The position numbers were made by a program, and so were the translations under genes. Below the pieces are notes generated by a model. That model made no database searches, was not told the DNA's origin, and worked only from the letters and a program-made list of their open reading frames with translations. 64,000 bases of DNA from Chiridota heheva (taxonomy: Eukaryota; Echinodermata; Holothuroidea; Apodida; Chiridotidae), in contig JAIGNY010001864.1 of the NCBI GenBank assembly GCA_020152595.1, positions 669,501 to 733,500 on the forward strand, in the 5' to 3' direction. Positions 1-64,000 of the stretch are shown here, piece by piece (the first letter of the stretch is position 1; each line of letters begins with the position of its first letter).

Positions 1-2
1 AT

Positions 3-812
3 TGCCATTTTTTCAACCTCGAGAAAATTGTTTACACTTGGAAATACGGCATTACCTGCAAGCTACACACCATCAGCCTTAGAGGCTTTATTCAAAACTT
101 CCTCTCACCCAGGCAGTTCCAAGCTCGTATTGGCCTCGCCCTCTCCAACCCCTACTCCCAAAAAGAGGACGTCCCCCAAGGCAGCATCCTCTTCCCTACC
201 CTCTTCAACCTGAGCATTAACAACATCATGGACTACCTTGGCCTCATCATCAAATGTGCCCTCTACGTGGACGTCTTCACCATCTTTTACTTCTCCCTTA
301 GCTTTTCTCTGATCGAAAATAGGCTCTAACTTAGCCTCAAGTGGCTGCAAGACTGGTGCAACAATAACGGTTTTAAATTCTGCAGAGACAAGACAGTCTG
401 CATGCACTTTTGTCATTTCAACAACCCTCTACTCCAACGCGAACCTCGTGCTCAATGGCAATTGCATCCCTAAAGTTGATTACACTAAGTTCCTGGGTTT
501 AACCCTAGACCCCAAGCTCTCCTACGAGCAACACATCACCAACCTGGAACAGAAATGCAACAGCTCCTTCAAGTTTCTCCACCTCTCCAACACCACTTTG
601 GGTGCGGACCCCCACGCTCTCCTCAAAATCTTCAAGCTCACCATTCGTGCCAAGCTTGACTACGGCATAATTGTCTACTGTGCCGCTCACAACTCATATC
701 TCAACCATATCAACACCATCCAAAATGAAGCCTTCAGGCTTTGCCTGGGAGCCTACAGGACCTCCCCAATCACCAGCCTTCACATGGTATCCTACGAAGC
801 GCCTTCCTGCTA
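3..812 (+). pseudogene. RT domain of the 5' LINE (inactive)
   Basis: Frame 3 reads LEKIVYTWKYGI, then FIQNFLSPRQFQARIG, then DVPQGSILFPTLFNLSIN (168-221), matching the fingers/palm and GVPQGSVLSP block of LINE RTs. The catalytic YADD box is changed to YVDV at 264-275, so the second aspartate is lost. A stop codon lies at 327-329, after which the frame continues with LKWLQDWCNNNGFKF. Near 440 the frame shifts to frame 1, which reads the thumb region: KFLGLTLDPKLSYEQHI, then RAKLDYGIIVY, then IQNEAFRLCLGAYRTSPI. Enzyme activity is excluded by the lost aspartate, the stop and the frameshift. Confidence 0.88.
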
Positions 813-1139
813 AGGTGTAGAATGCTTTGCCTTTCCTATGCTTTTAGAGCCCTAGCTCGCCAACACCCAAAACCGTGTATATATACAACCTGATTAAGTA
901 CCCCAATTTCTTCACCCTCTTTGATAGGACTAAAATACTATCCCTTCCCTTCAGCTTATGCATCAAACCCGACCTCCACTATCTCAGCATTAACCCGCCA
1001 CTCTTGGCACCTTCTTCTGGCCCACTTCTCCTCCTGGGGCACCCCTCTCCCTTCCATCCACCCGGACCTATCCACTCATCACAAAATCGGGGTTAACCCC
1101 AACCTCTTCATCAACCTCAACAACCAAATCAAAGACCAA

Positions 1140-1560
1140 CTCTCAAACTACACCTCCATCTATGCTGATGGCTCCAAGGAAAATGACAAGACAGCTGCTG
1201 CTGCCATCATCCAGACATCACCCGCAGTTGCAGGCTTCCCAACTGCTCGTCCATCTTCTCGGCCTAGGCCAAGGTTATCCTACTCGCCCTCAACTGTATT
1301 GAATACTCCTCACTTGGCCACTTTGCCATCTTCTGAGACTCCAAGTCTGTCCTGACTTCTTTACTCAATCTTAAGTGGGATAACCCCACATCCCACCTCC
1401 TCCTCCGTAAACTCCTCTCCCCCTTCTACTCCACCTCCCCTCTGAAGAGAAAGTATTTTTTCTTCTGGATACCCAGCCATGTTGGCATCCCTGGCAATGA
1501 CAGAGCTGATTCAGCCGCTAAGCTTGCCCTCAACATGCCCCCTTTCCCAAAACCTTTCTG
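1140..1560 (+). pseudogene. RNase H domain of the 5' LINE (inactive)
   Basis: SIYADGSK at about 1158-1178 carries the first RNase H aspartate. After a frameshift near 1270 the sequence reads AKVILLALNCIEYS, then a TGA at 1333-1335, immediately followed by DSKSVL (1336-1353) with the third acidic position. The last block, FWIPSHVGIPGNDRADSAAK (about 1463-1525), holds the conserved His, Gly-Asn-Asp and final Asp. The domain would remove RNA from the RNA:DNA hybrid during target-primed reverse transcription. All catalytic blocks remain recognisable, but they lie in different frames separated by stops, so this is a fossil. Confidence 0.88.
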
Positions 1561-2060
1561 ACATCAAACCGCTTTGACATCAAACCGCTTATCATTTCCT
1601 TGTTCATAACCACTGGCAAACTTCATGGGACAAATTGATAACAAACTCCACAACATCCAGCTTACCATTCCGACCAAACCCACCATCCACAACCTCTCCT
1701 GTATCAACAATTTCTATATTACCCGCCTTAGAATAGGTCACACCCACCTCCTTGCTGGCTCCCCCAACCCCTATGCAACAATTGTCATTTCCCCCTCACA
1801 GTTTACCATGTCCTCCTTGCCTGCCCCCTGTACAACCTTCCAGAGCTTCCTTCACCCCTCACAACTCCATACCCAAACTCTTTTTTGCACCCTTGCACTT
1901 CCTCTTTTGATCCCAGCTTCCTGGCTCTTAGCCCCCGTACTTCTCTCAGACTCATGCTATTTTCTTTTCTTCCTACCTCTGGAATGGTCTAACCTCTCAG
2001 GCACAATTTGACTCTCGCTGTTGTTGTAGCGCTATGAAGCCCTCATCAAACAAACAAACA

Positions 2061-2600
2061 AACAACCAGAGTAGCATAAGAATAAAATGACTTGGGATTA
2101 ATCTTAACCTTTTTTTTGTTTCAGCAAATTTTGAAAAATGTAATATGGGAGAGTCATAATTCTTGGAAATATGATTTACTTTTAAACAAGTATGTTATTA
2201 TATAGTTACAGTCTTCTTTATCAACTTGGGTGACAAATGATGCTTTGTTTTGAAGCCTACACACATGTCATAAAAACTTCATAACTCTCAATTTTGCAAA
2301 AACATAATGTGTTTTTGTGCTATTGTATATATTAAAGAAAGTATTTTATTATCCCACCTGGTATTTTATTATCCCACCTGGTATTTCACATCTAAAATGT
2401 TCCCCTTAATGTTAAGTAGAAGAATACAGTCATGAGCATTTTCCATGAATATAGATCAGTGCATGACAATTTATCCAGATAAGACATTTTTTTCAAAAAT
2501 AAAAGGCTGTGAGAATTATTTTACAAGGAAAAATTGTCAGACCTTCTTATCTTGTTGGAACCCACACTGACAGCTTCACTGATTTGGGGATGGAGATAAA
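2061..2600. other. AT-rich spacer without recognised gene
   Basis: No open frame, RNA gene or mobile-element motif was recognised. The only structure is a 20-bp direct duplication at about 2340-2381, centred on TATTTTATTATCCCACCTGG. Confidence 0.6.
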
Positions 2601-2760
2601 ACCTCCAAACATGAATAAATAATAATAATAATGTATACTTGATAAAGCGCTGGTATCTGCCAAAAGGCGCTCATGGCGCTTTGCAAAAAACAAGCCAGTA
2701 AAACAGTTTAAACTCATTCCAGGCTGGAATAAACATAACAGTACAACATTAACAAGAAAG
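2600..2760 (-). mobile_element. 3' tail of a LINE/SINE on the minus strand (TTA-repeat tail)
   Basis: On the plus strand an AAT trinucleotide run (about 2616-2631) is followed by AAAGCGCT, AAGGCGCTCATGGCGCTTTG and a short unique stretch. Read on the minus strand this is GCGCTTTG-rich sequence ending in a TTA-repeat tail, the same layout as the tail of the large LINE near 22070-22155. It is probably a 5'-truncated copy. Confidence 0.55.
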
Positions 2761-2918
2761 TTTAATAAATGAATGTATTATGCACAAATTTGATAAATTA
2801 GTAAACATCTGTCCAATCATACACCCATATACCAGGACATGTTTTTGATTCAAATTAAATCACGTTCATGTACTGCATTGAGTATACTGTACGTAATTTA
2901 AAGATATAAACTAATTCT

Positions 2919-3237
2919 AAAGGTCTTTGGCCCTGTGGCGCGGCTAGAGATTAAAGGTCTTTGGCCCTGTGGCGGCTAGAGATTAAAGGTCTTTGGCCCT
3001 GTGGCGGCTAGAGATTAAAGGTCTTTGGCCCTGTGGCGGCTAGAGATTAAAGGTCTTTGGCCCTGTGGTGGCGAGAGATTAAAGGTCTTTGGCCCTGTGG
3101 CGGCTAGAGATTAAAGGTCTTTGGCCCTGTGGTGGCGAGAGATTAGAGGTCTTTGGCCCTGTGGCGGCTAGAGATTAAAGGTCTTTGGACCTGTGGTGGC
3201 TAGAGATTAAAGGTCTTTGGACCTGTGGTGGCGAGAG
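2919..3237. repeat. Minisatellite, 32-bp unit, about 10 copies
   Basis: The core is AAAGGTCTTTGGCCCTGTGG, followed by CGGCTAGAGATT. Variants alternate between CGGCTAGAG and TGGCGAGAG, and the last two copies have TTTGGACC instead of TTTGGCCC. The first copy carries an extra CG. Confidence 0.95.
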
Positions 3238-4153
3238 AAAATTTGTTCTAATTCCCTTCGAAAAGAACAGAATTCTCAATATGAATTATGAAAATAGCTA
3301 CAATTGGGCCAAAATTAATTTCTTTGGACAAAATCACTGAACAAAGTTCAGCAGCATTTCCCACCACCTACCCCTTTCACTTTGTGTACTTTGCAAGAAA
3401 GTATGGAAATTGTGATGTATAACATTGATGGATAGGAGTCTGGATTTGCCCTAACTTCTTTTGCCCAAGATATTCAGTATATTGTTATACTATAAGCTGT
3501 TATAACTTTCGATGTGTGAACAAGAAGGCAGTTCCAAATCTTTACAGTGCAAGTCATTATATTTCTGTCCATCATTTCAGTTTTTGAAAATGACGAGTGA
3601 CTTTAATTTACACTAGAATTTAGATAGGAGGTGGGATTCAAAAGGAAATATCATTTAAAGAACAGTGTGTGACCCATTATCAATAAATCTCATACATAGT
3701 AATGTCTCTTCCATGGTGATATAAATTGATTGGCTTGTCAGTTATTGGTTAATTATTTCGATCAATCAGAAATGTTGGATTGTAGTGTATTTTTATCTCT
3801 ATGTTAACACGATATCTGGCCTTTCAGATACAAAAACATGTTGTCATAATCAGATTCGTCCCCTTCAGAAGATTACAGATAAATATAAGAATTAGTGTCT
3901 AGTTATTCAATATTCTAAATGTGCATAAAAATGATAGGAATCAAAAACCTGTAAAATTGTCAACCAACTTTTATAGTTCTTTTAACTCCTTCCTCACAAT
4001 TTTCTTTCTCTTTTTGTCCTATTTTATGTCATATATATATGCATAACCATACATTTCACCAATTTAAAGATGTACACTGTAGAATGAAGTGATGTAAGTC
4101 TATCAGTAGTTGAATTTGTGGAGTGAAATTTATAGCAATATACATTGAATCAT
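3238..4153. other. AT-rich spacer, nothing recognised
   Basis: No long open frame, RNA gene, tandem repeat or mobile-element motif was seen on either strand. Confidence 0.6.
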
Positions 4154-5772
4154 ATAAGGCTGTTTTCAACGTACTGTAATGAAGTCTGTAGCTTGGAACT
4201 TTGATCAGACAAATTACATAGTGATCTAAGGGCTGTTTTCAACTTCTGACAATAAGAAGTCTTAACTTGGAATTTTGATTAGACAAATTACATAGTGATC
4301 TAAGGGCTGTTTTCAACTTCTGACAATAAGAAGTCTTAACTTGGAAGTTTGATGAGACAAATTACATAGGGTTCTAAGGGTTGTTATCAACTTATGACAA
4401 TAAGAAGTCTTAACTTGGAAGTTTGATCAGACAAATTACATAGTGATCTAAGGGCTGTTTTCAAGTTATGACAATAAGAAGTCTTAACTTGGAATTTTGA
4501 TGAGACAAATTACATTGTGATCTAGGGGCTGTTTTCAACTTATAACAATAAGAAGTCTTAGCTTGGAAGTTTGATGAGACAAATTACATAGTGATCTAAG
4601 GGCTGTTTTCAACTTATGACAATAAGAAGTCTTAACTTGGAATTTTGATGAGACAAATTACATTGTGATCTAGGGGCTGTTTTCAACTTATAACAATAAG
4701 AAGTCTTAACTTGGAAGTTTGATGAGACAAATTACATAGTGATCTAAGGGCTGTTTTCAACTTATGACAATAAGAAGTCTTAACTTGGAATTTTGATGAG
4801 ACAAATTACATTGTGATCTAGGGGCTGTTTTCAACTTATAACAATAAGAAGTCTTAACTTGGAAGTTTGATGAGACAAATTACATAGTGATCTAAGGGTT
4901 GTTATCAACTTCTGACAATAAGAAGTCTTAACTTGGAAGTTTGATGAGACAAATTACATAGTGATCTAAGGGCTGTTTTCAACTTCTGACAATAAGAAGT
5001 CTTAAGTTGGAAGTTTGATGAGACAAATTACATAGTGATCTAAGGGTTGTTATCAACTTATGACAATAAGAAGTCTTAACTTGGAACTTTGATCAGACAA
5101 ATTACATAGTGATCTAAGGGCTGTTTCCAACTTATGACAATAAGAAGTCTTAACTTGGAAGTTTGATCAGACAAATTACATTGTGATCTAAGGGCTGTTT
5201 TCAACTTATGACAATAAGAAGTCTTAACTTGGAAGTTTGATGAGACAAATTACATAGTGATCTAAGGGCTGTTATCAACTTCTGACAATAAGAAGTCTTA
5301 ACTTGGAAGTTTGATGAGACAAATTACATAGTGATCTGAGGGCTGTTTTCAACTTCTGACAATAAGAAGTCTTAACTTGGAAGTTTGATAAGACAAATTA
5401 CATAGTGATCTAAGGGTTGTTATCAACTTATGACAATAAGAAGTCTTAACTTGGAACTTTGATGAGACAAACTACATAATGATCTAGAGGCTTTTATCAA
5501 CTTATGACAATAAGAAGTCTTAACTTGAAACTTTGATCAGACAAATTACATAGTGATCTAAGGGCTGTTATCAACTTGTGACAATACGAAGTCTTAATTT
5601 GGAAGTTTGATGAGACAAATTACATAGTGATCTAAGGGCTGTTTTCAACTTCTGACAATAAGAAGTCTTAACTTGGAAGTTTGATGAGACAAATTACATA
5701 GTGATCTAAGGGCTGTTATCAGCTTCTGACAATAAGAAGTCTAATTTGGAACTTTAATGATATAAATTAGAA
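4154..5772. repeat. 74-bp tandem repeat, about 22 copies, with dimeric substructure
   Basis: Each unit contains AAGGGCTGTTTTCAACTTAT, GACAATAAGAAGTCTTAACT and GACAAATTACATAGTGATCT. The first copy (4155 on) and the last are the most divergent, as expected for array edges. From about 4490 to 4935 two unit types alternate as a 148-bp dimer three times: one has CATTGTGATCTAGGGG and TTATAACAA, the other CATAGTGATCTAAGGG and TTATGACAA. Confidence 0.95.
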
Positions 5773-6788
5773 CACTAAATTAACTTGAAAGTTTGTTCCA
5801 CTCACAAGTAATTGATCATCAAATGGCTTTAGAAATCAGATACACTGAAAACCTTTTATTCGAAACAAGAATTTTAAGGAAGATATATCTGATTTGGTTT
5901 CTCACATTCTCTGTATGAAATTATCCCTGTTGGCTCTGTTTAACTCACATGTAAATGATCATCAAATAATTTTAGAAATATGGAAACTTAATTTTCATTT
6001 GAAACAAGATTTATAAGAAAGATTTCCCCCTTTTTGTTCTCTATATGAAATGATCTGTTTTGGCTTCATGAAAGGTTTTAGTGTTATTTGTTTAGACTAG
6101 ATTTCAAGTCATTGTCATACTTGATTAATTTGATTCATTTTCACCTAAGCAACATTATTATATTCATCAAATAATACTTCATAAATTTCTATGATATATG
6201 TCTGAACAGAAAATATTATTTTTGCTATCTTTTCAAATTTCTAAAACTGTATGATAAAAAGTCATACACACTTATGTCACGTATCACTTCAGAAAGTCCT
6301 ACTTCATTTTCAATAATTCTCTACAGCAGACTTTTAAAGACTTAATTTTAGTGATTATAAGGTAGGTAACAGAAGTTGAGAAGATGCAAATTTTATCTTC
6401 TGCTGTCTTCCTGTTTTCTAATGTATGTTGAAGACTTTTGATGAATCTTGTTCCATAATTGCATCGTGAATGTGATTTTGTTATCGTACCATCAAAACAA
6501 TGTATAGTGCTAGTGAAGGGGTGTCTAAGATAAGATGATAGTTTTAAGTATCGATCGTTTTTCAAGTTTTTCAAGTATATGAGAAGATGTTTTGAACACA
6601 CCTGACTTAACATCACAAATGAATAAGAAATGTCTGACAGATAGATGCAATAGAATATCAAGTTTTGCGTGGAGAGGATTTTAAGACAGCTTTATCATAT
6701 TTTCATAAGTAGTTTTATTTTCTTTGTCATATTTAGTTAAATATCAGCAAAGAAACATCATTTATTGTTTTGATAGTCCTTGAAGAAA
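5773..6788. repeat. Two imperfect 140-bp copies followed by AT-rich spacer
   Basis: Segments at about 5800-5942 and 5943-6070 share CTCACA(A/T)GTAA, TGATCATCAAAT, TTTTAGAAAT, GAAACAAGA and ATGAAAT in the same order, so this is an old tandem duplication. The rest up to 6788 is AT-rich. The minus-strand open frame at 6299-6661 has no recognisable motif and is not supported as a gene. Confidence 0.6.
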
Positions 6789-6789
6789 C

Positions 6790-6885
6790 CTACATGTTCT
6801 CCTACGTGTTCTCCTACATGTTCTCCTACGTGTTCTCCTACGTGTTCTCCTACGTGTTCTCCTACGTGTTCTCCTACGTACGTGT
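6790..6885. repeat. 12-bp minisatellite, 8 copies
   Basis: The unit is CTACGTGTTCTC, with CTACATGTTCTC in the first and third copies. Because 12 is a multiple of three, it makes short open frames on both strands (CSPT and GEHV repeats). These are periodicity artefacts rather than evidence of a protein. Confidence 0.95.
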
Positions 6886-7773
6886 CTAAATTTGTAAAAG
6901 TGGCAAAACAATCGCTCTCTGTCTTATGGCACAAACTATATTTATGGAATGTAATTCTCATCGTGTAATCAAAGCAAACTATGTCAAATGTTTCTGCGGG
7001 AGTTATGGAAGATGGAAAAAGAGTTTTTAGATGTGATTCTGGAGTATATGAGGTCTTTTGATTGCGCAGATGACATTTATGTCATTGCTAGAACTGACAC
7101 ACAAATATCGATTCCAAGAGCACATTGATATATTGCTGTTTGAATTTCACTTAATGGAGATTTTGTTATATTCAACATGTGTGAAGATATGATCGATTCA
7201 AAATGTTTACCTATGTTTATTTTGTAGATCTTCCTGTTATGTTTTGAAGACAAATTTAGTGATAAAATCAAAGATCAATCCAGTTTCTTAAGATGCTTTG
7301 CAAGTGGATCAAAGTTTCAGCTCTCCTACTTACGAAAGATGTGGGTGTTGGGGGAGGGATAAATTTCCATTCTGGTAGACAAGATTGTGAGTGCTAATAG
7401 TTATTAAATCGATGTTTTGAAAAGTCGAGAATTTGAATATGAAAGACATCGATCTTGATGCTTCACTCAATATGTGATCAAGATTTTGAAGTGACATGGG
7501 CCAGTAGAGGCAAAAAATATTTAAAATGAATAGTTACTAAATTGGAATGATACAGCATACCCAACCTTGAGTTTGAGTAAAATTGGCATGTTTTTCATTT
7601 TGCCCATGGGTTAGGGGATCACCATAGGGGTGAGGAATGGCGATCGACTTTTATGCTAATCATTGTCTTTTGTAATAAAGAATACAAAGATGATTGAATT
7701 ATATGTATAGTGAATAAGATGATCGCTTTCTGCCCCTCTTTCTGCCCCCCTTTTTACCCCCTCCCTCCAACCA
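6886..7773. other. AT-rich spacer, nothing recognised
   Basis: No gene, repeat array or mobile-element motif was recognised. It could be intronic DNA upstream of the terminal exon at 8619. Confidence 0.5.
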
Positions 7774-7775
7774 TG

Positions 7776-8151
7776 TTTTGCCCTTCCAATAAAATCTCTT
7801 ACAGCTGTGAATAGTTAGACCGTTGCTACCTGCCTTCTGCAGTTATATTGATTTTAATCTCGACATCGCATTGCATCCAAAAACAATGAAACCAAGCATC
7901 TGAATAAGCTAAGCATTTTCTCCCTCACTTTGTATTTCTGTATAATCTCTGTTGTTTTATACAACTGTATACACATTATTATCTTATGATTTGTTGTACA
8001 AACTTCTTAAAGTTGTAAAGAGAAGTTATCACAGTCTGTGTATTTTTGAAATTACGTTTTTTGTATTAATATGGGAGTACAATAAAAACTCGCAAAACAA
8101 AAAACAAAAAAATATTTTGCCCTTCCAATAAAATCTCTTACAGCCGTGAAT
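7776..8151 (+). mobile_element. Retroposed insert with poly(A) signal, A-rich tail and long direct repeats
   Basis: A 37-bp sequence beginning TTTTGCCCTTCC and ending GTGAAT occurs at 7776-7812 and again at 8115-8151, with one mismatch. The roughly 300 bp between them end with AATAAA at about 8090, then an A-rich tail (CAAAACAAAAAACAAAAAAA). AATAAA, an A-rich tail and flanking direct repeats are the classic signs of target-primed retroposition of a polyadenylated RNA. The insert has no recognised coding sequence, so it is a processed-RNA copy or a LINE/SINE end. The direct repeats are longer than a typical target-site duplication. Confidence 0.6.
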
Positions 8152-8563
8152 TGTTTTACCCTATTGAATATGAAATCTGCTGGTTATCCATCTTGAAATG
8201 TGTACTTATATAAAAAGTCTGAAGCAACAAATTGAATGAAATTACCTTGCTCTCAGATAAGTGTTTCTTTTTTAAGTTATTTTGTAATTTTTTGAATTAC
8301 TTATCGATTCACAACATTATCGTTTTAGATTAAGACCTACCTCAAAAGTTTCCCTCCTGCTATCGAGAGGACTAGTCTCCCCAAGGATAAATCTGCCATT
8401 GGATGTTTACAACTAGACATATTTACCAGACTTCCTTGGATAATTTCATTCAACATTTACGTCTTTTTGCTAATTATTGTCTCTCTTTTTGCATCTGAAC
8501 ATCCTGTAGCTGAATCTCTGCTGTGATTCGCTCATGAAGCCCTTCCTATCGATCAACTAAACC

Positions 8564-8617
8564 TGTCTTTTTTGTCTCTTTTCTTTATAATGTCTTTTTT
8601 GTCTCTTTTCTTTATAA
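8564..8617 (+). promoter_or_regulatory. Duplicated polypyrimidine tract at a 3' splice site
   Basis: A 27-bp pyrimidine-rich unit starting TGTCTTTTTTGTCTC and ending TTTATAA occurs twice back to back (8564-8590, 8591-8617). Only the second copy is followed by G, giving the AG acceptor at 8617-8618. The first copy ends AAT and cannot serve as an acceptor. Confidence 0.75.
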
Positions 8618-8618
8618 G

Positions 8619-8791
8619 ATTTGGAAGCAGAGGCCAAGCAAAACCCCAAGATGGTTCTAAGAAATTTAGAAGACCACTTTGCATCGAAGGATGAGAAAAA
8701 TGGGAAGCCATCCAAGCAAGAAAAAGATGCGGAAGAATTGAACTTTGCTGGCGTTCACGAACTGGAGGAAGAAGAGGACGCACCATCATGA
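8619..8791 (+). CDS. Terminal coding exon of an unidentified host gene
   Basis: The first two bases (8619-8620) complete a split codon. From 8621 the frame runs 56 codons to TGA at 8789-8791, starting LEAEAKQNPKMVLRNLEDHF and ending HELEEEEDAPS. The product end is highly charged, with a Lys/Glu-rich middle and an acidic tail, and would be soluble and probably partly disordered. Evidence for a real exon is a strong pyrimidine tract and AG acceptor exactly at the frame opening, codon use unlike the surrounding AT-rich DNA, low-complexity-free sequence, and an ATTAAA-type signal at about 8803. The gene family is not recognised. Upstream exons were not found in the window, so they may lie beyond position 1 or have been missed. 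The open frame on the opposite strand (8553-8807) is a shadow. Confidence 0.72.
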
Positions 8792-9354
8792 ATGGAGAAT
8801 TAAACACAGTATAGTTCTTATTATAAGATTAAAAGAAAGAAGCTTGATTGCAGCTGTTGCTAGTGCAATGTGACACAAATGATATTTGTGTGCCCCCTCC
8901 AACTACCCAGAGAGCAGGGAAATAGACATTGCAGGAATGTTGGCATGATTAGCGGGATTGGGGAAAACATTACTAATGGCCTAAAATAGCTCAAACATTT
9001 CTTCAAATTTACAGTCTATTACATTGTTTGGAGGTTAAAATTTATCTGAAAAGGTCATCGGTTTGAGATCTGTACCTGTATATCTGTTTTTTTTTTTTTT
9101 TGGAGAGGGGGATGGTGGGGGACCCTGGCTACATGCATGCATTGGCATTCCTTCACAAGCATGTTTTGTCAAAGTTTTGAAATTGATGTTGATGGACAAC
9201 ATATTTGAAGAAGACTATAGGGGGTGGGCACCATAAAAGTCTACTAAAGCAAAGGTACACTTTCAGAAACTAAACTAAACAAAGTACATTAAAAATAGGC
9301 ACCAACTTCCATGAGATTAATTGGTCCTGGATGAATGGGAACAAATATATTATA
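8792..9354 (+). other. Probable 3' UTR and downstream spacer of the host exon
   Basis: ATTAAA shortly after the stop codon could direct polyadenylation. A poly-T run lies near 9090. Nothing else was recognised before the large array starts. Confidence 0.4.
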
Positions 9355-12050
9355 TGGACAAACTGTGTGTGAAGGACATAGGTATGAATTGTGTTATGAA
9401 AGACAAACTGTGTGTGAAGGACATAAGTATGAATTATGTTATGAAGTCATATGGACCGTCTTTGTGTGAAGGACATAAGTATGAATTATGTTATGAAGTC
9501 ATATATGTTGAAGGACATAAGTATGAATTATGTTATGAAGTCATATGGACAAACTGTGTGAAGGACATAAGTATGAATTATGTTATGAAGTCATATGGAC
9601 CGTCTTTGTGTGAAGGACAAGTATGAACTTGGTTATGAAGTCATATGGACAAATTGTGTGAAGGACAAGTATGAATTATGTTATGAAGTCATATGGACAG
9701 TCTTTGTGTGAAGGACATAAGTATGAATTATGTTATGAAGTCATATGGACAAACTGTGTGAAGGACATAAGTATGAATTATGTTATGAAGTCATATGGAC
9801 AGTCTTTGTATGAAGGACATAAGTATCAACTTGGTTATGAAGTCATATGGACAAACTTTGTGTGAAGGACATAAGTATGAATTATGTTATGAAGTCATAT
9901 GGATGGACATAAGTATGAATTATGTTATGAAGTCATATGGACAAACTGTGTGAATTATGTATGAATTATGTTATGAAGTCATATGGACTTTGTGTGAAGG
10001 ACATAAGTATGAATTATGTTATGAAGTCATATGGACAGTCCTTGTATGAAGGACATAAGTATCAACTTGGTTATGAAGTCATATGGACAAATTGTGTGAA
10101 GGACATAAGTATGAATTATGTTATGAAGTCATATGGACCATCTTTGTGTGAAGGACATAAGTATGAATTATGTTATGAAGTCATATGGACAAACTGTGTG
10201 AAGGACATAAGTATGAATTATGTTATGAAGTCATATGGACAGTCTTTGTATGAAGGACATAAGTATCAACTTGGTTATGAAGTCATATGGACAAATTGTG
10301 TGAAGGACATAAGTATGAATTATGTTATGAAGTCATATGGACAGTCCTTGTATGAAGGACATAAGTATCAACTTGGTTATGAAGTCATATGGACAAATTG
10401 TGTGAAGGACATAAGTATGAATTATGTTATGAAGTCATATGGACAGTCTTTGTGTGAAGGACATAGATATGAATTATGTTATGAAGTCATATGGACAAAC
10501 TGTGTGAAGGATAGAAGTATAAATTATGTTATGAAGTCATATGGACAAATTGTGTGAAGGACATAAGTATGAATTATGTAATGAAGTCATATGGACAAAC
10601 TGTGTGAAGGACAAGTATGAATTATGTTATGAAGTCATATGGACAGTCCTTGTATGAAGGACATAAGTATGAATTATGTTATGAAGTCATATGGACAGTC
10701 TTTGTGTGAAGGACATAAATATGAATTATGTTATGAAGTCATATGGACAGTCCTTGTATGAAGGACATAAGTATGAATTATGTTATGAAGTCATATGGAC
10801 AAATTGTGTGAGGGACATAAGTATGAATTATGTTATGAAGTCATATGGACCGTCTTTGTGTGAAGGACATAAATATGAATTATGTTATGAAGTCATATGG
10901 ACAAACTGTGTGAAGGACATAAAGTATGAATTATGTTATAAAGTCATATGGACAAACTGTGAAGGACATAAGTATGAATTATGTTATGAAGTCATATGGA
11001 CAGTCTTTGTGTGAAGGACATAAGTATGAATTATGTTATGAAGTCATATGGACAAATTGTGTGAAGGACATAGACATGAATTATGTTATGAAGTCATATG
11101 GACAAACTGTGTGAAGGATAGAAGTATAAATTATGTTATGAAGTCATATGGACAAATTGTGTGAAGGACATAAGTATGAATTATGTTATGAAGTCATATG
11201 GACAGTCTTTGTGTGAAGGACATAAGTATGAATTATGTTATGAAGTCATATGGACAAACTGTGTGAAGGACATAAGTATGAATTATGTTATGAAGTCATA
11301 TGGACAAACTGTGTGAAGGACATAAGTATGAATTATGTTATGAAGTCATATGGACAAATTGTGTGAAGGACATAAGTATGAATTATGTTATGAAGTCATA
11401 TGGACAAATTGTGTGAAGGACATAAGTATGAATTATGTTATGAAGTCATATGGACAGTCTTTGTGTGAAGGACATAAGTATGAATTATGTTATGAAGTCA
11501 TATGGACAAACTGTGTGAAGGACATAAGTATGAATTATGTTATGAAGTCATATGGACAGTCTTTGTGTGAAGGACATAAGTATGAATTATGTTATGAAGT
11601 CATATGGACAAACTGTGTGAAGGACATAAGTATGAATTATGTAATGAAGTCATATGGACAAACTGTGTGAAGGACAAGTATGAATTATGTTATGAAGTCA
11701 TATCGACAGTCTTTGTGTGAAGGACATAAATATGAATTAGGTTATGAAGTCATATGGACAAACTGTGTGAAGGACATAAGTATGAATTATGTTATGAAGT
11801 CATATGGACAAACTGTGTGAAGGACAAGTATGAATTATGTTATGAAGTCATATGGACAGTCTTTGTGTGAAGGACATAAGTATGAATTATGTTATGAAGT
11901 CATATGGACAAACTGTGTGAAGGACATAAGTATGAATTATGTTATGAAGTCATATGGACAGTCTTTGTGTGAAGGACATAAGTATGAATTATGTTACGAA
12001 GTCATATGGACAAACTGTGTGAAGGACATAAGTATGAAGTGCGTTATGAA
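9355..12050. repeat. Satellite of alternating 50/52-bp units, about 53 copies
   Basis: The common core is AAGTATGAATTATGTTATGA followed by AGTCATATGGAC. Units then carry either AAACTGTGTG (50 bp) or AGTCTTTGTGTG (52 bp). A 50+52 pair is 102 bp, a multiple of three, so paired units create open frames such as 9937-10557 (MNYVMKSYG and EGHKYELCYEV motifs). Wherever two 50-bp units are adjacent the frame is lost. No start context, splice site or family match supports a protein. Confidence 0.93.
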
Positions 12051-12425
12051 GGAAGAACAAGTTCTAGTAAAAAAAGGTGTTGCATCGAAGTGTAAATAAA
12101 GTTGAACTCAATTTAGATAGAAATGAGTGGGTGCGCTAACACCTCCCCTCATTTTGGAACAACATGAAAGAGATGTGCAAAGGCTGGCAATTAATATGCT
12201 GGCAATATGTTGGAAAGTCATGCAAATTAAAATGTCTTATCCCAGTCAATTCATTCATAAGCAAGAAACAGGTCAGATCAAGAGCTGATGCAGAGTGGTT
12301 ACAATCAAGCATTGCTAGCTGCTAGTGGTGCATCATTTTGTACAGTGTGCTTCTTGTAATTGAGCCTTGTATCAGTTAAATTGTGTTTAGTTTTCTTTAA
12401 GTGCTTATGTTAATACAAGCAGAGA

Positions 12426-12494
12426 GTGATAAGAGTCTGAGAGGGATAAGAGTCGGAGAGGGATAAGAGTCGGAGAGGGATAAGAGTCGGAGAG
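12426..12494. repeat. 17-bp minisatellite, 4 copies
   Basis: The unit is GGGATAAGAGTCGGAGA; the first copy differs at two positions. Confidence 0.9.
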
Positions 12495-12499
12495 TGACA

Positions 12500-14895
12500 C
12501 AACAGAGTTTTGTTTCTTCTTATTATTTCATTCCATTTTAAGGAAAATTGTTTCCATGCAAATTTTAGTTTTCGACGATTTTGAACAATTAATAATGTTA
12601 ATCTACTCTTTCTGCACTGCTATGGAAAGTAATTCATAAGCCTTGTTACATCATCATAAAAGCATGCAATAAATTGTGAAAATAAATGTTAGGAAGACAA
12701 AATATTTAATCTAATAGAAATATTTTCAAATTGAGCATACATCATAAAGATACATTTCTAATAATGCCATCGCACACTACCTGTTATTAATGCATGCGTG
12801 CATCCCAATCTGGTTTTGAAACAAGATGTATATTTTCCACACTTGTGAATTTCTCACATATCATAAAAATGGGAAATCACATTCAAGTCATTTCATTGAC
12901 TCTGTGAATTCTTTTTGCCATTATAATTTATGTGTCTGTTCAACATTTGTTCCCGTTTAAAAGGTTTTTTTCTTCAACTATTCAAGCGATGAGCAAATTG
13001 TCACACCTTTGCATTTCAAGGACTGGCCTTCAACAAGGCTTTTAGCAGAGCAGTGATTGAAGGACCTATTTCTTTTGACGATTATTAATGAAAAAGATCT
13101 ATAATTTGTTGAAGGTTTCTTACATTCCTGATAGCAATATGCTTAATAAATGAACAAATAAGTGACTTTTAGTACGAAAAGTTGGTCTAATCGTTATAGC
13201 TTTAAAAGAAAAATTTGTTAGCAGACTAGGATGTGTTGTGATAAGTTTTAAGAAAAATTAACACAAAAGAAAGAATCAGTTAACAAATTAAAGCTTTAAA
13301 GTAGTATTTAATTAATTTCATGCAGATGAATTATTGAAAATTGTATGTAGTTTTTTTTTTTTTTTTGAAGTATGTAATACTTCTCTTAAATATTCAGGTG
13401 ATAAAAACACTTATTCCTGCAGTAAAAATCAACATTACAATTGTAAGTTTAATTTTATTTAGATGAATTATTTCATATTTCAGGATGTTCTTCTTTTGTT
13501 ATTTGAAGTATGTAAAAGTTTGCTCATATATTCAGAAGGTAGAAAAGAGACGAATAAAAACAGTTATTCATGCAGTAAAAATCTACATCACAATTGTGAG
13601 TTTGATTCATAAAACCTTTTCATTAGTACTTTAGATTTGTTGAAGTATATCAAATGCAAGTCTTACCAGATCCTGTTCTTTTCAGATAAAGTGCATTAAT
13701 ATTCATGAACCTTGTATAATATTACACCTTGAATTTCTTTGTGTTCCATGTCAATGTTTATCATAATTTTGTTTTTGTATAAGTCAATCAATGATAAGAC
13801 TTAAAAAGGTGTGATCATGAAAAGTTTGTTTTGAATATGCAAATGAATTTGTATTCAGGCCAGATTTTCTTATAGAATATGATGGTTTTTTGATTAATTC
13901 TGCTTGCAGACGAATTGTGTTACATGATGAAATAACCCTCGTTAAGAGGAATGGTCCATCAATCATTCATGGGCTTTGCACAAAGTTCTCCAGGCCTATT
14001 TATATTTAGGCTCAACCAAGGACTAATCTGATTTGCTTCACTGCAAATCAGGTATGTGGCTTGAGCCTAAGATGTATTGTGTACAGTGTAACAGTAGCTG
14101 GTTGCTAGCAAGTGAAATGTGAATAGACTGAAGAGGCTTTCAATTGGAAGATATTGATTACCTCCGTGCTGTGCATGGTGTAACAATAGCTGCTTGCTAC
14201 TCAATGAATTGTGACGAGTCTCGCTTGAAAGGTGTAGATGACCCCTGATTTTGAGAAAATTGAGGGTGTCGTGTTGGAGGGTCAAAGGAACAAAAATTCT
14301 TAATGGTTCCTAGATTTTTCAGGATTTGTAATCAGAGTGAATTATTAAAACTGAGTCTTAGAATACCAATGTGCCCAAAATTTGACTTCTTTCACATTTG
14401 AGTGTGCTGAACTTCCAGCTGTTTTAGTATGTTGTTAGCGATGTTGCTTTGTCCATTCCATGAGAAAAGCTTTATGACCGTGTTCTCACTTATCACTGAC
14501 TCATGATCCCATGACAATAACCTGGCTCGATTGATGGTAGTAAATGCAATACACCCTTTCACAGTTCCGTCTGCCATTTTGAGTTGCGAGTAAACAAACA
14601 AAATTTGCGTGATGTACAATGTGCGTATTGCTGAACAACATGCGATAATAGTATGCAAACAGCAAGAGCGTATTTTGCTGTGCGCTCGTTGTTTGTTATT
14701 CCTTAAGCTGGTTGGTTACTTCACTCGCAACTTGAATATACACGTCCTTGTGCGCATGAGCAGACTGGAACTGTAAATGGATGTATGTCACTAAGGTGCT
14801 TATGCTCCAGATTTGTTTTGGATCAGATCCGGGGTGCGGTGTCTGGTGGACCCGACCCCCTGCAGTGTGTCTGATCGCAAGGTGTACTCCAGATA
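12500..14895. other. AT-rich spacer with two old local duplications
   Basis: One duplication pairs about 13324-13452 with 13463-13608; both share GATGAATTATT, GAAGTATGTAA, ATATTCAG, TTATTC(C/A)TGCAGTAAAAAT and ACAATTGT in order. A second pairs 14087-14123 with 14178-14214; both share GTGTAACA(G/A)TAGCTG, TTGCTA and AATTGTGA/AATGTGA. The remaining sequence shows no gene, and the minus-strand open frames at 14067-14285 and 14392-14658 have no recognisable motif. Confidence 0.55.
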
Positions 14896-14988
14896 GAACC
14901 AGCCCTAAATCCAGAGTACCCTTTTAGAACCAGCCCTAAATCCCAAGTACCCTTTTAAAATTAGCCCTAAATCCAGAGTACCCTTTGG
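14896..14988. repeat. 31-bp tandem repeat, 3 copies
   Basis: Each unit contains AGCCCTAAATCC, then AGTACCCTTT. The third copy begins AAATTAGCCC instead of GAACCAGCCC. Confidence 0.9.
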
Positions 14989-15170
14989 AGATGAGAATTG
15001 ACCTTTCAGAAAATGAAATGTGTCCCCATTCTGGCCCTATACTTGGACCTTTCGCCCTTCTAATAAAACTTTTATTTTTATGGATCTCTTTTCACTTTTA
15101 TAAGTTGTATGAACCTTTTCTATAAGGTGTGCAGGACCTCAGATTTAGGTAATTGTGGGAGCTCCATCTA

Positions 15171-18100
15171 CTGTAGCCAAGCCCATTGAGCGTATTGTTA
15201 ACAAACAGTAGCCAAGCCCATTGAGCGTATTGTTAACAAACAGTAGCCAAACTTATTAGGCGTATTGTTAACAAACAGTAGCCAAGCTTATTGAGCGTAT
15301 TGTTAACAAACAGTGGCCAAGCTTATTGAGCGTATTGTTAACAAACAGTGGCCAAGCTTATTGAGGGTATTGTTGACAAACAGTAGCCAAGCTTATTGAG
15401 CGTATTGTTAACAAACAGTAGCCAAGCTTATTGAGCGTATTGTTAACAAACAGTAGCCAAGCTTATTGAGCGTATTGTTAACAAACAGTAGCCAAGCTTT
15501 TTGAGCGTATTGTTGACAAACAGTAGCCAAGCTTATTGAGTGTATTGTTAACAAACAGTAGCCAAGCTTATTGAGCGTATTGTTGACAAACCGTAGCCAA
15601 GCTTATTGAGTGTATTGTTAACAAACAGTAGCCAAGCTTATTGAGCATTTCGTTAACAAACAGTAGCCAAGCTTATTGAGCGTATTGTTAACAAACAGTA
15701 GCCAAGCTTATTGAGCATATTGTTAACAAACAGTAGCCAAGCTTATTGAGCATATTGTTAACAAACAGTAGCCAAGCTTTTTGAGCGTATTGTTGACAAA
15801 CAGTAGCCAAGCTTATTGAGCATATTGTTAACAAACAGTAGCCAAGCTTATTGAGCATATTGTCAACAAACAGTAGCCAAGCTTATTGAGCATATTGTTA
15901 ACAAACAGTAGCCAAGCTTATTGAGCATTTCGTTAACAAACAGTAGCCAAGCTTATTAGGCGTTTCGTTAACAAACAGTAGCCAAGCTTATTGAGAGTAT
16001 TGTTAACAAACAGTAGCCAAGCTTATTGAGCGTATTTTAACAAACAGTAACCAAGCTTATTGAGCGTATTGTCAACAAACAGTAGCCAAGCTTATTGAGC
16101 ATTTCGTTAACAAACAGTCGCCAAGCTTATTGAGCGTATTGTTAACAAACAGTAGCCAAGCTTATTGAGCATATTGTTAACAAACAGTAGCCAAGCTTAT
16201 TGAGCGTATTGTTAACAAACAGTAGCCAAGCTTATTGAGCGTATTGTTAACAAACAGTAGCCAAGCTTATTGAGCATTGTTGACAAACAGTAGCCAAGCT
16301 TATTGGCGTTTGTTAACAAACAGTAGCCAAGCTTATTGAGAGTATTGTTAACAAACAGTAGCCAAGCTTATTGAGCGTATTTTAACAAACAGTAGCCAAG
16401 CTTATTGAGCGTATTGTTAACAAACAGTAGCCAAGCTTATTGAGCATTTCGTTAACAAACAGTACCCAAGCTTATTGAGCGTATTGTTGACAAACAGTAG
16501 CCAAGCTTATTGAGCGTATTGTTAACAAACAGTAGCCAAGCTTATTGAGCATATTGTTAACAAACAGTGGCCAAGCTTATTGAGCATATTGTTAACAAAC
16601 AGTAGCCAAGCTTATTGAGCATTTCGTTAACAAACAGTAGCCAAGCTTATTAGGCGTTTCGTTAACAAACAGTAGCCAAGCTTATTGAGCGTATTGTTAA
16701 CAAACAGTAGCCAAGCTTATTGAGCGTATTTTAACAAACAGTAGCCAAGCTTATTGAGCGTATTGTTAACAAACAGTAGCCAAGCTTATTGAGCATTTCG
16801 TTAACAAACAGTAGCCAAGCTTATTAAGCATTTCGTTAACAAACAGTAGCCAAGCTTATTGGCGTTTGTTGACAAACAGTACCCAAACTTATTGAGCATA
16901 TTGTTAACAAACAGTAGCCAAGCTTATTATTGTAGCGTATTGTTAACAAACAGTAGCCAAGCTTATTGAGCGTATTGTTGACAAACAGTAGCCAAGCTTA
17001 TTGAGTGTATTGTATTGTTAACAAACAGTAGCCAAGCTTATTGAGTGTATTGTATTGTTAACAAACAGTAGCCAAGCTTATTGAGCGTATTGTTGACAAA
17101 CAGTAGCCAAGCTTATTGAGCGTATTTTCAACAAACAGTAGCCAAGCTTATTGAGCGTACTGTTGACAAACAGTAGCCAAGCTTATTGAGCATATTGTTA
17201 ACAAACAGTAGCCAAGCTTATTGAGCATATTGTTAACAAACAGTACCCAAGCTTATTGAGAGTATTGTTAACAAACAGTAGCCAAGCTTATTGAGCATAT
17301 TGTTAACAAACAGTATCCAAGCTTATTAGGCGTTTGCGTTAACAAACAGTAGCCAAGCTTATTGAGCGTATTGTTAACAAACAGTAGCCAAGCTTATTGA
17401 GTGTATTTTAACAAACAGTAGCCAAGCTTATTGTTAACAAACAGTAGCCAAGCTTATTAAGCGTATTGTTAACGAAGAGTAGCAAGCTTATTGAGCGTAT
17501 TGTTAACAAACAGTAGCCAAGCTTATTGAGCATATTGTTGACAAACAGTAGCCAAGCTTATTGAGCGCATTGTTAACAAACAGTAGCCAAGCTTATTGAG
17601 CATATTGTTAACAAACAGTAGCCAAGCTTATTGAGTGTATTTTAACAAACAGTAGCCAAGCTTATTAAGTGTATTGTTTACAAACAGTAGCCAAGCTTAT
17701 TGAGCGTATTGTTTACAAACAGTAGCCAAGCTTATTGAGCATATTGTTGACAAACAGTAGCCAAGCTTATTGAGCGTATTGTTGACGAACAGTAGCCAAG
17801 CTAATTGAGCGTATTGTTAACAAACAGTAGCCAAGCTATTTGAGCGTATTGTTTACAAACAGTAGCCAAGCTTATTGAGCATATTGTTGACAAACAGTGG
17901 CCAAGCTTATTGAGCATATTGTTGACAAAGCAGTAGCCAAGCTTATTGAGCGTATTGTTGACAAACAGTAGCCAAGCTTATTGAGCGTATTGTTGACAAA
18001 CAGTAGCCAAGCTATTTGAGTGTATTGTTTACAAATAGTAGCCAAGCTTATTGAGCGTATTGTTAACAAACAGTAGCCAAGCTTATTGAGCGTATTGTTA

Positions 18101-18488
18101 ACAAACAGTAGCCAAGCTTATTGAGCGTACCGTTAACAAACAGTAGCCAAGCTTATTGAGCATATTGTTAACAAACAGTAGCCAAGCTTATTGAGCGTAT
18201 TGTTAACAAACAGTAGCCAAGCTTATTGAGCGTATTGTTAACAAACAGTAGCCAAGCTTATTGAGCATATTGTTAACAAACAGTAGCCAAGCTTATTGAG
18301 CGTATTGTTTACAAACAGTAGCCAAGCTTATTGAGCGTATTGTTTACAAACAGTAGCCAAGCTTATTGAGCGTATTGTTGACAAACAGTAGCCAAGCTTA
18401 TTAAGCGTTTCGTTAACAAACAGTAGCCAAGCTATTTGAGCGTATTGTTAACAAACAGTAGCCAAGCTATTTGAGCGTATTGTTAACA
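15171..18488 (+). repeat. 35-bp satellite, about 95 copies, derived from LINE RT code
   Basis: The unit starts CAGTAGCCAAGCTTATTGAG and continues CGTATTGTTAACAAA. Read in frame, a unit gives VAKLIERIVNKQ, the conserved block that precedes QDYLSEN in CR1/L2-like RTs. LINE sequence flanks both sides: TSDLGN before and QDYLSENDLYAEM after. Most units hold a HindIII site (AAGCTT) and many the palindrome TTGTTAACAA. Common variants are CATATTG, CATTTCG, TTGACAA and TTTACAA. The first two units have AAGCCCATT instead of AAGCTTATT. Confidence 0.93.
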
Positions 18489-19220
18489 ACGGGTTCAAGA
18501 TTATCTCTCAGAAAATGACCTATATGCAGAAATGTTATCTGTATATCGAGCCCATTATAGTACCGAAACTGCTCAACTCTATGTGCAGAATTGTCTGCTC
18601 TGTGCTCTTGATGAGCGCAAAGATGCTCTTTTAGTTCTATTGGACTTTCCTTCCGCTTTTGACACCATCAACCACCAAATATTGCTTCAACGCCTAAAGG
18701 AAAGATATGGTGTAAATGGTGTCGCATTTCATTGGATGGAATCCCATTTGTCCAGTCGTACCCAATCTGTCATAGATGATAATAATTTGTCACATAAGAG
18801 TTTTCCTCATCTCAGGAGTTCCACAAGGCTCAGTACTGGGACCATTGCTGTACACCCTGTACGTGGCTCCATTGCTGTACACCCTGTACGTGGCTCCATT
18901 GCTGTACACCCTGTACGTGGCTCCATTGCTGTACACCCTGTACGTGGCTCCATTGCTGTACACCCTGTACGTGGCTCCATGGCTCCATATCATGACTTAA
19001 TGTTGCATCAAATGTTCAGACTGCAGTTTATGCAGATGACATTCAGTTATTCATGTCTTTTAAGCCTAATCAACGCTCTAATGCTGTCACGAAACTTCAA
19101 AATTGTATCGTTGGTGTCAAATAATGGGCTATATCAAACAATTTAATAATTAATGACTCAAAGATAGAAATTCTCCATGCTACTTCCCAAATTATCTCCT
19201 CAACAATCCCACTAATTTCA
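18489..19220 (+). pseudogene. RT palm region of the CR1/L2-like LINE (inactive)
   Basis: A frame shift of one or two bases lies at the array edge, after which QDYLSENDLYAEM, then HYSTETAQLYVQN, then LVLLDFPSAFDTINHQILL are read. The first catalytic aspartate is in LLDFPSAFD near 18644. A further shift precedes GVPQGSVLGPLLYTLYVAPL (about 18808-18868). After the 27-bp array a third frame gives VQTAVYADDIQLFMSFK with an intact YADD at 19029-19040. All palm motifs survive individually, but not in one frame. Confidence 0.88.
18842..18976 (+). repeat. 27-bp tandem repeat inside the RT palm, 5 copies
   Basis: Five exact copies of a unit beginning CCATTGCTGTACACC encode PLLYTLYVA in frame. The block normally occurs once after GVPQGSVLG in LINE RTs. 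The unit length is a multiple of three, so the frame is kept through the array. Confidence 0.95.
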
Positions 19221-19496
19221 AATTGGACTAGATTAAGACCATGCCTTCTCCTTGTGTCAAAACCTTAGGAGATATTGGATTTACATTTTGATATGAAACA
19301 ACACGTTAATGCTGTTTGTAAATCATCTTTTTATGCTCTACGCAACATCAGCCAATTAAGGAAATTTTAAACAAATGAAATAATTACTAGGTTGATATGT
19401 TCCTGCATTATTCCCACACTACTATTGTAACTCGCTTCTATTTGGCCCCCCTGACTCAAAAAACTACAGACTGTTTAGAGCTCTGCTGCCCGGCTC
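19221..19496 (+). pseudogene. RT thumb/C-terminal region of the LINE
   Basis: Fragments in alternating frames read KTLGDIGF, MKQHVNAVCKSSFYALRNIS, ITRLICSCIIPTLL and LQTV, then SSAARLITRS, in the order expected after the palm of CR1/L2-like RTs. Several stops and frame changes are present. Confidence 0.75.
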
Positions 19497-20418
19497 ATAA
19501 CCCGTTCATCTCGATATGATCACATATCACCAGTTCTTCAATCACTTCATTACCCGTTCATCCCGATGTGATCACATATCACCAGTTCTTCAATCACTTC
19601 ATAACCCGTTCATCCCGATATGATCACATATCACCAGTTCTTCAATCACTTCATTACCCGTTCATCCCGATATGATCACATATCACCAGTTCTTCAATCA
19701 CTTCATAACCCGTTCATCCCGATGTGATCACATATCACCAGTTCTTCAATCACTTCATTACCCGTTCATCCCAATATGATCACATACCACCAGTTCTTCA
19801 ATCACTTCATTAACCGTTCATCCCGATGTGATCACATATCACCAGTTCTTCAATCACTTCATTACCCGTTCATGATCACATATCACCAGTTCTTCAATCA
19901 CTTCATACCGTTCATCCCGATGTTCATATCACCATTTCTTCAATTTCATTAACCGTTCATCCCGATATGATCACATATCACCAGTTCTTCAATCACTTCA
20001 TTAACCGTTCATCCCGATGTGATCACATATCACCAGTTCTTCAATCACTTCATTACCCGTTCATCGCGATATGATCACATATCACCAGTTCTTCAATCAT
20101 TTCATTACCCGTTCATCCTGATGTGATCACATATCGCTAGTTCTTCAATCACTTCATTACCCGTTCATCCCGATATGATCACATATCACCAGTTCTTCAA
20201 TCACTTCATTACCCGTTCATCCCGATATGATCACATATCACCAGTTCTTCAATCACTTCATTACCCGTTCATCCCGATATGATCACATATCACCAGTTCT
20301 TCAATCACTTCATTACCTGTTCATCCCGATATGATCACATATCACCAGTTCTTCAATCACTTCATTACCCGTTCATCCCGATATGATCACATATCACCAG
20401 TTCTTCAATCACTTCATT
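19497..20418 (+). repeat. 52-bp satellite inside the LINE C-terminus, about 18 copies
   Basis: The unit contains TACCCGTTCATCCCGATATG, then ATCACATATCACCAGTTCTT, then CAATCACTTCAT. In one frame the first copy reads RSSRYDHISPVLQSLH, the conserved region directly before HWLPV. LINE code resumes directly after the array with HWLPVR at about 20412. Two shortened units occur near 19870-19945. The unit length is not a multiple of three, so each copy shifts frame. Confidence 0.93.
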
Positions 20419-21060
20419 GGCTTCCAGTAAGATAGCGATCAGTGTACAAGCTGCTGCTCCTTAGGTACAAATCTCAACACACTCTTGCTCCTGGATACAT
20501 TAAGCAGTTAATACACCAATATCATCCTCAACGTCAGCTTCACTCCTCTACAAAATGTCCTCTGGCTGCCAGGCATCATCCGAACACAAACGTTTTGTGT
20601 GAAAGGGCCTTCATCTCGCAGCACCATCTCGTTGGAACAATGTACCATCTTCAATTCGCAACGCACCATTTGTTAATTCTTTCAAATGTCTTCTAAAAAC
20701 TCAAAATATTTATTTATTTAGTATCAGGCATAATTATTCAACTCTGCTTTTATTATTGTGTTTATTTGCATAAAGTTGCTACAGTGTATGAACTGATGAC
20801 TTTTTTTACTTCGTATGCTCAGTCAGGGAGTGTGACAGGATGTGACTGTATATGGATATAGGGAGGGAAGCCTTATAGGACATGGATGGGGGCCAGTCAG
20901 GACATTGGATAGAATATATACCATGTGGTGGTATGCACCAAGGGCTATATCAGGCATGATTATTTGACTCCGTCTTTTTTTTTCTTATTCAACAAGTCAT
21001 TTGCATATTAGTTATTATAACTGACAGACGTTTATACATAGTGTGCTCAATCAGGGACTG
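20419..21060 (+). pseudogene. C-terminal end and start of 3' UTR of the LINE
   Basis: HWLPVR, then VYKLLLLRYKSQHTLAPGYI, then SRWNNVPSSIRNAPFVNSFK are readable with shifts, ending near 20720. Downstream an imperfect duplication pairs 20723-20840 with 20948-21070; both contain TATCAGGCAT(A/G)ATTATT and a GCTCA(G/A)TCAGGGA block. It lies between the coding end and the next array. Confidence 0.75.
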
Positions 21061-21069
21061 TGATAGCTA

Positions 21070-21935
21070 GGATGAGACTTCTTATAGAGCCTATGGGATG
21101 TCATGTGAGACATAGGGTGGGATGCCATGTGGGACATCATGTGAGACATAGGGTGGAATGCCATGTGGGACATCATGTGGGACATGTGAGACATGCCATG
21201 TGGTGGGATGGCATGTGGGACATGGGATGGGATGCCACATGGGACATGGGATGGGATGCCATGAGTAACACAGAGTGTGACATAGGTTCGGATGCCATGT
21301 GTGACATAGTGTAGGAAGGCATGGGATGTGATGCCATGTTGGACATAAAGTAGGATGTCATTGGGACATTGGGAGGGATACCTTGTAAAACATGATGGGA
21401 TATAATGTTGGACATCAGGTGAAATGCTTGTGGGAAGCCACTGATGCAGGGCATAAGGTGGGATGCCATGGGGGACAGGGAGAGATGCCGTGTGGGATAC
21501 AGGGAGGGATGCCATGTGACATAGGGAGGACATGGGACAGGGAGGGATGCTATGTGGGACATGGTTAGATTAATGTGGGACGGAGGATGGGATTTATCTA
21601 GGACATAGGGTGGGATACCATGTGAGTCACAGGGTGGAATGCCATGTGGGACATTTGGTGGAATACCATGTTGGACATATGGTGGAGTGCCATGTGGGAC
21701 ATGGTGGAATGCCATGTGGGAGATGTTGTCAAATGCCATGTGGGACATGGGATGTCATGTGAGACATGGGGTGGGATGTCATGTGGGAAATGGGGTGGGA
21801 TGTTATGTGGGAGATATGGTGGAATGCCATGTGGGACAAGGGATGGGATGTGAGGTCATGTGGGACATGGGGTGGGATGCCATGAGGGACATGGGATGCT
21901 ATGTGGGACTTATTGTAAGATGCCATTTTTGTAAT
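21070..21935 (+). repeat. Degenerate GGGATGCCATGTGGGACAT array in the LINE 3' UTR
   Basis: Units of variable length are built from ATGCCATGTGGGACAT and GGTGGGATG, with many substitutions and small indels. The variable spacing gives short open frames on both strands (for example CHVGHG-type and MSHMASHPM-type repeats), which are artefacts. LINE tail sequence resumes after it. Confidence 0.88.
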
Positions 21936-22159
21936 TAGCCGGGTCATATGATATGGGTGTCAATTTGCTTGTGCATGCGAACCATGATGGTATTTACTGT
22001 TCTAGTACATCAATTAGTCGAACTTTTTTTGTAAATTATGCATGATTGTTGTGATCTTGGTCAAGCGCTTTGAGGCCTTAGAAAAAAGTATTATATTAAT
22101 CAATTCTTCTTATTATTATTATTATCATCATCATTATTGTCATTATTATTATCATGATG

Positions 22160-23368
22160 TTGTCATCATCATCTGAGACAAGATACACAATAGGACATCC
22201 CTTGTTACAGACAGAAATTGATTTAGGCTATTTTCTTCTAATCTTTACCAAAATTAGAAGAAAATGTTGATGCTATCGCAGGGCTGTCTTTCCACAGCAG
22301 TGCTTCAAACTAGATCAAATCAGTCAATCAAACTTCATCTGTCACTCCTGTACGGATGTAAAGATTGTAAAGGTGACAAGTATTTTGTTGTCAGATATTA
22401 AATCATCAAACATACCCACAAACCAACATAACTTAGTTGTACTGGATTTTTAGCAGATTTCATTATTTTTGGCCTTTTTCGTAGCACATAAGGGACCCCT
22501 GCTGCTATGCACCTTCACGCCTTATATTTCTTCAACACTTTTCCTATTCACCATAATTTGACTTCATTCTTTTTACATTTTGAAAACAATTGTAGAAATC
22601 GTTTAGTTTAATGACTGCCCGATTGTTGATTGCTTGCAATTTATTTATCTGTAATGTTCCAGCGAAATCCTCTTAATAATTGCTTTAGGACTTCTTGTAA
22701 TAGGATCAAATCTTCTAATATGCAAGTAAATCTGGAATTTAACGATGTATTAAATCTGATTCGTCACTCCCTCGGGACGCTCATGTTAAATAAAATGCTT
22801 ATTAATTAAAGATTATTCTGCCTGTGTATTCTCAAGCTATTGTTAAACAGATTTCATTGTGGAAAGGTTCATTCAAATTTAGGATGAATATAACATTCTA
22901 TTTGAACCTAGCAGGGAATTAACAGTTTTAAATGTCAGATCTCCAGATGTCTAAATTGATGCGGAGTGGATTTTTATCTGATTCAAAATGAGATGTGTAA
23001 TTGTTTAATTCAAAGTCATAATTGTACTTTGTGTGTAAGGTTTGCAGTATGGTTGTTTAATTGCTTCATGGGGGAGAAAAATTATAATTTTGTCATTCAT
23101 GAGTTTCTTGCAAAGGTCCTTGATGACAACAAAGTCAGTTTTTACCTTTGGAAAGTACGTTTGCAGGATGCTTGGGAAAATTTGATATGCGAGTAACTTT
23201 GACATCCAAATGTGTATCTCCAGGCTAATTGTTAGAGATATATGGACAGATAGCTACAATGATGCTTCAATGCAAAAATCATATTTCATAAATCAATAAA
23301 ATAGTACAATTGCATCAAAATAGTTACAAATTGACCATTTTACAGCAATTTGAATTGTAAGGCCTTAT
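22160..23368. other. AT-rich spacer, nothing recognised
   Basis: No gene, repeat array or mobile-element motif was recognised. Open frames at 22966-23196 (+) and 23005-23205 (-) overlap each other and lack motifs. Confidence 0.55.
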
Positions 23369-23618
23369 TATAAACAAGCTTCTATTTTTAAAATGGATTT
23401 CTATCGTCAAAATGGACTGGAATAAAGTCTTCACTTTACCATTATACCCGTTTTGGTACTTTAAGAAACTCTGTACCAGAAATAGCTCACAAAATTTGTG
23501 TTTACTATTTTCGTACATAGTTTATTAAGTACCTAAACGGGTATAATGGTAAAGTGAAGGCTTTATTCCAGTCCATTTTGACAATAGAAATCCATTTTGA
23601 AAATAGAAGCTGTTTATG
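23369..23618. mobile_element. Foldback (hairpin) element with about 90-bp arms
   Basis: The left arm (23369-23460) and right arm (23529-23618) are inverted complements across nearly their full length. Shared landmarks are CTTCACTTTACCATTATACC and TCAAAATGGACTGGAATAAA on the left against their complements on the right. The loop is about 68 bp. It could be a foldback MITE; a transcript would form a long hairpin. Confidence 0.88.
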
Positions 23619-26220
23619 ATAGATTTTGTGACATCACAAGATGAACACCTTTGAACATTAGTTGAATAGGAGCAGTTGAATGTGATGGAAGAGGATTTAA
23701 TCTCCATCAAATCCTCAAATAGAAAACACATGATTTTCAGTGACTGATATTTACATTTAAAAGCATTGAGCTGGTTCCCTTTGTTATATCACTACTTATG
23801 CATTACATTAAGAATTAGTCACTTTGATTAGCCATAACTCGTGATTTGACGTGATTTGACGTGATTTAAAGACTATTTTGTGCAGATTTTAAAGCTTTTT
23901 TGGTGCATATAAAATCTCTACCTTTCCATTTAGCTGTAAAAGAAACATAGTTTCTTGTTTTATTTATGATACGTGTATGTTCAAATAAATGTTGCACCAA
24001 GAATGAGACCATTGTGTTCATATTTGTAGTCATTATGTCTTAGCCATTACCTTTATTCAATCATTGTCTGCCAGTGTTATTGTCAGTTAGTTACAGCTTA
24101 GGCTGAAGTAGAATAAGAAACATGCGCCTAAGTATTCAGTAATGGGAGATGATATCTTAACAAACTTGCATGTTTCATAATGTTTTTAAGAGACTGTAAT
24201 GCTTGAAAAGCAGGACAATGGTAAAACAATCAATTTTGAACTTTTTTAATGAATCAGTGTAGAAAATGTTACTTTGAAGTGTCTTTACAAGTTTTCTTTT
24301 AACAATTTGATGGAAAGCATGTGAGGGGGTAGAGTGAGATTAGTGCTGCTGATGATTATATCAGGGAATATACTACAGCTGACATTACTTGAAAACAAAC
24401 ATAAAAAAAAAAGAGGAAAAAGCTTCATCAAAGTAATTCCACTGCTGAGGTTTTTAGAACAATTTGTACACAAATATTCAATTCTTAATTCGATCACTAA
24501 CCTGATACTCATTGGAGACCCCCACCAGTGGCATAAGCCACAGAAGAATGAAATTACCCCCCCTCCCCTTTCCCTTCTCCCATACACACACGCATTTTCG
24601 AGTAAATTTTCAAAAAATTAGGATAAATCTTTGTTTTTTAATATATTTTTAGTTTTGAAAAACAAAATTGCCCTTAGAAGTTGGTTAAGTTTGAACACTT
24701 TTTTCTTGGGAGGGGGTCTTAGACCTTGGACCCCTTCACTTTTTTAATAATGGCAGTGCGCCACCTGTCCTTCCCTGCCTTACTTCAGTATAACTAAATC
24801 ATTTGTATGCACTTGCTACCCTGTACATTAGCTAATCCTAATCTATCACCTTTACTTACAATCACCATTTTGTATGTAACATGTTCTTATCACATAAGAA
24901 AGCACTCACCAGTAATTGCATCACCAGTTAAGGGTGAATATTACTGTTAAAAGTGTCTTTAATCCTCTAATATGGGAACTGAATACTTATTTCAATATCT
25001 TACATGTTGAAGAAACAAAACTATATATCAGTTTCAAAAACTCCCTTAAAAAAATTGGGCTACATATTTATAAACGCCTTAAAGGCATTTGAAAATAATA
25101 ATCTTCATTAGGTAACCTTGAATTTTCACATTAAAAAGATGCAATATTATTCAAATGAAAGGAAGTGTACAGCAGGAAAATAGACAAGCTTATATAATGC
25201 TAGAACTTTGATTAAACATAACTGAGACTCTCATCACCACTTCCAAAATACATTTGCCCTAGAATTCTTTTTATGGTGTTGAGCATGACAAGGAACTTAA
25301 TATTCCAATAGAAATCAAAAAATTTGATATTTCATAGAATTTCCAATGCAAGTTTAGTAACCAGAGATATATAATATTTTTCATTGTCATATTTTTACCT
25401 GCTACTTGCCCTCAGCAAAACTTTTGCATTTGGTATCGATTTTGGTTATCATTAGAATTTGAAAATACATCAAAAGATATGTCATTAATTCAATTTAGAA
25501 AGAAATGCAGGGGAACGGAAAGGGTTGCGGAAGACAGTTCAGTGGAATGATTTATATAGCCAGATGGCTTTTCAGTTACTTAAGAAATGATATTTTTAAA
25601 TATTAGCCCGAAAATGTGAAATTTAGGCAAGACAAATTGGTGAGATAACGACATTAACCTTGAGATCATTTCAGGACTTTCAAAGACAACATCTCTGCTT
25701 CCAAGATCTGTGGCATGACTAGCTCTTTCATTTCTTTCAGATTGACTCGAATGCTTTTGATGTATTTCATAATTCTTGCAGGGCTGTTTTGCAGTCCACA
25801 TAAAGTATGTTAATAACTTTTTGTGTGATTTCTTGTGATGATTAGAATGATTCTGTCGGTAATTTCAGTGAAGATGTTGATGTCATTGCTAGGGAGTATG
25901 TGTATTATATATCAATTTGTTTTTGCGATAGCTTTCATAATATAATGTAGAGCAAGGCCGAAATGCATCGGGTGACAGGCGACACTTTGCGGCAGAATTT
26001 TGAAAAAATACATAAGCTTTTAAAAAACTCTTGTCCCCCCTAATTTGTGGAGGAAATGTATGGCCCCATGCTCCCCCTTCCCACACACACACACATACTT
26101 GTTGAAGGAGAAATAGAGCCTTGTAGAGCACTTGGGAAATCAACAGAGAGTTACCTATGGTTTCTGACATTCCTTCACAATTTTTGGTTCTGATGCGATA
26201 GCATCAGTAATTTTTGCAGT
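23619..26220. other. AT-rich spacer with C-rich repeat fragments
   Basis: C-rich fragments of a dispersed family are seen near 24550-24580, 24705-24735 and 26030-26095. CAGTGGCATAAGCC at 24522 and its imperfect inverse GCAGTGCGCCACCTG near 24753 might bound a roughly 240-bp hAT-like fragment. A short GTGATTTGAC repeat lies at about 23841-23868. No gene was recognised. Confidence 0.5.
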
Positions 26221-26227
26221 CATGATG

Positions 26228-26270
26228 ACGTGTGTGTGTATGTGTGTGTGTGCGTGTATGCATGTTTGTG
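26228..26270. repeat. (TG)n-rich microsatellite
   Basis: A run of TG dinucleotides with interruptions lies directly upstream of the first 300-bp repeat copy. Confidence 0.85.
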
Positions 26271-26277
26271 ATACCCA

Positions 26278-27775
26278 GCTCGTAAACACGATATCTCAAG
26301 AATTGTAAAGTGGATTCATGTCATATTTGGTACACAGATAGCCCATGGTCTGTAGATGTGCTTTATTGTTTTTGATGGTGCATGATGTCATGCTTAATAT
26401 AAATATTAATTAAAGATTGATATTAGGCGGCACTTAATGTAAAAATCTTGAAATGTTCATATTTTAACAACCACATGTCTGTTTTGTTTCATATGTGGTA
26501 TAATTATGATGTTAGCTGGTGTGTACATGTTCATGACGTAAAAACGTTGAATTTCATTAATATGCATAGTGGGCGGGGGCTTAGTATGATTTTGCTAAAA
26601 TGAGCTTGTAAACACATCTCAAGAACGGTAAACTGGATTCATGTCATATTTGGTACACAGATAGCCCATGTTCTGTAGATGTACCCTATTGTTCTTGATG
26701 ATGATGTCATGTATATTAATGAGTCGGCAGGGCTTCAAGTGAAAATTTTGAAATGTTCAATTTTTTACCACATGTCTGTTTTGTTTCATATTTGGTGTAA
26801 TTATGATGTTAGCTGCGGGTGTGTACATGTTCATGCTGTAAAAACTTTGAATTTCATTAATATGTATAGTGGGCGGGCTTAATATGAATTTGCTTAAAAG
26901 AGCTTATAAACACGGTATCTCAAGAACGGTCAACTGGATTAATGTATTATGTGATGCACAGATAGCCCATGATTGGTCTGTCGATGTGCCCTAATGTTTT
27001 GTTTTTAGTGGGGATAACATGCATATTAATGAGGTGGGGCTTAACATGCATATAAATGAGGCAGGGCTTATTATAAAAAAATTAAAATGCTCTTATTTTG
27101 ACAATCACATGTCTGTTTTGTTTAATATTTGTTATACTTATAGTGATAGCTAGTGTATTTGTTTTCATGGCATAAAAACGTTGAATTTCATTAATATACC
27201 GGGATTAATATGATTTTGTAAGCAAAAAGTAAACATGATATCTCAATAACTATGAACTGGATTCACATCATGTATGGTACACAGATAGCTCATGGTCTGC
27301 ATTTATGAGCTATTCTTTGTGGTGGTGATTTCATGCATATTAATAAGTGGGTGGGGCATAAAGTTAAAATTTTCATAGGAGTAATAAATGAGCAACTGTA
27401 TGTCCGTTTTGCGTCATATTTGTCATGATAATTTTGTTGGTTATTGTGTACATGTATCAACAGGTGTCATTGATTTGCATGGTGGGCGTGGCTTCATGTG
27501 AAAGTGCTAAAAGTAAATACCATAAATGATATATTAGATTTATGCTATATGTAGTACACAGATGGGTAATGGTTGGAAGGTATGTTCGTTCTGTTGTGCT
27601 AGTGATGTCATGAATGCTAATGAGTAGGCGGGGCTTACAGACAAATTATTGAAATAGGATAAATGAGCAATTGTTTTTGCATCATACTTGCTGTGATAAT
27701 AATGTTATTGTGCAAATTGCTAATGTTGTCAATAGTTTTATTGATCTGCATGGTGGGTGTGGTTTATTAATAAAT
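26278..27775. repeat. Five diverged tandem copies of a roughly 300-bp repeat
   Basis: Copies start near 26278, 26602, 26900, 27217 and 27506. Each holds, in order, GTAAACACGATATCTCAAGA, TTGGTACACAGATAGCCCAT, ATGATGTCATGC, CACATGTCTGTTTTGTTTCA, TTGAATTTCATTAATATGC and GTGGGCGGGGCTTA or variants. Similarity decays from the first to the last copy, and copies shorten from about 324 to 270 bp. No coding potential was seen. Confidence 0.88.
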
Positions 27776-30700
27776 ATCATGGAACAAATATTTCATGATA
27801 AGCAATGACATGACAGTAAGTACAAATTTTGTAAATCAATCAGCTGATGAAAAAGAAGCATTGGAACCAGAAAACCTTTTGGTCCTGGTCTTGATTCACT
27901 GCATGTGCTCAGTTTATATTTTATGAGTGAAAAAATGCAAACACACATGTTCTCTTAAAGAATAGCCATTTATGATTATTTCAATGTTTATTTATGAGAT
28001 CATTTATGATTTAATGTCTAGTTTGTCACAACAATTAAACTCCCACACAGGGAAACCTGCAATCTTGAATAGTTTTTAGCTCACGAAGTTGAGGTTATAA
28101 AATAGGACCCTTTCTGTCAACTTTCGTCTCCCATTTTTTCATTGTATCTACTCGGAGGTTTTTGACTAAAGACTTCTGAATTTTGGCCGTTTTGAAGAGC
28201 ATGAAAATCTCAACAGTACTCAGTGTTTCATTTACTGTTTGCATACCTGAAATAGAGCAATGTTTCATCATTTTCAGGAATATCTGCAGTCAAATCTGGA
28301 AAATATGTGCTGATGCGTAAATAATTTCATGCAGCTGACTATTCACACCAGGGAAATGATAAGACACCAAGGACTCGGTACCACTTTGTTCACACTCGGT
28401 ACCAGTTTGTTCACACTACAGTGCACAATTAGCTCTGTTGCGCGCGGGCAGCATGGAATACTATCCCTGTTTTTATCACCCTCGCTCGTTATCTTTGCCT
28501 GAGTGACTTGTCTTCATTGTTGTAATGTAAATTTGCAAACTTTTAATGTTTTTGCAGCTCTTGAGTTTCTTCAATAGGTACCGTAAAGCAAATGACAAAA
28601 AAATGTATTGATTTATAAAACTTTTTTGCTTTGTAAGTTGAAATTTCAAATTAAGTACTAAAATCTGAAAATGTGGGGGACTAGCTGAAGCTTCTTTCTC
28701 CTGGTAATTTGGAGAAAGGAGACCCACCTCTCCCCACCATCCCTTCCCCCCCCCCCCCCTCCCCGAAAAAAATAGTATGGAATTATCCTTCATTTGTGGA
28801 AATTTAACTACAAAAATGAAGATGCCACCTTAGTAAGAGATATCTTGTTAATTATCTTATAAATGATGAAAATATTTTTATTTCTAACAATTGTTGCTGG
28901 AGGGGCCTGAAGTCTACTTCCTTGGATTCCATTGGGAAAGTCCCCTGGAGTTCTATGGATTTTTCTTTTCTTAAGGAAAGTAAACTGCTGTTAGCTAACA
29001 AAAATAAGAACATTGTCAGTTAAATAGTAAGGCAAGTATTGACAGTATGAAAGATTTAAATATTGATTTCTCTGAAAAAGTGTTGCGAGGGGGATGAAGT
29101 ATACTTTCTGGGAATCCAGGGGGACAATCCCCCAATTCCACAGGTTTCTCCTTTTCTGGGGGGAATTTGTTATTTGTAGCTAACACATGTGTAGATAGAG
29201 TCAATTGAATCTCCAAACAGCTTTGATTTTGACATCAGCTGCCTTCAGCTGAATTAACACATTTTAATGGAAAATAACTTGGTTTTTTGATTTGGCGGAA
29301 TAGGCGGGATTTGAGGGGGGACAAAGGGCCCCCCTCCCCCACTTTTTTTAAAGATATTGTATCTTTTTTATGGTAATGTTTAGCATCTTAGCATGATTTT
29401 GTGGTTTCCCCCTCCCCCCACACACACACACTTTTGACTTTACCCCCTCCACTTTGGGTAGACAAATCCTGCCCATTTATGGCCTCATAAAATGCACATG
29501 TGTGAAACCCTTGCTGATTGTTTAGTTCCACCAAGGATGTGTTTGTACATCCTTGGTTTCACATCATACGATTGGCGCATTTTCAGACAAACTAATTGAA
29601 AGAAAGGATGTACAATGTTAGTGTATAATCAATGGGAATATTGCAAGGAATAAAATGCTTTGTATAAAATGCTATTAAAGGCCAGTTGTCGTCTCTAACG
29701 TACGAGGTAAATGAAATTCAAATCCTGTATTTTGATTGGTCGAAACACAATGGTATAACATGCACTTACATTGATAGACCAATCAGTATAGTTTTGGAAT
29801 CAATTGTGCGCTGCCACATTTTAATCACGATAGATGGCCTTTAAACGACGATAGATCATAAATATATTTTGTATGTAAAAGTTGACTTGAAAATGGCAAC
29901 TCCCCATTTTATGTTCCTTTAATATCATCTTTACTACTCTTTTGAACATTTTTGTGGTAAATTTAAGCTTCAACATCATTGATGTTCTGGTTCTTTCATA
30001 ACTTGTAATATAGACTTCCTCATATGAGTTATATGGGAACATGGTAGTCTCCTCCCCCCCTCTCCCCCTCCCTTTCCCTTTAGGCAGAATCTTTGAAAAT
30101 ACATGACCGCCACTTTGTGGAAAAAGTTTGAGAATATGAATACACTTTTAAAACTGCTCTTACAAAAATGGTGTAAAAGCATTTGTAACGCTTGTTATGT
30201 TTTCTGTTTAATTTCTTATGTCAAAAAGCCTAATGTTTTGAAGATAAAGAATTAGAAATCTGGTTACAATAGTGAAGTCTTCTCCTTAGCATGTTTAGCA
30301 ATTTCTACCAAATAAACTTGAATCATAAATTAGGATTGCATAATATGCAAGAATGAGTCAAATAGAAATGAATCACATTGTTACAAAGATGTTTATTTTA
30401 CCTATATTTCAAATTTGGGTTTTTAACGTTAGAATTGCAGGGAATCGTGGGAAATATTATGAAATAACAGTCCCTATACAGGAAGCTTCTATGCAGAAGG
30501 GAAGCTTTTGGTTCCTTATTTTAGGCCCTTTCTCCGACTGTCGAAGCTTTTAAAACACGAAATTTCACACTTTAAAAAAAGTTAACCTATTAAAACAGTA
30601 ATCCGAGCTTCCTTTCTAACCTTCAGTCAATCCCATCAAATGTATCGTCGAAAATCTATGAATGGTTTCATTTCCAATCCTCTTTAAAAATCAGCCTCCG

Positions 30701-31044
30701 TTTCCTGAAACACAGATCACCTGTAATGCAAACCTTTCTTGCAAAAATGCAGCTGCAGATTTGTTTTTCAGCAAAGCCGTAAAGTGAGGCAAGTAGATTT
30801 GTATATGCAGCAGAGAAGGTCATGAACATGACCTACTTGAAATGAATACTCATCTTCGCCAAGTGCTGTTTATTGCACTGGGGTTATGTCTGAGAGCCAG
30901 TAGCGCATTTAAGGCATCCGGGCGCGTGCGTGAGATTCATTACGGATTCGTTTTCCCTGAAAAAAGGAAATGTCACTTTATATTCAAGTCACTGAAGGTG
31001 CTGTAAGCTTTACCGACTTGTTGTTCCGGAGCATGTATATATGT
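27776..31044. other. AT-rich spacer with C-rich fragments and small duplications
   Basis: A 22-bp duplication around CTCGGTACCA lies at 28375-28418. An old 185-bp tandem duplication pairs 28894-29010 with 29082-29195 (shared: GTTGC, GAAGT(C/A)TACTT, TAGCTAACA). C/G-rich fragments lie at 28675-28765, 29315-29450 and 30048-30082. A palindrome AGGTCATGAACATGACCT lies at 30817-30834. No gene was recognised. Confidence 0.5.
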
Positions 31045-31295
31045 GATTAATTTATTTATGTATTTATGTATTTATTTATGTATTTATTTAAGTATTTATT
31101 TATTTATTTATGTATTTCTTTCTTTCTTTCTTTATTTATTTATTTATTTATGTATTCATTTATTCATTCATTCATTCATTCATGTATTCCTTTAATTATT
31201 CATTTATTCTTGTATTCATTTATGCATTTATTCATTTATGCATTTATTTATCCATCCATTCATTCATTTATTGATTTATTTAAAATCTATTTTCA
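31045..31295. repeat. TTTA/TTCA tetranucleotide-type tract
   Basis: Runs of TTTA, TTTC and TTCA are interspersed with TGTA. The open frame 31066-31434 over it is a product of the low-complexity sequence. Confidence 0.9.
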
Positions 31296-31905
31296 TTCTT
31301 TTCAAAGCATATATGGCTGGCTACACCACTGTCTGGGTTCGCCCCAACCCCCCTTCCCCCTCCCCCTCATGTTCAAAAGAAATTGCCAATGCGCGGTCTT
31401 TAAGTACATGGATGCATTGAGGCTTACTAATTGACTATGCTATCAAAATCTGATACTTTTTTTTCGTATTGATTTAAATGTATGGCTCGGAAAGTGATAT
31501 ATTTCCTAACATACAGGAAGGCTTCAATGTTCTAGATTACAGTATAGTCACGAGTAATAAAATACCGTGCACCCCTCTTCTGGCCAGATAAAAGTCTTTT
31601 TTCTTTTTTTCTTTTTTTAGAGGGTGGGGGGAGAGGGGGGATAGGCAAGGATTTAAATGTTATAAATTGGTAGGTTCAAGTTCAATTTGGCGAGTAATTA
31701 AATACTCTGCGCTTTCTTTGGGCCCGAAAATTTTGAAATGAAATTAAAAAATAAATATCAATTCTGTGTAAAATTTAGGGTCTTTATTCAGAGAAATGTG
31801 GGATCATGAGAAAAAAATTCGCCATGGATCAAAATTACCAGAATTTCTTTTTTTTAACGATTTCCCTCTGATCCTCCAAATTCGTTTTCGAGGCTTGAAT
31901 ATAGG

Positions 31906-32305
31906 TGTACGGCACCGTGACTGCCCAATGTCTAGATGAAATTAGTACACGGCACCGTGACTGCCCAATGTCTAGATTGAATTAGTACGCGGCACCGTGA
32001 CTGCCCAATGTCTAGATGAAATTAGTACGCAGCACCGTGACTGCCCAATGTCTCGATAAAATTAGTACGCGGCACTGTGACTGCCTAATGTCCAGATGAA
32101 ATTAGTACGCGGCACCGTGACTGCCCAATGTCTAGATGAAATTAGTACACGGCACTGTGACTGCCCAATGTCCAGATTGAATTAGTACGCGGCACCGTGA
32201 CTGCCTAATGTCCAGATGAAATTAGTACGCAGCACCGTGACTGCCAAATGTCTAGATAAAATTAGCACCCGGCACTGTGACTGCCCAATGTCCAGATGAA
32301 ATTAC
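31906..32305. repeat. 40-bp minisatellite, 10 exactly phased copies
   Basis: CTGCC(C/T/A)AATGTC recurs at 31921, 31961, 32001 and so on to 32281 with exact 40-bp spacing and no indels. The unit also holds GCGGCACCGTGA and GAAATTAGTACG. Variation is by substitution only. Confidence 0.96.
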
Positions 32306-32788
32306 GTCTTTTGTTAGGTGCCGTTAAAGGTATATTGATAGGTAGAAAGCACAGTAGCTATATTGCTTTACAAACTACTAAGAAACATGAACGAAAAAGA
32401 TCATCACAATCGGTTACAATTGGCAATTTTACAGCTTTTTGAAGATTTTTGTGTAATTATGGGCAAATTTGTGTTTTACTCTCGTGATGTATGAACGAGA
32501 CATAGTCTCTATTGTATATTTGTAAATCCATGTTAAACCCTCTGCCACTTCTCTTTGCAAAGGGAAAGACGATTCTACTGAAGAGGATTATATTTACCAT
32601 ACTCCGAAGAAAAAGCTGGAAAAAGCACTTTGAATTTTTTCAAGGACTGAAATTAAGAGAAGTAATCTACAGAATTTGCCGTAGCTTACCGTGTAAATTG
32701 AATTATGTCAAACAGCTACTAAAAGCAATCCTTTCAACATGATTTGTTTTAGTGAAACATTCAATGATAGTACCGTTAAAAACGAGGA

Positions 32789-33084
32789 AATTGCTTTGGA
32801 CGACGACGAGTGAACACACAATTACAATGACGGGGTCATCACCTGCGCATTCGGTTATGATAGTAACAATGCTATCACGAAACGCTTAATACAACCCAGA
32901 CGAGAACACAGGTACGACGTATGGACAGACATAACATCGACAACCAAGTCAATGTCCACGGCCTTTGATAACCAGTTGTGGTGCACTGGCGTGTCTACCC
33001 AACCCAGGCTTGAACCCAGGGCCTCGTGGTCTGTAGACGTGTATGATAACCGCTACACCACAGTTAGTAGACAATTGCTTTGGA
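32789..33084 (-). mobile_element. tRNA-derived SINE, copy 1, with 12-bp target-site duplication
   Basis: The body (32801-33072) is flanked by AATTGCTTTGGA at 32789-32800 and 33073-33084. The flanks reconnect the LINE frame EEIALDGF, which confirms the insertion. On the minus strand the head begins GTCTACTAACTG and carries an A box TGGTGTAGCGG (33050-33060) and a B box GGTTCAAGCC (33007-33016). GTAGAC after the B box can pair with the initial GTCTAC like an acceptor stem. No A-rich tail is seen at the other end. Confidence 0.82.
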
Positions 33085-33546
33085 TGGATTTCAGCTATAT
33101 ATATAGGAGAGATAGAAATCGTCATGGTCAGATGGTGGAGGTGTGGCCATTTATGTCCAAGAGACTTCATGTCATTCTTTTAGATCAGATTTGAACGTAC
33201 GCACCGAAATTAAAGCTTTGTACATAGAAATAAAGCCCAGAAATCATTTTTAGAGTATGTGTAATCTATCAACCCCCCTGAATCATTCATTTTGTTCTAC
33301 GTCTAAGTTAAAACAGTATATCGTAGGAATTGATTACAACAATAAGAATTTGATTATAATTCTAACCGTAATATACAAGTCACAATGGTATATGACTCAA
33401 ACTACACAAGATTGACAGAATTAAGTCATCTTTTTCAGTGGCATCAACTAGTTACGGACTAAACTAGAGTCACTGATACAAGTAACACCATCGTTGATTT
33501 AATTTTCACTTCCGATAAAACAATGCTCTCAGAAACTGGTATTTTT

Positions 33547-33698
33547 ACAACATCGGTTAGTGACCGTTATCTTGTATATACTTTACAACATTGGTTAGTG
33601 ACCATTATCTTGTATTTACTGTACAACATCGGCTAGTAACCATTATCTTGTATTTACTGTACAACTTTGGTTAGTGACCATTATCTTGTATTTACTGT
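33547..33698 (+). repeat. 38-bp tandem repeat over the endonuclease SDH motif, 4 copies
   Basis: Units start at 33547, 33585, 33623 and 33661 with ACAACATCGG or close variants and contain GTGACCATTATCTTGTATTT. The first copy encodes TTSVSDRYLVYTL, the C-terminal endonuclease block, so the array is an expansion of LINE code. Confidence 0.92.
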
Positions 33699-33912
33699 AA
33701 TTGGTAGAACATCCACCAATAAAGAGTGCAATATAATAAGTTATAGACATTTTAGTGAGGATATGTTTTTGCAAGACCTCTCAAGCATCCTGGTGCACAA
33801 TATTTGAGAATGACAATGTTCATGAAGCATTAAGAAAGCGGTAGGCCTATTCACTGTCTTAGACAAACATGCACCAATGCGTCAGAGGAAAAAAAAAAAA
33901 ATGGGTAAGAAA

Positions 33913-34543
33913 CTAGAACACCAATGATGTAGCAGCTCAACATATATTTTGGGGTGGTTAAAGCCCGTTTTTATTAGTGGGTAGTTAAATCCAGTAGGAA
34001 AGAAATACATGTTTGATGTTTATTTTATTTTCGGGATTTGCAAGCGGGAGCAATAACATCGTTGTGATCAATAACGCCGTCATGGTGTGGGAGGGGGTCA
34101 TGGAGGACATGGCAATGTTTGAAATGTCAAAAATATATTTTTTCCAAATGACTATTTGTGATAATTTTGTTAATGGGGGATGGGAATGGGGGTAGTCTGT
34201 ATCATTGCAAAATTGTACGCTGCTATACTAGATCGTTCGTAATCATCCTAACTTAGTTTTAAAGAAACCGTGTATTGATTGCACACAGGCCTAATCAGAG
34301 TCTTTTGGAGGCATCTAAAACTTGGAAAATGCGAGATTTCCCGGGGTCTTCGCCCCATAGACCCCCACCGTGGCTTTGTCCCTGGACCCCTAATGCGGGC
34401 CCCTTAACCACATGCCGAAAAAGTTTGTTTCCCCCACCCCCTTACCCCCGACCCACCCCCTAATATTAAACCCCTGACCGCGCCACTGGCTGTGATGCTA
34501 GAACATCAATGATGTAGTAGCTCAATATATGTTTTGGGGTGGG
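33913..34543 (+). mobile_element. Insert flanked by 45-bp imperfect direct repeats
   Basis: CTAGAACACCAATGATGTAG at 33913 and CTAGAACATCAATGATGTAG at 34498 start two 45-bp repeats that both end GGGGTGG. The segment between contains GGGGTCTTCGCCCC (34343-34356), C-rich sequence, and ends CCGCGCCACTG, which resembles an inverted hAT-type end. It interrupts the LINE downstream of its endonuclease. Confidence 0.55.
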
Positions 34544-34883
34544 TACAAGACTGGTTCCGACATCGCTGCGGAGGCCAAATTCCCCACATGCCCACAGGCA
34601 TGCCAGGACTCAAGTTGCCCCGCTGCGTATTGGAGCTTAAATATTGTTTAAGAATGTAAAAACTGTTTTTCAAGTGTAAATTATATTAACAATGTTTGCT
34701 TTTGAGTGAAAATGAAATCATAAAAAGACAGACTAACAGCAAAATACTGCTGTATACAATCAAGATGGATTTTACATCCTTACAAGACACGATTTTAACT
34801 ATGATATATTTTAATCTACTGGCTAATATATTGGCCATTCTGAGCAAATAATTGATTATCGCAATTGATGAAGCACAATTTTA

Positions 34884-35379
34884 GGGTGAAGCAAGTATAT
34901 CTTATATGAAAGAGGACTCCAAAATCTTATTCCGTTACCGAGATATCCTAAGTTTAAAGGTTGGTATCATTTTGTAGAAACGACTGAAATCAGACTAGTT
35001 GTGATGTCATAGCCTCAGATTTTTCAAATTCTTTGTATATTTCATCATATTTTGGTCTGCCATTTTGTGGCTTAAAAACATGGGATATGTCAAAAAGTAG
35101 TAAAACCGAATTAATAATATACCGCCTGAAGAAAGCGACGAAAGATGATTTAAATAGTGAAGAAAAATAGAAATACATTAACGATTGTTAAGAATGTGAG
35201 GATGCATACGCCAACTTAAGACTTCCAGTCATTTCTATACAGATTTTGACAGAGCTTTAAACTTGAATATCTCCTTATAGCGGAATAAGATTTTTGAACG
35301 CTTGCTTCACCATTTTGTTTTTTTTGAAGTCCTTTTTTTATATAACATGGACATGCTTGACCACTGAACTAATTCTTTA
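34884..35379 (+). mobile_element. Foldback/MITE-like element, copy 1
   Basis: The left end (TGAAGCAAG, AAAATCTTATTCCG, then GAGATATCCTAAGTTTAAAG) is the inverted complement of the right end (CTTTAAACTTGAATATCTCC, CGGAATAAGATTTTTGAACG, CTTGCTTCA), giving terminal inverted repeats of about 80 bp. The right edge continues with CATGCTTGACCACTGAACTA to 35379. The middle contains CAGACTAGTTGTGATGTCA. Other copies lie at 35787-36470, 41509-41720 and 54929-55598. Confidence 0.78.
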
Positions 35380-35786
35380 AAAATTTCTTTCGTAGTCGTC
35401 TGCCAAAGATGGACCAATTACTTGATCCCTGAACAAATACACATCAAGAATAAATTCGCGATTTTATGCAGCAACTATACGCAAGCAAATAACTTCTCCA
35501 GAGTAGGCAAGTTATTGTGGATGATATTACTGCAGGCCAGATCATGCGTGTAATGTGGTAGTGGACTCAATGTGGATTTTGGTTGTTTACACTTTGGTAA
35601 TTTTATAGCCTCAATTGCGGTATATGCATGATAGGACAGCCTATTCAGGGTAGGCCCTACTTAATAGTTTTTAACCCCAAGTTTATAGCTCAAACGAGCT
35701 ATCAACTACTCCAATTTGGCTATTCTGTGGGACAGATCCCAAACGCGTTATTAAGCCCAATTAGCGCATGTGTCAAACAATCGTTT

Positions 35787-36470
35787 TTAAAGGATTAGTT
35801 CAGTGGTCAAGCGTGTCCATCTTATATGAAAGAGGACTTCAAAAGAAAGCGGTTAGCATACCCATCTACAGACCACGAGGTCCTGGGTTGGGTAGACAAC
35901 GCCAGTGTACCACAACTGTTTATCAAAGGCCGTGGACATTGACTTGGCTGTCGATGTTATGTCTGTCCGTACGTCGTACCTGTGTTCTCGTCCAGGTTGT
36001 ATTAAGCGTTTCGTGATAGCATTGTTACTATCATAACCGAATACGCAGGCGACGACCCCGCCATTGTAATTGTGTTTTCACTCGTCGTCGGCGAGAAACG
36101 AAATAGTGAAGAGAGCGTTTAAAAATCGTATCCCCTTAAGAAAATATTCATTCAAGTGTAAAGTTTGGTATCATTTTTGTAGAAACATTGAAATCAGACT
36201 AGTTGTGATGTCACAGCCTCAGATTCCTCAAAGTCTTGATGTATTCTAAAGAAAGTTTATTTAGTTTTTTTACTATTTAATTTATTTTTCCTCGAACTTT
36301 GCTCAGGTAGTATATTGTAAATACCCTTCCTAGATTCAGTTTTACTACTTTTCTGACATATTCCATGGTTTTTAAGTCACAAAATTGCAGGAAAACATAT
36401 AATAGAATACATAAAGACTTGTGGTATCTGAGTTTTTTTCAAATTTCGCAAATTTTTCGTCAACGTTTGG
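35787..36470 (+). mobile_element. Foldback/MITE-like element, copy 2, hosting a SINE
   Basis: The left terminus AAAGGATTAGTTCAGTGGTC (from about 35790) is the complement of the right end of copy 1. After GAGGACTTCAAAAG a SINE interrupts the element, and family sequence resumes at about 36117 and includes CAGACTAGTTGTGATGTCAC. From about 36250 to 36430 the family sequence runs in the opposite orientation, so an inversion or a head-to-head copy is present. Confidence 0.7.
35849..36092 (+). mobile_element. tRNA-derived SINE, copy 2, truncated head
   Basis: Sequence from GCGGTTAGCATACC through AGACCACGAGG, GACATTGACTTGGCTGTCGA, CGTACCTGTGTTCTCGTCCA and TTTCACTCGTCGTCG is the inverted complement of copy 1. 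The A box is incomplete, and a short deletion between two CCTGGG blocks removed the B box. Copies 1 and 2 form inverted arms about 2.8 kb apart. Confidence 0.82.
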
Positions 36471-36930
36471 GAAATAATGTCAAATTTAGCCAAAATTCAT
36501 AGTTTTACCTCCCTGGCCCCTGAACAGTTCAATTGGCCCACTTGTGAAAATTCTTCTAAAAACAACTTCTGTCTGCCTTACTTACAATACCCCTCCAAAT
36601 GGGTTTAAATGAGATCAATTTAGACCCACAAAAAGGGTTAAAATGCACCAGCAAGTTAAGGAAAACCGTGATTTGGGGTAGGGCAGTTTTTCGATCCAAT
36701 TTTGGGCTTCAATTTTGCCCAAGAACCCATTTAGCATCGGCCTTTAAATTTCCTTCATTTTGAGCAGGCCCCTGGACCCCACGAACAATTTTTTCCCGGA
36801 AATCGCAAAGCGCTTTGCCAAAATTCGCTTGATAGCGAAAATTCTAACGCGCTATAAACTCTCAGCAAATGCTAATTCAACCCCCCCCCCCCCCACTCCC
36901 TCCACCCCAATGTCAAATACTTTCCGACGG
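36471..36930. other. Spacer with C-rich element fragment inside the LINE interruption
   Basis: GCCCCTGGACCCCACGAAC near 36768 and a run of C at about 36883-36893 belong to the dispersed C-rich family. Nothing else was recognised. Confidence 0.5.
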
Positions 36931-37974
36931 CACTGTAACTAACAAATTTTATATTTACTTTACTTTTATTGCTAAGTCTATTGTACCAAAAAATGACACT
37001 TATCACTTTATCACTGGTATTGATAATAATGCTACTACTGATAATGTTATGGATTGTGATAAACCGTCATTTGATATTCTTTATTACATCACTGACTCTC
37101 TCGTTGCCAAGGAAATGGACAAACTTTCATGCAACAAAGCTACTGGTGATGATATTAGCTGCAAAATATGAAGTATATTAATCTTAAAATATATCAATGT
37201 ACCATCTATCACTAAAATTAGTAATGTATCTATCTATACGGTACAAAAAGCGGCCTATAGTTGCCTACTGCGTGGAATGAAGCAAGTGTAATACCCATTT
37301 GAAGTCTGGTGACTTAAATGGTGTTATCAATTATCGACCAATCTCTATTTTACCAGTACTCTCTAAGATTTAAAAAAAGGCGGTTTTTAAACATTTTTAT
37401 TCATATTTAACAAGATTTGATATTATCTGTAAAACTCAATGTAGTTTCCGCCCAAGCATTCTTGCATACGGCGCTGCTAAAACTCGTTGATGATTGGTTA
37501 AAAAAACATAGATAACGGAAAAGTAAATCCTATTGTTTTAAATGATTTACGTAAAGCTTTCAATACTATCAATCATTCAATTTTGCTTGAGAAGTTCAAA
37601 GTTGTTTGGATGTACGGCAAATGCTATCTCCTGCATGTTTAATTCATATCTTGCCAATCGACAACAAAAAGTCTTATGCAAGAATAGCATTTCGTCATCA
37701 AGGAGTATAGTTAGCCCACAAGGCAGTATAGCCTACTAAGCCCTCTTTTATTTTCTTTGTACATTAATGACATACCAAAGTCAATTCATAATGTTAAAGT
37801 AAATATGTATGCAGATGACACGACATTTCATGTTGCTTGCAACAACCATCAAGATATATCATCTTTGCTACAAGTTACCATGAATGATGTAGCTGCATGG
37901 TAAAGAAGTAATAAACTAGTATTAAATGCTGTTAAAACTAAGATTATGCTTATTGTATAAGGGCCAGGGGAGCC
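36931..37974 (+). pseudogene. RT domain of the second LINE (inactive)
   Basis: The linker reads MDKLSCNKATGDDISCKI and stops. Further on, NEASVIPI, KSGDLNGVINYRPISILP, VLSKI, QCSFRP, LRKAFNTINHSILLEKF, then INDIPKSIHNVKVNMYADD and TTFHVACNN are readable in mixed frames. YADD is intact at 37808-37819 and is followed by NDVAAW and KLVLNAVKTKIM. At least five stops or shifts break the frame. Confidence 0.85.
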
Positions 37975-39430
37975 CGGGCCCCCTAATAATTTCAATAGGA
38001 GGCCAAGACCCCAAGAAATCATTTGTCATTTTCATATTTGTAATCACCCCCGAGATTTAATTCATATATTCTCTGTATATGATAGCCTAGATCATGCAGT
38101 CCACAATAATATTATGATATTCTTCAATTATACAAAACAAAAACCTAAAAGGTTTTTATAAGACATGTTCTGCAATGGAGCCCCCTTCTCCCCCTTCTAC
38201 CCCACCCCTCTCCCCTACTGACTAGAATGGAAAATGTCCAGTCATATGGTCATACTTACTTGCATTATCAGATTATGCCAACTCCCTGGTCTCAGCAATG
38301 ACAACTCGCCTCCCTGGTTGCCTGGCTTGATTCTAACACCAGGGAGTTGGCATTAGAAGCGGGCTTTATTGGATGTTGGCACTATTGGCTTGACTATCAG
38401 ACTATTGGCCTGAAAGCGGATGTATTTATTTTTTAACATTTTGGAAAGTTAGGTTGCTCACTTGAATCATAAAACATGGGTAAAATCATAATTGTATTAA
38501 GCAGTTTTTTTTTTTTTTTTTTTTATGAATTAAAATTTGCCCGTTTCATTCTCTTAATTGAGCAGTAAAATTTTGTTTTAAATAGCCTACATTAAACAGT
38601 CGACTTTTTTGGAGATATTATGAGTCCATATATATTTTATCATGCTGGCCCGTAGCCAGGACTTTGAGAGGGGGTTCTTTTTCCTCGTATAAAAGGGCAC
38701 TTCATTCCTGCACCTCAGACAAATCTAAATGGGACGCGACGTTCTACATCAAGTATGTTTTTTCCCCGAGAGAAGGCTATAGATTCGTCAAATGGTCAGA
38801 ACCGTTCCGGTACTTCAACTAAACAAGCTTTGAAATTTTAAGTGCTTATTTTGTATTAAGATCTCAAAAGAGCACTTTCTCAGAAAAAGGGAGTTCTTCA
38901 TAGCTGCAGAGAAATCTGTTAGTAATATATTAACACTTTGTGCGACATTGTATTTAATACATGAACTAAGACACTGAGAGATAGAAGAGGAGGGGCGAGA
39001 TATAGATCAGGTTCGTTTTAAAAGTTTGACAAAATTTAAATATGTTCATAGTAAATTATTGGAAGCTCATCAAACATTTTCCTTTTAGACCACATATTTT
39101 TCAAAGGGTGACTATATACCTATATCTATGCACAGAAACGGGAACAGTAAAACATTATATTTCCACATTATCCGTTTTCATGATTTTTTATTTTTTTTGT
39201 TTATTGTATATTACATCTCTCTATAATATGAATTTTGACTTGTATAATTTACTTTCTTCCTATACGTTGTGACGTACCTTTGCCCTTCAAATGTAAATTT
39301 TGCGAGAGTTTCCGGGGCTTCGCCCTGGCCCTACCGGGGCTTCGCCCCTGAAGCCCACCAGGAGCCCTTAAGCAAGCCCGTGGACCCCACGCCGAAAAGC
39401 GAGACACCGCAAACAAGTTATGTAATTTTC
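37975..39430. mobile_element. Composite insert between RT palm and C-terminus of the second LINE
   Basis: The block begins with GGGGAGCCCGGGCCCCC (about 37968-37984). It contains a perfect 16-bp inverted repeat (38275-38290 and 38338-38353), a poly-T run at 38506-38524 and a GGCCCGTAGCCAGGAC terminus-like motif near 38647. Two GGGGCTTCGCCC repeats lie at 39314-39349. The last segment resembles the GGGGTCTTCGCCCC segment at 34331-34430, and both end GCCGAAAA. It is probably two or more small DNA elements. Confidence 0.5.
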
Positions 39431-39499
39431 AGAACGGATCTGTAAATTTTCTTGTAAATGGCAATAGACTCAAAATGGTCGAATCCGCCAAATATTAGG

Positions 39500-40380
<881 letters not shown>

Positions 40381-40640
40381 TTACTTCTTTTAGCGCTTAT
40401 ATATTTATTTATTTTTACATGTTTTTACATATTTTTCACTTTTTCACATTTTGGTTAGTTACAGTTTTACTAGTTATTACTTTGTTCAATGTTGTTTTAT
40501 TTCCATGCACTTTGTATAACTTTTTCAATTTCTTGTTTTGTTTTTCTTTCTTATATATTATTTGAATTTCTACTGTTTTCTTTTGCTCATCGCCCTGTGT
40601 AAGCGAAGTCCTCGGTCTGAACATGCTATCCTGATATAAA

Positions 40641-41190
40641 ATAAATTTAAAAAATTGAAATAAAAGAAAAACAAAAACAGTTTGAGATGTTTTCCTGTTC
40701 ATACATCATATTTTTTCAATAATTAAGAAAAACTTCAACTTTAAAAGAAAAACTTCAACTTTAAAGTCCATTGAACTGAGAATTCGGAAACTCAGAACCA
40801 CGCAGTCGGTACGTGCATGGTCGAACGGCACACACATCAACATATATTATTATTTCGAATGCAATCTTTTTATTGAAAACTAAAGCAAAGCATATATCAG
40901 TAGCAACAAAAATGATCAAATAAGTTAGTTACAACGAAAAGAATATACTTTAGGCACAAAGAATTATTGTGCCTTCGCCTTTGTTGACAAAATTGACTGA
41001 AATTTTCGGACTTTAGAATCTATTAAAGCCCATGAAAGGCAAAATATGCAGGAAGGGATAGTAGGCTATCTATAGGACTATTCATGAAAAAATTATTGAA
41101 TAAAACATTACATTAATAAAAAAGGGCGCTTCTGCTACCCCTTGTTCCCCTTCGAAAAAGGCAGGAGGGCGATCACCCCCTTCTTCCTTT
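40641..41190. other. Spacer, nothing recognised
   Basis: AT-rich, with a 20-bp duplication of GAAAAACTTCAACTTTAAA at about 40727-40764. No gene was seen. Confidence 0.55.
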
Positions 41191-41194
41191 CTTC

Positions 41195-41225
41195 CTCCTC
41201 CTCCTCCTCCTCCTCCTCCTCCTCC

Positions 41226-41256
<31 letters not shown>

Positions 41257-41357
41257 CCTCCTCCTCCTCCTCCTCCTCCTCCTCCTCCTCCTCCTCCTCC
41301 TCCTCCTCCTCCTCCTCCTCCTCCCTCCTCCTCCTCCCTCCTCCTCCTCCTCCTCAC
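41195..41357. repeat. (TCC)n/(TCA)n trinucleotide tract
   Basis: TCC runs are interrupted by an eight- to nine-unit TCA block near 41227-41252. The polyserine and polyglycine open frames across it are artefacts of the trinucleotide. Confidence 0.97.
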
Positions 41358-41508
41358 CCCCACCTTTCCGGCGCCCCTGCCTCTTGTTTTTGTTTCTGAA
41401 AAACTTTCCCTCTGCCGTTCCCCTCTACACAAAAATCCACAATAAACCTGATGATTTTACGGTCCACGAAAATAGTATATTGAAAGCAATGAAAACAAAG
41501 ACAACTCG

Positions 41509-41720
41509 TTAAAAGGATTAGTTCAGTGGTCAAGCATTTTCATCTATAAGATAGAGGAATTTAAAAACAAATGGCGAAAAACGTTATAAAATCTTATTTG
41601 TTTCTTAACGTTTTCTTTCATAACAGACGAACTTACTTTAGCACTGAAGTAGCACTTGTCACGCAAGCTTCATAAACAAAAATACTACAGGTGTTGTTTA
41701 CATCACATCTGTGTTTCATT
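41509..41720 (+). mobile_element. Fragment of the foldback/MITE family, copy 3
   Basis: AAAAGGATTAGTTCAGTGGT, then CAAGCATTTTCATCTATAAG and ATAGAGGAATTTAAAA match the left terminus of copy 2 (35787). Downstream similarity fades, so the right limit is uncertain. Confidence 0.65.
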
Positions 41721-42240
41721 AACTAATTGGAATAAGGTACTCTTTGGAATGATTTTCTGTGGCATATCACTTTCATTTTCCTGTATTAAAAAGTGATAGA
41801 CCAGTGAAATAGTTACGAAATGGAAGCACGGAAGTATTTGAAAAAAGTTGTAAACATGGTCATTCTTAAAATCAGGAAACAAAACTGAACGGGAAAAAGA
41901 GCATTTTCCCTTTGTGACCTTGAATTTGGTGACGGTAACAATTGAGAAGACTACGACCAGACGACGAGGAGATATGATTCAGATGTTCAAATTCTTATCT
42001 TTAGTGATCCTTTGACTTACTTTAATTTCCTCCACGTTTCAGCCAATCCTCATGTGACACGTCATCACAGTATGAAGTTGACCAAAGAGTTCTCACGGAT
42101 TGGTATTCGGTGTTTTAGCTTTGTTAGGTTGTTAACGTCAAAGTCAAGATGGATAAGTTCCTTACTAACCTGGGCGTCTTTGAATTTGTTGAGTTTTTTT
42201 CTGCATTTTTCTGTTGTGGTGGGGGTGCCAGTTTAGGCTT
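41721..42240. other. Spacer, nothing recognised
   Basis: An open frame at 42012-42236 (+) has no recognisable motif or splice context and is not called. Confidence 0.5.
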
Positions 42241-42242
42241 TG

Positions 42243-43985
42243 TATGGGGAGTCCATGAGCCAGGGACAAAATTTTGGCAAAATGGTACTGTAGACTACCA
42301 AACACATTACTTTTCTAGATGAAAAATATATGAATTATCCGAAAATGCTTTCTGGACATCGATATCGTGTATCTTTCTTGTAGTAATTTGATGATTTCCA
42401 ATTTGGCCGCCAAAATAGTTATAACTGAAAACAAAGTCTATTTCTGGAAATTACCTGGAAATATCGCCTTTCAAGGGAATTTGGGACCTTCTCGTGTAGA
42501 TTTTCTAATTCACAGACAACTTTAAAGTCAGGAGGACTTCCCTTGACCGAGAAACAACATGGAAATTCAAGATGGATGCCAAAATAGCCGCCAAAATGGT
42601 GGCCATTTTGTTAATTTCTCTTAAAAACGAATAACATACTTGACTTTCTATCAAACGGAGCCATTTATTTTTAAACAACTACATTTATTAACTTAAGAAG
42701 ATTGGAATGTACCAAAATTGAATATTGGACTACTTGAGATAACATGGGGACTTGCTACACGGCATGTTTCCTATGAGCGATGGTCACAGTCATCTTCATT
42801 TCGTTGGTGTTTTTTTTTTTTTATATCAGGCCAAACTGCCAAAGGATAAGTTTAGTTGTAAAGCATGGAAAAGAGCAAGACATATACTGTAGTCCATGAA
42901 TCAGGGCACAAAATTAGCAAATTGGTAGCACAAAGATGATATATTGTACGCAAATTGGTAGCACAAAGATGATATATTGTACGCAAATTGGTAGCACAAA
43001 GATGATATATTGTACGCAAATTGGTAGCACAAAGATGATATATTGTACGCAAATTGGTAGCACAAAGATGATATATTGTACGCAAATTGGTAGCACAAAG
43101 ATGATATATTGTACGCAAATTGGTAGCACAAAGATGATATATTGTACGCAAATTGGTAGCACAAAGATGATATATTGTACGCAAATTGGTAGCACAAAGA
43201 TGATATATTGTACGCAAATTGGTAGCACAAAGATGATATATTGTGCGCAAATTGGTAGCACAAAGATGATATATTGTACGCAAATTGGTAGCACAAAGAT
43301 GATATATTGTACGCAAATTGGTAGCACAAAGATGATATATTGTACGCAAATTGGTAGAACAAAGATGATATATTGTACGCAAATTGGTAGCACAAAGATG
43401 ATATATTGTGCGCAAATTGGTAGCACAAAGATGATATATTGCACGAAAATGTTTTCTGGACATCGATATCGAGTATCTTTCTTATAGTAATTTTGATGAT
43501 TTTCAAGATGGCTGCCAAAATACTCACCACGGAAATGAAAGGGGTTTGTTTCATAAAACTTGCACCTTAAAGCAAGTATTTGATGTCAAGTTTGATGTCA
43601 AGACAAGTTTCTAATTCAAAGATAAGTTTAAATTCAGGTGGCGTTCCTTCTGTCCTTTGACTTCGAAACGTCTTGTAAATGCAAGATGGCTGCCAACTGG
43701 CCGCCAAGTTGGCGACTAGTTTGGTGATTACTTTATTAAAACATACAGCATACTAATTGTTTTATGAAATTGAGCCTGTTATTTGTGCAAAACTGTATTT
43801 ATTATCTTAAGAAGATTGAAAACAGAAATGAAGAACTACGTGAAGTAACATATATAGTTTAATTGATATTGGCCTGTAAGGCCTGTTTCCTATTAGCAAT
43901 GATAACAGCCACCTCCATCTTCTTGTTGTTTTTGATATCACCACAAAGGACAAGTTTAGATGTAAATCATGAGAAAGAGCAAGAT
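42243..43985 (+). repeat. Tandem pair of a 600-bp repeat, second copy holding a 33-bp array
   Basis: Copy A (about 42243-42842) and copy B (about 42885-43985) share, in order, GTCCATGA, GGG(A/C)CAAAATT, TTTCTGGACATCGATATCG, AAGATGG(A/C)TGCCAA, CTTAAGAAGATTG, GCATGTTTCCTAT/GCCTGTTTCCTAT and GAGCAAGA(C/T)ATA. CCGCCAAAATGG-type motifs recur. A third, inverted fragment is at 47238-47352. No coding potential was recognised. Confidence 0.82.
42917..43444. repeat. 33-bp minisatellite, 16 near-identical copies
   Basis: The unit is GCAAATTGGTAGCACAAAGA followed by TGATATATTGTAC. Three units differ by one base (two TGCGC, one GTAGAAC). As 33 is a multiple of three and few stops occur, four reading frames stay open for 170-220 codons, which is not coding evidence. 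The near identity indicates recent expansion. Confidence 0.97.
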
Positions 43986-45500
43986 ATACACAAGACAAGA
44001 TGATCAGGATGTTGGGACGAAGTAAGACAACAGGTCTCCCATGCGAAACTTGTACCATGACACCACGTCCACGAGGATATATAGATAAGTACCCCAAGAA
44101 CACCGTCCACACTCGTGCGTGTGACACTGGGTTAACCAATATCAGTTCTGCTCTGGCCCAGATGGCTAATTGCCCTTTCCTGGCTGGGTAGACACGACCC
44201 TATTAAAGTCTTAGACCTCCCCTAGGTAAAAGGGGGTCTGGGTAGATACTAGTATGACATCTGCTGGTTTACCACCCAGCTTAAACGGTGGGTGAGATCG
44301 AGGACATGTGTGGTATGGGCGACTGCCGTTCCCTAGTCGTGCGCCATTATCAGCTAGTCGTCTATGTACATAAAGATCCTGCCGCCGCTTTTCTTTATGC
44401 TCGCAGCAAACAACATTTTAGCCCTCGAAGAAGAACGCCACAAAGTGGCTGTAATCCCAATGGATTGGGATGTGAAGGTACGCTTGTTAGAGGTCTATGG
44501 ACGTGACCAAAGACCCTGACGTAGATGAGGGTGGATTGCGTGATAGGTTTCTATCTTGCATTTGTTGGATTGATGGATTTGTTTAAAGGTCACGGGTTCA
44601 AGATTGGTATCCATTTTCCGTTTTTCTTGAGGGCCAAGAAAAATATGGAGGCGATAACCACGGCGCGACGGCTCTGCTGCCCTTTTGGCGAGCAGGGCCG
44701 ATATTTCTTCTCGGGAGCCCTTTGAGTGCCGGATCTTGTGGTGTGGGAGTTGGACGGAGAACGGTTATCTTCTCGGATTGTCCGACGTGATTTCTTCCCA
44801 CATCCCTGCAAACCAGACTCCTCAGACAGGGTGAAAAAGTTGTTTCCGTGACCGGGCACAGTGACCTTACTTGACCACTTTTGCTGGTTTGAGGAAGTTA
44901 CAGGTGTCAAGGGGACGTGAGGCAAGCGCATGGGCACTCCACTGTTCTCACCGTCTCTGGGCACGGTCACAGGTGGCGAAGGGACAGGCATGTCCCTACA
45001 CCCATCAATATGTCTACGACAATTGTCTGCTCACGCTGAGGAGGGAACCAAATCATCAAATTCTCCATCCAACCTAAACACAAGGCCATCTGCGCTCACT
45101 GCAAATCAAACCGCCCTGCCTTTAAATACTCTCCCATCACCTCCACGTACCCTAGTCTCACTTCGTTGAAACTCCCATGACACCACGGCTTAACCTGCCT
45201 CACAGAATATGAAAAAAACTTTCTCGCCCTCTCAGGCTCAAAATCAACCTCAAGTTCAAGCTTTAGTCCAAGCGCAAGTTACAGCTTTAGTCCAAGCGCA
45301 AGTCACACATATCCAGGCTCCAATGCCAACCCGTCGTTTCAATTCTGCAATTGATAGCTCCATGGTCCGACCAAAAGTAAAGAGAAACAAACTAGTGTAC
45401 CAAGTCAACTCAAACCACCAAAGCCATCAAACTGATATTGCAGTCAACACTGAATGGTCTGCGTCTTGAGCATTCCAACACAGTCAGCCGAAACCAGTGG
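43986..45500. other. GC-richer segment of unclear origin, possible dead BED zinc finger
   Basis: Base composition is clearly less AT-rich than the flanks. In the plus frame near 45081, KAICAHCKSNRPAFKYS, then TSLKLP, a stop and HHGLT resemble the Cys-x2-Cys...His pattern of BED zinc fingers of hAT transposases; it is followed by a Ser-rich stretch. A CAGTGGTGGCGGAAGG motif at 45496, similar to hAT ends, closes the segment. A minus-strand open frame at 44590-44991 (133 codons) overlaps and has no recognised motif. The assignment to a dead DNA transposon is tentative. Confidence 0.35.
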
Positions 45501-47236
45501 TGGCGGAAGGAAAACACATATTGAATGGGGGAGGTGGGGGGATTTAAAAATACAATGTATTTTCGCTGAGGGGTAGGGGTAAAAAGACAAATTAAGGCTT
45601 TAGCGGCGAGCGCGTGGAGAGAAACCTATAAGGTATGGGGCCCACCCCAAGGGCCCTTGTGTGGTCCAGGAGACGACGCTTTCGAAAGCTATGCGATTGT
45701 AGGCATTCTTGGGATTAAAACGCAATCAAATTACTTCAGCCAGATTGTTAGCTGCCTTGATCTGTTGATGTCTTGATAACCAAAAATGGATTATATTTTA
45801 GACATTTTATAATAACATTTCTTGGGGGTTAAACATGACTTAAACCCCCACTGTGTTCATTGAGAAGGCTGGGCCCCGAAGTCCCTCGGTTCCGTCACTG
45901 AAGTCAATGCCAACCCCCAAAGGATACAGGACGCATGATAGTCTACCTTGGTTAGCTAGGCAAACACCTTACCTTCTGTTTATGTCTCAACCTAATTGAA
46001 AAATTAACGATGAAGTTTCCACAACGAATGCCATCGAATCTGGAATGACTCTCACATCACCTGGGACAACTTCGCTACTCAAACCATCAAACATAGTTAC
46101 CTTCTTCCATCTGATTCGGAGACCACCGACAGCCAAGTGCCAATCAAAAGAGTCACCAATCATACTACTAACTCTCGCCTCCACCATTTTAAACCAACAC
46201 TAATCACCGTTACGGCTCACTGACTAGTTACCAAGCAAAGGAAAGACCCGCCAACTTCTTCAACCTTTTAAATCTCATGCTTCCACCTTACGGACCCTGC
46301 CGTGGTTGTTCACCATCTGTTTGATTTAAAAAAATATTTTCTTGTTGTCCGTTGCCCATCGGTCGCCTTACCCTTGGCCCATGCTCCGTCCGTCAGTATC
46401 GTCAGTATAAGCGAAGTCACCGACCCCTTGGGGTTACGTGTCAACGTAGGTGATGGAGTCCATTCGTCCCGCAAACTGTACTGTCATTTTTGTTTTAGTG
46501 ACGGCAAGTGGAGGACTGGGGTTTGTGATCAGGGGCGGACTGAGACCCCAAAATCGCAACTGTGCACGAGTAATGAGTGAGTAGCAGAGTGGTGTCAGGG
46601 GCCCGTTAAAGTTGGTATGGCGTCAACAAATTTCAGAAACCTTGGCGTGGTGATGGATGGTGCCGCCACTGGGCAGTTTTGTTGATTTATGGTCGACCAT
46701 ATCCTTTTTATTTTCATTGTTAGGCCTTTTTATCTCAATGCAGCTCAAGACTTCCGAACAGAATGGCACATTAATACCCATGCAACATTTTTGCTTGGCA
46801 ATGCCAGCGCCTATATAAGCCTACAGGTTACCATGTTAAACCAGCTTGATTACTACAGGTTGTCTTGTCCTTGTCCCACTGTCATAGTGAGAAAAACTAC
46901 TTCAAGCAGGGAAAGTGCCACATTCATGATCTCGGAAAGTTTCAATATCTTAAAGATAATCTACAATACTCTGTTGACAAAACTACATAATTGTTTGCCT
47001 GCATGGCTCGGCTTTTTGGGAGGTAATTAAATTCCATAAACATGCACCAGGTGGGGAGAGTGACAATCGTTATTGGATATTATTAATCACTGTCATGTAA
47101 TTCATTTCAGTAACGGTATTATCATAACTAGTATTACCCCGCTTTTTAATGCAATACATATAATATTGTATAACACGCCTATTGCCATGGTTGCCTGAAA
47201 CCTAAAACCAGGTGTAAATTTTGAAAGCTAATCATC
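45501..47236. other. Mixed spacer with transposon-like fragments
   Basis: CAGGGGCGGACTGAGACCCC at about 46531 resembles a hAT-type terminus. Open frames at 45987-46187 (-), 46302-46580 (+) and 46689-47030 (+) have no recognisable domain. I see no supported gene. Confidence 0.45.
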
Positions 47237-47237
47237 T

Positions 47238-47352
47238 GGACCGTCCAGAAAGCATTTTCGTCATCATATGACCACCCTAGATGTATGGTGTGAAGGGAGT
47301 TTGGTAGTCTTTTTGGTACGGATACACCCCTCGGGCTCATGGACTATTCTTA
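47238..47352 (-). repeat. Inverted fragment of the 600-bp repeat family
   Basis: On the minus strand it contains AGTCCATGAGCC, AGACTACCAAAC and GAAAATGCTTTCTGGAC in the same order as 42250-42360. Confidence 0.75.
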
Positions 47353-48178
<826 letters not shown>

Positions 48179-48879
48179 GAGGTTACTATATCTATATATA
48201 CATATATCGTGACCGTCAAGGTGACCAGCTCCTGGTTAAAGAGATTGTGAAGTACGTGGAAAAATCAGCGGGAAAGTTTCACAATTTTTGATATATCTCA
48301 ATTGTAATTCCTTTGCTTAAGATCAAACACTATGACACACTTTTCGGGGCCCCTTATTCTGCTTTTTTAAATTCAGAGGATTTCCTAAAAATAGGGATAA
48401 CCATATCTTATTATTTCATTGTTCCGTGACAGAATAAAACAATTTTCCACGATGAGCTTAGGGATGTAACCTTTTAACAATTAAAACTCCGCTGACATTA
48501 TCCTACGTAGAAAGTGAGTAAGTTATCCGCCTTCAAAGTCGTAAGACGACAGATTGGAGGAAAAAACAAACACAAGTTTAAAATCAAAGAAGTTTTGGCT
48601 GGCTGCTAATTAAGCAGATTAAAATAAAACACATATGCAAACTCAACGCACATACCTAACATATATTTCGTCTGCACCTTATATCAGACGGCGTACCACA
48701 AGATGGCGTACATCGGAACCCTATCATGCTCTCTCCTTGGGTCTGCCTATTCCTAGGACGAGCTCCCAGGACAGAAGTTTTCTCTATAATCCATATACAT
48801 TAGCCAGAATACCGAAAACCCTTCCGAATGATTTTGTTGGAAATAGAACAGGCAATGGGATCTAGTCCTTTCAGACCGC
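48179..48879. other. Spacer, nothing recognised
   Basis: An open frame at 48635-48865 (+) has no recognisable motif. No repeat was seen. Confidence 0.5.
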
Positions 48880-49315
48880 GTACATATGAGATAATGTGAG
48901 ATATCAATAATGTGAGATATCTTTAATCAATTTCTGGATATCTGAAATTGAATTTCGACTATCTGGAATTATTTCGAATATCTGGAATTATTACGGATAT
49001 CTGAAATTTAATTTCAGATATCCCAAATTCCATTTTGAATATCCAAAAGTGAATTTCAGATTTCAAAAATTGGATTTTTGATATCAAAAATTTAATTATT
49101 GATATTAAGAATTGTAATTTAGATATCAAAAATTCAATTACAGATATCAAAAATTAGACTTCGTTCAAAATGAGTTCTTGATATCCAAAATTCATTTTCA
49201 GATTTCCAAAATACAATTCTTGCTATCTGAAATTCAATTTTGAATAACCAAAATACAATTTTTGATATCCAAAATACAATTTCGGGATATCAAAAATTGA
49301 CTTTGGGATCATCTA
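48880..49315. repeat. GATATC-rich palindromic repeat tract with about 20-bp period
   Basis: Units alternate between GATATCTGAAATTGAATTTC-like and GATATCAAAAATTCAATT-like forms, which are partly each other's complement. The tract can fold on itself at many points. One further unit (AGATATCTGAAATTCCAGAT) lies alone at 49846-49865. Confidence 0.85.
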
Positions 49316-49443
49316 AAAATTCCATGTGCAATATGCATATTCATGGTTGGTTATAACTACGTCGCGCGGCAATTAAAAGTCTGCAAGTTGCCCAGTACAT
49401 TGCACATATCATTTAGGGATCGGGCCTTCTGGCCTTGGTCAAT

Positions 49444-49641
49444 ATGGAAGTTAACCAAATACTTCGCCTAATAGACAATTTTGAGTTCGCGATTAGGGCT
49501 AGGAATTGCGACGAAGACTTCCAGTCGGTCACCCCGAATCCGGTCCGGGGTGCAGGTGCCACTAGCACTGCAAGCAGTGGCAGTGAGCTCTTAGATCGGA
49601 TTAGGGCTGCCTTCCTTCAGACCCCGCCGTCCACGTCATAG
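49444..49641 (+). CDS. Possible short coding segment (unidentified)
   Basis: From ATG at 49444 the frame runs 65 codons to TAG. It begins MEVNQILRLIDNFEFAIRAR, continues with a Gly/Ala/Ser/Thr-rich stretch, and ends SELLDRIRAAFLQTPPSTS. Codon use and GC content differ from the AT-rich surroundings. An amphipathic start and a low-complexity linker look protein-like. No family was recognised, no homologous exon is visible nearby, and the frame ends with a stop rather than a splice donor. It could be a small gene or a transposon fragment. Confidence 0.35.
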   Translation: MEVNQILRLIDNFEFAIRARNCDEDFQSVTPNPVRGAGATSTASSGSELLDRIRAAFLQTPPSTS

Positions 49642-50230
49642 CTACAGCTACAGTATGGTGCTGAACATGTACTACTACTTTTACTACTACGTACGGGCAC
49701 TACAGTCTGACGGTATACAGTATAGCATTTTACTGTGCAAAACACACAATCATAATTCATTTGACCCGCAGCATTTATGTTAATTAATACACTTCCACTA
49801 CAGGTCACATGGTAATTATCAGAGTAATGAATATGAAAATTAATTATAGATATCTGAAATTCCAGATTAAATGATAAAATGGCGTTCCATTCGTACGTGC
49901 ATCGTTACTTCCAGTCAGTGAGACGTGGGTCTGAACTGTTTGTAGTGTACCAGACAGAGTCTGCATCTCTTTGGCATTTGTCACCGGCTATGTTGGTGCA
50001 TACTGACTTTTTTAGTTGCGTTATGTGCGTTGATCATTCCCACTTGTTTTGCTATAGTTTTGAAGACATGTCTGTCATTCCATTCCACTTTTGTTTGAAA
50101 CACATTACCAATTTGGATAAAAATGTACATTTTGATGCCTGAGCTTTCAAAACGCACTAAAATGCTAAGTTTTTAACCAATTTTAATGAAACGTTTTGCT
50201 ATACTTTGGAGACTCTTAGTAGTTTTTAAA
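49642..50230. other. Spacer, nothing firmly recognised
   Basis: An open frame at 49879-50142 (+, 87 codons, MAFHSYVHRYFQSV start) has no recognised motif and is not called. Confidence 0.45.
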
Positions 50231-50380
50231 GCAATTGAGCTAATACTACCACTACGCGTCCAGGTACCTTTAACTATGCTGCAATTGAGCTTATACTACC
50301 ACTACGCGTCCGGGTACCTTTAACTATGCTGCAATTGAGCTAATACTACCACTACGCGTCCGGGTACCCCCAACTATGCT
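50231..50380. repeat. 50-bp tandem repeat, 3 exact-length copies
   Basis: Units start at 50231, 50281 and 50331 with GCAATTGAGCT(A/T)ATACTACC and contain ACTACGCGTCC and GGTACC. Only a few substitutions separate the copies. Confidence 0.97.
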
Positions 50381-52130
50381 TAACTTGAAGTACGTTACAA
50401 ATTGAGTCATTTTTAATTCTTTCGCAATATTTGACCTTGAATTATTTTATTGACAGCTTGATGCATTTACAAAATAGAACAACATCAGCTTCTGATAACA
50501 ATTTCGAGAGGATGGCATTGTGATGCATATATAAATGATGAAACGTGTTTCCGGGAGTATATCTAAGGTACTTAAAATAAATTGCCACGTTATGCGTATT
50601 GTGCATCCTATTCATTACTCTTGCGTCATATCGTGTAGGTGGTGTGTGGGTTTTTCCTCTTCATGTGACGGCTAAGATATTATAGTAGGTCGCCATCGAT
50701 TTTCCTCTACACCAAGGACAATATTAATTATTTCAGGATGTTATTTTTAGTTCTGTGTTTGTTGATTGTATGTTCCGTAATGGATGCTTTATCGAAGTAT
50801 GAATATGAAACTCTTGCCTTTGTTTATCGTTTTTTTTTTTAATGTATCGTTTCACTTCTTATCGTGAAGCAAGTTCTTGATTCCATTGTTTGCCTCAATG
50901 AAAAAACCAAAGTTGCATGCATGGCATGAATATGCGTGCATTCATTAGGTTTGTAAACAACTAAAGTGTTGCTTTATGCTAAATTCCAGTGTATTAAACA
51001 GTTAAAACATGTTGCATTTTGTGTAGAATTTAAATTTGGTTGAAAATGTGTTAGTATCTGAAGTATTATTTGTTTTGATGCTCGAAATTTGATATGTATC
51101 AGATCGCCTACAGATGGAAGGCGATCCAAAAAACTGTAAGCAACCCTTTGAATTGCTCTTTAGATTAAGTCATTTATTATCTTTAGAAAATATTCCATCT
51201 CAATGATAATTGGCAGGGCCGTCTGAAGTGGGGATTGGTGGATAAACGACCCCCCCCCTCCCTACCGTCATAATCGCACATTAATGTAGTATATTTTGGA
51301 AAGTCATATAGTTAAAGAACATATATAGGTATAGAGTTAGTGCAAATTTACACACTGAAGAATATGTTAATTAAATTGTTGATAAAATTCAAGAATACGT
51401 CATAAGGGAAATGTGACGTGGTAATCTTTGAAGATATTTCTAGACTCTCTCCGGGCTATATCTTATTTTTCTTCTGACCAATGAAAACTGATCTGCACAA
51501 ATCAAATATATTCCCGTCCTTTGATATTCTTAAATGCGCTCTGGGACATTTTCTGTGTTTCTCTATTATAACAATGGTGACTTTAACAAAAGTAGCCTAT
51601 ATACAACTTTACATTCAATTACAAATACAATATCAATAAATTTAGGAATTTTTCACCTTTTTCTTTGAAAAGGTACCGCTCATTGAATGAGGAAAATGAT
51701 ACAAACTTGTTAATAAAGAAATAAAATTGCGCAACTATTAAAATTCCACGCAAATACATGTTAGATAACATTTACACCCTCATTAGACAAATACAGCGAG
51801 AGCTTTGAAGCTGAAGGAGAACCCGGAGCATTCAATCTGTAAAAATTAAAAAGCATATACATTGATTATAATATGATAATCTCCATTATATAGTATTGTA
51901 AGATCATACACGCTTATACATCATCAAAGTTTGTCTCACATAGTATATCTTTTTGCCGTATTGTTGTTTTCTTCTGTACAATTTGTTCTCATAACGAAAC
52001 CCAAGAGATATAAGAACCTTGGAGGATATCTTGCATATTTTTTCTTTTTCATATTTCTATAAACAAGATATCTATAATATCATGAAGTAGCGAAACGTCA
52101 ATATAAGACTGGTAAGTATAGCTAACCCAC
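50381..52130. other. AT-rich spacer, nothing recognised
   Basis: CAGGGCCGTCTGAAGTGG at about 51217 followed by a C run resembles a DNA-transposon terminus, but no partner end was established. No gene was seen. Confidence 0.5.
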
Positions 52131-52839
52131 TGAAATATGGGCTAACCCACTGAAACATGAGCTAACCCACTGAAACATGAGCTAACCCACTGAAACATGG
52201 GTTCAGCCACTGAACATGAGCTAAGCCACTGAGACATGAGCTAAGCCACTGAAACATGAGCTAACCCACTGAAACATGAGCTAACCCACTGAAACATAAG
52301 CTAACCCACTAAAACATGAGCTAACCCACTAAAACATGAGCTAACCCACTGAAACATGAGCTAACCCACTGAAACATGAGCTAACCCACTGAAACATGAG
52401 CTAACCTACTGAAACATGAGCTAACCCACTGAAAATAAGCTAACCCACTGAAACATGTGCTAACCCACTGAAACATGAGCTAACCCACTAAAACATGTGC
52501 TAACCCACTGAAACATGAGCTAACCCACTGAAACATGAGCTAACCCACTGAAACATGAGCTAAGCCACTGAAACTTGAGCTAACCCACTGAAACATGAGC
52601 TAACCCACTGAAACATGAGCTAACCGACTGAAACATGAGCTAACCCACTGAAACATGAGCTAACCCACTGAAACATGAGCTAAGCCACTGAAACATGAGC
52701 TAACCCACTGAAACATGGGCTAACCCACTGAAACATGAGCTAAGCCACTGAAACATGAGCTAACCCACTGAAACATGAGCTAACCCACTGAAACATGAGC
52801 TAACCCACTGAAACATGAGCTAACCCACTGAAATATGGA
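52131..52839. repeat. 20-bp minisatellite, about 35 copies
   Basis: The unit is GCTAACCCACTGAAACATGA. Variants include TAAGCCACTG and CACTAAAACATG. The first and the last unit both carry AAATATGG in place of AAACATGA. Confidence 0.97.
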
Positions 52840-54928
52840 CCACTGTAGTAGCAAAACGATTTATCACAATTGGAGAAACATCAACCATTTTACAGCAATT
52901 TAAAACCTCATGTATCAATGCATCCTTTTGAAACATAATTTTTTAAAGTGGTGCAGAAAATTCTGATCAAAGGTTTTTTGAGTCATTACCATACCCCCCC
53001 CCCCTTTTTTTTTCTCCCCCTTCCCTCCACCCCAACCCCGCAATCAAACTCCAGAAGGAATTGGTTGAATTGATTTTCACTGTGACTAGGACTCAGGAAA
53101 AAAGTTACACAAATTACGTACATTTTCTGAGATCTTCTCAGATTTTAGTACTTTTTCAACTGATAGTTGCTATATATTCATAGGCCTTTAAATGAAGGAC
53201 ACATTTGTTGTAAAATGTTGAAGCTCACAAGCTTTTGATTCTTTTTTGTTGTTAGTATTGTTATCATAACTATTCCTCAACCACGGGTGCAAGATTGTAG
53301 TTCCCTGATTCAAGTAAGTTTTACCCACATCAACAATATATTCATATAATCCAAATACTTATTTACTTTCTTGTTGAACTTCGAATGACCCTTTACGTAG
53401 ACAATCTATTAATTAATACAATCTTATTTCTGACCTCATTCATTTATCCTTCTGTGGATATCCTATTTCTATTTACCATCGGTATTCCCATATCTTCCCA
53501 TTTTAGTCCAAAACTATCAATGATTTTAAAATAATCTAACCACGGAGTTGATATACTCTTTCAGTAATTCTAAATATCTCCCTGAATTTGAATAATAGGT
53601 ACTGGCAGTTCACTTACAGTCGTCATGGTAAGACTTCATTTTTCTCTTAAGCAAGTATTTTACGGTCACAACTTTGAATTTGCTCATTTCCTCGTTTGTT
53701 ACATAAATTTGCCTGTTTTCGGTTTAATCCTTTGATATGCACCAAAATTTGGCCAAATGTAGAAATTTTAATCAGGCAAGACCATTTTCTGAAACGTTAT
53801 TGTTTTTCTCTCAAATTTCAGCAAGATTCAAGATAATTTTTTGCCTTAGCGAGCTGATTATTTTGCTGTGCAAAAGCAAATAAAGAAGCAAGATATTAAA
53901 TTGACAGTAGAATCTGTGTTCTATTTGGATGGATTTTTATCATTTGCGCCTATTTTGTTCGTAATCTAAGATGCTTACTACATGTGTGTAGCCTATGTAG
54001 GTTAATGCAGCGATTGCTGAGAGAGGAGGATTTGCCTCTCCTCTCCCCCTCCACTGCTAGCTACGGCCCTGGCCCCTCCTGCAGTCCTGAAGAAATCTAG
54101 AGCGAAATTTACAGACTAACTTAACAAGGAAAACCCAAGACATTAAACAGTCCGAATCGTAATTCTAAATGTTTCGATTGTCCCAGGCATGATTATAAAT
54201 TCCTTTTCCGAATCATAGTCTGATTTTATTTTTATTTGATAGCTACAAATTTCAGACCCCTTCCCCAAAATAACGGGTCACCAACAATTTTTGGACCCAT
54301 TTTGCCAAGTACCACTGAAAGATGTTGGTTGTCCAATGTGAATTGAAAGCTTTTATGACAAGTCATCTGAAATGTCATACCTAAAACTTAAAGCATGTAT
54401 GAAAAAACAACTATCAGGAATATTTGCTGAGTTTCCTAATGTAACCAAAAACAATTGTTCGATTGACAATGCAATGAGAATCACCGGAAATTTACCCACA
54501 CTTCTAAATCTCCTGCACCCACCCCGATCCGTTCCTTGATATACCACTGTTGAAGAGATGTATCCGTCCTTGCTACAGATCTTCAAAGCGTGAGACTTTC
54601 CGAATTTGAAGTAAACTTAAAATGATCAAGTTTTGTTGTAATGCCATTTCACCTAGGCCATAGCTTAGTCAACTGGCTATTATTAAGTTCGGCAAAGAAT
54701 TCGGCTAAGTGAATTAACTCCCCCCTTTACGCATGTTACGTTATCTTTTTTTGAACTTTTTCGCCCGAAGTCCGAATTTCTGCTAAGGTTTGTAACACCT
54801 CGTGTCAACGCTGAGAAAGGATAACTTAATAGAGAAATTGTCTGGAAGTATCGATTGTTTTTACATTCAGATTTCGTTATAGGGGAACTCATGACAGATT
54901 CAGGTATTGTTGAAAATGCCAATTGATT
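52840..54928. other. AT-rich spacer with C-rich fragment, no gene recognised
   Basis: A C/T-rich run lies at 52994-53040. GCTAGCTACGGCCCTG near 54056 is the inverse of a CAGGGCCGTAGC-type transposon end. Minus-strand open frames at 54353-54586 and 54683-54922 have no recognisable motif. Confidence 0.5.
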
Positions 54929-55598
54929 GAAGGATTAGTTCATGTCAATGACGTCACCAGGTATCAGAGTTGGTACATGTAGATTGTTCCAAGTGCAAAT
55001 ATCAAATCAATTTGAGAACAAAACTTAAACTTCTAAAAAGCCGAACTGTTACCCTGTCAAGAAAATTCAAAATTTCGAAACAGTTCGGCCACTGACTGGT
55101 GCAGAAGATTATTGAAATGTAAAATGTAATGAAAAGAAAATGTTATGACGTAACTACTATAACATACAATATCACGTGGTCTGACGTCTTATTCACCATC
55201 AAAACTTTTGAGAAAAGGCCAAAAATCTTATTCTATCCTGCGATTGTGTGGCTTCAAAACTAATGGGTATGTCTAAAAAGTAGTAAAACAATCTAAGTAA
55301 GGGTAATCAAAATTTACCATTTGAAGAAAGTTTGAGGAAAGATAATTGAAATAGCAAAACAAATCGATGAATTTTCTTTTAAATACATTAACATTCGTCA
55401 GGAATGTGAAGATGAGGGCACAAACCTTCCATAGTAGACTTACTACACCAGTCATTTCTATACAGATAAGACAAAGCTTTACACTTGAATATCTCCTTAA
55501 CGGAATAAGATTTTTGAATGCTTTCTTCACTATTTTGTTTCTTTTTAAGTTCTCTTTCATATTAAATAAACTTGCTTGACCACTGAACTTATCCTTTG
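54929..55598 (+). mobile_element. Foldback/MITE-like element, copy 4
   Basis: From about 55205 to 55598 it matches copy 1 (34910-35379): AAAAAGTAGTAAAAC, ATACATTAAC(A/G), CCAGTCATTTCTATACAGAT, ACTTGAATATCTCCTTA, CGGAATAAGATTTTTGAA and CTTGACCACTGAACT. GAAGGATTAGTTCATGTCAA at 54929 may be a decayed left end. Limits on the left are uncertain. Confidence 0.68.
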
Positions 55599-56432
55599 AA
55601 TATTTGTCATTATTTTATTTGAAGCAGTCAAAAATGACTCAAGAGATCTGTTGCCAAACATAATTACCTGAACAATATTAGGTCAGATTTGGCAGTTTGG
55701 GGGCGGGATACACTTACACAACCTGCTAATATTTCAACTAAATTGCCACATATGTTTTGTCAAGATTTCAAGGATTTTTTTATATGAAGAAAGCCTTAAA
55801 AAGAGAGTTTCACCTGATTTAAACACCACAATTTGTTTCTAATTTATTTTATTTTGATTCTGACTCCAAGTACTAATTATGAGGGTGACGTTTGTCATTA
55901 CAGAATTGACTCCTTCATACGTATGTTAATACGTTACCCCACATATGACGCAATTCTACGTGACAAATTCCACCTTTGACTGTACTGATGTAGGTCATTC
56001 GGCGTAACACATTGATTGGAAAGACCACATTCTTATTACCAACTTCACATTACACCTATTGTGTATTTTTGTCAGTATGAAATCGAATGCAATTAAAGAA
56101 ATTGATTTTGTTGACGTGTAGGATTTAGAGATTTCGATCTCAGTTGACATTTTTAACCCTCTTGGTTTTCTTAACCATGGTCTAGTTTATGCTCCGGGAA
56201 TGATTGTGCCTTCGGCCTGGTCACCTGAGCCACTGTGATATATTTATTAGAAAGATTAGAATCCTGTTTCCGAAATCACATGTCGCCCGGCATACATATA
56301 GCGACTAGACTTAGAAAAAAATAAAGAAAGTTCTTACTTTTTGACCTAATCGGTCTTGAGAGATTTAATCCAAATGAGAGTTAAATTTCTTTCAAATGAA
56401 TAGTTTAGTGTTCCTCCGTGTTTTTCTTCTAT
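55599..56432. other. AT-rich spacer, nothing recognised
   Basis: No gene, array or element motif was recognised. Confidence 0.5.
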
Positions 56433-56531
56433 GATCAGGCGCATTAATATGCTATTTTTGGAGGTGATCAGGCGCATTGATATGCTGTTTTTGGAGGTGA
56501 TCAGGCGCATTGATATGCTATTTTTGGAGGT
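56433..56531. repeat. 33-bp tandem repeat, 3 copies
   Basis: Units start at 56433, 56466 and 56499 with GATCAGGCGCATT(A/G)ATATGC, followed by T-rich sequence and GGAGGT. Confidence 0.96.
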
Positions 56532-56879
56532 GGTATACAAAGTAATATTTATCTACGACCCGGCTCCAAGATTGTTCCATGAAGTGGATACAATCTTACT
56601 GTCGCCAAAGTCGTATTCTAAAACTAATTATAGAACAAAGTACAATTTTACCGACCTAATCCCAGATTAAACGACTTATCTCAATTTTTACCAACATGAC
56701 ATAAAGTATATACGCTTCTGTCTTGAAAATGAAAATACCTCCCTAGATTTATGTGCTGACATAGTCAGTGTTTCAAGCCACATAGTATAACATAATGAAT
56801 TGGATATGATACACGGGGACATTTGAGGAATATAAGGTTGTGATGTCCACTGCCAGTTAGAGATACCAGTCGTTTCTGT

Positions 56880-57278
56880 AAAGATTCGTGAGAGCTTTTC
56901 AGTAAAGTATAATGCATCTCGTCAAAGAAAAAATATCTTTAATAGGTGCTTTTTTTTAGATAGGTGCTTAGTTGATATGTCATGGTCAAATTTGACCATT
57001 ACTTTCTAAGAGTTTTTTTTTTTTTTACTGATAAAGCGAACGTCAAATCGTTGTATCTTTATATCTGTATAAATAGAGATCTTTTGACCAATAAAGTAAT
57101 GGATATATAAGCACAATCAGACAATTGATCTGACGATACGAATTAAATTACCTTAAGTTGGTATTCAGTTTGAATTAAATGGCTGTTTTTATCGAGAAAA
57201 AGCTCGGAGAAGTGCGTGATGCGTAATTAAACGACAACAAACTAGCATTCCCTTAGAAACATCGATGTTACGTCAGTT
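56880..57278 (+). repeat. Long direct repeat, left copy (about 395 bp)
   Basis: It starts AAAGATTCGTGAGAGC and ends ATCGATGTTACGTCAGTT. It contains TATAAATAG at about 57068 and GGATATATAAGC, either of which could be a TATA box. It is nearly identical to 58267-58658. It lacks the TG...CA ends usual for LTRs. Confidence 0.93.
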
Positions 57279-57279
57279 C

Positions 57280-58266
57280 GGGTGAACCCCTCCTTTTAGC
57301 CCTCGGTAAAACCCTTCGAAGGAGGGTTTTTTTAGGCCATGGAGGCAGCCATTACCCATCATGCAATTTCCTTCGCCCATACACTTTGTACAGAGTGACC
57401 AAGTAAATTCATTTTGTGAACTACGACGGCGTTTGCTGAAGTGTGAGAGGTACATGGAATTATGGGGAAACATGTTAGCTAACTTTTATCCAGTACCTTT
57501 TGATATGTTCACCAGTCCGAATTTGAAAAAAGAGCCAATATATGGCACGACCCATGTTTGAAATGCTTAGGTTTGTTGCGAATAATCTGTACTGTGCTAA
57601 CATCTGCGTTGTGTTGACTAAGCATTGACTTTTCTTCTTTGACTGCGATTGTCAGTGTTCAATAAATTACAAATTAAAGGGTTATTTTATATGCATTCTT
57701 ACATTAAATTTTTTCTTCGCGTAAGTTGTGTTGTTATTTACGTAGCCTCTTGGAGAACGCGTTCAATTAAATCATTTTAATGCAGTGAATTATCAGTTCC
57801 TTTGTGACTTTCGTATGTGATGTTCTGTCTGAACAGTGAACGTATTCTAACGTAGGCCTATTGACCGTAACTAATGCTAAGTTACAGCCATCATGTGCGT
57901 AGAGTGTACGTTGGACTGTTTGCATTGCAGGCTTGTGTGTAATATATATTGTCATTCGTTTTATTCTTTTTCACCCATTGTCTGTACTGGCGAGTAGCGT
58001 TCAGACGTTAGGTCCTAATCAAATCATGAATAAAACTTAAGCAGTTAGTTTAGTTAATCTCAAATTGCACTGTTTATTCCTTTACGATCTGTCAGTCAGT
58101 AGGTGATCGCATAATGCTACCTGAAATAGACCAAATTGAAGTTAGTAAGCAGCTGAGATGTGTGTGCGATTCGTATGTTTGAATTGTCGACTGGTTGCTG
58201 AACTGCGCGATGGTCAAACCGTGGAAGCAGGGATTAGCATGAAAGACTCTTTTCAGGGGTTCACCC
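57280..58266 (+). mobile_element. 987-bp segment with 12-bp inverted ends between the direct repeats
   Basis: It begins GGGTGAACCCCT (57280-57291) and ends AGGGGTTCACCC (58255-58266), perfect inverted repeats that abut the two direct repeats. A hairpin CCCTTCGAAGGAGGG lies near 57310. An open frame of 66 codons at 57361-57561 (MQFPSPIHFVQSDQVNSFCE start) has no recognised family. The ends suggest a non-autonomous DNA transposon; no target-site duplication was found directly outside them. Confidence 0.6.
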
Positions 58267-58658
58267 AAAGATTCGTGAGAGCTTTTCAGTAAAGTATAAT
58301 GCATCTCGTCAAAGAAAAAATATCTTTAATAGGTGCTTTTTTTTAGATAGGTGCTTAGTTGACTATGTCATGGTCAAATTTGACCATTACTTTCTAAGAG
58401 TTTTTTTACTGATAAAGCGAACGTCAAATCGTTGTATCTTTATATCTGTATAATAGAGATCTTTTGACCAATAAAGTAATGGATATATAAGCACAATCAG
58501 ACAATTGATCTGACGATACGAATTAAATTACCTTAAGTTGGTATTCAGTTTAAATTAAATGGCTGTTTTTATCGAGAAAAAGCTCGGAGAAGTGCGTGAT
58601 GCGTAATTAAACGACAACAAACTAGCATTCCCTTAGAAACATCGATGTTACGTGAGTT
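58267..58658 (+). repeat. Long direct repeat, right copy
   Basis: It differs from the left copy by a few single-base changes, poly-T length changes and TATAATAG in place of TATAAATAG, so duplication was fairly recent. Confidence 0.93.
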
Positions 58659-59722
58659 ATTGTGGAAGAACTAAAAATAAACCACGCATTATCGGCAAGA
58701 AATCTTGTAATGTTAACTATTTTAACATTTCACTGCCAGTCAGACAGATCTGAAGCTAGAAAAACAAATTAACAAAATGTCTGCACAGCAAAGAGCAATA
58801 ACTTTGAATAGGATAAATGAAAAGTTTTTTTTCGAAGCCAGACTTTAAAAATACCTTAGAATTACATAAAAGCAAGCTTCCATCCGCATGTGCCATGGAA
58901 ACCGGAACAACCACCGACCCTATGAGCCTATTGGCTCGAGTGGGCTCAGCTAACATAAATGAAAGATAATTTAATATAAGAAATAAATCCTATTTGGCAT
59001 CAGAAAAGTTTCTTAACCTTAGATTCTTCAAAAATCATTTTGATCTAATTTTGAATACTCAAGAGACTAACAGTAACAGTACTAAATATGAGGGTAGTGA
59101 CACATGCAAGTAAGACCTTTTGTCTTATTCAAACTGCTCTTGCAAATTGTTACTTCCGGCCGTTCCAGAAACAAGGCACGCATAGTCTGTGCAACTCTTG
59201 AAGCTTTGAAATACAATTCATGAAAAAGTGCTTTCACAATTATATTTTCCCTTGCATTTTTAATCTATCGTATGTTCGTTTTGACATCCTTCATATAAAA
59301 TTCATATAAATACAAAAAATACCTGCATGGACGTAAAAATTCCTAAGTTATTCATTCATTCCGCAGTCACAAGTCGTTGATTTTCTTTATTTCCGACGCC
59401 TGACTTAACAAGCAGGGAAACTTGAAATCATAAGCAGGTGTATCCGCGATGTGTCGTGTACCAATCAATTTCAGCCCAATCGATTTTTTGTGGTTTTAGT
59501 ATCTTCTCTTTTGTTTGATTGACCACGAGAGACTTAAATGTATTCAATTAGCAAGCAATAAGGTGACAAATTATTCCCATAAATTAATGTAAATTAATTC
59601 CATCATATTGGGTGTAGGGTGAAGAGACTATTAAGATAATATCTTTTGAATACAAGTGTTTGCATGTGTCCGTGCTCACACATATCTTCGCAATATCAGA
59701 CCTATATGCTAAGTAACATTTA
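58659..59722. other. AT-rich spacer, nothing recognised
   Basis: No gene or element motif was recognised on either strand. Confidence 0.5.
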
Positions 59723-62700
59723 GATTATGGTCAGAAAACTGACTTCTCTGATTATGGTCAGAAAACCGACTTCTCTGATTATGGTCAGAAAACCGACTTC
59801 TCTGATTATGGTCAGAAAACTGACTTCTCTGATTATGGTCAGAAAACTGACTTCTCTGATTATGGTCAGAAAACTGACTTCTCTGATTATGGTCAGAAAA
59901 CCGACTTCTCTGATTATGGTCAGAAAACTGACTTCTCTGATTATGGTCAGAAAACTGACTTCTCTGATTATGGTCAGAAAACTGACTTCTCTGATTATGG
60001 TCAGAAAACCGACTTCTCTGATTATGGTCAGAAAACTGACTTCTCTGATTATGGTCAGAAAACTGACTTCTCTGATTATGGTCAGAAAACCGACTTCTCT
60101 GATTATGGTCAGAAAACTGACTTCTCTGATTATGGTCAGAAAACTGACTTCTCTGATTATGGTCAGAAAACCGACTTCTCTGATTATGGTCAGAAAACTG
60201 ACTTCTCTGATTATGGTCAGAAAACTGACTTCTCTGATTATGGTCAGAAAACTGACTTCTCTGATTATGGTCAGAAAACTGACTTCTCTGATTATGGTCA
60301 GAAAACTGACTTCTCTGATTATGGTCAGAAAACTGACTTCTCTGATTATGGTCAGAAAACTGACTTCTCTGATTATGGTCAGAAAACTGACTTCTCTGAT
60401 TATGGTCAGAAAACCGACTTCTCTGATTATGGTCAGAAAACCGACTTCTCTGATTATGGTCAGAAAACCGACTTCTCTGATTATGGTCAGAAAACTGACT
60501 TCTCTGATTATGGTCAGAAAACCGACTTCTCTGATTATGGTCAGAAAACCGACTTCTCTGATTATGGTCAGAAAACCGACTTCTCTGATTATGGTCAGAA
60601 AACCGACTTCTCTGATTATGGTCAGAAAACTGACTTCTCTGATTATGGTCAGAAAACTGACTTCTCTGATTATGGTCAGAAAACTGACTTCTCTGATTAT
60701 GGTCAGAAAACCGACTTCTCTGATTATGGTCAGAAAACCGACTTCTCTGATTATGGTCAGAAAACCGACTTCTCTGATTATGGTCAGAAAACGACTTCTC
60801 TGATTATGGTCAGAAAACTGACTTCTCTGATTATGGTCAGAAAACCGACTTCTCTGATTATGGTCAGAAAACCGACTTCTCTGATTATGGTCAGAAAACC
60901 GACTTCTCTGATTATGGTCAGAAAACCGACTTCTCTGATTATGGTCAGAAAACTGACTTCTCTGATTATGGTCAGAAAACTGACTTCTCTGATTATGGTC
61001 AGAAAACTGACTTCTCTGATTATGGTCAGAAAACCGACTTCTCTGATTATGGTCAGAAAACCGACTTCTCTGATTATGGTCAGAAAACCGACTTCTCTGA
61101 TTATGGTCAGAAAACCGACTTCTCTGATTATGGTCAGAAAACTGACTTCTCTGATTATGGTCAGAAAACTGACTTCTCTGATTATGGTCAGAAAACCGAC
61201 TTCTCTGATTATGGTCAGAAAACCGACTTCTCTGATTATGGTCAGAAAACTGACTTCTCTGATTATGGTCAGAAAACTGACTTCTCTGATTATGGTCAGA
61301 AAACCGACTTCTCTGATTATGGTCAGAAAACCGACTTCTCTGATTATGGTGAAAACTGACTTCTCTGATTATGGTCAGAAAACCGACTTCTCTGATTATG
61401 GTCAGAAAACTGACTTCTCTGATTATGGTCAGAAAACTGACTTCTCTGATTATGGTCAGAAAACCGACTTCTCTGATTATGGTCAGAAAACTGACTTCTC
61501 TGATTATGGTCAGAAAACGACTTCTCTGATTATGGTCAGAAAACTGACTTCTCTGATTATGGTCAGAAAACTGACTTCTCTGATTATGGTCAGAAAACCG
61601 ACTTCTCTGATTATGGTCAGAAAACTGACTTCTCTGATTATGGTCAGAAAACCGACTTCTCTGATTATGGTCAGAAAACCGACTTCTCTGATTATGGTCA
61701 GAAAACCGACTTCTCTGATTATGGTCAGAAAACCGACTTCTCTGATTATGGTCAGAAAACGACTTCTCTCTCTGATTATGGTCAGAAAACCGACTTCTCT
61801 GATTATGGTCAGAAAACCGACTTCTCTGATTATGGTCAGAAAACCGACTTCTCTGATTATGGTCAGAAAACCGACTTCTCTGATTATGGTCAGAAAACCG
61901 ACTTCTCTGATTATGGTCAGAAAACCGACTTCTCTGATTATGGTCAGAAAACCGACTTCTCTGATTATGGTCAGAAAACTGACTTCTCTGATTATGGTCA
62001 GAAAACTGACTTCTCTGATTATGGTCAGAAAACTGACTTCTCTGATTGGTCAGAAAACTGACTTCTCTGATTATGGTCAGAAAACCGACTTCTCTGATTA
62101 TGGTCAGAAAACCGACTTCTCTGATTATGGTCAGAAAACCGACTTCTCTGATTATGGTCAGAAAACTGACTTCTCTGATTATGGTCAGAAAACTGACTTC
62201 TCTGATTATGGTCAGAAAACCGACTTCTCTGATTATGGTCAGAAAACCGACTTCTCTGATTATGGTCAGAAAACCGACTTCTCTGATTATGGTCAGAAAA
62301 CCGACTTCTCTGATTATGGTCAGAAAACTGACTTCTCTGATTATGGTCAGAAAACTGACTTCTCTGATTATGGTCAGAAAACTGACTTCTCTGATTATGG
62401 TCAGAAAACCGACTTCTCTGATTATGGTCAGAAAACCGACTTCTCTGATTATGGTCAGAAAACCGACTTCTCTGATTATGGTCAGAAAACCGACTTCTCT
62501 GATTATGGTCAGAAAACTGACTTCTCTGATTATGGTCAGAAAACTGACTTCTCTGATTATGGTCAGAAAACTGACTTCTCTGATTATGGTCAGAAAACCG
62601 ACTTCTCTGATTATGGTCAGAAAACTGACTTCTCTGATTATGGTCAGAAAACTGACTTCTCTGATTATGGTCAGAAAACCGACTTCTCTGATTATGGTCA

Positions 62701-64000
62701 GAAAACTGACTTCTCTGATTATGGTCAGAAAACTGACTTCTCTGATTATGGTCAGAAAACCGACTTCTCTGATTATGGTCAGAAAACTGACTTCTCTGAT
62801 TATGGTCAGAAAACCGACTTCTCTGATTATGGTCAGAAAACTGACTTCTCTGATTATGGTCAGAAAACTGACTTCTCTGATTATGGTCAGAAAACCGACT
62901 TCTCTGATTATGGTCAGAAAACCGACTTCTCTGATTATGGTCAGAAAACTGACTTCTCTGATTATGGTCAGAAAACTGACTTCTCTGATTATGGTCAGAA
63001 AACTGACTTCTCTGATTATGGTCAGAAAACTGACTTCTCTGATTATGGTCAGAAAACTGACTTCTCTGATTATGGTCAGAAAACTGACTTCTCTGATTAT
63101 GGTCAGAAAACTGACTTCTCTGATTATGGTCAGAAAACTGACTTCTCTGATTATGGTCAGAAAACTGACTTCTCTGATTATGGTCAGAAAACTGATTATG
63201 ACTTCTCTGATTATGGTCAGAAAACCGACTTCTCTGATTATGGTCAGAAAACCGACTTCTCTGATTATGGTCAGAAAACCGACTTCTCTGATTATGGTCA
63301 GAAAACCGACTTCTCTGATTATGGTCAGAAAACCGACTTCTCTGATTATGGTCAGAAAACCGACTTCTCTGATTATGGTCAGAAAACCGACTTCTCTGAT
63401 TATGGTCAGAAAACCGACTTCTCTGATTATGGTCAGAAAACTGACTTCTCTGATTATGGTCAGAAAACTGACTTCTCTGATTATGGTCAGAAAACTGACT
63501 TCTCTGATTATGGTCAGAAAACCGACTTCTCTGATTATGGTCAGAAAACCGACTTCTCTGATTATGGTCAGAAAACCGACTTCTCTGATTATGGTCAGAA
63601 AACTGACTTCTCTGATTATGGTCAGAAAACTGACTTCTCTGATTATGGTCAGAAAACCGACTTCTCTGATTATGGTCAGAAAACTGACTTCTCTGATTAT
63701 GGTCAGAAAACTGACTTCTCTGATTATGGTCAGAAAACCGACTTCTCTGATTATGGTCAGAAAACCGACTTCTCTGATTATGGTCAGAAAACCGACTTCT
63801 CTGATTATGGTCAGAAAACTGACTTCTCTGATTATGGTCAGAAAACTGACTTCTCTGATTATGGTCAGAAAACCGACTTCTCTGATTATGGTCAGAAAAA
63901 ACCGACTTCTCTGATTATGGTCAGAAAACTGACTTCTCTGATTATGGTCAGAAAACTGACTTCTCTGATTATGGTCAGAAAACCGACTTCTCTGATTATG
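59723..64000 (+). repeat. 27-bp satellite, about 158 copies, continuing past the window
   Basis: The unit is GATTATGGTCAGAAAACTGA plus CTTCTCT, with one dominant variable base (AAAACT or AAAACC). Frame changes occur at about 60791, 61351, 61517, 61759, 62046 and 63895; a 6-bp insertion near 63195 keeps frame. Two plus frames lack stops within a unit: MVRK(L/P)TSLI and DYGQKTDFS. The long open frames (358 and 622 codons) follow from the 27-bp period and have no supporting promoter, splice or family evidence. The array length is a lower bound. Confidence 0.97.

Follow-up and report, generated by a model that had tools for sequence, protein, structure and literature searches.

Human minisatellites derived from transposable elements (TEs) are built from pieces of those elements, and some are flanked by direct repeats of 5-20 bp, mostly of 7 bp, according to the available portion of PMC3389668. 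In the same portion, a local duplication initiates the array and expansion follows. The available portions of PMC3389668 and PMC6947457 relay models in which minisatellites arise by slippage (Haber and Louis 1998; Taylor and Breden 2000), and the former also cites Jurka and Gentles for minisatellites that derive from Alu elements and are flanked by short direct repeats. The birth of a minisatellite is difficult to investigate, since its single-copy ancestor has as a rule been lost. Here we describe a dead LINE copy that carries several tandem arrays, in a window of Chiridota heheva DNA (the whole stretch that was analysed, 64,000 nucleotides). The LINE family has dozens of paralogues, single-copy or expanded at the same site, in an array-rich genome, a set that makes birth rate, microhomology and spread measurable.

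Results

All four arrays named in a preliminary description of this DNA were recovered by Tandem Repeats Finder (TRF) (Table 1). The 35-bp array has 94.9 copies (91% matches), the 27-bp array 5.3 copies (99%) and the 52-bp array 18.1 copies (92%); with head-to-tail units within 10-100 bp, all three are minisatellites. The fourth array is degenerate, with rows of period 12-53, and a unit of about 24 bp fits it best rather than the 20 bp first proposed. TRF and alignment show the TTA tail at 22110-22155 to belong to the LINE itself, as its 3' tail. The single-copy LINE that underlies these 7 kb amounts to only about 1.4 kb (1376 alignment columns), and the copy has grown to about five times that length through tandem multiplication of three pieces of its own code and the insertion of an array-bearing element. 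The copy had been described as spanning from 15085, but positions 15085-15172 are not recognisably LINE, because homology to three reference copies (L010, L012 and L014) starts only inside the 35-bp array, which marks the 5' limit of the recognisable LINE.

Table 1. Features of the LINE copy and its arrays (positions in the window; L numbers denote other loci in the assembly)
Feature	Position	Strand	Evidence
35-bp array, LINE code (start of reverse-transcriptase remnant)	15173..18489	+	TRF; single unit in L014; junction search
Open stretch of LINE reverse-transcriptase remnant, holds 27-bp array	18487..19146	+	Pfam RVT_1 below cut-off; aligns to L012
27-bp array at palm site	18842..18984	+	TRF; pattern search; direct repeat in single-copy LINEs
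52-bp array, LINE code	19495..20418	+	TRF; single copies in L010, L014; junction search
LINE segment, last 52-bp unit to 3' part	20362..20713	+	alignment to L012 5195-5583
Separate 1.3-kb element inside LINE 3' part	20721..22006	.	LINE uninterrupted in L012, L014; L026 match
Degenerate ~24-bp array inside the inserted element (non-LINE)	21094..21909	.	TRF; LINE-body match near control
LINE 3' end, TTA-type tail on to 22155	22009..22145	+	alignment to L012 5582-5707; TRF

Non-LTR retrotransposons (LINEs) are recognised by a reverse-transcriptase domain, a dispersed family and a simple-repeat 3' tail. This element has all three: its family is dispersed (the best 40 of 172 candidates gave 94 matches, and a separate first look listed 678 candidates, with 40 scored), it ends in the TTA tail, and its reverse-transcriptase remnant matches Pfam RVT_1, although with 20.7 bits (E=3.8e-4) it falls under the cut-off of 29.6. 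The 35-, 27- and 52-bp units matched the LINE bodies of other copies at an identity of 0.94-1.00, compared to 0.58-0.67 for a reversed-sequence control. Single-copy forms of all three are present in other LINE copies of the same 1.1-Gb genome; the 35-bp unit occurs once in L014 (33 of 35 bases identical) and the 52-bp unit once each in L010 and L014 (51 of 52 bases). The three arrays are thus made of LINE code, as had been proposed, and are TE-derived minisatellites. A genome-wide pattern search found no 35-bp array junction elsewhere (72 forward matches and no reverse match, all at the window locus), and none of the 14 matches to the 52-bp junction in the assembly lay outside this locus. Another array, of 42 bp, overlaps the 52-bp site in L011 and L016.

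The fourth array had been read as LINE 3' UTR, yet its units matched LINE bodies at 0.64 and 0.53, close to the control values of 0.56 and 0.49, and with respect to this LINE it is not a TE-derived minisatellite. It lies within a 1.3-kb insert that interrupts the 3' part of the LINE at a point through which the LINE is continuous in L012 and L014. Nearly the whole insert matches L026:6197-7570 in reverse, with 71% identity over 1437 columns, and this match lies beyond L026's LINE match. Judged from these alignments, the fourth array belongs to a separate inserted element and not to the LINE, and the suggestion that one LINE had undergone independent expansion four times is supported for three arrays only. 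Helitrons begin with 5' TC, end with 3' CTRR and a nearby hairpin, and insert between A and T with no target duplication; autonomous ones encode a rolling-circle replicase. Both copies of the insert compared have the termini A|TC and CTAG|T, and by these ends the element would extend over 20724-22005. Non-autonomous Helitron-like elements that carry tandem repeats inside them may be among the described systems closest to the insert, the likeness being one of termini (the A|TC start and the CTAG|T end in the two copies compared).

We then compared the array junctions with the same sites in single-copy LINE copies. At the 27-bp site, 7 of the 10 copies examined have a 7-base direct repeat at 27-base spacing. 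The junction match run was 4 in five of ten copies and 2 in the remaining five at the 52-bp site, 2-7 (median 3, 11 copies) at the 25-bp site and 2 in seven of eight copies at the 42-bp site, and with 0-1 in three copies the 35-bp site showed almost no microhomology. If direct repeats at least 5 bp long around the unit are taken as the mark of a slippage-born array, the 27-bp site shows 7 bases in 7 of 10 copies, compared to 2-4 at the 52-bp and 0-1 at the 35-bp site. Under a null treated in the same way as the observed sites (best within 3 bases), runs of at least 7 arose in 0.2% and runs of at least 4 in 4.9% of cases. The runs summed over five junctions reach 16 (7+4+2+3+0; P=0.004), or 14 if the 52-bp site is counted as 2 (P=0.019), so that the junctions taken together carry some microhomology. 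We dropped a joint P of about 0.0002, since the null behind it lacked the best-within-3-bases treatment.

Direct repeats were ruled out as a sufficient cause, because they are frequent within 100 bp in LINE bodies: all seven array-free copies examined contain them, with 6-23 repeats of at least 7 bases at a spacing of 15-100 bases per LINE body. A hairpin trigger was also rejected. The folding energy of the units was ordinary, with a median percentile of 0.27-0.34 at the 27-, 35- and 52-bp sites and 1.0 at the 25-bp site, and no structural trigger was found because unit hairpins in the single-copy LINE are not unusual.

Slippage between short direct repeats probably seeded the arrays, which later expanded; the dead LINE would have gained three minisatellites in this way, with some spread of the 25-bp array besides. 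In this scheme, in which we infer that the arrays were born by slippage, grew by unequal exchange and date from after the insertion, a 5'-truncated dead copy whose single-copy sequence measures about 1.4 kb would have acquired its three minisatellites most likely post-insertion. Short direct repeats in the LINE code would have allowed the stretch between them to be duplicated through replication slippage or template switching, and unequal exchange or more slippage would have grown the duplication to 5-95 units. Separately, a 1.3-kb dispersed element with an internal 24-bp array would have landed in the LINE 3' part. The 25-bp array would also have reached five or more loci, by whatever route. 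Units differ on average by 9.1% in the 35-bp and 4.3% in the 52-bp array, the five 27-bp units are alike, and the median terminal branch of the LINE copies is 7.7%.

It is conceivable, if rather doubtful, that the arrays, at least those at the 27- and 25-bp sites, were born once in a source LINE, spread with retrotransposed array-bearing transcripts and were resized in each copy. TRF found arrays at the 27-bp palm site in L009, L021 and L023 as well. Differences between L021 and L023 units (2.91 bases) are no larger than those within each locus (2.94 and 2.52), a clade of these two copies was not rejected (p=0.351) and a second tree paired them at 89/72, so L021 and L023 may well share the origin of their 27-bp array. 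One clade of all four 27-bp array copies was not rejected either (AU p=0.111 and 0.121 in two tests), but none of 200 bootstrap trees united them, and the 27-bp unit gave a single hit at 14 of 17 places among the matches listed. All three L009 units share four changes relative to the usual unit and all five window units share T9G, and these two arrays look as if each had grown from one local unit; T9G is not private to the window, as it is found in 8 of the 64 L021 units.

Arrays of one and the same 25-bp unit of LINE code, with a common G at position 4, are found at five loci; 25-bp arrays are present in L021 and L045 and on C2, C2134 and C2588. The G was present in three of three array-bearing places in our census and in only one of 21 others (Fisher p=0.002), and its sharing by the 25-bp arrays argues that not all arrays are independent births. 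Against a single source, a sister relationship of the 25-bp carriers L021 and L045 was rejected (AU p=0.008), with L045 grouping with the array-free L010 (95/90), and the confinement of the 35- and 52-bp junctions to the window locus likewise argues against it.

It is unlikely, though either version would explain five loci with a shared 25-bp unit of which the two comparable LINE bodies are non-sister, that interlocus conversion or recombination, and not retrotransposition, moves the 25-bp array among old LINE copies already in place, or that a T-to-G change switches on expansion of the site. If the former were true, LINE paralogues would trade arrays. We observed no clear exchange tract in the flanks of the 25-bp array between L021 and L045: their identity ranked, among all pairs compared, 9/231, 120/190 and 16/114 over 60, 120 and 318 bases upstream, and 6/208, 13/210 and 65/167 over 60, 120 and 426 bases downstream, a mixed picture.

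Even less probable is the earlier suggestion that tandem duplication is particularly favoured in the LINE sequence or the chromosome region, an idea to which several copies with arrays at the same sites lend some weight. Outside the window, 19 independent copies contain five LINE-code arrays in 19.8 kb of LINE body, compared to 35 arrays over 146 kb of LINE flanks and 13 arrays over 40 kb of random DNA. Densities are 0.25-0.30 arrays/kb in LINE bodies, the upper value including a row in L028, and 0.26-0.39 per single-copy kb elsewhere. Arrays are equally common in the sampled non-LINE DNA, a result that the preliminary description had itself named as speaking against a special role of the LINE. 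In the sample examined the LINE is not special, its array density being at background level, and proneness of the LINE is largely refuted. Proneness of the region has little support, since the window (0.328 arrays/kb) equals random DNA (0.325/kb), although array coverage is higher in the window (26%) than in the eight random 5-kb stretches (15.7%). Three arrays in 1.38 kb of LINE have a Poisson P of 0.006-0.017 in a copy chosen for this very feature, and when single-copy sequence is divided into overlapping segments of 1.4 kb, the share with at least three arrays ranges from 2.4% (LINE loci) to 5.9% (random). With its three arrays in about 1.4 kb, the LINE copy is an outlier to a modest degree. 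The more conspicuous features are the array load of the whole genome and two recurrent LINE sites, the 27-bp palm site and the 25-bp site.

These counts depend on how arrays were assigned. LINE-code arrays had a unit of 17 or more and an identity of at least 0.80. Three kinds of row that passed these limits were nevertheless dropped: a 20-bp array that precedes the LINE on its upstream side in L011 and L016 (0.85, control 0.70), a 24-bp TTA-type tail in L011 (0.83, control 0.88) and a 17-bp CATCATCC-type array beyond the LINE 3' end in L028 (0.88, control 0.76). The L028 row noted above (12 bp x3.2, 5513-5551) lies inside the LINE and under the unit limit; it raises the body count from 5 to 6, and three 3'-tail rows (L011, L017 and L028) would bring it to 9. 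L011 and L016 were treated as one locus, a 38-bp array between two LINE copies in L013 was assigned to neither LINE nor flank, and L015, which overlaps L013, was for that reason omitted from the flank counts. The main density figure excludes four small loci picked non-blindly, L045 and L046 for a gap in the LINE match and L047 and L048 because their 27-bp site is single-copy; with the 25-bp array of L045 and the 18-bp array of L047, the count outside the window becomes 7 in 22.6 kb. Random controls came from contigs with LINE hits and comprised eight stretches of 5 kb, taken from the start of as many drawn 10-kb stretches; 40 were drawn, and we used the first ten minus two that were skipped, one on a 21-kb LINE contig and one a second draw from an already used contig.

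That the assembler inflated or invented the arrays is highly improbable, as the arrays show unit-level variation and have single-copy precursors elsewhere, and the near-duplicate loci L011 and L016 (93% over 9.1 kb) both carry the 42-bp array at different lengths (2151 and 2073 bp). Hypervariable minisatellites (VNTRs) vary in array length between alleles or individuals; the length difference observed here is one between two near-duplicate loci.

Discussion

We conclude that this locus is a striking but largely ordinary case of repeat birth in a repeat-rich genome, an event of a known kind. The 7-bp length most common among the direct repeats of human TE-derived minisatellites, in the available portion of PMC3389668, is also that found at the C. 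heheva 27-bp site. Relative to the human cases described there, paralogues of one LINE here include single-copy as well as expanded forms of one and the same site, and a single LINE copy holds three arrays, in a different, array-rich genome. The slippage models of Haber and Louis and of Taylor and Breden, as far as they are relayed in PMC3389668 and PMC6947457, resemble the 27-bp site, where direct repeats bound the future unit and a partial terminal unit is present; they differ from the 35-bp array, whose junction is almost without a direct repeat. As in the Alu-derived minisatellites of Jurka and Gentles, in the part of PMC3389668 that cites them, a dispersed retroelement's own short direct repeats may have seeded the arrays, but here the retroelement is the reverse-transcriptase remnant of a LINE and not a SINE, with several sites in one family.

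Results

Tandem Repeats Finder bore out the presence of four arrays, with periods of 35, 27, 52 and ~24 bp, in one LINE stretch of the window.

Tandem repeats in and around the window LINE
Feature	Position	Method
35-bp array, 94.9 copies	15173-18489	Tandem Repeats Finder
27-bp array, 5.3 copies	18842-18984	Tandem Repeats Finder
52-bp array, 18.1 copies	19495-20418	Tandem Repeats Finder
Degenerate array, ~24-bp periodicity	within 21094-21909	Tandem Repeats Finder
TTA-type tail	22110-22155	Tandem Repeats Finder

The preliminary description had attributed three of the arrays to LINE code, and this held. Over all rotations, the best identities of the 35-, 27- and 52-bp units to the LINE bodies of other copies were 0.94, 0.96 and 1.00, compared to 0.66, 0.67 and 0.58 in a reversed-sequence control, and each unit is present as a single copy in other loci: the 35-bp unit in L014 (33/35 bases matching), the 27-bp unit in L013 (26/27) and the 52-bp unit in both L010 and L014 (51/52). 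The fourth array matched LINE bodies at 0.64 and 0.53, near its control values of 0.56 and 0.49. LINE homology has its 5' limit at the 35-bp array and its 3' limit near 22145; the underlying single-copy LINE is ~1.4 kb (1376 projected columns), and its reverse-transcriptase remnant (RVT_1, E=3.8e-4) lies under the Pfam cut-off.

Where the window holds ~1.3 kb extra, the LINE is uninterrupted in L012 and L014, and positions 4-1289 of the 1291 in this extra piece match L026:7570-6197 at 71% identity, in the opposite orientation and beyond that locus's LINE match. The fourth array therefore came in with another dispersed element that contained it. Both copies of the insert have TCAGGCAT after A at the start and CTAG before T at the finish, ends that we take to be Helitron-like.

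Other parts of the window are also repetitive. Upstream of the LINE, a 2.65-kb array (9402-12051) has 50-bp units and a 102-bp higher-order period, and is not LINE code (0.60 vs. 0.54 in the control). A 27-bp array of 158 copies at 59723-64000 reaches the window end, with open frames of several hundred codons on both strands. Open stretches at 313-2011 are suggestive, by eye, of another decayed LINE-type protein; a Pfam search of two pieces from there gave no match.

Relatives of the LINE in the 1.1-Gb assembly (window, C1853:669501-733500) comprised 94 matches from the best 40 of 172 candidates; a second search, with a query lacking arrays, yielded 678 candidates, of which 40 were scored. We drew 38 places from the LINE match list and took 20 of these with flanks (L009-L028). 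Arrays were counted everywhere by one rule (period of at least 10, at least three copies, overlapping rows merged). The proposal that the LINE is unusually prone to tandem duplication was not upheld in this sample: beyond the window, 19 independent copies supply 19.8 kb of LINE body with 5-6 LINE-code arrays, or 0.25-0.30/kb, vs. 5.1-7.6 expected, 0.239/kb in the 146 kb that flank 18 LINE loci (35 arrays; 0.259 per single-copy kb) and 0.325/kb in eight 5-kb stretches of random DNA (13 arrays; 0.386 per single-copy kb). Five of these arrays lie in L009, L011/L016 (counted once), L021 (two) and L023, the sixth being a 12-bp row of 3.2 copies in L028; 15 of the 20 sampled copies have none of the five. 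For the chromosome region, the same proposal found little support: array density in the 64-kb window (21 arrays, 0.328/kb) matches that in random DNA (0.325/kb), though array coverage is higher (26% vs. 15.7%). The window copy, selected for exactly this trait, is a modest outlier, with three arrays in 1.38 kb (P 0.006-0.017); 1.4-kb sliding windows with at least three arrays, overlapping and from few stretches, made up 5.9% in random DNA and 2.4% in LINE loci. The genome as sampled is rich in minisatellites, with the LINE seemingly an ordinary substrate. At L021:372-9653, seven arrays lie within 10 kb, five of them outside the LINE, a clustering not bound to LINE code.

Several arrays are private to one locus. 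Assembly-wide, all 72 matches to the 35-bp junction (up to three mismatches) and all 14 to the 52-bp junction fall at the window locus. A 42-bp array overlapping the 52-bp unit gave 50 matches, confined to L011 and L016, where it measures 2151 and 2073 bp. Because these loci are 93% identical across 9.1 kb, they are likely to be alleles or a recent duplication; one of them is on a 21-kb contig.

The 27-bp site in the palm code has expanded in the window, L021 (68 copies), L023 (47) and L009 (3.1). The unit pattern (up to three mismatches) occurs at at least 17 places among the matches listed (111 in total), 3 tandem and 14 single-match; L009 is too diverged to appear in this search. Four changes from the usual unit are common to 3/3 L009 units, and T9G is present in 5/5 window units, as well as in 8/64 L021 units. 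These unit-wide changes make it very likely that the L009 array grew on its own, and the window array probably did so too. Units differ by 2.94 and 2.52 bases within L021 and L023, about as much as the 2.91 between them, and the larger tree places the two together (89/72); their arrays may share a common origin. The LINE tree is star-like, with the 27-bp array state requiring four changes, and the four copies formed one group in 0/200 bootstraps; constraining them to a single clade was nevertheless not rejected (AU test, p=0.111; 0.121 with more rows). In the arrays at window 18842-18984 and L021:6701-7278, a unit-wide T-to-G change seems, by eye, to extend an inverted repeat in the unit, two cases that could be chance. 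Directly upstream of the palm site of another LINE copy, L047:1-412 carries an 18-bp array of 22.9 copies (ACTCACCACAGGAGTTAT) that by eye looks like LINE code.

L021 also carries a 25-bp array of 23 copies, whose junction has 73 matches at five loci, on C2, C2134, C2386 (L021), C2588 and C3018 (L045). Position 4 of the unit is G in these matches and T in most single copies. A census covering the site and its right flank (up to three mismatches, 24 places) found G4 in 3/3 places with the array and in 1/21 without it, where 18 have T and 2 have A (Fisher p=0.002); L025, outside the census, is another single-copy site with G4. A sister relationship between L021 and L045 is rejected (AU p=0.008), and L045, whose first unit retains T at position 4, groups with the array-free L010 (95/90). 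Identity between the L021 and L045 array flanks is high in 4/6 spans and ordinary in 2/6. The array thus probably had a single origin, and its presence in several copies may reflect retrotransposition from a source that already bore it, inter-copy exchange, or a tendency of G4 to favour expansion.

Discussion

In the single-copy LINE, matching bases often flank what will become the unit. This pattern fits array birth at short direct repeats, by slippage or by template switching from one to the next, with unequal exchange or further slippage then presumably enlarging the duplication. At the 27-bp site, CCATTGC occurs twice at 27-base spacing, a run of seven in 7/10 copies examined; at the 52-bp site, TCAT gives a run of four in 5/10 copies and two in the other five. 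Junction matches are 2 bases in 7/8 copies at the 42-bp site and 2-7 bases at the 25-bp site. Summed over five junctions, they come to 16 (P=0.004) or 14 (P=0.019), against a null handled in the same way. Two points speak against slippage: the 35-bp junction, with 0-1 matching bases, and the many 7-base repeats in the LINE that have stayed unused. The units form hairpins of ordinary strength, which gives no support to hairpins as a trigger. Near a LINE copy end, L048:752-1343 holds a TTA array of 197 units, seemingly a greatly enlarged 3' tail.

In open-access literature, covered mostly at the level of titles and abstract openings, we found no description of recurrent arrays at one LINE site. 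At least 23% of human minisatellites/satellites are reported to be TE-derived; 300 of 7,276 are bordered by 5-20-bp direct repeats, mostly of 7 bp, and 6,817 are unexplained by either of two slippage models (PMC3389668). A review describes the same model, with examples from Alu, B1 and LTR sequences (PMC6947457). The window case belongs among these known TE-derived minisatellites.
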